39,917 nt of DNA from a virus: positions 1-39,917 of the IMG/VR virus record IMGVR_UViG_3300031521_000165; one strand, given 5' to 3'. Of the stretch, positions 1-39,917 are shown piece after piece (position 1 is the first letter of the stretch; each line of letters opens with the position of its first letter). Both the position numbers and the translations under genes were made by a program. Under the pieces are notes generated by a model that was not told the DNA's origin, ran no database searches, and saw only the letters and a program-made list of their open reading frames with translations.

Positions 1-71
1 TTAACTAATATCTGAGCGATAGATAAATAGTTTTCTTCAAAATAGTCAGGTGAGTATTTGCGTACTTTCAT
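1..71 (-). CDS. terL: Terminase large subunit, 5' end (second copy)
   Basis: These bases encode the first 23 codons of the large terminase, with the ATG at 71..69. The full gene is read at 38143..39861. The fragment exists only because the contig ends overlap by 127 bases; on the closed circle it is the same gene, starting 5 bases after the small terminase stop. Confidence 0.9.
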   Translation of the reverse strand, partial: MKVRKYSPDYFEENYLSIAQILV

Positions 72-127
72 ATTATCTATTCTTTTACAACTGTAAAATC
101 TGCATCCTCAATACCAAGTTCTCTTGT
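1..127. repeat. Terminal direct repeat (contig overlap), left copy
   Basis: Bases 1..127 are identical to 39791..39917. The repeat runs through the 5' end of terL and the 3' end of terS without disturbing either frame. A length of 127 matches a common largest k-mer of short-read assemblers, so it most likely marks circular closure of the assembly rather than physical phage ends. Confidence 0.95.
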
Positions 128-700
128 TAGTTCACCTTTAAGCCTTTCCTTATCATTACTACTTATATCTCTAGCAGCAATTATATTCTTACCACGTTCA
201 TAAGCAATAAGAATACCTTTCTTCTTAATACCCATGCGTTCGAGTTCCATATCGGCCGAAACAATCTGAGGCTTGAACTTAATACGATCGGGGTTGATAG
301 CGTTAGCCGATGCCTTCAGTCTCCATGCCAATGCATCCTCATTATTCTTTCTTGCTTCAGTAAAGTTATGAGCTACTAATGCAACCTCCATTAATCTCAT
401 TGCAGTATCAGCATGAAACATATTCCATGCTTCGCTTGTGACTGAGCAATCAGCATTAAAGTAGTTGATAGCATCGTATATACGTGCCTTACATGTCGAG
501 ATAGATAGAATAGGATAAGACTTTTGAAGCACACGCGCGCACTCAGTAATAGAAGGGTTACGTCGCAATAGGTTGGATGCTTCATTCACTTGAAGAATAT
601 ACTCGGCCAGCGCGGGTGGTATACCTACCTTCTTTGCGTCGCGTACCTCAAGGAATCGCTCCACCACTTCCGTTGGTAGTCGTTGTAGATGTTGTATCAT
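77..700 (-). CDS. terS: Probable terminase small subunit
   Basis: A 207-residue protein whose stop lies 5 bases before the large terminase ATG on the closed circle. Small terminases sit directly upstream of large ones, bind the packaging site and load the motor. Residues 45-85 are helical and could form the DNA-binding HTH part; the C-terminal 60 residues are charged, as expected for contacts with the large subunit. The gene has its own late-type promoter about 26 bases upstream. The call rests mainly on position, size and general composition, since no diagnostic motif is visible. Confidence 0.7.
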   Translation of the reverse strand: MIQHLQRLPTEVVERFLEVRDAKKVGIPPALAEYILQVNEASNLLRRNPSITECARVLQKSYPILSISTCKARIYDAINYFNADCSVTSEAWNMFHADTAMRLMEVALVAHNFTEARKNNEDALAWRLKASANAINPDRIKFKPQIVSADMELERMGIKKKGILIAYERGKNIIAARDISSNDKERLKGELTRELGIEDADFTVVKE

Positions 701-725
701 AGTGGTTAATTGAACTTGTATACTT

Positions 726-761
726 CAAAATTACTCAACTATAAATAGGCGCTAAAGGACT
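726..761 (-). promoter_or_regulatory. Late promoter upstream of terS
   Basis: On the minus strand AGTCCTTTA (761..753) is followed by exactly 19 bases and TAATTTTG (733..726), a perfect match to the Bacteroidetes -7 box TAnnTTTG. The same extended upstream box at the same spacing occurs before three other structural blocks (25966, 31546, 38133). The terS ATG is at 700, leaving a short leader. Confidence 0.7.
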
Positions 762-991
762 ATTCCGATAGTTTATGAAGCAAAAAGGGTATGTTTTTGG
801 CATTTCACTGTAGTAAATGGTCGAATACCATTAAAGTATTGATACAAAGGGCTCAATCATATATCCCCTTTTTCGCACATTCTCGCATTACAAATCGAAA
901 TCTCAGCGGAACGAAAAGTACATACACACAGAATGCTTTATTTTGTTGCGTCAAAACATTAACAAAATGATAACCAAACTATTAAGCATAA
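762..991. other. Gene-free stretch upstream of terS
   Basis: No credible reading frame is seen on either strand between the terminator at 992..1026 and the terS promoter. There is a small dyad, AATGGT / ACCATT, at 816..832. Because it adjoins terS this is a reasonable place for a pac or cos site, but nothing in the sequence proves that. Confidence 0.4.
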
Positions 992-1026
992 AAAAAATAT
1001 CAGATGCCCCGAATCTGATATTTTTT
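992..1026 (-). terminator. Strong intrinsic terminator after structural block 1
   Basis: A perfect 14-bp stem (992..1005 with 1013..1026) encloses a 7-base loop and is flanked by A6 and T6 runs, so it could act in both directions. It lies 42 bases past the stop of the minus-strand frame ending at 1068 and separates the capsid/tail-tube block from the terminase block. Confidence 0.9.
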
Positions 1027-1067
1027 GAAGTGAAACCGTGTATTTCACCGAAAATTCTAAAAGCTAA

Positions 1068-1439
1068 TCATTGGAGAAGTTGCTTTAAAATATCGTGGCG
1101 AACTTTGGCATTTGACAGGTTGAGCTCCCAGTTTTCGCGCTCTTTGTCCGACTTGTATTTTTTAGTACGGAGTTGGCTTTCGATACGGCGAATGTTCTGG
1201 ATTATGTTTGTTACCTGATTTAGAAACTCGGTGGGGTTCTCAGCCTTTAAAGCTGCTAGTTCGGAGTATTGGTCGTTTGAAAATTTGCGGGCGGTGGCGA
1301 GGCTGTGAACGCATAGGAATGCGCAAGTATCGTTGTAGGATTGTAGCTCACGGTGGGCGGATTGGTTACGGATATCGAGCTGTACCATTTCCTTAGCGAG
1401 TTCGGGATGCTCGTCTATAGATGCATCAATCTCCTGCAT
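1068..1439 (-). CDS. Downstream frame of a putative -1 frameshift fusion (tail chaperone-like)
   Basis: The ATG-initiated frame gives 123 residues, mostly helical and charged. The same frame is open and protein-like for another 37 codons upstream, to base 1550. Residues such as DEFPQIAWSNN and IQTCILLYDERVN there look coded, yet that extension has no ATG, GTG or TTG. It overlaps the end of the 203-residue gene at an A9 run, so the natural product may be a fusion made by a -1 ribosomal slip: 193 residues of the upstream frame plus 160 from this one, 353 in all. Its place after the probable tail tube protein matches the lambda G/GT tail assembly chaperone pair. No direct homology was recognised. 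Confidence 0.7.
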   Translation of the reverse strand: MQEIDASIDEHPELAKEMVQLDIRNQSAHRELQSYNDTCAFLCVHSLATARKFSNDQYSELAALKAENPTEFLNQVTNIIQNIRRIESQLRTKKYKSDKERENWELNLSNAKVRHDILKQLLQ

Positions 1440-1516
1440 GCGATGATAGGTGTTAACCCTCTCGTCATACAGGAGAATGCATGTTTGAATATCTAGATCG
1501 GTATTATTCGACCAGG

Positions 1517-2128
1517 CTATTTGGGGGAATTCGTCGCTTTTTTGACGCTTTTTTTTTCATCTTCTACGACTGGAGCAACTTCTTTCGTTTCTTCAGTAGT
1601 AGGGACGTTGGTGACTTCGTCGACCTTAGTTTCATCAACCTTAGTATCATCAACTTTTGTTTCGTCAACTATAGTTTCATCAACCTTAGTTTCATCAACC
1701 TTAGTTTCATCAACTTTTGTTTCGTCAACATTAGTGTCGTCAACTTTTATTTCGTCAACTTTTGTTTCGTCAACCTTAGTTTCATCAACTTTTGTTTCGT
1801 CAACTTTAGTTTCATCAACATTAGTTTCATCAACATCAGTATCATCAACTTTGGTTTCGTCAATCTTAGTATCATCAACATTGGTTTCGTCAACAAATAT
1901 ACCCCGATTTTTCAACACATCTTCTGGATCTACTTTTGTAAGTAAATCGTACAGCATACGGCTGTGAAGCGCTGGCATGTTGTGTTCGTTTGCTTTCGCT
2001 AACTGCGACGAAAGTTTTGAACCGGGTAAAAACTCGTTGTAGAGTTTAATGTCTGTATAGAAATGATCTTTGTGTTGAAGCTGTTGTGCCAGTTCGCCAC
2101 GCTCGGATATTGTTAGTACTTTTTTCAT
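1517..2128 (-). CDS. Repeat-linker protein, upstream partner of the frameshift pair
   Basis: A 203-residue protein in three parts. Residues 1-78 form an ordinary, probably folded domain. Residues 79-173 are about 19 tandem copies of the pentapeptide V-D-E-T-K and close variants. A short lysine-rich tail ends in K-K-A-T-N-S-P-K. The repeat is acidic, has no hydrophobic core and must be an extended linker. At codons 191-194 (GAA AAA AAA AGC) the ribosome can slip back one base and continue to base 1068. The gene follows the probable tail tube gene and a hairpin. By position it is a candidate tail assembly chaperone; its function is otherwise unknown. Confidence 0.8.
   Translation of the reverse strand: MKKVLTISERGELAQQLQHKDHFYTDIKLYNEFLPGSKLSSQLAKANEHNMPALHSRMLYDLLTKVDPEDVLKNRGIFVDETNVDDTKIDETKVDDTDVDETNVDETKVDETKVDETKVDETKVDEIKVDDTNVDETKVDETKVDETKVDETIVDETKVDDTKVDETKVDEVTNVPTTEETKEVAPVVEDEKKSVKKATNSPK
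1550..1556 (-). promoter_or_regulatory. Candidate -1 ribosomal frameshift slippery heptamer
   Basis: On the minus strand the coding frame reads GAA AAA AAA AGC, giving the heptamer A-AAA-AAA inside a run of nine A (1557..1549). A slip of -1 moves the ribosome from the 203-residue frame into the open frame that ends at 1068. A second possible site, C-AAA-AAA-G, follows within 12 bases. Confidence 0.6.
1610..1894. repeat. 15-bp tandem repeat encoding VDETK units
   Basis: About 19 imperfect copies of a 15-base unit, read on the plus strand as variations of CAACTTTAGTTTCGT. The unit is a multiple of three, so gain or loss of copies changes linker length without breaking the frame. The two long plus-strand frames across this stretch are by-products of the repeat. 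Confidence 0.95.
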
Positions 2129-2148
2129 ACTTGTTTTTTTGAATTAAA

Positions 2149-2180
2149 AAAAGCGAAACGAGTAAACCCGCCTCGCTTTT
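2149..2180 (-). terminator. Hairpin after the probable tail tube gene
   Basis: AAAAGCGA (2149..2156) pairs with TCGCTTTT (2173..2180) around a 16-base loop. On the minus strand a T-run follows. It lies between the 267-residue gene and the frameshift pair and may weaken transcription so that the chaperone-like genes are made in smaller amounts. Confidence 0.65.
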
Positions 2181-2204
2181 ATGGTTGTTTTTACATTCAG
2201 TTTA

Positions 2205-3008
2205 TTATCTGCGATCTACCTCGAAGAATGCATAACCGGTATCTGTTTTCGTGATCTGGAAGAAAATTGAATTTCCTACAGATGCAGAGAATGAAAGGCC
2301 TGCTTTGAGAATAAACACCGCTGATGTTTCGATAAGTGTAGGATGAGCTACACCCGCTCCAATCAATTCCACGATACGGCCTACATCACCATCGGTAACG
2401 GCTGTAATATCGGTCAATGATTTGGCAGCTGCATTATCGGTCAAGGTGTATTGAACGCCTGTACCGAGCGCAAACGTAGTTCCTGCAGCTAATGCAACAG
2501 CAGTAGGAGCAGTACGAATGATAGGACCATCGTAAAACCAGAATGGTTCAGGGCAATCTCCACCTTCCAACGAAAGTTCGATTCCCGAAATGTTATTCAC
2601 ATCTCCAATTGATTTTAATTTGATAGTCAAACCGCTTGAGCATGGAGAACCTGCAATGAATTTTTGACCATCGGAACAACGCTCCCAAATCAAAATGACT
2701 TCACGACCTAAATTGTCGTAAACGTACTGCAGCGTTGATTTGCTTATTCCATCAAGAATAAGATCAACGGTTTGTTTTCCGTCGAATGGTGAAGCACCAG
2801 GAGCGGTTGAAGGTTTCACTGAGTTGACACGACAATCAATGTAACCATGCGTTTTACCGGCTAGCAATACATTGGTTGAAATGGTAGCATTGACAGCTTT
2901 AGGGAAGTTGTCAATATCAACATCAGTCAACAATGCCGGGTAAACACGGAACTTAATCGAAGTGCTTTTTTCGGCAGTATTATTATTTTTCAGAACATCT
3001 AATAACAT
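2205..3008 (-). CDS. Probable major tail (tube) protein with C-terminal decoration domain
   Basis: A 267-residue protein. Residues 1-160 are beta-rich and include a region around FDGKQTVDLILDG and SGIELSLEGG that resembles tail tube proteins of Bacteroides siphoviruses. Residues 166-267 form a separate domain clearly related to the last 114 residues of the capsid protein: both have an A/T/L-rich entry strand, a G-x-x-I strand, and end in a T-G-x-x-F-x-E-x-x-R motif. It lies just downstream of the capsid gene, with a hairpin between them. Alternatively it could be a head decoration protein; a virion role is fairly safe, the tube assignment less so. Confidence 0.65.
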   Translation of the reverse strand: MLLDVLKNNNTAEKSTSIKFRVYPALLTDVDIDNFPKAVNATISTNVLLAGKTHGYIDCRVNSVKPSTAPGASPFDGKQTVDLILDGISKSTLQYVYDNLGREVILIWERCSDGQKFIAGSPCSSGLTIKLKSIGDVNNISGIELSLEGGDCPEPFWFYDGPIIRTAPTAVALAAGTTFALGTGVQYTLTDNAAAKSLTDITAVTDGDVGRIVELIGAGVAHPTLIETSAVFILKAGLSFSASVGNSIFFQITKTDTGYAFFEVDRR

Positions 3009-3038
3009 ATTATTTAATTTTTTTAAGGTGAATAAATA

Positions 3039-3060
3039 TCAGGTGGCCGAAACCACCTGA
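3039..3060 (-). terminator. Short hairpin between capsid and tail tube genes
   Basis: TCAGGTGG (3039..3046) and CCACCTGA (3053..3060) form a perfect 8-bp stem with a 6-base loop. Only a weak T-rich tract follows on the minus strand, so it is more likely an attenuator or mRNA-stabilising hairpin than a full terminator. Confidence 0.6.
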
Positions 3061-3076
3061 ATTATTATGTTATTGA

Positions 3077-5059
3077 TCACGCTGTAACTTTGCGTTCAAG
3101 TTCAAGGAACTTACCGGTTTTGCGGGTAAGAGTAACAGTTTCTCCTTCGATTTCTTCTGTATAGTCCTCCAATTCTGCATATACTTTGATATAATCGCCT
3201 GCAGCAGCCGGATCGAAATCAGCAGTAATTTTGCTGAATGCACCTATTTTTTTCAACAGGGTAGTAGCAAACGCATCGGTAGCAACCAATTTGTACACTT
3301 TGCTTTCGTCCACTCCATTCACTGTAGTAACGCCATTGGCATCACCACCGGTGATTTCGAATAAGCTGTTAGCAGCAAATGAAACAGTTGCACCAAGTGC
3401 CAAGGTTGTAGCTGGATTGTTCGTAAACAACCACTGCATTTTGCGCTCTGAAGCTACCAATTCGGCAAGCGTTTTGTATTTTACTCCAGCTGCACCTACG
3501 CGACCACCTTCTTTCCAACGTGAGTTGGCCAAAATACTTTCGAACTCGTTTGTAAATACGAATGCAAGCATTTCGCCCGGCTTATCTTCGTCGTTACCAA
3601 CGTTACCCGGTGTAGTTACCCACATCTTGTAATTATTGTTCGACATGTTTGGAACCCAAACAATTTTATCGGGGTGCATATCAGGCAATTGAGCTGCGTT
3701 TACAAGCGCACCTGTATATTGACCGTATTCAGCAGCCCATAATTTAATGTACCAAGGTTTGTGCTTCAAATTTGCATAAATCTGAAGTCCTGCAGTAGAT
3801 GGAACAATGGCAGTTATGCGATTGAATAAATCAGTAGCATAATCCAACATTGAAGAATTTGTGTACACTTTCAAATCAGAGAAAGGAAGTACTTTCAATT
3901 CTTCTTCCACGCGTTCGATAGCGCGAATAACACCATCAGCACCCAAAAGGAATGGGTTTGAAGCAACATTTTGTTGAGGAACACGTACACCTTCTACACG
4001 ACGCAAGTTTTGTTCGTTGATCAAACCTGTGCTAAAGTAAATTAGCAACCATTCGATAAATGTCCATTTTACAATGGCAGAACCTTCGTTTTTATTTACA
4101 TAACCGATGTACTGTTTTTCAAGATCGATCATATCGGTAAACTCGAATTTGAACATTACATCGTCTACTTTGTAGATTTCAGCAGCAAATTTGGCGTTTC
4201 CTTTAAAGTGACGGCCTTTGCGATATCCTTGTGAAAGTTCACCAAACGAAACTGTTGGAGCAATTTCTTTGTTTTGAACGTTTGAAGTTACCGGGAAAAT
4301 ATCCGAAACGGTAGGAATAGTGCGCAAATAAGCAATGATCAAATCGTTACGACGAACTACATATTCACCGCCCAATCCTGCAACTGTATCGGATAGGCTT
4401 GAATAATCAACGCTACCGTTACCAGAAATCATTTGTTGATAATCTAACGAATGAATTTGATTCGTACTACGCAATTCGCGGAAACGTTCGGTAAAGCTTT
4501 TAGCAAACGTACCTAAGTCAGCTTTCAGAATTCTTTCATCAGCTTCGGTAAGGTTTTCATTCACTGCACCCGAAATCATCAATTGGTTGTACCATTTTGA
4601 TTTTGCGAATACATCAGCTTCAATACCAAACAAGTGAGTAGCACTGTGTGGAGTATGTCCCAATACAGTTGCTAACATACGAGCGCCATTTTCTTTCATG
4701 TTCACTTTTTTTGGTTCAAATTCTTCAGGTTCACCAGAAAGAATTGCGATTTTCTTTTTTTGATCTTTACCGTTTTCGATAAGATTTTCGATCACTTCTT
4801 TTTTGCCTTTCGGAAGTTGTTCCGGTTTTTTGTCCATCAGGAGTGCGATTTCTGAAAGCTGATCAGCTGATAACAGATTTTCTTCCAGTTCTGCAGGTTC
4901 GTCCAACGCTTTGTCGGCTTCAAATGAGATGTTATGAGTTTCCTCATACTTAGCGAAAATGAGCTTTTGCTCGTCTGCAGTCAAAGTTCCTGCCTTAACC
5001 TGTTCAGAGTAACCAAGAGCTACAATCAACGCCATAAAACGTTTTTGCCACTTTTTCAT
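3077..5059 (-). CDS. Major capsid protein (with scaffold-like N-terminus)
   Basis: A 660-residue protein directly after the protease gene (7-base gap). Residues 1-120 are charged and helical (many K and E) and look like a cleavable scaffold or delta domain. About residues 120-545 carry the shell-forming part, with long stretches typical of HK97-type capsids of Bacteroides phages (for example GEYVVRRNDLIIAYLR and a W-rich region near LKHKPWYIKLWAAEYG). Residues 547-660 form an extra beta domain homologous to that at the end of the 267-residue tail protein. Size, position after a protease, and the absence of any other candidate support the call. Confidence 0.85.
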   Translation of the reverse strand: MKKWQKRFMALIVALGYSEQVKAGTLTADEQKLIFAKYEETHNISFEADKALDEPAELEENLLSADQLSEIALLMDKKPEQLPKGKKEVIENLIENGKDQKKKIAILSGEPEEFEPKKVNMKENGARMLATVLGHTPHSATHLFGIEADVFAKSKWYNQLMISGAVNENLTEADERILKADLGTFAKSFTERFRELRSTNQIHSLDYQQMISGNGSVDYSSLSDTVAGLGGEYVVRRNDLIIAYLRTIPTVSDIFPVTSNVQNKEIAPTVSFGELSQGYRKGRHFKGNAKFAAEIYKVDDVMFKFEFTDMIDLEKQYIGYVNKNEGSAIVKWTFIEWLLIYFSTGLINEQNLRRVEGVRVPQQNVASNPFLLGADGVIRAIERVEEELKVLPFSDLKVYTNSSMLDYATDLFNRITAIVPSTAGLQIYANLKHKPWYIKLWAAEYGQYTGALVNAAQLPDMHPDKIVWVPNMSNNNYKMWVTTPGNVGNDEDKPGEMLAFVFTNEFESILANSRWKEGGRVGAAGVKYKTLAELVASERKMQWLFTNNPATTLALGATVSFAANSLFEITGGDANGVTTVNGVDESKVYKLVATDAFATTLLKKIGAFSKITADFDPAAAGDYIKVYAELEDYTEEIEGETVTLTRKTGKFLELERKVTA

Positions 5060-5065
5060 ACTTTT

Positions 5066-5983
5066 TTAAAATTTTAATTGTGAGTAAATTTGTTTGTTTG
5101 TGTTTGCTATGGTTTGAACTTCGGCAATTGCTTGGTCTAGGTTCATAAGTCCGTCTATAGCCTTGTGAGTAATTGCATCGTAGGCGTAAAATTCGCGCCC
5201 TTCCAAAATACCTTCTACCGATTGATCAATTTTTGGTCGACCTTCTTTGATTATATTTTGAAAATGGATTGCAAATGGTGTGAGCGATTCTTCGATCATT
5301 GGTTTCTGATCGCCTTCCAATGCTTTACGATAGGTAAGATTCTTGAAACTCGATTCGGGTGGATACACGGATATAATTTTTATACCCACGTTTTCGAGCA
5401 TCTTTGTTTGATCGATAAGTTGCGCGAATGTGCCAACAGAACCCCACTTGCACATGCGATTGGTTGCAAATGTTTTATCGCAAAACGATGCAACGTATGC
5501 CCCACCCGATTCGCACATACCGTCGATAAGTCCGATTGATGGTTTTGTACGGTTACGCATTGCATCTTCGAGTTGGTAAATGGAGTCGGTTGTTCCGCCT
5601 GGTGTGTTGAAAAGTAAAACGGTACCTGCAATATTGGTAGCCTTATCGGCTTCGCGTATCAGGTTGGCGATAGAGTCCATACCGATAACGTAACGATATT
5701 CGTCCCAATCGATACCCGAATATTTCATCATCATACCGATAATGGGTAGAATAACTACCGATCCATCTTCGTAACCGGCAAATGGTCCGTTATCATCGCC
5801 ACCGTCCATACAATCAGAACAGATCATATTTGGGTGCAGCTTTACAATAGTAGGTTTTACACTTTTATCGCCAGCGTACCGGGAAGAAGAAATAAGTCGG
5901 GAAACAAGAAGTTCAACTTCATTTATACCCGATTCGGATAAAAGAAGTGGTGATGAGGTAAGTTCGGTGAGTAGGTTTCGCAT
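5066..5983 (-). CDS. S49/SppA-like serine protease, likely prohead protease
   Basis: A 305-residue protein with the ClpP/SppA crotonase-like fold: the glycine-rich turn FNTPGG (125-130), the nucleophile motif C-E-S-G-G-A (Ser159), then WGSVGTFAQ (180-188). Lys214 in SSFKNL is placed like the catalytic lysine of SppA. There is no signal peptide or transmembrane segment, so it acts in the cytoplasm or inside the prohead. Phage S49 proteases next to a capsid gene remove scaffold or N-terminal capsid segments; here the substrate is probably the charged N-terminus of the capsid protein. Residues 55-65 hold a C-x-x-C and a D/G-rich loop of unknown role. Confidence 0.88.
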   Translation of the reverse strand: MRNLLTELTSSPLLLSESGINEVELLVSRLISSSRYAGDKSVKPTIVKLHPNMICSDCMDGGDDNGPFAGYEDGSVVILPIIGMMMKYSGIDWDEYRYVIGMDSIANLIREADKATNIAGTVLLFNTPGGTTDSIYQLEDAMRNRTKPSIGLIDGMCESGGAYVASFCDKTFATNRMCKWGSVGTFAQLIDQTKMLENVGIKIISVYPPESSFKNLTYRKALEGDQKPMIEESLTPFAIHFQNIIKEGRPKIDQSVEGILEGREFYAYDAITHKAIDGLMNLDQAIAEVQTIANTNKQIYSQLKF

Positions 5984-6041
5984 TGCACTATAAATTTATA
6001 ATGCAATGTTAGCCATAAAATAATATGTCGGAAATGACAAA

Positions 6042-6410
6042 TTATAAAGGAGAAAGGCGCGTGAAAGTGATGGTGGAGCGAATTTTATTATCGGAATATG
6101 TTTTTACGGCCGGATATTCGGTGGATCCAACGGTTACTATTTCGTCATCAATAGTAAGCCGGATGATATAATATCGTTTCGAATTAAGAAGCGAAGAGGA
6201 TTCTTCCACGTCGGCCGGAAGGCTTACCACTTGTTTAAGAATTGTACCCGCATCGGTGTTTTCGGGGTCGGTGTTGAACGCTATCTTATTTTTAGCCGAA
6301 ATACGTGTCCAAACTACATCGGGTCGGGTGATTATTTCACCGTCGATATCCGATAAAACATCTGATAGATGAATGTAGTCTAAGAAGCTACAAATGTTAT
6401 ACTTTTTCAT
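6042..6410 (-). CDS. Hypothetical protein upstream of the protease
   Basis: A 122-residue protein when started at the ATG at 6410. A start 27 bases upstream is possible, but a -7-like box (TACATTTG, 6442..6435) overlaps that start and would put the transcript start downstream of it. The A-rich stretch just before the 6410 ATG also resembles other starts here. The product is mixed alpha/beta without membrane segments. Its position at the front of the protease/capsid genes suggests a head-assembly role, but I do not recognise the family. Confidence 0.65.
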   Translation of the reverse strand: MKKYNICSFLDYIHLSDVLSDIDGEIITRPDVVWTRISAKNKIAFNTDPENTDAGTILKQVVSLPADVEESSSLLNSKRYYIIRLTIDDEIVTVGSTEYPAVKTYSDNKIRSTITFTRLSPL

Positions 6411-6495
6411 GGTTTTTCTATTAACTTTAACGGACAAATGTATTAAATTTTTAATCTAAAACGCTGATTTTTAGGACAAATCAATTAAATATTTT

Positions 6496-7026
6496 TTATT
6501 CTCTGACTTTCAATTGTTTACGATTGCGATTTATCTCAAAGCGCATATTTTCACATATTTTCACACGATTGCGGTAATCAAACTTCGCAATCATGTCGAA
6601 AGTGAAGAAATATTTGTCCTGATTTAGCTCCCTCAAAACGGCGTCGATGATCTTATCGCGACCATAGTTTTTTTCGTACCCGATCACAAAAAATTCACGC
6701 ATCGTAATTTCGTAATAAAAGGCGATGGCCTGTTGCAATTGTTCCTGTTTCCATTTCGGAATATGGATATTGCTATATCGTACTTTGTAGTGCGACGTGG
6801 CCGTCACCGGTAGGGAAACCGAAACCGGATTTTTGTGCTGTATGTTCACAGGTCGATCTGAAATGATCCACATCGAATTGATGAGTTTACCAACCGGGTG
6901 ATCGAGATTGATAACTACATTTCCGTGTTCGTCCATTCCAAACAAATACTTGATGAAAAGTACATATTTTTCTTTTAATTCGAAAACCAATATCGGGCGA
7001 AAGGTGTCGGTAGTATTCATACGCAT
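6496..7026 (-). CDS. Hypothetical protein, first gene of structural block 1
   Basis: A 176-residue, mostly basic protein with no membrane segment. Residues 26-46 include a D-E-H-G-N-V-V turn and H-P-V-G-K; the C-terminal half is rich in R, K and aromatic residues. It is the first gene after the large regulatory gap and has a good promoter 62 bases upstream. A second ATG two codons later could also be used. Function not recognised. Confidence 0.7.
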   Translation of the reverse strand: MRMNTTDTFRPILVFELKEKYVLFIKYLFGMDEHGNVVINLDHPVGKLINSMWIISDRPVNIQHKNPVSVSLPVTATSHYKVRYSNIHIPKWKQEQLQQAIAFYYEITMREFFVIGYEKNYGRDKIIDAVLRELNQDKYFFTFDMIAKFDYRNRVKICENMRFEINRNRKQLKVRE

Positions 7027-7087
7027 AAAATTTTGAGGAGTTAGTTAATGTAGTAGTATTGGTCAGTAAAAAATAGCTTTTTAAAGG

Positions 7088-7119
7088 TAAAGATAATATT
7101 TAATTCGCTAATTATCAAA
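7088..7119 (-). promoter_or_regulatory. Bacteroidetes-type promoter for structural block 1
   Basis: On the minus strand TTTG (7119..7116), 20 bases, then TATCTTTA (7095..7088), one mismatch from TAnnTTTG. The first gene starts at 7026, leaving a leader of about 55 bases. Unlike the other structural blocks it lacks the GTCC extension of the -33 box. Confidence 0.6.
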
Positions 7120-7229
7120 CTTTTAAACATATTTTTTTGCACAAAATTGCATTTTTTTGGTGTTTTTTGTTGATAAAAATCCGAATTTTCGGCCGTTTTT
7201 TTTATTCGTTTTTTTTCATTGATGTAAAA

Positions 7230-7423
7230 GTTTACCTACCACATACCACAAGCATATAACATGCTGTAGTACAATGTGTTTTGTGTGGTAGGTTATGTGG
7301 TAGGCTGTATGCGTGGTAGGTTGTAGTTTGTAGTGGTAAGTATGCATTTTTATGCGTAGATACCACATTTTTAGTACTGATTATCTGTTAGTTAAGTACT
7401 GTTGTGGTATGTGGTAGGTAAAC
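7230..7423. other. Iteron-like repeat cluster, candidate replication origin
   Basis: A 22-bp perfect inverted repeat (7230..7251 and 7402..7423) frames about 150 bases holding further copies of GTGGTAGG at 7285, 7297 and 7313, plus 7411 in the right arm and the reverse complement at 7235. A second imperfect dyad, GTGGTA / TACCAC, spans about 7333..7366. T-rich tracts (7130..7220) and an AT-rich run (7440..7500) flank the cluster. Such iterons with AT-rich flanks are typical of initiator-binding origins; a regulator-binding array is the alternative. Confidence 0.5.
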
Positions 7424-7483
7424 TAAGCTATAAATATGTTCGTGTTAGAGTAAAATTTATATAATTAAAAATATAATTTTTTA

Positions 7484-7726
7484 TTAATATATATAATATG
7501 TATAGGAGTTCGGTGCTGAACAGTCAGTAAAGTGAAAACAGAACCTGTATTGATGATGTGCTGTGAGTGGGGTGCAATACAGGTCCTGTGTGGGGAGTTG
7601 GTTGGGGTATTTTCGTTTGAAAATAGTTTGCAAATAATCGGGTAATGCTATATGTGTCTTGTACTTATTTCGTATGTTTGTAGTATATTCTACGAGAACA
7701 AGTCTTTTGGTTGCGCAAAGTTCCAT
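7484..7726 (-). CDS. Doubtful small reading frame after the adenine methylase
   Basis: Starting at the ATG at 7726 this frame would encode 80 residues, including a plausible stretch (HIALPDYLQTIFKRKY) after the methylase stop. It overlaps the methylase by 37 bases and its 3' half spans a 10-bp inverted repeat (7543..7584), which may mean the area is not coding. Function unknown. Confidence 0.3.
   Translation of the reverse strand: MELCATKRLVLVEYTTNIRNKYKTHIALPDYLQTIFKRKYPNQLPTQDLYCTPLTAHHQYRFCFHFTDCSAPNSYTYYIY
7543..7584. repeat. Inverted repeat downstream of the adenine methylase
   Basis: ACCTGTATTG (7543..7552) and CAATACAGGT (7575..7584) are perfect complements separated by 22 bases. No T-run follows, so it is not an obvious terminator; it may be a protein-binding site or RNA structure at the end of the early operon. 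Confidence 0.6.
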
Positions 7727-8511
7727 ACCAGTATTTCGGTGCGGGTTTTGGGCTTTGCTCCGTCGCATACGCCCAGGTTCGACGTCTTTATGATTACCTC
7801 GATCGTTTTATACTGCCAACCGTACCGGTGAATGTGGTAGCGTAATGTTTGACTCCAGTAGTTGGATAGAATGAACTTTCCTTTGATCACGGCCAGTGCC
7901 TGGAGTAATTCGTACAGATCGGCGTGTGTATACCCGGTATAGTGACCTTGGTAGCTTCCGGGATACGGTGGATCGATATAAAAAATTGTTTCCGGTGTAT
8001 CGCGTTCACTGATTACTTTGATAGCATCTCTGCAGGTTATCTGAACGGTTTGTAATCTATCGTAAAGTTCGGTGCTGAAACTATTCCGCTTATTCTGCAT
8101 ATAAACGCCCGTGTGGCTTCCGGATGTTCCGTTCGACCATTTCCACCCGCCGTGCATTGAACCGGCGAAACTGCCGTTGGTAATCAACCACACAGCCCAC
8201 GCTTGCTCCACCTTACTTGCCGGCAGGCGATCGTTCCAAATATCTTTTGCAACCAGGTACTGGCGTTCGCTGTTGAAGGTTTGCTGAACCAATGCGTGCA
8301 GCTGCACGAAATGGGTTTGCGCTACCTGGTAGAAGTTGATAAGCCGATCATCGATATCGTTGATCACTTCGAGGTACGACTTCGGTTTCCTGAAGAATAC
8401 GGCACCGCCTCCGAAAAACGGCTCACAATAGATTTTGTGAGCCGGTATCATTTTTATTATCTCGTCGGCCAGACCTTGCTTGCCTCCGTAATAGGTTATT
8501 GGGGTTTTCAT
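7690..8511 (-). CDS. DNA adenine N6-methyltransferase, D12 (Dam) class
   Basis: A 273-residue enzyme that transfers a methyl group from S-adenosylmethionine to adenine N6 in a short DNA target. The SAM-binding motifs YYGGK (7-11) and EPFFGGGAVFF (30-40) and the catalytic I-D-P-P-Y-P (179-184) are intact and in the D12 order. Length is normal for a Dam-type enzyme. It overlaps the previous methylase gene by 4 bases (ATGA), so the two are co-translated. No restriction endonuclease adjoins it, so it most likely protects phage DNA from host restriction or marks it for regulation. Confidence 0.93.
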   Translation of the reverse strand: MKTPITYYGGKQGLADEIIKMIPAHKIYCEPFFGGGAVFFRKPKSYLEVINDIDDRLINFYQVAQTHFVQLHALVQQTFNSERQYLVAKDIWNDRLPASKVEQAWAVWLITNGSFAGSMHGGWKWSNGTSGSHTGVYMQNKRNSFSTELYDRLQTVQITCRDAIKVISERDTPETIFYIDPPYPGSYQGHYTGYTHADLYELLQALAVIKGKFILSNYWSQTLRYHIHRYGWQYKTIEVIIKTSNLGVCDGAKPKTRTEILVWNFAQPKDLFS

Positions 8512-9047
8512 GGTTTTTCTAAAGGGATATACTTACATTGATTATTACCTTTTATCCATACTGTCCAGCAAACTTCCATCGTTGGGGAACCTCCTTTTTC
8601 TTTGAACATAAAATCAGGGCGCCAGGTTAGTGGTAATATGTAGGCCGGTAAATTATCATTGTACAGATTAAATCGCTTCTTTGCATGCCAGTATTGACTT
8701 TTCAAAAGCATTGCAACCAAATTAGCCTCATTAATTGCTTTTAAAATGAATTGATCTGCTAAACAAAATGGAGGGTTAGTTATTATGCAATCGACTTGTT
8801 TTTGCGTATTCAAATAATCATCTCCTGTGAGGATATCTGTTGAAATTACATTGTGACCATAGTCTTTAATTACATTTGCCATATGCATTTCACCACATGC
8901 AGGTTCCCATATTGTACAAGGCTTTAGATTTAGAAAATTCATTAAGGCAATTGTCGCCTCTGGTGGAGTTGGATAGAAATCTAATTTTCTACGTTGATTA
9001 ATATCGCTTCTGCCGGTTAGTTTTAATTTATCGATTTTAGGTTCCAT
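8508..9047 (-). CDS. Phage N6-adenine methyltransferase-like protein
   Basis: A 179-residue class I methyltransferase. Near the N-terminus are DFYPTPP (23-29), common in phage adenine methylases, the SAM-binding motif EPACGEMHMANV (48-59), and the catalytic N-P-P-F (91-94). It is short and has no separate target-recognition domain, as in other compact phage enzymes. It begins where the 115-residue gene ends and overlaps the next methylase by 4 bases. Confidence 0.85.
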   Translation of the reverse strand: MEPKIDKLKLTGRSDINQRRKLDFYPTPPEATIALMNFLNLKPCTIWEPACGEMHMANVIKDYGHNVISTDILTGDDYLNTQKQVDCIITNPPFCLADQFILKAINEANLVAMLLKSQYWHAKKRFNLYNDNLPAYILPLTWRPDFMFKEKGGSPTMEVCWTVWIKGNNQCKYIPLEKP

Positions 9048-9395
9048 TTATTTTACATTTATGTTTACTTCTTGGTATTGATAATTAGTATCATCAATTG
9101 TTTTGAACATTACCAAATTATCTCCGTGCTGAAATGTGAGCGTTTTCTTGTCATCGGATAAAACTTGTGCAGCATAAACAAAGCATTGAGCATGCAGCAT
9201 CTTATCAGCTTTCAGTATTATCAATTCGCGTTCTTTATCATCAATCAATTTTGAAATTCTTTTGAATTCATCATTTACGCATTCCAAAAATTCTAATTTG
9301 CGTTCGGGTTGTTCACGAAGTAAATCAGATACTCCGCTATAACTATATCCTGTATTTTCGATTATTTCTTTCATGTCGTTTTTTTTGCTATTCAT
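9048..9395 (-). CDS. Hypothetical protein with helical core
   Basis: A 115-residue protein; residues 30-65 are strongly charged and probably form a coiled-coil-like helix (K-L-I-D-D-K-E-R-E-L). No motif identified. It abuts the downstream methylase gene and overlaps the tiny upstream gene by 4 bases (ATGA), so it sits in a tight early operon. Confidence 0.7.
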   Translation of the reverse strand: MNSKKNDMKEIIENTGYSYSGVSDLLREQPERKLEFLECVNDEFKRISKLIDDKERELIILKADKMLHAQCFVYAAQVLSDDKKTLTFQHGDNLVMFKTIDDTNYQYQEVNINVK

Positions 9396-9535
9396 TCGTA
9401 CATTCGGTTATTGGCTTCGTTGATGATAAGTAAGCAAAGAAGTGTGGCTATTAATCCTGTACCGGGTTTTATTACCCAGCAGCCGTAGTATAAATAGATA
9501 TGCTTACGGCAAAATTTAAGTAGGGTTGTTTTCAT
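9392..9535 (-). CDS. Small membrane protein (47 residues)
   Basis: ATG at 9535..9533 and TGA at 9394..9392, overlapping the next start as ATGA and starting one base after the previous stop. This tight fit on both sides supports a real gene. The product begins M-K-T-T-L-L-K-F-C-R-K and holds one hydrophobic segment (about residues 26-40, TGLIATLLCLLIINE), so it is probably a single-pass inner-membrane peptide. Role unknown. Confidence 0.65.
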   Translation of the reverse strand: MKTTLLKFCRKHIYLYYGCWVIKPGTGLIATLLCLLIINEANNRMYE

Positions 9536-9536
9536 A

Positions 9537-9920
9537 TCAGTAGCATGTTAGCGTTTTGGGTCGTATCATTCTATTACCGGTGACTTTTAGTTGATCGTAG
9601 GCTTGTTTGTTGAATATCTTGATCACATTAATACTTCTAGCCATCATACAAAAGTCTCGTTTCGTTACCAGGTGAACTGCAAAATCGCTATTTATACACT
9701 CAAGCATGATCAGATTTTTATTGTCCCGCCTGCAGGAGTTTTCGAACCACTCAAATACATCGTTTAAATGCCCGTTTCCGGGATCTTTATTTACAATGGA
9801 TAGAATGTAGTAGCAATCTTCAGTACTTCCCCATATTCCTTCGCATGTGCCGATTCGGAATAATGCTCCATGTATGGGATGATTGGCAACTTCGAACGGA
9901 AGTAAATGTGTTGATTTCAT
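9537..9920 (-). CDS. Hypothetical early protein
   Basis: A 127-residue soluble protein containing a D-V-F-E-W-F motif and a hydrophobic strand L-I-M-L-E-C, a pattern I associate with uncharacterised early proteins of Bacteroidetes phages. Tightly packed with its neighbours. No enzymatic motif is visible. Confidence 0.75.
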   Translation of the reverse strand: MKSTHLLPFEVANHPIHGALFRIGTCEGIWGSTEDCYYILSIVNKDPGNGHLNDVFEWFENSCRRDNKNLIMLECINSDFAVHLVTKRDFCMMARSINVIKIFNKQAYDQLKVTGNRMIRPKTLTCY

Positions 9921-9928
9921 ATTAGTTA

Positions 9929-10348
9929 TTATTTAAAAGGCTCAATCGTAGTACCGTCACCAAAATAAAGAATACAGTCTTTAAGCGGATAATTTCCACC
10001 TGGAGCCATTGAGTAAACTGTGCCGTTTGAAATCCTGTAAATAGGATATAGCATTGCTTTTCCGCTTTTGAACTCCTGTTGGTGCGCGTATTCGGTTTTA
10101 GGCTTAATAGTATGAAATAGATTGAATCTTTGTAAGTGCTTATTATTATATGAAGAATCTTTTTTGCTTTTTTTGAAATCTTCCCAGTAATCTATGAATG
10201 ATTGAAATTCATTAATAATCATAGAAATATCCGATATATCATCGCCATGTGATTTTAAAAATTCGATAAAGTGAAAAATCATTTTGCTTACATGAATAGT
10301 TTCTCCATTCGTTGTAATTTCGACCATTTTTTCATTATTTGTTTCCAT
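9929..10348 (-). CDS. Hypothetical early protein
   Basis: A 139-residue protein, acidic and helical at the N-terminus (residues 20-60), with a glycine-containing C-terminus (SMAPGGNYPL, FGDGTTIEPFK). Located 10 bases after the C5-cytosine methylase stop. I do not recognise it. Confidence 0.7.
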   Translation of the reverse strand: METNNEKMVEITTNGETIHVSKMIFHFIEFLKSHGDDISDISMIINEFQSFIDYWEDFKKSKKDSSYNNKHLQRFNLFHTIKPKTEYAHQQEFKSGKAMLYPIYRISNGTVYSMAPGGNYPLKDCILYFGDGTTIEPFK

Positions 10349-10358
10349 AATAGTTTAT

Positions 10359-11960
10359 TTATATTGCTTGTTTTAAAAGGGATTGATAAATACTCATTGC
10401 CACCGCTTCAGCATTTACTTGTGATTGGGTGCACTCTACTGCGTTACCGATAAATTTCTTTTGTTCGGCTTTCGTTCCTTTCAGAATATAGTCGTCACCG
10501 AAACCCATTATTCGCTTCAGTTCGTCGATAAAGAGCATGCGCATAAATATGTCGGTAATGCCATACTCGTTGCATAGGTTCTTTAGCTTGATCATTGTTT
10601 CGGTATCCGTTTCGTTTATCCGGATCTTACTGTGTCCGTGATTGGCTTGCATCAAATACGGAGGCATTTTGTCCATTCGGGCAATAAGTGTAAAGCATGG
10701 TTTTTCAATGCTTGCGCCTTTATTGTTGAATTGTGGATTCAGTAGCCATTGTGCGCTTACAAGGCGTTGTTTCGGGTTAGTGAGTAATGTTCCGCACGGT
10801 CTGTCGATACTGGCAGCTTTACTGTTTCCGTATTGCTCATCAATAAACTTTGAAGTAACCAGGGCGAAGCGATCTTTAGTGGTTACCGTTCCTAAAGGTG
10901 AGGAAACATCAGAGTTATATCCATTCCCATAATAGGCCGTTATCATTTGGTGGTGATCTACTGTTGTAATGGTTCTGGCCGGACGGTTTACGCTTAAATT
11001 TTTCGACCATGGTGCACCGCTGTATGCTACCTGCAGGAATGAACATTTTACTAATCCTAGTCTATTTTGAGTAGTGACGGTTGGCGAAGGTTCGTCCACG
11101 CTTGGAGCCTTATACTTTCCGTTGGATTGCATCGAATTCCATTTGATAAGGAAATCATTTGTTCCACCTAAAACGAAGCGGATAACCCCGTTTAAAATAC
11201 GTTCGAGCGTTGCGTCGACTAATGGTTTCTTCCGGTTGAAAATGCTTTCACCTTCTACGTCAAGTTGAAGCACGTCTTTTACGGCTTTCCATTTTTCGAA
11301 CCCATCAGCACCGGTTTTGGAGTGCGTTTGTTCGGGGAAACGTATGTGCACATCATCTTTGGCGAACAATCCGAAATAGCGACTGCGTGAAGTATATGCG
11401 CCATAATCGGCAGCGTTTAGTTTCTGATAGTCGTACGTGTAGCCATATTTCAGCAGGTTATCGCGCCAGGTATTATAATACACACCCTTTTGTTCTTTGA
11501 TAGGTTTACCGGCTTCACTGAGTGGACCCCAGTCGATAAATTCGATTACGTTTTCAACTCCTATAATGTCGGGATCCAAAACGGAAACATAGCGTTCGAT
11601 ATGTTCGGGTAATGAACGACTATCAGCATCGCGGGGAAGTCCGCCTTTGGCTTTGCTGTGGTGCGTACATTCGGCCGAAGCCCAGAACAGCACTTTGGCA
11701 TTGGGGTAGCGAAGCTTTGCAGCTGCTACGATATCGACTAAGCGGTGTGGATCCAGCGTGGTAAAATCTTCGACAAAATGTACAGTGTCCGGGTGATTGG
11801 CTGCATGACTGGCAATGGCCATAGCATCGTGATTAATACCGATCACTACTTTGGCTATGTTTTCGCCGTTGATCTGTGCGCGGTGAAATCCGGTTGTTGT
11901 ACCACCACCACCGCAAAAGCTATCAATAACTATCAGGAGTATGTTTGGGTTTACTTGCAT
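10359..11960 (-). CDS. DNA C5-cytosine methyltransferase
   Basis: A 533-residue member of the Dcm family. The SAM-binding motif is D-S-F-C-G-G-G-G (13-20), and E-N-V (136-138) is the conserved glutamate motif. The catalytic loop reads S-A-E-C-T-H-H-S (95-102), with Cys98 as nucleophile; the usual proline before it is replaced by glutamate, a variant I have seen in phage enzymes. The long middle (about 260-420) holds repeated S-x-D-x-P-x-x-T-x-T-T units, as in the target-recognition region of this subfamily. Probably shields phage DNA from host restriction. Confidence 0.92.
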   Translation of the reverse strand: MQVNPNILLIVIDSFCGGGGTTTGFHRAQINGENIAKVVIGINHDAMAIASHAANHPDTVHFVEDFTTLDPHRLVDIVAAAKLRYPNAKVLFWASAECTHHSKAKGGLPRDADSRSLPEHIERYVSVLDPDIIGVENVIEFIDWGPLSEAGKPIKEQKGVYYNTWRDNLLKYGYTYDYQKLNAADYGAYTSRSRYFGLFAKDDVHIRFPEQTHSKTGADGFEKWKAVKDVLQLDVEGESIFNRKKPLVDATLERILNGVIRFVLGGTNDFLIKWNSMQSNGKYKAPSVDEPSPTVTTQNRLGLVKCSFLQVAYSGAPWSKNLSVNRPARTITTVDHHQMITAYYGNGYNSDVSSPLGTVTTKDRFALVTSKFIDEQYGNSKAASIDRPCGTLLTNPKQRLVSAQWLLNPQFNNKGASIEKPCFTLIARMDKMPPYLMQANHGHSKIRINETDTETMIKLKNLCNEYGITDIFMRMLFIDELKRIMGFGDDYILKGTKAEQKKFIGNAVECTQSQVNAEAVAMSIYQSLLKQAI

Positions 11961-11962
11961 GG

Positions 11963-12151
11963 CTATTCTAAATCGTTTTCCATATACACCTGGTATTCTT
12001 CAGGTGTTATTGGGGTAATTGTTTCGGGGTTATGTTTATCGCTGTTTTCGTAGCACTCTAGGTGCTGTGTTCCGTGTACGGTTACTAATGCTTTCGCTGT
12101 AATTACATCGCCGTTGGCGGTTCGGTATGGTGTGAGGTGGGTAAATGTCAT
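11963..12151 (-). CDS. Small hypothetical protein
   Basis: A 62-residue soluble protein that ends just before the cytosine methylase start. Its beta-rich beginning (THLTPYRTANGDVITAKALV) and acidic tail look like a compact fold. Operon position and clean spacing support a real gene; the function is unknown. Confidence 0.65.
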   Translation of the reverse strand: MTFTHLTPYRTANGDVITAKALVTVHGTQHLECYENSDKHNPETITPITPEEYQVYMENDLE

Positions 12152-12163
12152 GGCTATTTCGTT

Positions 12164-12547
12164 TTAATCTTCCCACATGGTTGAGCATATTATTTCGCCA
12201 GAACCAAAGTATTTTCCAAACACTTCGTATAGGTTCGTTTCAGGTAGTTCCTGATCTTCATCGGCTGATATGGTAATCGCTTTCATATCTTCGTAGTTAA
12301 GCATTGTAATCATTCCGATATCTTCAGGATTTATTTCTTCGGGGCACTGCAGGAGTAATTCTTTTACGTGATCGGTGTGAATGGCTATTACCCAGAATTG
12401 TTCTGTTTCGTCGAATACATTTACTTCGTATGCTTTTAGCGCGAAGTATTGATCTTCTTTGCGCTTCATGAAGCGACGTTGACGACGGGTTTCAGGCATC
12501 GGTTGTCTAAGTTCCGATTTCAATGGAGTGTTTTTACTTTTTTGCAT
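12164..12547 (-). CDS. Hypothetical protein with basic N-terminus
   Basis: A 127-residue protein. Residues 1-35 are very basic (R-R-Q-R-R-F-M-K-R-K), possibly for nucleic-acid binding; the rest is acidic. It lies between the VapE-like ATPase and the methylase genes. No family recognised. Confidence 0.7.
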   Translation of the reverse strand: MQKSKNTPLKSELRQPMPETRRQRRFMKRKEDQYFALKAYEVNVFDETEQFWVIAIHTDHVKELLLQCPEEINPEDIGMITMLNYEDMKAITISADEDQELPETNLYEVFGKYFGSGEIICSTMWED

Positions 12548-12607
12548 ATTATTGGGTTTTTATTGGTGAGCAATATTTTCGGGTGACTTTGGTGACGGTT
12601 ACGACGG

Positions 12608-13900
12608 CTATTCTCCTTCTTTTTTATTAGTTATTTCGTCATTCGTTCTAAATACAATTTGATATGCTTTTACAGATTGCATATTAAATGCCGGTGATCT
12701 GAATGACTTAGTATGATAGCCGAGCGCGTTGAGGGCTTTACCGATGGTCTGCGGTGATATGTTTTTCATATCGTCCGACGTTACGCGCTTGAGTGCCGGC
12801 AAGCGTTCGAGGATTTGCGACGGGGTTAGTAGTTCGCCCGGTTCATCGCCTTCGGGTTTACGAACTGTTTTCTGCATGATACGCATTTCATTTGTATATT
12901 GCTTGTAGCGTTCGTTGTAGGCGTTCAGTTCGTCGTAGTCCGGTTTATAAAAACGATACTCAAAATTGCTCGATTCGAATAGGGTAAGCATTTCGGCCCA
13001 CAACTGATCGCGGTCTACTACGGTGGAGTAGTTTTGGTCAATGTCCAGAATTTCAATTGTTCCTACGCGTCGGGTATCGCTATCGTAGTATGGCATTATG
13101 AACCCGCCATTTTCGGGGTTAAGGTTGGTAGACATGATTCCTGCACCTAATCTTTTTTTATTTGAAGCTCTTAATTCACCTCGTTCTTTTATTGATATTG
13201 AATCTGCTGTTTGAACTTTCTTCCATGTAGTAATTGTTGATTTATTGATTCCGATTGTTTCCTCGTAATTGACCAACATAAACCGGGTATATGCATCTTC
13301 TATGTCGAAGTTCTTTGGATTGTTGCTCGATTCGATATAGTAATCTTGCAACGATTCCGGTAATAGCCAACGGGTGAGATATGTTTTACCCGATCCTCCT
13401 GCACCTTGTACTAATACAAGCATTATATCATTTGAAAACTTTGTAAGCCACATGGCTACGTTTGCTACCATCCATTTACGCATCAGGTTACGTGCGCGAG
13501 TGATGTATTCTTCATCTGTTTTATCTTCGAAAGCGCGAACGGTGATGTGCGACATCAATAGATCCAGTTGCGAAGTTCCGTTCCATTTTCCGCGTATACC
13601 GTCGAAGTACAGTTTTATCGGGTCGATGTGCGGTATATAGTAGGGGGAACACATGATTTTTCGGAGTGTGGCGTCGCCCACTGTTATGCCATGCGCTGCG
13701 AGATGAAGCGATATCTCGCTGAACTTCGGTTCTATTCCTTTGCGATCGGTATCTTTGCATACAATGTATTTTTTTGATGGGTCCTGAACCGATATCTGAA
13801 TATCGTAATGCTCAAGAAGAAATGAAGCGACGTATTGAATTTTATCATCGAATAGCGATTTTTGAGTATCTTTTTTCGCGGGAGCTGTAAGTTGTGCCAT
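12608..13900 (-). CDS. VapE/VirE-type replication ATPase (primase-helicase-like)
   Basis: A 430-residue P-loop ATPase of the virulence-associated E family. Walker A is G-A-G-G-S-G-K-T (166-173); the acidic Walker B region is F-M-L-V-N-Y-E-E-T (207-215). Residues 60-115 match the region before the ATPase core in this family (around GITVGDATLR and YFDGIRGKW). The C-terminus (about 335-410) resembles a winged-helix DNA-binding module. These proteins act as replicative helicase/initiator proteins in phages and islands of Bacteroidetes, so it is the best candidate to act at the repeat cluster near 7230. Confidence 0.88.
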   Translation of the reverse strand: MAQLTAPAKKDTQKSLFDDKIQYVASFLLEHYDIQISVQDPSKKYIVCKDTDRKGIEPKFSEISLHLAAHGITVGDATLRKIMCSPYYIPHIDPIKLYFDGIRGKWNGTSQLDLLMSHITVRAFEDKTDEEYITRARNLMRKWMVANVAMWLTKFSNDIMLVLVQGAGGSGKTYLTRWLLPESLQDYYIESSNNPKNFDIEDAYTRFMLVNYEETIGINKSTITTWKKVQTADSISIKERGELRASNKKRLGAGIMSTNLNPENGGFIMPYYDSDTRRVGTIEILDIDQNYSTVVDRDQLWAEMLTLFESSNFEYRFYKPDYDELNAYNERYKQYTNEMRIMQKTVRKPEGDEPGELLTPSQILERLPALKRVTSDDMKNISPQTIGKALNALGYHTKSFRSPAFNMQSVKAYQIVFRTNDEITNKKEGE

Positions 13901-13964
13901 TATTTATCTGATTTCTGATTGCAGTTCAAAGTTGAATTCTTTTATTAGTCGGGTGACTGTAGTG

Positions 13965-14216
13965 CTATCGACTAATTACTTGTTTGAAATATCGTTTTGG
14001 GAATAGAACTTCAGTCAAATGATAATTTTCGCATTTAGAAAGTCCAACGGTAATAGTTCCATCACAGTTAATACTTTTTATTGCCACTTTTTTCTTTTTA
14101 TTTGACTGCCTATCTAAAACCGTTACTTTTCTACCAAGCTTCATATCTGAAACTGCCATACTAAATCTATCGGTAATATTTGATGGAGTAAATAAATCAA
14201 TTTGTTTTGTTTTCAT
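13965..14216 (-). CDS. Small basic hypothetical protein
   Basis: An 83-residue protein starting M-K-T-K-Q-I-D-L-F. A start 81 bases upstream is open, but it lies inside the previous gene and adds a low-complexity segment, so the ATG at 14216 is preferred. The fold looks like a small beta-barrel (GRKVTVLDR, KVAIKSINCDGTITVGL). Probably nucleic-acid related, but this is a guess. Confidence 0.65.
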   Translation of the reverse strand: MKTKQIDLFTPSNITDRFSMAVSDMKLGRKVTVLDRQSNKKKKVAIKSINCDGTITVGLSKCENYHLTEVLFPKRYFKQVISR

Positions 14217-14227
14217 ATTGTATAAAT

Positions 14228-14938
14228 TTATGTTGTTATTGTTTGTTGTTGTCTTTTTAAAAATTCTGCTCGTGCAATGGGTAGTTCTTTGTTGCATCGC
14301 TCGGTAATTAGCGAAGCTTGTTTTGAAAGTATTTCAAGTGGTCGCAAATGTTTAAATTGAGTTCTCATTAAGTGACCTACTTCGTCTATTATTTTTGTAC
14401 TTACCTGTTTCAAGTAAATATCCAATTCGGTTTGTTCGCCCGGTTTATTGTCAAATGCTTTCGACTCCTGTTGTTTTTGGGTTATAAATTTATTACGTTC
14501 CTTATCGTAAAGAATGAATCCTTGCATAATGCGTTGTGCATCTACCGTGGCGTAGAACTGTCCGTATTCGCCACGTATCAGCTTTTCGAGTATCAGTTTA
14601 AGATCGGATAAATACAGGTGCCGATATCCGCTGTATAGCATGTAGGCTACGGTGTCGATTTCGGTAAGCGGTTTTTGTATGTTCAGAATACTATTTAGTC
14701 GCATAAGCCATTTCTTGAAGTAATCTTCCGATGTATTTTGTGCATCCGGATACACAATTTCTAAATCTGATATTTGCATTCGGTGTCGTTCAATGCTTTG
14801 CTCTATGGTGGTTACTCCGGAGAATGTTACCAGTAGAAAATCGGGTTTATTTTGTTCCAGAAATTTTTGATAAGTAGGACATACTTTTAATACTTTCTGC
14901 TGTATTGGTGTAAGATTTTCGAAATTGAGAACTGACAT
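14228..14938 (-). CDS. Conserved Bacteroidetes mobile-element protein
   Basis: A 236-residue, largely helical protein. Residues 110-150 (LSDLKLILEKLIRGEYGQF, then YATVDAQRIM) follow a pattern I know from uncharacterised proteins encoded beside replication genes in Bacteroides phages and conjugative elements. It lies upstream of the VapE-like gene, so a replication role is plausible. Its first 92 bases overlap the previous frame, an unusually large overlap. Confidence 0.75.
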   Translation of the reverse strand: MSVLNFENLTPIQQKVLKVCPTYQKFLEQNKPDFLLVTFSGVTTIEQSIERHRMQISDLEIVYPDAQNTSEDYFKKWLMRLNSILNIQKPLTEIDTVAYMLYSGYRHLYLSDLKLILEKLIRGEYGQFYATVDAQRIMQGFILYDKERNKFITQKQQESKAFDNKPGEQTELDIYLKQVSTKIIDEVGHLMRTQFKHLRPLEILSKQASLITERCNKELPIARAEFLKRQQQTITT

Positions 14939-15089
14939 ATATCCTTAGTTTTGTTTCGGTTAATCGTTGGATTTCGGTTTCGAGAATGGTGCGTATCAGT
15001 GGTGGCATGTGTTTATAGTGCAGGTATCGGCGTATGGAGTCGATTTGCGTATCTACGGCCAGCACATCGCGGGCGGTAGCGTTATCCAT
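14847..15089 (-). CDS. Hypothetical protein overlapping the next gene
   Basis: An 80-residue frame. It overlaps the previous gene by 8 bases (ATGGATAA) and runs 92 bases into the next gene. Residues 1-50 look like a genuine helical protein; the last 30 lie in the overlap and look like a shadow of the other frame. Either the overlap is real or the two products are linked in some other way. Confidence 0.55.
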   Translation of the reverse strand: MDNATARDVLAVDTQIDSIRRYLHYKHMPPLIRTILETEIQRLTETKLRIYVSSQFRKSYTNTAESIKSMSYLSKISGTK

Positions 15090-15351
15090 GACCTTTTAGT
15101 TTTTTGACCTCTGCGCGTAGCTGCATCACTTCCTCGGTAAGCAATCGTATCATCGTAGCCTGGCTTTCGGTCTTGCGTTTTTCGGTTTCTAGAAACACAT
15201 CGTGCGACGGCAATTGTATTTCACTCACATACCGGCCGGAGGAATCTTTGCAGCGTTCCGCCGGTCTCGATTTTTTTACCTTCAGTACCGTTCGGGTACC
15301 GGTGGCAAAAAGATCGAGCTGCAGTTGATATGTGGGTGATTGTTTACGCAT
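15082..15351 (-). CDS. Small protein with C-terminal coiled coil
   Basis: An 89-residue protein. Residues 1-35 are basic, followed by a helix with heptad-like spacing at residues 54-86 (MIRLLTEEVMQLRAEVKKL), indicating oligomerisation. It could be a small DNA-binding or adaptor protein. Operonic on both sides. Confidence 0.7.
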   Translation of the reverse strand: MRKQSPTYQLQLDLFATGTRTVLKVKKSRPAERCKDSSGRYVSEIQLPSHDVFLETEKRKTESQATMIRLLTEEVMQLRAEVKKLKGHG

Positions 15352-15360
15352 GGGTGGTGA

Positions 15361-15570
15361 TTATACTTTCAGTTTGTAATATCCACGACGGCCATCGGTA
15401 CGGTAATCGGGTAAGCAATGTACTTTTTCGTTCATACAAAGAGTTTCTTTTCTTTCGAAAGCGCATAAGTGGCAACACAGCATTAGTTTTGACACTTCGA
15501 ACGTATAGATTGCTTCATCTGTAATTACCGTATTTTGGTCGGGAGTGACGTTTATTGTTTGATCTTGCAT
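15361..15570 (-). CDS. Small cysteine-rich, probably zinc-binding protein
   Basis: A 69-residue protein with four cysteines spaced C-x-x-C (32-33/36), C45 and C52, ending in a basic beta segment (RRGYYKLKV). The pattern is that of small zinc-ribbon-like proteins common in early operons of Bacteroidetes phages. The partner is unknown. Confidence 0.7.
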   Translation of the reverse strand: MQDQTINVTPDQNTVITDEAIYTFEVSKLMLCCHLCAFERKETLCMNEKVHCLPDYRTDGRRGYYKLKV

Positions 15571-15574
15571 GGGG

Positions 15575-15994
15575 TTAATATCTTAGGGGTGTCCAGTGAA
15601 TAATTTTACCTTTAAATCCGTTTTGAAACCATTGTAAAAAATCATCTATGCTATCAAATCCATCTTTATAAGCTAATGATATCATTTCATGTACAGCTAA
15701 TCTCTTATTATCTATTATTACACCGTATTTATACCCATTATATCTCCAAAATGAATTTAAGTCTTTAGTACTTGTTTTACCAATATAAATACGTTGAGTA
15801 CCGGTGCATTCGTTATTAAGGAAATTGTCAAAGATTTTTGTTCTTACTCCATGGCAGTGATTAATCTTTCGACCTTCATGCCAACGATCATGTATATCTT
15901 CGCGCATTGTATGCTCTTTAACCCCTACTAAAATTTTACGCTTGAAGTCGGTAGACGTACCCCACGGAAACTGTTTTTTATATCCGAGTATCAT
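15575..15994 (-). CDS. ASCH-like domain protein
   Basis: A 139-residue protein with the outline of ASCH/PUA-like phage proteins: an N-terminal strand then F-K-R-K-I, a turn with R-W-H-E-G-R-K-I, a central strand Q-R-I-Y-I, an acidic loop near D-G-F-D-S, and the closing K-I-I-H-W-T-P-L-R-Y. This family often binds RNA or modified nucleotides. The match is by eye and the precise function is unknown. Confidence 0.6.
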   Translation of the reverse strand: MILGYKKQFPWGTSTDFKRKILVGVKEHTMREDIHDRWHEGRKINHCHGVRTKIFDNFLNNECTGTQRIYIGKTSTKDLNSFWRYNGYKYGVIIDNKRLAVHEMISLAYKDGFDSIDDFLQWFQNGFKGKIIHWTPLRY

Positions 15995-15996
15995 GA

Positions 15997-16335
15997 TTAT
16001 TCTTCTTTAAGTTCAAGAAAATCATCTAAAAATTCATATCTACTTACATCTAGCAAAGTAATTCCATTTGTACCATCCAAATAAGGCCAACCTTCCATCT
16101 GTTTAATTTCAGAAATTACGCCTTTAGCATTACATCTTTCAGAAGTTGCAATTTCGATACACTGCATTGCGACTTTTTTCATGTATTCATAAACCGGATC
16201 TGCATCTTCGTCGTAATCCCAATCAAAGAAATCGAGCAATATTTGAGCATCTTCTTTGGTAAATTTATCGGTATCTAATTGCAGTTTACAATCAGCATCA
16301 CCACTGCAATAATCGTAATTCAATACTTTAATCAT
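15997..16335 (-). CDS. DUF2528-family protein
   Basis: A 112-residue acidic protein. The segment D-T-D-K-F-T-K-E-D-A-Q, then L-L-D-F-F-D-W-D-Y-D, then G-V-I-S-E and E-G-W-P-Y-L-D-G matches the order I recall for DUF2528, a phage family without assigned function. It ends 2 bases before the ASCH-like gene. Confidence 0.75.
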   Translation of the reverse strand: MIKVLNYDYCSGDADCKLQLDTDKFTKEDAQILLDFFDWDYDEDADPVYEYMKKVAMQCIEIATSERCNAKGVISEIKQMEGWPYLDGTNGITLLDVSRYEFLDDFLELKEE

Positions 16336-16517
16336 AATCAGTTATATTTTAGTAATTAATAGTTTTGAGTATAGAAAAAAAAGGAAAAGAAGTGTGCAAC
16401 CGAGTTACCGCCCCGAGACTTTGGGCAATCACTATCAAAGATTATATCAGCAATACTTTGTTTTTGTTTATTGTCCCGTTTCACTCCTTTTCCAATTTTC
16501 CGTTTTGAATGGGAGTC

Positions 16518-16667
16518 TTACTCTCCCACCGCCTGAACGCTTTCAGTGCGGGTTTCCTTGTCGGGGTGTATGTTATGCAGTGTCCAATTAAGTATGAGCG
16601 AAAATACGATAGCTAAAACCGCAAATAATGTCCATTTCATGCAGCTACATTCTCGTTTACTGATCAT
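16518..16667 (-). CDS. Small membrane protein (49 residues)
   Basis: ATG at 16667..16665 overlaps the upstream stop as ATGA, and the TAA is at 16520..16518. The product has a polar start, one hydrophobic segment (about residues 11-30, including TLFAVLAIVFSLIL) and a charged tail (H-P-D-K-E-T-R-T-E-S). A second ATG at codon 10 could also be used. A small hairpin (GGGAG/CTCCC) follows. Probably a single-pass membrane peptide of unknown role. The 180 bases beyond it, up to 16335, hold no gene I can support. Confidence 0.65.
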   Translation of the reverse strand: MISKRECSCMKWTLFAVLAIVFSLILNWTLHNIHPDKETRTESVQAVGE

Positions 16668-17167
16668 AGCTGTTCACTTTTAGCGTTAGAAATACTACTT
16701 GTAATTGCTTCAGCTGATGCTGTTGGCTCGTCACCATTAAGTTGTTTATCAGACGGCTTAAAAACAGACTTTGAACCGCTATCGATAAAAAGATCAAGCA
16801 TTGCCAGTGCGCGTTGTAGGTTGTTTCCAGACATTGTTTTCAACCGGCGAAGTCTTGTAACTTCTTGTCTGCTGACTAGATAAATTCCGTATTTTTCAGT
16901 TAATGCTTCTTTATAAAAGTTCCATGCTTCTTGGAATTCAGTTCCTTCGAATGGCATCTTTACGGGAATGGGTGCAATAGGATCTATTTGCTTATCAATC
17001 TCGTTGTATTGGTTCACTACTAATCCAAAGTGCTTTACTAGTTTTTGAAATGCCTTAGCAGTTCTCGTATCGGTAATCCCTTCGTTTATTTCATTGATCA
17101 TACCCGATAGTTGATTCATTGATTGGGAGTATGAATCCCACAGAGGTTTGAGAGTTTGATTTTCCAT
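16664..17167 (-). CDS. Hypothetical protein with domain shared with the lysogeny region
   Basis: A 167-residue protein. About residues 78-145 match the 88-residue protein encoded rightward at 19194 (W-x-F-Y-x-E, K-[YF]-G, then a helix ending L-x-x-[FL]-I-D-[SN]-G-x-K-S and D-x-Q-L). The N-terminal 75 residues are a separate helical region. No known family assigned. Confidence 0.7.
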   Translation of the reverse strand: MENQTLKPLWDSYSQSMNQLSGMINEINEGITDTRTAKAFQKLVKHFGLVVNQYNEIDKQIDPIAPIPVKMPFEGTEFQEAWNFYKEALTEKYGIYLVSRQEVTRLRRLKTMSGNNLQRALAMLDLFIDSGSKSVFKPSDKQLNGDEPTASAEAITSSISNAKSEQL

Positions 17168-17171
17168 AGTG

Positions 17172-17453
17172 CTATATTTCTAAAGTGTTTAAAATTTCGG
17201 TTGCCTGATTATATGCTTCGGTGAATTCTTCTTTATTTGATTCGACCATATTACGCTCGAAGCTGCGAAGTGTAGAAGTAAATGCTGAACGTGATACTCC
17301 AAAATTTTGAACCTGAATTTTGGAACTTAGAAGAATATTAGAGCATGCGTGTTCTACCGAGTTTAATTCTACCAGAATGAATTGAAATGATTTTAAATCA
17401 AAATATACGAAGTGATTATCACGTTCATTTTTCAGGAAAAGTTGTTCGTTCAT
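17172..17453 (-). CDS. Hypothetical early protein
   Basis: A 93-residue protein with a beta-type N-terminus and a charged helical C-terminus (FERNMVESNKEEFTEAYNQA). It overlaps the previous stop by 4 bases (ATGA). Unrecognised. Confidence 0.7.
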   Translation of the reverse strand: MNEQLFLKNERDNHFVYFDLKSFQFILVELNSVEHACSNILLSSKIQVQNFGVSRSAFTSTLRSFERNMVESNKEEFTEAYNQATEILNTLEI

Positions 17454-17701
17454 CGGTCAAATAAGTTTAAAATTTCGAGTCGTCCGGGATTAAGAAAAAG
17501 TTCTGCTTTTTTAGTAGATATGTATTTGTAAAATAGTGGCCACATGGGTTGTTTTTCGCCGTTGTGTGGATTAGTTACCATCCAAACCTTACTGAGCATA
17601 GTTTCAGATTCTAGATGCCCGTTTTCGGGTTGAACGTCAAGTCCGACGTTTCGTAGCATTGTTACCGCTTCGCTTTCGGTAAATTCCATATCTATTCGCA
17701 T
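17450..17701 (-). CDS. Hypothetical early protein
   Basis: An 83-residue soluble protein, beginning M-R-I-D-M-E-F, overlapping both neighbours by a few bases. Contains an aromatic patch (K-Q-P-M-W-P-L-F-Y-K-Y). Function unknown. Confidence 0.7.
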   Translation of the reverse strand: MRIDMEFTESEAVTMLRNVGLDVQPENGHLESETMLSKVWMVTNPHNGEKQPMWPLFYKYISTKKAELFLNPGRLEILNLFDR

Positions 17702-17886
17702 AGTTCAAGATCATAACCTGGAACAGGAGTTCCGTAGTAAAAACATTTGCCTTTAGCATTCCAGAATAGTCGTATTTTTCCAACGTATCCTTCAGCATTT
17801 TCAACGACTCCTTTTGGAGCACTAATATTGTCAATAGAAACTTCTTGTTCCAGTAGTGCTTTTTCAAATTGTTCGGTTGTGTACAT
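17692..17886 (-). CDS. Small hypothetical early protein
   Basis: A 64-residue protein; the other frame across this stretch (17637..17867) has poor composition and is rejected. A short helix is followed by strands (GKIRLFWNAKGKCFYYGT). Overlaps the next gene by 10 bases. Function unknown. Confidence 0.7.
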   Translation of the reverse strand: MYTTEQFEKALLEQEVSIDNISAPKGVVENAEGYVGKIRLFWNAKGKCFYYGTPVPGYDLELCE

Positions 17887-17947
17887 TGTATTCAGATTTT
17901 TAGAGAGAGTGAGAGATGTTTTTTATATATGTAAAAGTGTATTCGAT

Positions 17948-17970
17948 ACTTCCCGACGCTTCGGGTAAGC
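17948..17970 (-). terminator. Weak hairpin after the LuxR-like gene
   Basis: CCCGA and TCGGG, extended outward with a bulge, form a stem-loop just after the stop at 17973. The following minus-strand sequence is not a clean T-run, so it may only attenuate transcription into the early operon. Confidence 0.45.
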
Positions 17971-17972
17971 CT

Positions 17973-18341
17973 TTAATCGTTGTCTAGTCCGTATAAGTAT
18001 TCAGTTTTAGATTTTACTTTTCGCGCTCTGGATCTCTTTGCCCGAAGCACATCGTTTGGAGAAGCTGCCATATCGAAAACTACAAGAAAAAGCAGCATGA
18101 TTGCAAATACCTGGCGTTTCCGTTCGGTAATTTGAAAACTGATGTCGAATGCCTGACCGCAATACCATAGCACCAAATCGGAAAGCTTGCTAAAACCTAA
18201 CTTTTCGTAGATGTTTTTTACGGTGGTTTCTACCGTGTAAATACTTCGGTGGGTTTTGTTGGCCACTTCTTTTTTCGATTCGCCCAGCGCGATGCGTTCG
18301 GCTATTTCAAATTCGGATCGGGATAACTGAGTTGCGATCAT
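17973..18341 (-). CDS. LuxR-type HTH protein with a membrane segment
   Basis: A 122-residue protein. Residues 5-60 are a LuxR/GerE helix-turn-helix: L-S-R-S-E-F-E-I-A, then E-S-K-K-E-V-A, then T-V-E-T-T-V-K-N-I-Y-E-K-L-G-F. Residues 76-95 (RQVFAIMLLFLVVFDMAAS) are hydrophobic enough to span the membrane, and a basic segment follows (L-R-A-K-R-S-R-A-R-K). There is no receiver or ligand domain. It sits in the early leftward operon beside the switch and may be a membrane-tethered regulator. Target unknown. Confidence 0.75.
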   Translation of the reverse strand: MIATQLSRSEFEIAERIALGESKKEVANKTHRSIYTVETTVKNIYEKLGFSKLSDLVLWYCGQAFDISFQITERKRQVFAIMLLFLVVFDMAASPNDVLRAKRSRARKVKSKTEYLYGLDND

Positions 18342-18348
18342 AGCTGCA

Positions 18349-18600
18349 TTATTTAATGGCTTCGTTGGCCTGTTGTGGAAGCGACTTGATTTGTTTTACC
18401 ATTTCAATTGCTTTTTGATATACGTCTAATTTCTTCCCTGCTAAAAGCTCAAAACTTTCGACTTTAAAAGTTTCGTAAACAGTGGTAAGTGATGTTTTAG
18501 CCTGAGAAGCCAATTCACTTAGTTTTTGTTTCTGTGCCAAAAATTCACTGATTGTTTTTAGGTTGTCTCTGAACATTTCGTTCTCTTGATTTTCTTTCAT
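18349..18600 (-). CDS. Small HTH-like regulator, first gene of the leftward early operon
   Basis: An 83-residue helical protein when started at the ATG at 18600. The longer open frame up to 18759 crosses the promoters and overlaps the divergent repressor gene, so it is rejected. Residues 14-50 (S-E-F-L-A-Q-K-Q-K-L-S-E-L-A then T-S-L-T-T-V-Y-E-T-F) could be an HTH. As first gene opposite a CI-like repressor it is in the position of a Cro-like protein. This role is inferred from position. Confidence 0.65.
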   Translation of the reverse strand: MKENQENEMFRDNLKTISEFLAQKQKLSELASQAKTSLTTVYETFKVESFELLAGKKLDVYQKAIEMVKQIKSLPQQANEAIK

Positions 18601-18622
18601 TTTTTTTACCCTTTTATTTGTA

Positions 18623-18653
18623 TTGTTTTTGTATATTTGCTCCCTTATCTTTG
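18623..18653 (+). promoter_or_regulatory. Rightward promoter for the repressor/integrase unit
   Basis: TTG (18623..18625), 20 bases, then TATCTTTG (18646..18653), a perfect Bacteroidetes -7 box. Transcription should begin near 18660 and give a leader of about 70 bases before the repressor ATG at 18732. It points directly at the leftward promoter. Confidence 0.6.
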
Positions 18654-18666
18654 CATTGCGTACAAT

Positions 18667-18690
18667 AAGTATATACATACTGTATATCTT
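18667..18690. promoter_or_regulatory. Operator-like dyad between the facing promoters
   Basis: AAGTATATAC (18667..18676) and GTATATCTT (18682..18690) form an imperfect dyad; inside it AGTAT-ATAC-ATACT is perfect. It lies between the two predicted start points, so a bound repressor could block both polymerases. Confidence 0.5.
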
Positions 18691-18706
18691 TTGTAAAATC
18701 ACGTTG

Positions 18707-18737
18707 CAAATATAAGGGATATATTTAAGCCATGCAA
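18707..18737 (-). promoter_or_regulatory. Leftward early promoter
   Basis: On the minus strand TTG (18737..18735), 20 bases, then TATATTTG (18714..18707), a perfect TAnnTTTG. The upstream box overlaps the first codons of the repressor gene. The first gene starts at 18600, giving a leader of roughly 100 bases. Confidence 0.6.
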
Positions 18738-19169
18738 GAAAATAGCAAAGAAATTTCACCTATAAAGAAAAGAATTTTACAATACCTTGACTATAAAGGT
18801 ATTAGTTTATATAAATGCTACAAAGAAACTGGCATTTCTAAGAATGTTTTGTCACAACCGAATGGTTTAAGCGAAGATAACTTAGTCAAATTCTTAAATA
18901 AATACAAAGATGCTAACCCTATATGGATAACAATAGGGGAAGAATCTATGATAAGAATAGAAGTTGAAACAGAACGAAAAGAAGATGTAAAACCAAGAAT
19001 TCAGGAGGTAACTCCTGATTATATATTGAGGCGGTACGAAGAATTGGTAATTGAGAACAACGAGTTGAGAAATCAATTAAAGGCTCAAAAAAATGAGGTG
19101 CAATATGTGCCGGGCGTCGAACAGACTCTTATCGCTGCCGAACCACATGTTGAATTAAAGAAAAAATAA
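18732..19169 (+). CDS. CI-like phage repressor with HTH and coiled coil
   Basis: A 145-residue protein. Residues 9-66 resemble the N-terminal HTH of Bacteroides phage repressors (K-K-R-I-L-Q-Y-L-D-Y-K-G-I-S, E-T-G-I-S-K-N-V-L, then N-P-I-W-I-T-I-G-E). A helix rich in E, N and R at about 96-120 should form a coiled coil for dimerisation. There is no S24 autopeptidase domain, so it is not cleaved like lambda CI; release must work by another route. It lies on the opposite strand to the early genes and upstream of the integrase. Confidence 0.8.
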   Translation: MQENSKEISPIKKRILQYLDYKGISLYKCYKETGISKNVLSQPNGLSEDNLVKFLNKYKDANPIWITIGEESMIRIEVETERKEDVKPRIQEVTPDYILRRYEELVIENNELRNQLKAQKNEVQYVPGVEQTLIAAEPHVELKKK

Positions 19170-19193
19170 TACTGACCAATAAAACAAGTAATT

Positions 19194-19460
19194 ATGACAA
19201 CAACATCTACAGAACTGAAAAATCTAACTGAAATGTGGAAATTCTATAACGAATACTACATAGAGAAATTTGGGGAAGCATTGACCGAAAGTGAACAAAA
19301 AAAATATATGAAAATTCTTACTGAAGCATCAGTAGGGAATGAAGAAAAAGCGATGAAGATACTAGGCTATCTAATCGATAATGGTAAAAAAAGCATGTAT
19401 GCAGTGACTGATGAGCAACTGAAAGATGAATACATTGCAGATAATGATCTGAATGAATAA
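19194..19460 (+). CDS. Small lysogeny-region protein, paralogous domain
   Basis: An 88-residue helical protein between repressor and integrase. It shares with residues 78-145 of the 16664..17167 product the pattern W-K-F-Y-x-E, E-K-F-G, and L-I-D-N-G-K-K-S followed by D-E-Q-L. Its position could suit an excisionase or antirepressor, but it shows no Xis signature. Function unknown. Confidence 0.7.
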   Translation: MTTTSTELKNLTEMWKFYNEYYIEKFGEALTESEQKKYMKILTEASVGNEEKAMKILGYLIDNGKKSMYAVTDEQLKDEYIADNDLNE

Positions 19461-19468
19461 ATAATACG

Positions 19469-19692
19469 ATAATACACGAATACACGATAAACCACGAACT
19501 ACACTATAATAAGAAGTAAACTGGAAAAGGGTTTATAATAACTTAGAGTTTCCCTCCAGCTCCACTAAATTTCAAAAGTAGTTGAAAATGAACACATTAA
19601 AATCGTGTGAAACTTTTTTTAATTCGTGTATTACAAAAAAGAGACTAAAACTATCTAAAAACCAATTGATTACCTGACTATAATACACGATT
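19469..19692 (+). other. attP: Candidate attP with integrase arm sites
   Basis: The sequence GTTTCCCTCCAGCTCCACTA (core at about 19546..19568) resembles the 3' end of a tmRNA gene, a common integration target. Around it, copies of TAATACACGAwT lie at about 19469..19480 and 19681..19692, with an inverted copy at 19621..19633; shorter TACACGA/TCGTGT copies occur near 19481 and 19603. This arrangement directly upstream of the integrase fits a core flanked by arm-type sites. Host attB is not visible here. Confidence 0.5.
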
Positions 19693-20901
19693 ATGGGACG
19701 AAAAACAAGTATTATTATATTTCCAACTTTAAATGACCGAGGCGGTGATCTATCACGAAAGTGGTATGTAGAATGGAAATATCAGATTCCGGGTGAACCT
19801 GAAAAAAGAATTGAAAGAGTTTATAAAGGGCTAGCAACCGGAACAAATGCTGAACGCAGAAAAATTGCTAATGCAATTATTGACGAGAAAACTGAATGGC
19901 TTAAGTCTGGAGAGTATTTAAGCGGATCTTTGAAAAAAGTATATGAAGATGAATTGATGTATAGGAATGAAGCTAAAATTTATGGGAAATATAAGAGTAA
20001 TGTAATTACTTCAAGAACCTATCTTAGCGAATTTTTATCTATGAAAAAACAGACTTTCAAAAATCCAAAGTCATATATGGATTTTCAGTCTAAGCTTAGG
20101 ATTTTCAATGTTTGGTTAGAAAAGAATAAACTTGATCAATTAAGCATAAAGCTAATTAAACGTCAACACATTATTGATTTTTCTAAGTATCTTTCTGAGG
20201 ATGAAAATCTAAGTAGATTGACAATAGATAAGTATATTCAATGTATAAGTGCTTTTTTCGAAAATGAACTTTTAAACCAAAGAATAGAAAGTAATCCTGT
20301 TTTGAAAATCCCTAAAATGGGGAAAATAGTTGATTGTTCGGCTGTTCCATTTCATAACAATGATCGGGAAAAACTGAAAAATGCTATTTCAAATGTTGAC
20401 CCACAACTTTGGCTAGCTTGCCAGATTGAATACTATTGTGCCATTAGACCCGGTACTGAGTTGCGACTCATGAAAATTAAGTGGATTGATTTTGATAAAA
20501 AATGCTTCAGGATTCCAAATATAGAAGCTAAAAACTCTTTGACTGAAATTGTTGTTATTCCAGATCAATTGATGAGTGAAATGATCAAAATGAACTTACA
20601 AACATATCATTTCGATTTATATTTATTTGGTAAAAATGGTTGTCCTGGTACAATTCCTCTTGGAAAGAACACCCTTAGAAACAAATTTAATAGATATAGA
20701 GATGCCTTGAACATTTCTACTGAATATAAATTTTACTCATGGAAGCATACAGGAGCAATTCAACTCCTTGAAAATGGAGTTAAAGAACATGATTTGCAAA
20801 ATCACTTAAGACATAAAAGTTATACAACTACAGAAGTATATCTGAAGAAAAAAACACCTCAAAGAAATAGTACAGTCAATCAGTTTACATCAGATATTTA
20901 A
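19693..20901 (+). CDS. int: Tyrosine-family site-specific integrase
   Basis: A 402-residue recombinase: an N-terminal arm-binding part (1-90), a SAM-like core-binding domain (about 100-205), and the catalytic domain (about 215-395). Catalytic residues are Arg252 (A-I-R-P-G-T-E), Lys280 in the beta-hairpin, His374 (L-R-H-K-S) and the nucleophile Tyr383. The usual H-x-x-R box reads Y-S-W-K (348-351), then H-T-G, so arginine is replaced by lysine; I associate this variant with Bacteroidetes phage integrases. It inserts the phage at attP/attB and lies directly after the candidate attP. Confidence 0.92.
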   Translation: MGRKTSIIIFPTLNDRGGDLSRKWYVEWKYQIPGEPEKRIERVYKGLATGTNAERRKIANAIIDEKTEWLKSGEYLSGSLKKVYEDELMYRNEAKIYGKYKSNVITSRTYLSEFLSMKKQTFKNPKSYMDFQSKLRIFNVWLEKNKLDQLSIKLIKRQHIIDFSKYLSEDENLSRLTIDKYIQCISAFFENELLNQRIESNPVLKIPKMGKIVDCSAVPFHNNDREKLKNAISNVDPQLWLACQIEYYCAIRPGTELRLMKIKWIDFDKKCFRIPNIEAKNSLTEIVVIPDQLMSEMIKMNLQTYHFDLYLFGKNGCPGTIPLGKNTLRNKFNRYRDALNISTEYKFYSWKHTGAIQLLENGVKEHDLQNHLRHKSYTTTEVYLKKKTPQRNSTVNQFTSDI

Positions 20902-20903
20902 AC

Positions 20904-20937
20904 AAAAACGCCCGATCTTCACAGACCAGGCGTTTTT
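20904..20937. terminator. Bidirectional terminator between integrase and lysis genes
   Basis: AAAAACGCC (20904..20912) pairs with GGCGTTTTT (20929..20937); a second short pairing, GATCT/AGACC with one mismatch, can extend the stem. T-runs flank both sides, serving the rightward integrase and the leftward lysis genes. Its left part matches 18 of 20 bases of the terminator at 32697. Confidence 0.85.
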
Positions 20938-20973
20938 TTTCAAAATAATCTCAAACTAAAAATATATAAACAT

Positions 20974-21612
20974 CTAACTCTCTTTTTTCACTTGAAATAC
21001 TTTCAATACCCATACAAATAATTTCGGTAAAAGGCCAAACTTATCAAATAGTAAAACTAATAATATTACACCTAGTGATATTGATATATATTTCCAAATC
21101 GGGAATGATGTAGTTTGTTTCGTTTCCGATTTTGAACTTTCCTTAGCCTTTACACTCAAAAGGCTATCATTCGATTGTTTGAGTCGTTTATTTTCTTCAA
21201 TCAGTAAATTATTTTTAGTCCGGGTTTCTTCAAGAATTTTATTATCCTTTTGGGATAATGTTTTTTCTTTAGTCGTTGTTTCTTCGATAACAGGCGGTTT
21301 GCCGGTACCGGGAAAAATCGGCTGTGAAGTATCATACTTCGTTGTATTCGTTTCAGTTTCTTTAGATTGATTTTCTGAACTTTGCGTATTTTTTGAAGTA
21401 TCCGTTTCGCCTGAAGCTGCTGTTTTTACGTTGGTAGTTTCATCAGTCTTTTTCTTCGACTCCAGGTCAGAATTTAAAGCGATATCGCTTTTCACTTTCT
21501 CCACTTTTTTGGTAGTTGAGCATCCAGATAAAACGATTACAAACAATAGGACCATTCCGGTGATCCACACGCTGAAGAATGAGATAAGCGATTTTTTGAG
21601 TATGTTTTTCAT
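20974..21612 (-). CDS. One-piece spanin (u-spanin) candidate
   Basis: A 212-residue protein with a hydrophobic signal ending in a lipobox, L-S-G-C (Cys31), a long polar middle rich in T, K, E and S (32-165) with a coiled-coil patch near 125-155, and a transmembrane segment (about 171-189), with a further hydrophobic stretch to 206. An outer-membrane lipid anchor at one end and an inner-membrane anchor at the other is the plan of unimolecular spanins such as T1 gp11, which fuse the two membranes in the last step of lysis. It follows holin and muramidase and precedes the terminator, as expected. Confidence 0.72.
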   Translation of the reverse strand: MKNILKKSLISFFSVWITGMVLLFVIVLSGCSTTKKVEKVKSDIALNSDLESKKKTDETTNVKTAASGETDTSKNTQSSENQSKETETNTTKYDTSQPIFPGTGKPPVIEETTTKEKTLSQKDNKILEETRTKNNLLIEENKRLKQSNDSLLSVKAKESSKSETKQTTSFPIWKYISISLGVILLVLLFDKFGLLPKLFVWVLKVFQVKKES

Positions 21613-21614
21613 TT

Positions 21615-22175
21615 CTATTTAAATTTTAAGTAAGCATTTGCTAGAGTAATATTATACGGCTCACGACCCCATTTGATTGCCATTTCACGATATTTCGCAC
21701 CATTGTATAAGGTAGCAACAATATGCCAGTTATGAGCGATAAGGGCAGCTTTAAGGGCTTTATCTGTATCTATGAATTTACAAACTTGCCATATCTGCCT
21801 ATCGATTCCTTTCTTAGCATCATCCCACATGGCATTTACGCTTTCATAACCTAGGCGTTTCCAATGCAAACCGAGTATCTGACCAATGCCAATACTTGTT
21901 GCTTCCATGGCTGCCGTTTTATTCTTGCTAAATGCGTCATTAAAAGCCAACCATTCTTTGCTCTGAACTTCAACCTTATTCAGCGACCATGCTCCTGAAG
22001 GTGTATAAGGTGCGCGCTTACGGTACCAACTCGACTCAAACTGTATAATTATCTTACCGGTTGCATCATCGAACCCTTTACCACCCGTTTCGGCCGAGAT
22101 AAATGCCATTACTGCTCGTGATTCAATTTTAAAGATTGCAGCTTCGTTCCAAACGATGGGAAGTAGTTCTTTCAT
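21615..22175 (-). CDS. Endolysin, N-acetylmuramidase family
   Basis: A 186-residue protein with the layout of phage N-acetylmuramidases (PF11860-like): an early A-E-T-G-G-K-G-F segment with the probable catalytic Glu29, then the I-I-I-Q-F-E-S strand, the central A-T-S-I-G-I-G-Q-I-L-G, and a late A-x-x-Y-N-G-A-K-Y motif. It cuts the glycan backbone of peptidoglycan. No signal peptide, so it needs the holin for release. It overlaps the holin gene by 4 bases. Confidence 0.88.
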   Translation of the reverse strand: MKELLPIVWNEAAIFKIESRAVMAFISAETGGKGFDDATGKIIIQFESSWYRKRAPYTPSGAWSLNKVEVQSKEWLAFNDAFSKNKTAAMEATSIGIGQILGLHWKRLGYESVNAMWDDAKKGIDRQIWQVCKFIDTDKALKAALIAHNWHIVATLYNGAKYREMAIKWGREPYNITLANAYLKFK

Positions 22176-22681
22176 TTCACTTCCTCCTTATCCTTTAACA
22201 TCGATAAATCAATATCTAAATGGCGTTCTGTTTTGTCTACCATAAATTTTTGAGCGATTGCAGCCCATTTCGAGCCATTACATGAACTTTCATTTTCGGT
22301 GATTGACCAGAACTGAATGCCACAAAAAACGAGTGCTGTGTAATTGGCCAGATAAAGATCAGTATGCATAATGAGAATGTATTTTTCAATCACAAAAGCC
22401 AGTACTACTGCAACCATAGCCAAAACACCTGTTTTAAATGCTTTTGAGAGCTTATCACTTCTTACCTTTGCTGTGGCTTTACCGGTACATTTTTTTACCC
22501 TATGAGCAAGCCGATAAGCTGAAATGCAATCAAAAATAACGAATACGATACAAATCAAAATAAATGGAAATGTAGGCTTAATCATTACCAGAAAGCCTCC
22601 TAACATACTTAGTGACCATTTTACTAAATCAACCAAGTTACTTATAATCCACTTGGTTATTTGTGGTGAGTAATTTTTCAT
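22172..22681 (-). CDS. Holin
   Basis: A 169-residue membrane protein with hydrophobic segments at about 25-38, 39-60, 85-108 and 114-132, and a charged C-terminal tail (after ENESSCNGSKW). Size and layout match the phage holin family of the toxin-secretion/lysis type found in Bacteroidetes phages. It forms the inner-membrane lesion that lets the muramidase reach the cell wall. Next to the muramidase with an ATGA overlap. Confidence 0.82.
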   Translation of the reverse strand: MKNYSPQITKWIISNLVDLVKWSLSMLGGFLVMIKPTFPFILICIVFVIFDCISAYRLAHRVKKCTGKATAKVRSDKLSKAFKTGVLAMVAVVLAFVIEKYILIMHTDLYLANYTALVFCGIQFWSITENESSCNGSKWAAIAQKFMVDKTERHLDIDLSMLKDKEEVK

Positions 22682-22725
22682 AATGTATGTGTTTTTTAAA
22701 ATTTATACGTTTTAAAAATAAATAG

Positions 22726-24750
22726 CTATAAAAGGGCTCTTAGTCTCGAATAGTAAGAATCTGCACATTGTTTATACCCCGAAGTATCAGGGTGTACACT
22801 GTCAGTATATTGATATTCTTGATCTGTTACTCTAGATGAAATATTTATTAATTGGCGAGGATATCCGAATTTCCTGTCTACAAATAAAAAATTTGGAGAT
22901 AAAAATACATTTGGAAATGATACGTTGTTTTCGAAAGTAGTTACAATCAACTTCATTAATTTTAGCATATTACTAACATATACCTCATAACTTGATGTTG
23001 CGTTAAAATGTAAAGCCCAACCATCTTTATTTTCTGCTGTATATGGAGTCATTGATAATATTATCTTAGCAGATGGGTACCCATAGGTTGGATCAAGTAT
23101 GTTATTAATAATAGTTGTATATCTTGCTATTACATCCGAAGGATTTCCACCATCCTTAAGGTCATTGATACCAAGCTGGATAAATACATAATCGATTCTA
23201 TCAGAACCGCCGAAAAATGAGTTATTTAGCATCCATTTTTTTAAGTTATTCCTTGATAAAGATGAATCCCAAAATGGATTTGGATAAGCACCTCCAGAAA
23301 CTAAAAACATATCTGTAGAATAACCAGAATGCCCCTCGTGTTTAATTGGAGAAATTCCGTTATTTCCTAAAAATAATGGAGTAATTCCACCATCTGTAAT
23401 TATTTTGCTATTCAATTCTAAAAGCATTTCGTATTTTTGTCTGCCCGTCCCAAGATAGTCAGTTAAGTAGCTATCTGTGGTACTATCCCCAATGGGTAAT
23501 ATTTGCTTTACTCCTGATCCTGCTGTTTTAGAAACAACATTTAAAGTTATTGTTTTTGTTTCAATAATTAAGTTTTCTGAATTTCTAATATTCAAGGTCA
23601 AGCTTGCCGTTCCAGTTGTTGTAGGTGTGTATCTGTACGACCTTTCCATCGATTTTCCGACAGAACACACACAATCTAGTCTTAAATCATATTTATTATA
23701 TGGTAAAATACTACTATACCACAAGTTAAATTCAACGCCTACTGCTATGTATATATTTTTTGGCACTACTGATAGAATATCTGACGTATTTGAAGTGAAT
23801 ACAGCATTTGAATTTAGTGTATACCCTCCTGATAATATTAATACCTGATTGTAACTAGAAGAATCAAACCAATTAGATCTATATGAATTTCCGGCATTTA
23901 TCTCTAACATTAGCATTCCATTCTTCTGAACAGAATATCTAGAAGGTAGACCTCTATTATATAATACTAATGCATCAGAATGTGTTTTTTCAATATTAAA
24001 TATTCTAATATAGAATATATCAGATAGAAAGTATTGAGATGTACCTGCATATGACCCAATATTTAGTGTAGATATTCCACTACTATAAGTAACTAATTCA
24101 TCGACAATAAATGAAACTTCTACCCCGTTTATAAATACTGAGTGAGATGTTCCATTAAATGATATAATAATATGAACTTTAGTATTTATATAATCAGTAA
24201 TGTAAAAATATCCTGCGTTAGCAACACCAGCCTTAGATACCATTATTTTCCCATTTGTTATGAAAAACGAAGGGTATCCAATCCCATTTTCCATTATATT
24301 TTGTAACGTATTTACGTTTGTAAGAGATATATACATTTCAACTGCCCAAGTCGCATTTGGATATAGTGAATATGCTGAGACAAGACGAGCATTTCCATTA
24401 GAAAATTTTACTGCTGATATACCTTCATTAAGAGAATTATAAGTTGTAACATCAACAGGAAACTGCTTTTGCCCACTATTCACCCAATTAGCCGCTAGTG
24501 CACCTAAACCATCATTCACATATATATAGCCATCATCTAATGCCATAGCTGCATAGTTTTTGGCTGGAGTTGGATATGCTGCTACTATAGCTGCTTTGGT
24601 AGCTTTAGCATCTTTTGGGATCCAAAGATTTAGTGAGTTTATGTTTGAAATTTTTTCATCAAGTAATCTACCTGCATTGGCTGTTAAACCTTTATTTTTA
24701 GCGGAAGAAGTGAACCCGTCAATTAAATTTTCTCTTAGCGTAGTATCCAT
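22726..24750 (-). CDS. Tailspike/tail fibre with LamG-like and SGNH esterase domains
   Basis: A 674-residue protein. Residues 1-110 probably attach it to the tail. About 115-270 is a jelly-roll, LamG-like region (F-I-N-G-V-E-V-S-F, L-N-I-G-S). Residues 330-410 look Ig-like. Residues 415-674 are an SGNH/GDSL hydrolase: G-D-S with Ser423, a G-I-N-D block (Asn529) and D-S-V-H-P with Asp650 and His653. It likely binds and de-esterifies surface polysaccharide of the host during adsorption. It is much more AT-rich than adjacent tail genes, suggesting recent exchange of the host-range protein. Confidence 0.85.
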   Translation of the reverse strand: MDTTLRENLIDGFTSSAKNKGLTANAGRLLDEKISNINSLNLWIPKDAKATKAAIVAAYPTPAKNYAAMALDDGYIYVNDGLGALAANWVNSGQKQFPVDVTTYNSLNEGISAVKFSNGNARLVSAYSLYPNATWAVEMYISLTNVNTLQNIMENGIGYPSFFITNGKIMVSKAGVANAGYFYITDYINTKVHIIISFNGTSHSVFINGVEVSFIVDELVTYSSGISTLNIGSYAGTSQYFLSDIFYIRIFNIEKTHSDALVLYNRGLPSRYSVQKNGMLMLEINAGNSYRSNWFDSSSYNQVLILSGGYTLNSNAVFTSNTSDILSVVPKNIYIAVGVEFNLWYSSILPYNKYDLRLDCVCSVGKSMERSYRYTPTTTGTASLTLNIRNSENLIIETKTITLNVVSKTAGSGVKQILPIGDSTTDSYLTDYLGTGRQKYEMLLELNSKIITDGGITPLFLGNNGISPIKHEGHSGYSTDMFLVSGGAYPNPFWDSSLSRNNLKKWMLNNSFFGGSDRIDYVFIQLGINDLKDGGNPSDVIARYTTIINNILDPTYGYPSAKIILSMTPYTAENKDGWALHFNATSSYEVYVSNMLKLMKLIVTTFENNVSFPNVFLSPNFLFVDRKFGYPRQLINISSRVTDQEYQYTDSVHPDTSGYKQCADSYYSRLRALL

Positions 24751-24762
24751 TTTAGGAGTTAT

Positions 24763-25908
24763 TTATAATGCGTAAATATTTTGATTTTTATCTGTCACAA
24801 TTTGATTTCCGTTGTCATCTTTCAATAAAAAGTTCTTATTGAATTTTCCAAATGGAGAATAATAAGGCGATTTATTTACAAATTCTATTTTCAATAATAT
24901 TGATTCAGGAGTTGATTTAAGTAGTAAATTTTTTCGGTCGGAAGTAACCAGGCATTCTTGTGCCAAGTTTCCATTTATAAAGGTGATTTCATCTGATGAC
25001 GTTAAGTCATCGATAAACATCAAATCGGAGGTAGATTTATATCCTGTTTCCACTTCAATCACTCCATTTTTAGGAACTCTATTTCGTGTTTTTTGAAGCT
25101 TATTAGTAACTGAATTAAATCTATCATAACTTGATTCATCTCCCGATTGCGATGATTCCGTTGCTTTGCCGGTAACTTCTAAAAATTCGTAAACACCAAG
25201 CGAATTTTTGAACTTAATCAAATAGCTTTCTTCGTTGAACTTATCCGTTATTTTTATCTGAATGATCGTTTCACCATCAATTTTAAAATACAATTTTGTT
25301 ACTAATCCACTTGTAAGCGCATCGAGCCATTCGGGCACGTTAATCATGCATGCAGTACCTATTGAGCTCGAAATTATAAGCTCATCAGAATGTTCTGTTA
25401 TGATTGAAATAGGGCTATCGGTCGGACATAAAAAAAACAAAGCTGTCAGTTCATTTCGGCTCATTGTTATCACATCTTCGTCGGTACGAGTAGTTAGGAT
25501 CCAATTGGAACGTGGATTTAGAAATCTGTAATCGAAAGGATTTGTTTCCTGTTGAGATAAAAAAGTGATAAAGTCATCCGATAATCCTCCCGAAATCACT
25601 TTGGCTATAAAACTATACGCGCTTACGGCTTCAGTTACTGTGTATGAGTTTACAAAATCGGGTAGATTGATTTGGTGTGTAAGTGTAGCGTCGTATTTTA
25701 GGCATACGAGGTTAGCGAGTAAGTCGGAAATATCGAACGATAGTTTCCAAGTTGTAGGACCTATCTTGTAAGGGTGAACGGATATAGCGAACGTTTCGGT
25801 ACCAAATGCGATATTGAAAATACGCATCACACCCGAATCGGTTGTAAACTCGAAACGGATCGGATTGCGAACAAATGAATATGCTGCTGGTGTTGAAACT
25901 GGAGTCAT
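24763..25908 (-). CDS. Tail/baseplate protein
   Basis: A 381-residue beta-rich protein between the distal tail protein and the tailspike. Several Y/F-rich strands (ESYLIKFKNSLGVYEFLEV) and no enzyme motif. Its place and size suit a baseplate hub or tailspike adaptor. It starts a new transcription unit with a late promoter that carries on through the lysis genes. Confidence 0.65.
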   Translation of the reverse strand: MTPVSTPAAYSFVRNPIRFEFTTDSGVMRIFNIAFGTETFAISVHPYKIGPTTWKLSFDISDLLANLVCLKYDATLTHQINLPDFVNSYTVTEAVSAYSFIAKVISGGLSDDFITFLSQQETNPFDYRFLNPRSNWILTTRTDEDVITMSRNELTALFFLCPTDSPISIITEHSDELIISSSIGTACMINVPEWLDALTSGLVTKLYFKIDGETIIQIKITDKFNEESYLIKFKNSLGVYEFLEVTGKATESSQSGDESSYDRFNSVTNKLQKTRNRVPKNGVIEVETGYKSTSDLMFIDDLTSSDEITFINGNLAQECLVTSDRKNLLLKSTPESILLKIEFVNKSPYYSPFGKFNKNFLLKDDNGNQIVTDKNQNIYAL

Positions 25909-25930
25909 GCGCTTTGGTAATTTTATATAG

Positions 25931-25966
25931 CAAAAATAGCCGAAAGCGCATGACGGTTAAAGGACA
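25931..25966 (-). promoter_or_regulatory. Late promoter for the tailspike/lysis block
   Basis: TGTCCTTTA (25966..25958), 19 bases, then TATTTTTG (25938..25931), a perfect -7 box. The gene start at 25908 is 23 bases beyond. Same design as the promoters at 726, 31511 and 38098. Confidence 0.7.
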
Positions 25967-25969
25967 AAT

Positions 25970-27856
25970 CTACTCGTACAGTTTAGTAGTTCGGAGGTTG
26001 GCTTCTATCATTTTAATTCCGTTATCTGAAATTTCGTACTTCATATTTTCAACAATTACTGGTTGACCACCTACCAGTTTTTGTTGTCCTATGTCGAAAT
26101 TTTGAAATTGAACTGGATACAAATTAAAATTGGTAAGAATAGGCTGATAGGAGTTATTGAGTACAACGTTGAATTTTTTCCAAAACGTTTCAAATAATCC
26201 TTTTTCTCCTCCGTATACCATGTGTATATTTCCGTTCGGTTGACCGATATTATTATATGAATGCGTTGATGCAAAAACAAGCTTTTCACTGTATAATTTT
26301 TTTATATCTGTATTTTCGTTTGGATTAGCAACTCCCTGCCCATGAAAAAAACAAAACATTATAGGGCATACATCTGAAGATGATGAATTATCTGCTAATA
26401 AATCATCTTCCACACGTATACTTGTATTCAACATTCGCTTATCTCCTACAAATGGAACTGGATAATAAAATCCTTTCCATCTAGAACCAGATATAGCCGG
26501 TATTATAAGTAAATCTGCATACACCATTGGTATTGCTGTATGTGTTGATTTCATTTCCTGAGCAGTTAAGTCTTTAATCTCATCATAGTAATCGAGTGAA
26601 TCATCTCCAATCGTTGTCATTTTTCCATCCTTAACCTGAAAAATAGTACATAAATTTTTAGAGAAATAGTAGCCATTACTTAGTGTAGTTGTAGCTGAAA
26701 AAATAAGATAATCCATTGGAATGATTGCTTTATTTTCAACTAATTTCTGATAAGTAGAAAAATTGGATTTTACCTGATCGAGAGAATGATCGCACGAAAG
26801 CTTCAGCGATTTATAGCTTTCAATATTATTCACCGGTTCTACCGACACATTTTTTGTAAAATCTGCATCAACGTTATCAATTAATTCATTCATGAACACG
26901 ACTTTTACATCAAGACCGTTATCAGATAGAAAGAAATCACATCCGTAACGTTTTCGTATTCCTTCCAGAAAATCATTTACCGTGCCGGTAGGTACCAGAT
27001 GTTCATAATGAAGTATTCCGGTCATAATTGCATCACAAGTATTATTGAGTATAACCTCTTTTTGTAAATCGGGATATTTAGTCAAATAGTCCTGATTAAG
27101 CGTATACCCAAAATACTGAAACAGATGTGTAAGTACATACGATAGTTTCAGAAATGGAGTAACATTATATCCCATAGGATAATTAATTGTAATATTATCT
27201 ACAGTATCAGTCTGTATATTTTTAGCAATAAGTGGGAAATAAGGCTTTGAATTTTTATCATATATCAAATGACCTAGATCAATAAGCGGAGCATTCAGTA
27301 ATAAGTATTTTGTGTAGGTAAATTGTGAAGATGATGTTTCGCCTACTGCAGGTAACGTAATGGTTCGGCTTTCCATTTTTGTACAAACAGTAAATACAAA
27401 GAAATCATCCACTACATCACCCATCATTACACTTTCGAAGTGATTAAGCCATGCCAACATTTTAGGATTATACGGCAAATTGAAATCATCGCGTACCACG
27501 TTACTGAATACTTTAGGCATAGTAACTTCATTCATTTGCGAATAAAAAATAGATTCGTTGAATAGACATGTAGCCGTTATCATGTTTCGCGAAGCGGAAG
27601 TAACTTGCAATGTTGCCGGGCGTTGGTATAGTCCGGCATTGATAATTATTTTTCGTTTTGGTAAGTATTTATATAGCCTATCAGTGCGATATGGATACTC
27701 CAGCAACTGAAAATTATTATCCGTTGGTGGCAAGGATATCGATAGCGAAACGCTTCCTTTATCGCTCAGAAAAGGATTTGTTTTTTCAATACTCAGTTTG
27801 AATTTAGCGGGCAAATCGTAATCATGCCCGGTTTCGTAGTCTATTAATCGTATCAT
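25970..27856 (-). CDS. Distal tail protein / tail hub
   Basis: A 628-residue protein overlapping the tape measure gene by 4 bases. The N-terminus (M-I-R-L-I-D-Y-E-T-G-H-D-Y-D-L, then I-S-L-P-P-T-D-N-N) resembles distal tail proteins of Bacteroides phages. The middle (about 250-400) has a pattern of hub-type folds, including G-I-R-K-R-Y-G-C-D-F. Position after the tape measure supports the call; exact role is inferred. Confidence 0.7.
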   Translation of the reverse strand: MIRLIDYETGHDYDLPAKFKLSIEKTNPFLSDKGSVSLSISLPPTDNNFQLLEYPYRTDRLYKYLPKRKIIINAGLYQRPATLQVTSASRNMITATCLFNESIFYSQMNEVTMPKVFSNVVRDDFNLPYNPKMLAWLNHFESVMMGDVVDDFFVFTVCTKMESRTITLPAVGETSSSQFTYTKYLLLNAPLIDLGHLIYDKNSKPYFPLIAKNIQTDTVDNITINYPMGYNVTPFLKLSYVLTHLFQYFGYTLNQDYLTKYPDLQKEVILNNTCDAIMTGILHYEHLVPTGTVNDFLEGIRKRYGCDFFLSDNGLDVKVVFMNELIDNVDADFTKNVSVEPVNNIESYKSLKLSCDHSLDQVKSNFSTYQKLVENKAIIPMDYLIFSATTTLSNGYYFSKNLCTIFQVKDGKMTTIGDDSLDYYDEIKDLTAQEMKSTHTAIPMVYADLLIIPAISGSRWKGFYYPVPFVGDKRMLNTSIRVEDDLLADNSSSSDVCPIMFCFFHGQGVANPNENTDIKKLYSEKLVFASTHSYNNIGQPNGNIHMVYGGEKGLFETFWKKFNVVLNNSYQPILTNFNLYPVQFQNFDIGQQKLVGGQPVIVENMKYEISDNGIKMIEANLRTTKLYE

Positions 27857-30800
27857 TTGCGTGCCCCCAATCCTTTGTATTCTTCAGCAAGTGCCGAAGA
27901 TTTTTTAAACTCCCAATAATTTATTTCCGCTTCTATTTTGGTTGATTTCAATTCAGAAAGCCAATTTTCAAGCCCTACGATAAATGAATCATATCTACTT
28001 CCGTTATTTCCTGAAGAATTACTATCACCCGTATATCCACCATCGGCAAAACCTGCAGGCAGCGGGTTTCGCTTGCTGCGTTGCTGCTTTACATTGTCTA
28101 TTTTACGAACATAGGATGCTGTAACAGGATTACGCATTTCTTGAGGTGCTACTACATATTCCTCTCTATGTACATCTCCTGCAACCTCTAATCTGTTACC
28201 ATCACCAGTATAACCACCATCTGAAAATCCGGGGTTATTTACCACCACTTCACCGGATTTATTGCTTGAGCTACTCGATGAACTACTTGAAGAATCAACA
28301 GTCATCGATTTAATTTTATTACGTTCAGCTGCTGCAGCTGCTACTTGTGCTGCAGCTGTACCAACAAGTAATCCAGTCATTGCTACACCGGCCATGATAT
28401 TAAATGGTGCCGGCAATTCCATTGCTGTAGACCATGCATTCATTATACCGGTAGCAGTGGCAACGCCAATTTGTGCTACCTGAATACCAAACTGAGCATC
28501 GGCATATTTCTTTTGTACTTCGAGTTCGGCCACTGCCTGGTCGTGTTGCAGTTTTTCTTTCTTAGCTGCATAATCAGCATCGCTTTCGTTTAGTCCGGCA
28601 AGTCGTTTCTGGTAATCGGCTTGTACGGTTGCTGTTTCGGCACTTTGCAGGGCTGTAACAAAATTGGATCCAGCGGTAACAAGTGAACCAACCTGGTCCG
28701 TAAATTTTTTAGCTGCATTGAGTTTTAATTTCAGTTTTTCGTCCTGAAATTCTTGTTCGGAAAGTAGACCTTCGTCGTACTCTTTTTGTAATGCTGCTTT
28801 CTTTATTTCATACTCACCAAGTATAGAGCCTTTTGCATACTTAGTAGTTATTTTACTTTTTTCAGACTCAAATTTCTCATGCTGTTTAATCTTCTGATCA
28901 TCAATTTGCGCTTGAGTATCGGCAACAGCTTTTTGACTGGCCTGTAATGCTGCAATGTATTCGGGAGTTGCAGCCATTTCGAGTCCGGCCAGCAGATCGT
29001 TGAATTCTTGCTGTGCCTGCAATCGTGCATCAAGCCCTTCCGAATTTATACGATCAACTTCATCATCGTACTGTTTTTTGTTTAGTTTTCCATTGGCAAA
29101 TTCCGATTTTGCATATTGAAGTTTAGCATTGGTAGTAGCTTCAATTGTTTTTAATTGAGCCGTATTTGAACGATTTAGAGAATCTAGAACGGCTTTATCA
29201 ACTGCACTTTCAATATCTTCGCGTTTCTTTTCACTCTGCACTACAATATCAGTCAATATAGCTTGATGCTCTTTGTAAATTATTTCGTATGCTTTTAGTT
29301 TTTCACCTTTCAATCCACTATTTTCGGGTGATTTATCCGATGAAATTCCGGTATCTTTTTTCAACCGGGCATAACGGGCATTTTCGGCATCAATGGTAAT
29401 TTTTTGCACATTAGAGATATATAATTCTTCCAATCGCAATTTTTCGTCCAGCTGCTCTTTCGTCAGATTTACCAATTCTTTTCCAAATAAATCAGCAGTT
29501 TTTAGACGAACGTTATTATCTTGTTCCTCTGCTTTGAGTTGTTTTGATGCATCTTCGAAAATACGTTGACGAGCTGCCAATTGATCATCCAATATCTTTT
29601 TAGCTGCTTTTGAAGCATCTTCTAGTTTCTTTCTAAGCTTTTCCTGTTTTTTTATTTCATCGTCGGTAAGTTCCTTTTCTAATTTATTATTAGTTCTGAT
29701 TACTCTTTGTAGTTCCTGCTTTGCTTCACCTTGTACGCGAATAGAAGTCACTTGTTTTTCAACTAACCTATCAATTTCATCGCCTACCGTTTTGTTATAT
29801 TTATGGAAGAATGCAGCCATATTTTTTACTGAGTTTCCTGTTTTAGCTTCGAGCGCATCCAGTTGTTTTGATGCATTTGCACCAGCTACAGCATTTGTTC
29901 CACCAAATGAACCTCCTGTAGATCCGGATGTATTCATTATACCTTCTAGATCCGCTTTATGTTTCAAATAAGATTTAGTAGATGCCATTAAAGCCTGAAA
30001 ATCTTTCTTATTATAATTTTCCATGAAAGTTTCATATTCACCTTTGCTCATTCCGGTTAAAGATGATATTTTTTTCATTTGATTTTTATAGTCTTTATCG
30101 GCAATATCTTGCTTTAATTTAGCCTCATCTTCAGTCATTTTTACAATTTCCTTACCAGCTTCCAACCGTTTTTTTGTATCTGCGTTCACATTTCGTTGTT
30201 GTTCCAATAAATCTTGTTTTTTATTGAAATTCTTAGCTTCCTCTACCGTTAAAGCCTGTTGTTCCTTTTTAATTTCACCAAGTGTAAGTTTATATTCACG
30301 CCCGGCATTGAATGCTTCAATCATTCCTCTGAATGAAAAATCACCACTTGCAAGTGATTTCAATAGATAATCCCATGAATTAGTGAAACCTTCAATATCA
30401 GCTTTAAATTCTTTTGAAGTAGCACGTGTACTCATCATCACTTCACCAACAAAAGCAAGTGCACCAGCTACTAATCCAATCACAGCTGCATATTTTCCCA
30501 AAGCAGGAATCATACCCATTACATCTCCACTTTTAGCAGCTGAAAGGAAACTACTAAAACTGGCAGCTCCTTTATTCAAAGTATTACTGACATCATCCGT
30601 TTTACTTTTTAGGTTTACTTTTGCCTGAGCAACTGCATTAATTTCTTTTTCTAGTTTTGCGTATTCTTCAGGGTGAAGTACTTTAGAAGTATTATCAAGT
30701 TGCTTCTGTAAATCTTTCTCAGTTTTCATAAGCTGTGTTTTGGTCATATTAGCATAACCCAGCGTTTTTTCATGCTCCTTAATCTTTAGCGTATTATAAG

Positions 30801-31023
30801 CTATAGATTTTGAGTTTTCTTTGTACGAAGCATCAAGGTTTTTCCATGCTTCACTGTTTTTTCTACCTTGAGCTACTAAATCATTCATGTCTTTAAGCAA
30901 TGATTTATTCGATGCAGTCAATTCTTTATTAGCAAGTGTTACCTTGTGAATTTCTTGCTGTGTTTTTGAAGCATCCAGCGAAAGGATCCATTTTATTTCG
31001 TCATCTTTTAATTTTCCAGCCAT
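27853..31023 (-). CDS. Tail tape measure protein
   Basis: A 1056-residue protein that sets tail length. Residues 25-140 and about 430-760 are long charged coiled coils; a hydrophobic segment lies at 178-197, and an Ala/Gly-rich hydrophobic stretch falls at about 860-905. A serine run (near 915) is followed by two copies of a G-F-x-D-G-G-Y-T-G-D motif, which recurs near the end of many tape measure proteins. It is the longest gene of the genome and sits between small tail proteins and the distal tail protein. Confidence 0.93.
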   Translation of the reverse strand: MAGKLKDDEIKWILSLDASKTQQEIHKVTLANKELTASNKSLLKDMNDLVAQGRKNSEAWKNLDASYKENSKSIAYNTLKIKEHEKTLGYANMTKTQLMKTEKDLQKQLDNTSKVLHPEEYAKLEKEINAVAQAKVNLKSKTDDVSNTLNKGAASFSSFLSAAKSGDVMGMIPALGKYAAVIGLVAGALAFVGEVMMSTRATSKEFKADIEGFTNSWDYLLKSLASGDFSFRGMIEAFNAGREYKLTLGEIKKEQQALTVEEAKNFNKKQDLLEQQRNVNADTKKRLEAGKEIVKMTEDEAKLKQDIADKDYKNQMKKISSLTGMSKGEYETFMENYNKKDFQALMASTKSYLKHKADLEGIMNTSGSTGGSFGGTNAVAGANASKQLDALEAKTGNSVKNMAAFFHKYNKTVGDEIDRLVEKQVTSIRVQGEAKQELQRVIRTNNKLEKELTDDEIKKQEKLRKKLEDASKAAKKILDDQLAARQRIFEDASKQLKAEEQDNNVRLKTADLFGKELVNLTKEQLDEKLRLEELYISNVQKITIDAENARYARLKKDTGISSDKSPENSGLKGEKLKAYEIIYKEHQAILTDIVVQSEKKREDIESAVDKAVLDSLNRSNTAQLKTIEATTNAKLQYAKSEFANGKLNKKQYDDEVDRINSEGLDARLQAQQEFNDLLAGLEMAATPEYIAALQASQKAVADTQAQIDDQKIKQHEKFESEKSKITTKYAKGSILGEYEIKKAALQKEYDEGLLSEQEFQDEKLKLKLNAAKKFTDQVGSLVTAGSNFVTALQSAETATVQADYQKRLAGLNESDADYAAKKEKLQHDQAVAELEVQKKYADAQFGIQVAQIGVATATGIMNAWSTAMELPAPFNIMAGVAMTGLLVGTAAAQVAAAAAERNKIKSMTVDSSSSSSSSSSNKSGEVVVNNPGFSDGGYTGDGNRLEVAGDVHREEYVVAPQEMRNPVTASYVRKIDNVKQQRSKRNPLPAGFADGGYTGDSNSSGNNGSRYDSFIVGLENWLSELKSTKIEAEINYWEFKKSSALAEEYKGLGARK

Positions 31024-31049
31024 GGCGGTAGTATTGTATTGTGGTTATA

Positions 31050-31077
31050 GTAGAGACGCACAGCGGTACGTCTCTAC
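31050..31077. repeat. Palindromic repeat element, copy 1
   Basis: A stem-loop GTAGAGACG / CGTCTCTAC around 10 bases, between the tape measure start and the previous gene. Its central 20 bases match 17 of 20 in the element at 36194..36213. I recall very similar GAGACGCAC palindromes scattered through Bacteroidetes genomes. Confidence 0.75.
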
Positions 31078-31084
31078 AGAGGTG

Positions 31085-31486
31085 CTACATTTCAAATTTT
31101 ATTTCTAATTGTTGTCCGGCATCTTCCAGTTGTTTGCGTATAATGGCGCGTATTTCGTCGGTCATACCGTAGCGAAGTGCAGGTAATGTTTCGCCGTACA
31201 GAACGCCCCAAACGGCACGGTTATACAGGTGAAGTTTACCGCGTAATACCCAATTATTTCTAATATCATTAAAGCGTAGGTATTTTAATATGCGAACAGA
31301 AACGCTGAACTTTTGGCTTGCGCCTGTGATACCAAAACTTCGTTCGTTCAGTTTTGCGAACAGCGTACCGGTACGTTCTTTCATTACCTGGTGCGCCACA
31401 TCGCTTTGGATATCGAATATTTTATTCACTCCCTTTCGGAGCGTATCCGTAGCAAACTTGTCTTTGATTATTTCGTCCGATATCAT
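31085..31486 (-). CDS. Hypothetical tail protein, first gene of tail block
   Basis: A 133-residue basic protein (S-R/K-rich, R-A-V-W-G-V-L-Y-G-E). It precedes the tape measure and follows a late promoter by 25 bases. By position it may be a tail completion or chaperone protein; no family recognised. Confidence 0.7.
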   Translation of the reverse strand: MISDEIIKDKFATDTLRKGVNKIFDIQSDVAHQVMKERTGTLFAKLNERSFGITGASQKFSVSVRILKYLRFNDIRNNWVLRGKLHLYNRAVWGVLYGETLPALRYGMTDEIRAIIRKQLEDAGQQLEIKFEM

Positions 31487-31510
31487 ACGCGGTTATTCTT
31501 TTGTTCAATG

Positions 31511-31546
31511 TAAAGATATGGCGGGACGGTTAGCGTATAAAGGACA
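31511..31546 (-). promoter_or_regulatory. Late promoter for the tape measure block
   Basis: TGTCCTTTA (31546..31538), 19 bases, then TATCTTTA (31518..31511), one mismatch from TAnnTTTG. It lies between a strong terminator and the first tail gene, so this block needs its own promoter. Confidence 0.7.
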
Positions 31547-31591
31547 GAATTAGTTGATAGTGGAGAGTTGACAGTTGAAAATGTGGAGATG

Positions 31592-31628
31592 AAAAAAGCC
31601 CCTGACATGATTTGTCAGGGGCTTTTTT
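31592..31628. terminator. Strong bidirectional terminator
   Basis: A perfect 16-bp stem (31592..31607 with 31613..31628), 5-base loop, flanked by A6 and T6. It ends the unit of the 136-residue gene and isolates the tail block. Confidence 0.93.
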
Positions 31629-31649
31629 ATGAATAATCAACTTATAGGT

Positions 31650-32060
31650 TTAGTTTTCTCCTATTCCAAAGTTTTTGCGAATAACGTCATTGATTACGCG
31701 TTTACGTTCCTCAGTATTCATGCTTTTATATGCATCTTTTTTACCGTCTATAGCATTACTTCTTAGTACAGCAGTCATTTCGGCTTCTCCACTTGCTATA
31801 CCATCGTTGTAGCTTTGCATTTCGGGTGAATTGGGATTAGCAATAGCTTCAGCAGTTTCTTCGAGTAGATAAGGTGGTATATGTCCGCGAAGAATTCTAA
31901 TGGCCTGCATTGGATCTAATCCATGTCTACCACATTCGAAAAGGATATCCAATGATGATTTATTGGTGGTATCAAATGGATTTTCTTTTTCTTTTGTTGA
32001 TTTCACAGCTGCTGCTACTGATTCATCAATGGCAGCTTGCAATTCTTCGTCTATTTTCAT
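31650..32060 (-). CDS. Hypothetical protein in its own transcription unit
   Basis: A 136-residue acidic, helical protein (L-F-E-C-G-R-H-G-L-D-P, then Y-N-D-G-I-A-S-G-E-A-E). It has a near-perfect Bacteroidetes promoter 28 bases upstream and a strong terminator 22 bases downstream. Such an independent cassette within a late operon is typical of a cargo (moron) gene that can be expressed from a prophage. Function unknown. Confidence 0.75.
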   Translation of the reverse strand: MKIDEELQAAIDESVAAAVKSTKEKENPFDTTNKSSLDILFECGRHGLDPMQAIRILRGHIPPYLLEETAEAIANPNSPEMQSYNDGIASGEAEMTAVLRSNAIDGKKDAYKSMNTEERKRVINDVIRKNFGIGEN

Positions 32061-32088
32061 AATAACAGTATGTTTTTATAATACTTTG

Positions 32089-32119
32089 CAAATCTATCAC
32101 TTATTTAATTTATTTCAAA
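32089..32119 (-). promoter_or_regulatory. Bacteroidetes consensus promoter for the 136-residue gene
   Basis: TTTG (32119..32116), 19 bases, then TAGATTTG (32096..32089): a full match to both boxes at the usual spacing, without the GTCC extension of late promoters. Suggests recognition by the host primary sigma factor. Confidence 0.75.
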
Positions 32120-32137
32120 CGACAATTATATTTTTAA

Positions 32138-32629
32138 TTATTCCATTTTCAGAACTTTAAGTTCATCATCCATATAAAAAACATAAGATTTAATTTCTAT
32201 ATTACCATCTTTTTGTGCAGATCTAAATTTATGATAAATTACATATCCATCAGTAATTTCTTTATAATTTTTAGATGCTTTATCGTAAATTGGTTTGTAT
32301 TCATTTACCTTATTATTGTAAAATTTTAAGCTGTCATCTATTTGTCCAGGTATAAATAGTTTTTCTGGATCACCTTGCTCTTTTAAATACTCCCATGATT
32401 GTTTACTACGTTTATATTCAAAATATTTATCACTAATCGGTTTTCCAATTTTGGAGTCATCAAATCTAATTGTATTAGGAATCAATTTTCCAAATTCAAC
32501 AGGGTCATAGCTTTTAAAATCATCTAAATTATTTTTAAGATACTCTTTTACCGCTTTTTCAGCTGTATTTTGTCTTGTACAAGAATATAAGCTTAAAAGA
32601 ATAATCGCCAAAACAATAACTTTTTTCAT
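32138..32629 (-). CDS. Prophage-encoded lipoprotein (cargo gene)
   Basis: A 163-residue protein with a short lysine-leading signal and lipobox L-Y-S-C (Cys17), followed by an acidic, lysine-rich mature part with no internal membrane segment. It should be lipid-anchored in the cell envelope. AT-richer than its neighbours, it lies between the SufE terminator and the next promoter and has its own promoter-like boxes. Envelope lipoproteins in prophages often block superinfection or change the surface; that role is inferred. Confidence 0.8.
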   Translation of the reverse strand: MKKVIVLAIILLSLYSCTRQNTAEKAVKEYLKNNLDDFKSYDPVEFGKLIPNTIRFDDSKIGKPISDKYFEYKRSKQSWEYLKEQGDPEKLFIPGQIDDSLKFYNNKVNEYKPIYDKASKNYKEITDGYVIYHKFRSAQKDGNIEIKSYVFYMDDELKVLKME

Positions 32630-32662
32630 ACTTGATAATTTTTGATTGATTAATAATGACTG

Positions 32663-32694
32663 TAAAGATATATATTTTTAAGGAATAATAAAAA
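32663..32694 (-). promoter_or_regulatory. Possible promoter for the lipoprotein gene
   Basis: TATCTTTA (32670..32663), one mismatch from the -7 consensus, lies 19 bases after a TTTT stretch that ends the SufE terminator. The lipoprotein start is at 32629. Confidence 0.45.
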
Positions 32695-32726
32695 AAACGC
32701 CCGAACTTCACAGCCCGAGACGTTTT
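32694..32726 (-). terminator. Terminator after sufE
   Basis: AAAACG / CGTTTT pairs around an imperfect inner part, followed on the minus strand by a T-run. Bases 32697..32716 match 18 of 20 bases of the terminator at 20908..20927, implying a shared origin. Confidence 0.65.
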
Positions 32727-32753
32727 ACCTTACTATTAACCAATAAATAAAAA

Positions 32754-33143
32754 CTATGACAGTCGAAGTATCATTTGCTCCAGCGCTCCGGCGCGTGCCG
32801 GTGTGAGGTGTGCGAGTAGTTTGGTTTCGGTATGGAAGTTGATAACGGCCTGCTGTATTTCGGTGCGTGTAGCGCCTTGAAACAGCTCTTTTACTACGGT
32901 TATTATTCCACTGGGTATTGCTGCATTGCTTTGTCCGTAGATATGTGCTACGTCGTTAAGGTACGTACAGCAGAAATAGGTTTGGCTTGTGCAACCTTGT
33001 ATTTTATTTTCAGGTACCACCATGTGTTCCGGCATGGCTTGTAGTTCGTCCGATAAATGGATCAGGTAATCGAACTTATCGTTCCATTCGCCCAGGTCAT
33101 TGAATAGGGAAATGAATTCTTGTTGTTTGTCGGCTAGGGTCAT
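32754..33143 (-). CDS. sufE: SufE-like sulfur acceptor
   Basis: A 129-residue protein. It matches SufE along its length: the start T-L-A-D-K-Q-Q-E-F, W-N-D-K-F-D-Y-L-I-H-L, the sulfur-accepting loop N-K-I-Q-G-C-T-S-Q with Cys51 (the same position as in E. coli SufE), and the end H-L-T-P-A-R-A-G-A-L. SufE takes sulfur from a SufS-type cysteine desulfurase for iron-sulfur cluster building. No desulfurase is encoded here, so it would use the host enzyme. It is coupled (TAATG, 1-base overlap) to tail/neck genes and followed by a terminator, so it is expressed late, with the virion genes. Confidence 0.9.
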   Translation of the reverse strand: MTLADKQQEFISLFNDLGEWNDKFDYLIHLSDELQAMPEHMVVPENKIQGCTSQTYFCCTYLNDVAHIYGQSNAAIPSGIITVVKELFQGATRTEIQQAVINFHTETKLLAHLTPARAGALEQMILRLS

Positions 33144-33700
33144 TACAGTACATTTTTTTCATCGTTAAACAATGCAGTCCATCCGCTTCGGTCGTTGAAT
33201 GTAACAGGATCTACCGGATAAATATCAGCCGGGAAAGTAATCAGTTTCATCAGTCCACATGCTTCGAGTTCTTCCTGATCAGCGCGCATCTTCATCAATA
33301 TGCCGTTGAGCACATTGTTGCATTCGTTCATTAGCAGGGCTTCGTTCAGGTTATCGTTGTTAGCAACGTTGTATTCGCGGGCAACGGTAATTCCTATTTT
33401 TTCAGTCACTCCACCGGTAGTAGTAGGGTTAAACGAAAACTGGCCGTACTCCACAAAAAGTACTATTCCTTTGGAATTTTTCACCGTGTCTTTTACAAAT
33501 TTATCGTTGGAGCTAACGATAAATGTACCAATCTCCGGAACTATGTCCGTATCAGGTTGCGCCATTATTTCGGCTGCTATTTCGGAGTAACCGGAATTGC
33601 GGGTTTGATCCGGTAATGCGAATAGGTCCTGCAAAACAGACTTAGGAACGAATTTGGAGTAATAGCGATAAATGCTAATGATATAGTCCTGATTAGTCAT
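33143..33700 (-). CDS. Probable neck/tail-terminator protein
   Basis: A 185-residue protein with strands at G-T-F-I-V-S-S-N and G-I-V-L-F-V-E-Y-G-Q, and G-G-V-T-E-K-I-G-I-T-V in the middle. Size and position between connector proteins and the tail fit a tail terminator or head-tail joining protein. Overlaps the previous gene by 8 bases. Confidence 0.55.
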   Translation of the reverse strand: MTNQDYIISIYRYYSKFVPKSVLQDLFALPDQTRNSGYSEIAAEIMAQPDTDIVPEIGTFIVSSNDKFVKDTVKNSKGIVLFVEYGQFSFNPTTTGGVTEKIGITVAREYNVANNDNLNEALLMNECNNVLNGILMKMRADQEELEACGLMKLITFPADIYPVDPVTFNDRSGWTALFNDEKNVL

Positions 33701-34616
33701 TAGATAGGCGATTTATGTTTTTAATACTTAATCCGGTGCGTTTAGCCAGTTCATCTTTCGTGATACCTGAACCTAGCGCGTTGTTTACAGAGTCTTTAAG
33801 GGCTTTTACCTGCGCGTCGTAAAACTCGATCACATTTTTATCCTGAACAAACGAATACCCTTCTTTTTCGAGGAAAAGCAATGTTTCACTCATGCCCAGG
33901 TTTATTTTACTTTCGTCGGGTTCTTCGCCTTCAGCGCGATCGTACAAAACACTGTATACCGGATGTTCACGGAAGAACTTCACGATACCGGTAAACCAAA
34001 ACATCACACCGAACGGAATCTCTGCAGGCAGACGCAGAATAGCGCGGGTATTGAAACCGTACAACGTTTCCATTATTTTACGCAAGCAAATAATTCGCAC
34101 ATAGTCTTTATCGGTTTGATTGTATGCCTGCAGTAAGTCCATGCAGTCGACGTACTGTTTAGCCGTTATATTCGTCTCTACAGTAACATCACGGTTGAAA
34201 TAAACCGGTGCACTGCTATCGAAAGGATTGCGTTTAAAATCGTACTTAGGCACGATCTTATTATCCTGAAGCGTAAAAGCAAAAGTGATATGTTCAGCCA
34301 ACTGAATCAGATTAAACTCGATAATTTCCTGCGTATCGGCACGGTGCTGAAGAATTTCTTTCGCTTTTTTCTTTTTGAATAGCATTAGCCATAATAAGCT
34401 AATAAACCACTTTGTCCGAAACCAGAACCCGCTTGACTTAGCCGATTTATACCCGGTAATTTTTATCAGCATATTCAACTGAAATTGGAATGGGGTTATT
34501 TCGAGCGATAGCAGTCGCGCCAATTCGTGAAATGCAAATACAACCTGGTCGCCTTTCAAATCTTCCCAGCATTCGGGAAGGTTGATAGTGGTACGTTTAA
34601 GTTTGATGGTTTTCAT
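33693..34616 (-). CDS. Hypothetical tail-region protein
   Basis: A 307-residue, mostly helical protein. Residues 65-85 are hydrophobic and followed by a lysine run (F-K-K-K-K-A-K); the last 30 residues (T-K-D-E-L-A-K-R-T-G-L-S) resemble a small HTH. In the late operon between an Ntn hydrolase and a neck protein. Possibly an assembly factor rather than a structural protein. Family not recognised. Confidence 0.65.
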   Translation of the reverse strand: MKTIKLKRTTINLPECWEDLKGDQVVFAFHELARLLSLEITPFQFQLNMLIKITGYKSAKSSGFWFRTKWFISLLWLMLFKKKKAKEILQHRADTQEIIEFNLIQLAEHITFAFTLQDNKIVPKYDFKRNPFDSSAPVYFNRDVTVETNITAKQYVDCMDLLQAYNQTDKDYVRIICLRKIMETLYGFNTRAILRLPAEIPFGVMFWFTGIVKFFREHPVYSVLYDRAEGEEPDESKINLGMSETLLFLEKEGYSFVQDKNVIEFYDAQVKALKDSVNNALGSGITKDELAKRTGLSIKNINRLSND

Positions 34617-35164
34617 TGCTGTGTATTTTCAAAAATGAATGGACGACAGACTCCGGTGGAAAAATGCTCTGCAGCTTTTAAAGCTCTAAGTACTATTTTT
34701 TCGGGAGAAACCTCATTCACATCAGTTGAATACATTGCTCCTAATGCATATTCAACACCACATCCTACAGATGCAAAACCGTCGATATTTTCACCCACTT
34801 GAAAATCTTCATCAATCTGAAAAAGTCTGTTTTTATAGGCAACAAGAAAAGTTCCACCTTTTTCATCACCATCTTTCTGTTTTTGAATATATCCACCATC
34901 AGTAAAGCATTTACGAACTTCATTGATAAAATCAGTACACATATACTCATAAATATCTTTGTCATTTATCACCGGTGGTTTGAATGAAAATCGAAGCAAT
35001 TGAATCATTCTAAACGAAGAAGTACATCCAATAACAAAATCACCATTTTTGAAAAGTTTTGTGTCTTTACGCGCCATAATAAGTGATCCTGCTACCCCTG
35101 CAGAATCAGCACCCATAATTACTACATCATTTTCTTTGTCCAAAAATCCTACAATACATGTCAT
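34613..35164 (-). CDS. Proteasome/HslV-like Ntn hydrolase
   Basis: A 183-residue protein with the proteasome beta-subunit pattern. After removal of Met1, Thr2 would be the N-terminal nucleophile (M-T-C-I-V-G-F). M-G-A-D-S-A-G supplies Asp20 and T-K-L-F supplies Lys36; the Asp-to-Lys distance of 16 equals that of Asp17/Lys33 in HslV. Later come G-C-T-S-S, G-G-T-F-L-V and S-V-G-C-G, as in the fold. No unfoldase ATPase is encoded. It may be a virion-maturation protease; a catalytically unrelated assembly role is the alternative. Overlaps the 307-residue gene by 4 bases. Confidence 0.82.
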   Translation of the reverse strand: MTCIVGFLDKENDVVIMGADSAGVAGSLIMARKDTKLFKNGDFVIGCTSSFRMIQLLRFSFKPPVINDKDIYEYMCTDFINEVRKCFTDGGYIQKQKDGDEKGGTFLVAYKNRLFQIDEDFQVGENIDGFASVGCGVEYALGAMYSTDVNEVSPEKIVLRALKAAEHFSTGVCRPFIFENTQQ

Positions 35165-35194
35165 AATAGTTTGTTTTATTGGTTAGTTTATAGT

Positions 35195-36175
35195 TTAATA
35201 TCCAAACGAATCACTCTCGCACACACCCCGTAATTTGTACACTTGTGTGGATGCTCTCCCGGAATTTGCTTCAGTGGCTTTGTTGGCAATGTCTGTATCC
35301 AATGCACGCCAGTACGCATCGGCTTTGGCTTGATATCTTGTACTTACTTTTTCACGTATATAGTTATCAGATTGCGATGCATGATCCTTACTCAACTCAT
35401 TGTTTATATCCCTACGGATTGGTTCTGGCAAATTATAGTAAGAAAGTACTATACAGGCGCGGGCAATGACTTCGTAGCATACGGCGCGTGCAATTTCGGG
35501 CGTTTTTTCTTTTTGGTTACGACTGGCAACGCATTCGGTCCATACTTCGCGGATCAGTCCGGCAGCATTGAGCATGAAATATTCGTCTGAGACTCCTATC
35601 CACTTTTTGAAATCGGCAACTTTTACCGGTATTTCGTTGAGTTCTTTGCGTTGGTCGGAATCTTTCCATTCGGAAAATTTAGCGGCATTATCGTTCATCA
35701 ATTTAATCAACCGATTCATCCAATACCAACCGTCATTGATCAATTCATTATCCAAATTTTCTTTCTGATACTTGTACAATGGTATTTCATCATCGTTCTT
35801 TTTTTGAGTTAACCCATCGTTCCCTATACGAGCAATAATGAAAATAGTATGTTTATAAACTGCAAAATTGATAACTGCAAACTGCAAATAGTCTTTTGCC
35901 AACGCGTTTAATTCCACTTCCAAATTTTCTACTACTGCAGGAACTTCCGCCGTATCACCATCGGCTGGTATAGCTGGTATAGCTTCCGTTTTGGCAGCTG
36001 TACCGTCGCATAGTTTGTCGTATAGCGATTGTCCAATCAAATCGGCGATATCGGCACCGGCTTTTGTCATCGGGCTTTCGAGGTTGTCATAACTGAGTGT
36101 GACGTTGGCACCCGAAAGTTTCGGTTTCATCTCAGTCGCAAAATTGGCGCGGGTGAATGGTATTTTTAGTGGCAT
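35195..36175 (-). CDS. Connector-like head protein
   Basis: A 326-residue, largely helical protein directly after the portal gene. Regions such as L-I-G-Q-S-L-Y-D-K-L and D-Y-L-Q-F-A-V-I-N-F resemble head-connector-type proteins of Bacteroides phages. Position supports an adaptor under the portal; the family is a recollection, not checked. Confidence 0.6.
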   Translation of the reverse strand: MPLKIPFTRANFATEMKPKLSGANVTLSYDNLESPMTKAGADIADLIGQSLYDKLCDGTAAKTEAIPAIPADGDTAEVPAVVENLEVELNALAKDYLQFAVINFAVYKHTIFIIARIGNDGLTQKKNDDEIPLYKYQKENLDNELINDGWYWMNRLIKLMNDNAAKFSEWKDSDQRKELNEIPVKVADFKKWIGVSDEYFMLNAAGLIREVWTECVASRNQKEKTPEIARAVCYEVIARACIVLSYYNLPEPIRRDINNELSKDHASQSDNYIREKVSTRYQAKADAYWRALDTDIANKATEANSGRASTQVYKLRGVCESDSFGY

Positions 36176-36193
36176 AGTCGTATGTTTTTATGT

Positions 36194-36213
36194 ATAGACG
36201 CACGGCTGTGCGT
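36194..36213. repeat. Palindromic repeat element, copy 2
   Basis: AGACGCAC and GTGCGTCT form a perfect 8-bp stem with a 4-base loop between the portal gene and the next. 17 of 20 bases agree with the element at 31054..31073. It could be a mobile palindrome or an mRNA hairpin that shields the portal transcript. Confidence 0.75.
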
Positions 36214-36225
36214 CTTTACTGATTA

Positions 36226-37758
36226 TTATTTCACCGCTGGATCTGCAGTAGCTGTATTCGTCAATCGATCATTTGGTGTAGTTTCCTGTTGTTTGGCCGG
36301 AATATCAATCCATAGGCCTATTTTAATGCCTTTTGTTTTGGCATACGGAAAGTTGATATACATTGCCCGATTGAGTTCTTTAAGCACAAAGAATTCATCC
36401 CATGTGAGCGTTGACACATACAGCAGGTAGTTGTAATACACATCAGCACCGGCAAGCGAAATAACGCCCTCTTTATCTACACCGGTGATTGCCGACGGAA
36501 TTCCCAACGAAGCCAATACAACCTGGTCGGAGCGTTTATCGTTGCTATTGATCGAATCAATAAACTCTTTGAACTTACCCGGCATTTCTTCAAACTTCCA
36601 TGGACTTTCACCGAACTGAGTGGTAGCATATAATTTACCTTGATTTTTACCTTCGCCAGTCATCAGGCTAGTGATCCGGCGAAGTTCGCATGAAATCAAA
36701 TCATCAACCATTGTTTCAAAGAAACGATATGGTTTTCCGGCATCATCTACAAGTCGTACACCACGATATTCAGTTTGAATTGGCGTATCAGGATCATTCA
36801 TCAGGTTATTATTGCAAATCTCTTGTAAAATCGTTTTTTGATGCGTGTACCAATCACCAGGTATAATGACATGCACATGTGCATTAAGCGCATTTTTGTA
36901 GTACGAATTGGTGTATTTGGGTGCAAGATTGGAAGATTTAATGTATTCCGAAGCTCCTTTGAACCAATCATTAAAAGCATACACCCATTTGGTAAATGTT
37001 TTTTCGGAGTTGAAAGCAATTGCCGTAGGGAATTTAGTCGGGTTACGAGGGTCGAAGCGTGGGAATACATCGTATTGGTGAGATGAAATATACAACCAAT
37101 CGCCCTGAATGACGAACTGGCAATCATCCGATTTTATGCGTTTGTTGGTAAAATCACCGGTAGCAGCAAGTCGCGCTTCATCAGCACCAACATAGCTCAA
37201 TGCATCAATAGCAGCTGGAGCACCAATGCGACGGCCTTTGTTGAAATTGTATTTTGAAGCGCATGTTTTTACAAAATAATAGTCGGTTGCAAGGCTTTTA
37301 ATATAGTCATAGTAGTGATTATATCCTTTTTCTTCCCAACTTTCCAACCAATTTTGAATATTTGAATCGATTAGTGGAACACGAACACGGCGCGCATCAG
37401 CACCTTCTCCAATTACTTGTTCCTGATATAAACGCGGTCCTTTTCCGAAAAGGAATTTCACTTGTTTTTCAATCAGTTTTGGTATCAATTTATGTTCACC
37501 AACAACGGCTGCCACTTCCTGCGGATATAGGTTATGTCCTTCTCCCCAAAACGGAATGGTATAATCGCCCAATCGCATGGTTACACGATCGGTAGAATAT
37601 TTACTGTACAGCGTTTGAAATTCGCGTGTAGTGATATTTTCACGCTCCGAAACGCCTTGTATCTCGAATGTCAATACGTTTGATTGTGAACTTGCAATAC
37701 CTCTGTTGGCACTTGTAAATTCAATTTTTACATCCTTTTCAGTAACTTTTGTGCTCAT
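36226..37758 (-). CDS. Portal protein
   Basis: A 510-residue protein. Size, place after the terminase, and sequence features (P-F-W-G-E-G-H-N-L-Y-P, K-Q-V-K-F-L-F-G-K-G-P, and a long helical C-terminal part) agree with portals of Bacteroides siphoviruses. Twelve copies form the DNA channel at one vertex. The C-terminus ends in a polar tail (T-P-N-D-R-L-T-N). Confidence 0.85.
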   Translation of the reverse strand: MSTKVTEKDVKIEFTSANRGIASSQSNVLTFEIQGVSERENITTREFQTLYSKYSTDRVTMRLGDYTIPFWGEGHNLYPQEVAAVVGEHKLIPKLIEKQVKFLFGKGPRLYQEQVIGEGADARRVRVPLIDSNIQNWLESWEEKGYNHYYDYIKSLATDYYFVKTCASKYNFNKGRRIGAPAAIDALSYVGADEARLAATGDFTNKRIKSDDCQFVIQGDWLYISSHQYDVFPRFDPRNPTKFPTAIAFNSEKTFTKWVYAFNDWFKGASEYIKSSNLAPKYTNSYYKNALNAHVHVIIPGDWYTHQKTILQEICNNNLMNDPDTPIQTEYRGVRLVDDAGKPYRFFETMVDDLISCELRRITSLMTGEGKNQGKLYATTQFGESPWKFEEMPGKFKEFIDSINSNDKRSDQVVLASLGIPSAITGVDKEGVISLAGADVYYNYLLYVSTLTWDEFFVLKELNRAMYINFPYAKTKGIKIGLWIDIPAKQQETTPNDRLTNTATADPAVK

Positions 37759-37776
37759 ATTATTGATTAATTAATT

Positions 37777-38094
37777 TCAAAACCATTTTACAGTTAACCA
37801 TTCGTGTGATGGTGGAAAAGAAATTTTTCGAATTAGTTTTTTGAAGCATTGCCGGGCTAATCCGGTTTCCATATCTTCGAAATATAGGTAGTGATCAGAT
37901 ACTACATTCAAACCTTCATCTTTCATCGCCGGCCGTAACCGGCAACTATCGTACTTTCGGATTTCACCGTATTCGTTTCTCTGAATATCGCATGTGATAA
38001 ATATGATCGCGAACGTTGCACCTGGTACTAATTTCAGATTTCGGATCCGAATAAAAGCATCGGCACCGCTTATTGTCTTTTCGGTAAATTCCAT
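37777..38094 (-). CDS. Hypothetical protein before the portal
   Basis: A 105-residue protein started at the ATG at 38094; two more codons upstream would need a TTG. Beta-rich with one hydrophobic strand (A-T-F-A-I-I-F-I-T). It lies between terL and the portal, immediately after promoter-like boxes, so its mRNA may be nearly leaderless. Function unknown. Confidence 0.7.
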   Translation of the reverse strand: MEFTEKTISGADAFIRIRNLKLVPGATFAIIFITCDIQRNEYGEIRKYDSCRLRPAMKDEGLNVVSDHYLYFEDMETGLARQCFKKLIRKISFPPSHEWLTVKWF

Positions 38095-38097
38095 ATA

Positions 38098-38133
38098 CAA
38101 AAAAAGCTAACTTTCGTTAGCTCTTAAAGGACA
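38098..38133 (-). promoter_or_regulatory. Late promoter overlapping a hairpin, before the portal block
   Basis: TGTCCTTTA (38133..38125), 19 bases, then TTTTTTTG (38105..38098), one mismatch from TAnnTTTG. The 19-base spacer contains a 7-bp stem-loop, AGCTAAC / GTTAGCT (38105..38111 and 38116..38122), followed by a T-run on the minus strand. The same stretch could therefore end the terL transcript as well as start the portal transcript. Confidence 0.6.
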
Positions 38134-38142
38134 TTATCAAAA

Positions 38143-39861
38143 CTATGCAGAGTAATTCCCCGCTCCCATTGCTTTCGTTTGCTTCCGTTCGGAGTCGGGC
38201 AACAAGTAACTGAACTCACCCCAAATCAGGTACATCAGTGCTGATGATATTTGTGTAGAGTAATATGCCTGATCTTTGTATTCCAACAATTTTTCTGAGC
38301 TTTTATCGAGTTCGATTTTACCTTCAGTACGTTTTATAGGTGAATGGTTGATACTCGAAATGGTTGCTTCACATTCATTTTCATCAATAAGTATATCCGA
38401 TCGGTTTCCTTCGTTTTTCCCGAAAACCAAATTCAAAAGCCGGTAATGCTGCGAATAATAGATAGTCGGTTGACCTAAACTCATCAGCGTAACGTTCCAA
38501 CCTCGTTTTGTAAGTGCAATTTTCAACATCTGAGCATCTGTATCGTTCAAATCACCACTAGGTTTATAAAACTTACGGTAATGAGGGTCGCGTTGGTTAG
38601 CAGCTCGGTCGTAATGGAAAATAATCGACTTATTTCCGGTCATTCGCTGTGGCTTGAAAAAATTATCGAATTTTTCGGCCATTTCTTCATGCTGATCAGG
38701 GTGAATCACCCACATATCCTTTATAACCCTGAATTCTTTCTTTTTCTTGTTATGCTGTGCCACTTCAAGACTCGAAAACGGTCCCGGATCTAGTCCAATG
38801 ATTAGCGGTAAATTCTTATCCCAATATTTCAGATTTTTGCATGTATGATTAAATTTTTCTTCAATTGAAATATTATCGATATTTCCATAAGTATAACCGT
38901 CATCAAAAGTATGCTCCTTTCCAAATTTACCGAAAAACCGATCTTTCACCTTATGTTTCCTAACTGCAAAAATTGAAGTATTCAAACGATCTACATCCTT
39001 AATATTTTTAATCATATTTTCGATGTAATCAATACCCAGAATTTTTACATTAGAAAAAGAAGAAGCACGTAAATAATAAGTTTGATTTAAACGAAGTTCA
39101 GATAATCTTTCATTCCATCGTTCAATAAATTTATTCAGCTTTTCTTGCTTTTTTATATCTAAATTGTTTTCTGCAACTACTAAGTCAGCCATACGAATAT
39201 CAACCTCAAGAGCTAATTCAGCAATACACTCTACTAGCTCATCACTCATATCCGATTGGTATTTTGTCCACCAATCTTCATCAGTCTCAAAATTTGGAGT
39301 TGATGAAGTACCTGTAATACCTCCATAATAATGTGACAATCCAAATTTGGAACGATCTGAACGCAAAGCAGGAAATACACGTTCTGTAAACTTATCCTCT
39401 CTAATACGAAGCATTTCATCACAAATCAAGTGTGCACCATTCTTACCAAGTGCAGATTCGGGTCTGTCTGCAGAAACAAACTGAACAACTGTACCAGTAC
39501 AGAAAGATATAGTTTGCTTCCAATTATCAATACCAGTATGACATCTCCCAAAATGTTTTGGAGGTTCTTTCCCTATTTCAAAATAAACACCACGCTCATA
39601 GTTCTCATAGAAGTATTCCATCAGTCCCGGAAGAATATTATCGAGAATAGTCTTATATGTTGGAGCTGCCATTATTATAACACAACCCTTCATATCCCAT
39701 TGTATTCTGTCGAGTCGTGGTGCAAGTATGTGTGTTGTCTTACCTGATCCACGACCAAGCTCACCAAATAGAAATGTTGTATCAATAAGTTTAACTAATA
39801 TCTGAGCGATAGATAAATAGTTTTCTTCAAAATAGTCAGGTGAGTATTTGCGTACTTTCAT
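38143..39861 (-). CDS. terL: Terminase large subunit
   Basis: A 572-residue packaging motor. The ATPase half has Walker A G-R-G-S-G-K-T (36-42) and Walker B L-I-C-D-E (145-149). The nuclease half begins near I-I-G-L-D-P-G (about 350), the first acidic motif of the RNase H-like fold, with further acidic residues toward the C-terminus. It pumps DNA through the portal and cuts it. On the closed circle it follows terS by 5 bases. The C-terminal tail is rich in G, N and S. Confidence 0.93.
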   Translation of the reverse strand: MKVRKYSPDYFEENYLSIAQILVKLIDTTFLFGELGRGSGKTTHILAPRLDRIQWDMKGCVIIMAAPTYKTILDNILPGLMEYFYENYERGVYFEIGKEPPKHFGRCHTGIDNWKQTISFCTGTVVQFVSADRPESALGKNGAHLICDEMLRIREDKFTERVFPALRSDRSKFGLSHYYGGITGTSSTPNFETDEDWWTKYQSDMSDELVECIAELALEVDIRMADLVVAENNLDIKKQEKLNKFIERWNERLSELRLNQTYYLRASSFSNVKILGIDYIENMIKNIKDVDRLNTSIFAVRKHKVKDRFFGKFGKEHTFDDGYTYGNIDNISIEEKFNHTCKNLKYWDKNLPLIIGLDPGPFSSLEVAQHNKKKKEFRVIKDMWVIHPDQHEEMAEKFDNFFKPQRMTGNKSIIFHYDRAANQRDPHYRKFYKPSGDLNDTDAQMLKIALTKRGWNVTLMSLGQPTIYYSQHYRLLNLVFGKNEGNRSDILIDENECEATISSINHSPIKRTEGKIELDKSSEKLLEYKDQAYYSTQISSALMYLIWGEFSYLLPDSERKQTKAMGAGNYSA

Positions 39862-39917
39862 ATTATCTATTCTTTTACAACTGTAAAATCTGCATCCTCA
39901 ATACCAAGTTCTCTTGT
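39791..39917. repeat. Terminal direct repeat (contig overlap), right copy
   Basis: Identical to 1..127. It contains the terL start and, at 39867..39917, the last codons of terS on the minus strand, so terS appears truncated here only because the contig ends. True genome length on closure is 39790. Confidence 0.95.

Follow-up and report, generated by a model that had tools for sequence, protein, structure and literature searches.

We identified a 196-bp repeat array at about 7.2 kb in the window (i.e., the whole stretch of DNA analysed here, 39,917 nt of an IMG/VR virus record), which is very probably a phage replication origin of the iteron type, served by the VapE-like protein that the phage encodes; the type of origin is most likely that used by self-loading helicases. 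An earlier note on this DNA had read the site in one of two ways, as the origin at which the VapE-like ATPase acts in replication or as a site of master regulation. Comparison supports the former, as arrays lie mostly on the 3′ side of genes for VapE homologues and the protein is predicted to have a self-loading helicase fold, and disfavours the latter, as arrays are also found after the terminase gene and in elements whose examined stretch contains no phage late operon.

The window carries a perfect 127-bp direct repeat at its ends (1–127 and 39791–39917) and thus represents a circular genome, complete at 39,790 bp; judged from sequence, it has the gene set of a temperate phage of the Bacteroidota type (Table 1). 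The early and late operons share a common direction and adjoin at 7027–7689, so that the array does lie at the boundary of early and structural genes, where the earlier note had placed it. The early genes include more than one DNA methyltransferase as well as, early in the operon, a gene encoding a LuxR-type HTH protein. Two genes that we take, by eye, to encode the small (77–700) and large (38143–39861) terminase both have close homologues in related contigs. Each of the five prophages compared encodes, near VapE, a homologue of a 167-aa early protein (16664–17167), which could take part in replication as a partner. A late protein (1517–2128) contains a long VDETKVDET-type repeat, at the same place as an AELKAKEEADA repeat in relatives.

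Table 1. Coordinates of the array, of neighbouring sequence elements and of selected genes in the window.
Feature	Position	Strand	Remarks
Head maturation protease	5066–5983		
First late gene	6496–7026	-	176 aa
Promoter-like sequence	7089–7119	-	TTTG-N20-TAtcTTT, in the interval between array and late gene
Inverted-repeat arm, VapE-distal	7229–7251	-	tandem iterons at 7237 and 7244, 7 bp apart
Central iteron group	7285–7338	+	GTGGTA at 7285, 7297, 7313 and 7333
Single opposite iteron	7361–7366	-	TACCAC; the nearer copy in the VapE-proximal arm is 43 bp away
Inverted-repeat arm, VapE-proximal	7402–7424	+	tandem iterons at 7404 and 7411, 7 bp apart
A+T tract, VapE-proximal side	7451–7490		100% A+T; candidate melting element
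D12 methyltransferase	7690–8511		last gene of the early operon
VapE-like protein	12608–13900	-	430 aa, early gene, Pfam VapE-like domain; proposed initiator helicase
attP core	19551–19565	+	TCCCTCCAGCTCCAC; common to the 18-bp direct repeat bounding prophage G325
Tyrosine integrase	19693–20901	+	adjoins the attP core
Tape-measure gene	27853–31023		

The sequence GTGGTAGG occurs at 7285, 7297, 7313 and 7411 and inverted at 7235, all as noted previously, and nowhere else in the window. The GTGGTA core is present in nine copies within the site and 29 in the whole window; six of the nine are on the plus strand (7285, 7297, 7313, 7333, 7404 and 7411) and three are inverted (7237, 7244 and 7361), while 200 first-order Markov simulations yielded at most three copies per 200 bp. 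A variant, GTTGTA at 7320, lies near the position of a further copy in relatives. The inverted repeat that frames the site had been described as perfect and 22 bp long; it is perfect, and one base longer (23 bp), with arms 150 bp apart, and the longest perfect inverted repeat in 100 simulations (arms <400 bp apart) was 17 bp. Along the direction of transcription, the array presents two forward copies (arm), one inverted copy, four forward copies and two inverted copies (arm). The AT-rich flanks reported earlier are real, including the tract of pure A+T given in Table 1.

A search with the arm pair identified five further IMG/VR contigs in which the array pattern is kept, three of which (L005, L007 and L008) are near-identical in this region. 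In an alignment of the five, the 17-bp arm CCTACCACATACCACAA is invariant while its flanks have drifted, and the array is better conserved than its surroundings. One relative (G001; L001 2770–3603) has a second tyrosine recombinase gene, XerC-like as named by eye, just upstream of the array; the window lacks such a gene at the corresponding position. No match was obtained when phages and plasmids were searched with the site by blastn, nor in a protein-only search with the first late gene. A loosened form of the window arm-pair pattern had no match in the genome_contigs collection because relatives use other repeat words; the layout rule that they share emerged after searching by VapE.

Between the array and the late genes, all four genomes checked present the sequence TTTG-N20-TAnnTTT, which resembles a promoter of the Bacteroidota type; 7089–7119 is probably the late promoter, separate from the array. 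A contig with a related late operon (L009; protease ~50% identical) has ~130 bp ahead of its first late gene and no array there, and its genome contains no VapE match; this joint absence of VapE and array supports the origin reading. A related late-operon fragment with no known VapE (L010) contains a repeat cluster of another kind (nine copies of AACAGT), an observation that speaks against the origin reading.

VapE homologues in Bacteroidales genomes are accompanied by arrays of the same build made of other repeat words, and across phages, prophages and mobilizable elements of Bacteroidota the VapE homologues have equivalent arrays, most of them located 3′ of the gene. The survey took in 24 genomic VapE loci and a further 54 on viral contigs, which, after removal of duplicates and addition of the window, gave 63 distinct proteins; an array was defined as at least six copies of one 6-mer within 230 bp. 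With 3′ stretches extended up to 15 kb for 15 entries and 5′ stretches mostly reaching up to 3 kb, an array was found on the 3′ side of 45 of the 63 distinct homologues and on the 5′ side of 2/61 (42/63 and 0/61, respectively, for at least seven copies). For equal flanks of 600 bp, the six-copy counts were 27/62 on the 3′ side and 0/55 on the 5′ side. Two entries of the former count, with unequal stretches, were counted through another repeat than the one of interest: L113 through an AAGTGC repeat (a six-copy TAGTAA cluster is also present) and L059 through its best cluster, an unrelated tandem repeat (eight copies of AGGTAA are also present). The latter contig carries, 3′ of the VapE iteron array, a separate tandem array with ~19 copies holding ACATTTA (G734; L059 3155–3361). 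Within the genome set, 13 of the 24 loci beat all 200 shuffles of their own 3′ flank, a count for which the wrong frame was used for L035 and the array of L033 lay beyond 450 bp, both of these loci having arrays; the gene body reached six copies in none of the 24.

Twelve homologues with no array within 3 kb were traced along their contigs, and for nine of these an array was found 6–14 kb further 3′; in eight of the nine distal cases it follows TerL. In one VapE subclade (L129–L138), the array is located 0.4–0.6 kb past the large terminase gene and 9–14 kb from VapE. By the six-copy definition, 18 of the 63 homologues have no array, some of them on short contigs; the clearest exception is L036 (G195), where the late operon closely follows VapE and no array was seen in the 8-kb contig. 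VapE and array also occur together in integrative elements with an integrase, a small HTH protein and relaxase-like genes (names given by eye); no phage head operon was present in the stretch examined. Among annotated phages, six of the 29 records with VapE matches were checked for arrays. The cultured Flavobacterium phage vB_FspS_mymlan6-1 (L152 3858–4760) is the sole one of the six with an array of the window's kind: a candidate array of GTTACC copies lies 3′ of the gene annotated as virulence-associated protein E and likewise has spacings of 43 and 41 bp. Cellulophaga phage phi38:2 has 15 copies of AGCTAA, mostly within an annotated gene, and four human-gut fragments have no six-copy array 3′ of VapE (L155 has four copies of GTGATA). 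Three VapE homologues from Bacteroidota (L068, L069 and L070; G486, G584 and G742) are encoded by genes with in-frame TGA codons, which may reflect recoding or decay.

Across these arrays the repeat word changes (TACCAC, TACTAC, TACAAC, TTCAAC, TTACCT and others), while order and spacing stay. The shared layout is two forward copies, 43 bp, one inverted copy, ~27 bp, several forward copies, 41 bp and two inverted copies. The spacings of the window (TACCAC; 7, 43, 28, 20, 16, 12, 41, 7), of G877 (TACTAC; 7, 43, 27, 11, 10, 16, 12, 41, 7) and of G337 (TTCAAC; 7, 43, 27, 11, 10, 16, 11, 41, 7) agree to within 1–2 bases despite the different words, and 28 of 38 hand-selected arrays open with two or three forward copies and then a single inverted one. 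In 15 complete arrays taken from this set, which are not independent and for which the randomisation values are illustrative, the arm and the inverted copy are 39–43 or 53 bp apart, and the central group lies 39–43 or 51–52 bp from the opposite arm; L110–L112, with a right-hand spacing of 66–70 because one central copy is not exact, were left out. Where spacers are longer, they are so by about one helical turn, on both sides in L082 and L108. A 40-bp tract of at least 90% A+T was found on the VapE-proximal side in all eight arrays checked. This layout is the trace expected if a looped protein–DNA assembly of fixed geometry were formed, and suggests a starter machine whose shape counts above the exact DNA word.

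An AlphaFold model of the VapE-like protein built on a 34-sequence alignment has a mean pLDDT of 86 and a pTM of 0.77; an earlier model from four sequences (pLDDT 54) was not used for the structure search. The best solved match is staphylococcal PriRep1 with dsDNA (7pds; Z 21.6, 361 aligned, rmsd 4.8), followed by the C-terminus of NrS-1 primpol (6k9c; 14.9), the SaPI5 primase-helicase (7ola/7om0; 12.4) and D5 (D5/E5; 11.6). A profile search of PDB sequences gave no match; relatedness to solved helicases is therefore by fold only. With a predicted C-terminal winged-helix-like region at ~337–417, a label read from secondary structure, the model has the D5/SF3-type helicase fold and C-terminal region of a SaPI/PICI-type initiator. 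In a test on 30 VapE–array pairs with motif classes assigned by hand and correction for the AAA+ domain, no support was obtained for the proposal that the repeat word is followed by the C-terminal domain (partial p 0.79), and the N-terminal domain tracked motif class weakly (p 0.05); the VapE-like protein is thus a putative reader of the iterons.

The proposed mechanism is that the VapE-like protein, as a D5/SF3-type self-loading helicase, would bind the GTGGTA/TACCAC iterons, with the outer inverted tandem pairs and inner copies, at their near-constant distances, positioning oppositely oriented VapE oligomers on looped DNA. The assembly would then melt the adjacent A+T tract, upon which the helicase could load and replication start. 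We infer binding, looping, melting and origin activity from array conservation, geometry, association with VapE in differing gene contexts and the fold match. The location of the array in the window, 5.2 kb 3′ of vapE and not adjacent to it, counts against an origin. GC skew, which the earlier note had put forward as a check, lends no support: at fourfold sites it keeps its sign across the array, with no sign change in any of five genomes. The T–A skew of these fourfold positions does switch sign at the array in each of the five genomes, for which gene content could account.

Other readings of the site were weighed against this one. In the window and in close relatives, the array directly precedes the first late gene and its conserved promoter-like sequence, and the early part of the operon includes the gene for the LuxR-type HTH protein. 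The repeats might therefore be a late-operon control site, bound by a phage activator that turns on the structural genes from a position ahead of the late promoter. We consider this unlikely: integrative elements with equivalent arrays lack a phage late operon in the stretch examined, the array comes after TerL and not before the late genes in most of the distal cases (8/9), and L009 has a late operon but neither VapE nor an array there; arrays so placed are not late-promoter elements. The position after TerL in one subclade would itself fit a packaging (pac/cos) site or a partition site, and in some phages repeat arrays are bound by terminase or ParB proteins. This explanation is very unlikely, however, as arrays co-occur with VapE and are present in mobilizable elements with no capsid genes in the stretch examined, and no ParA/ParB family match was found among the 20 window proteins scanned of ~50.

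The perfect inverted repeat, with 150 bp between its arms and a promoter-like sequence nearby, is also compatible with an invertible DNA segment, i.e., a phase-variable switch flanked by the 23-bp repeats, as in Bacteroidota. This we regard as highly improbable, since the asymmetric interior is in a single orientation in the window and in all five close relatives, the same arrow order recurs in 28/38 arrays, and a non-systematic look identified no promoter inside the segment. Least probable, with next to no chance of being correct, is an attP with integrase arm-type sites. Tyrosine-integrase attachment sites do contain repeated short sites in both orientations with A+T-rich spacers, which the array resembles, but the attP core lies beside int, which places attP away from the 7.2-kb site. 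Moreover, the integrated relative G325 is bounded by 18-bp direct repeats (15792 and 62726) next to an integrase, and its array (53606–53787) is internal and intact; window positions 19548–19565 match the bounding sequence, and the integration target presumably resembles the 3′ end of a tRNA or tmRNA. For this phage the attP reading is refuted, barring use of the site by a second recombinase.

A replication origin of the kind preferred here can be compared with several known systems. In phage P4, the sites are split between ori and crr, in contrast to the one compact array here. P4 alpha, mentioned in PMC6092414, is likewise an initiator of helicase type that serves a mobile element and has its own cognate ori. 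The same paper describes SaPI/PICI pri-rep-ori modules, which comprise a helicase-fold initiator, iterons on the 3′ side of its gene and an A+T-rich putative melting site, the two iteron sets of PICI origins lying around the A+T-rich region. Such self-loading helicase initiators recognise iterons directly 3′ of their own gene (PMC6092414 and PMC7581432). The likeness to SaPI/PICI modules includes the helicase-fold initiator, the 3′ iterons, the A+T-rich putative melting site and the match of the VapE model to the SaPI5 structures (7ola/7om0), PriRep1 being the closest structure of all. The arrays described here differ in having three groups (a tandem pair, a central group and an inverted tandem pair) at fixed spacings with the strongest A+T tract outside, and in their hosts, which are Bacteroidota phages and mobilizable elements. 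An array immediately 3′ of the initiator gene is seen within 600 bp for those 27/62 homologues but not in the window. As both gene adjacency and the two-set layout are absent from this phage, its site would work as a PICI-like origin without being a member of that group. SCCmec Cch2 (PMC7581432) belongs to the D5-type helicases, and direct repeats that lie immediately 3′ to its gene are bound by the C-terminal domain. Cch2 resembles the VapE-like system in helicase type and repeat position and differs in that only three iterons are reported, compared to nine GTGGTA copies in the window, and in that its inverted repeats were dispensable for binding. In the Vibrio phage satellite PLE, initiator-bound repeats in the origin were demonstrated by EMSA and deletion (PMC7145576); its initiator, RepA, is of the RepA_N type, unrelated to VapE, and its repeats, as described there, are organised differently.

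No description of an origin form with inverted tandem-pair arms was found in the open-access literature searched. We hold it about evenly balanced whether these arrays constitute a widespread undescribed class of origin in Bacteroidota phages, prophages and mobilizable elements, i.e., a ~190-bp scaffold with opposite tandem-pair arms and a fixed set of distances in helical phase (43/41 bp, or some ten bp longer) in which the repeat word is replaced wholesale. If they do, the initiator would read geometry as much as sequence, and the arrays would provide a natural series of orthogonal origin–initiator pairs. VapE-like proteins are widespread in Bacteroidota mobile elements, yet are named after virulence; on the reading given here they probably act as replication initiators whose origins have a signature that can be predicted. 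The combination of constant geometry and word turnover would make initiator–origin co-evolution testable, with the cultured phage mymlan6-1 as a tractable test system, and VapE arrays are candidate plasmid replicons for Bacteroidota.
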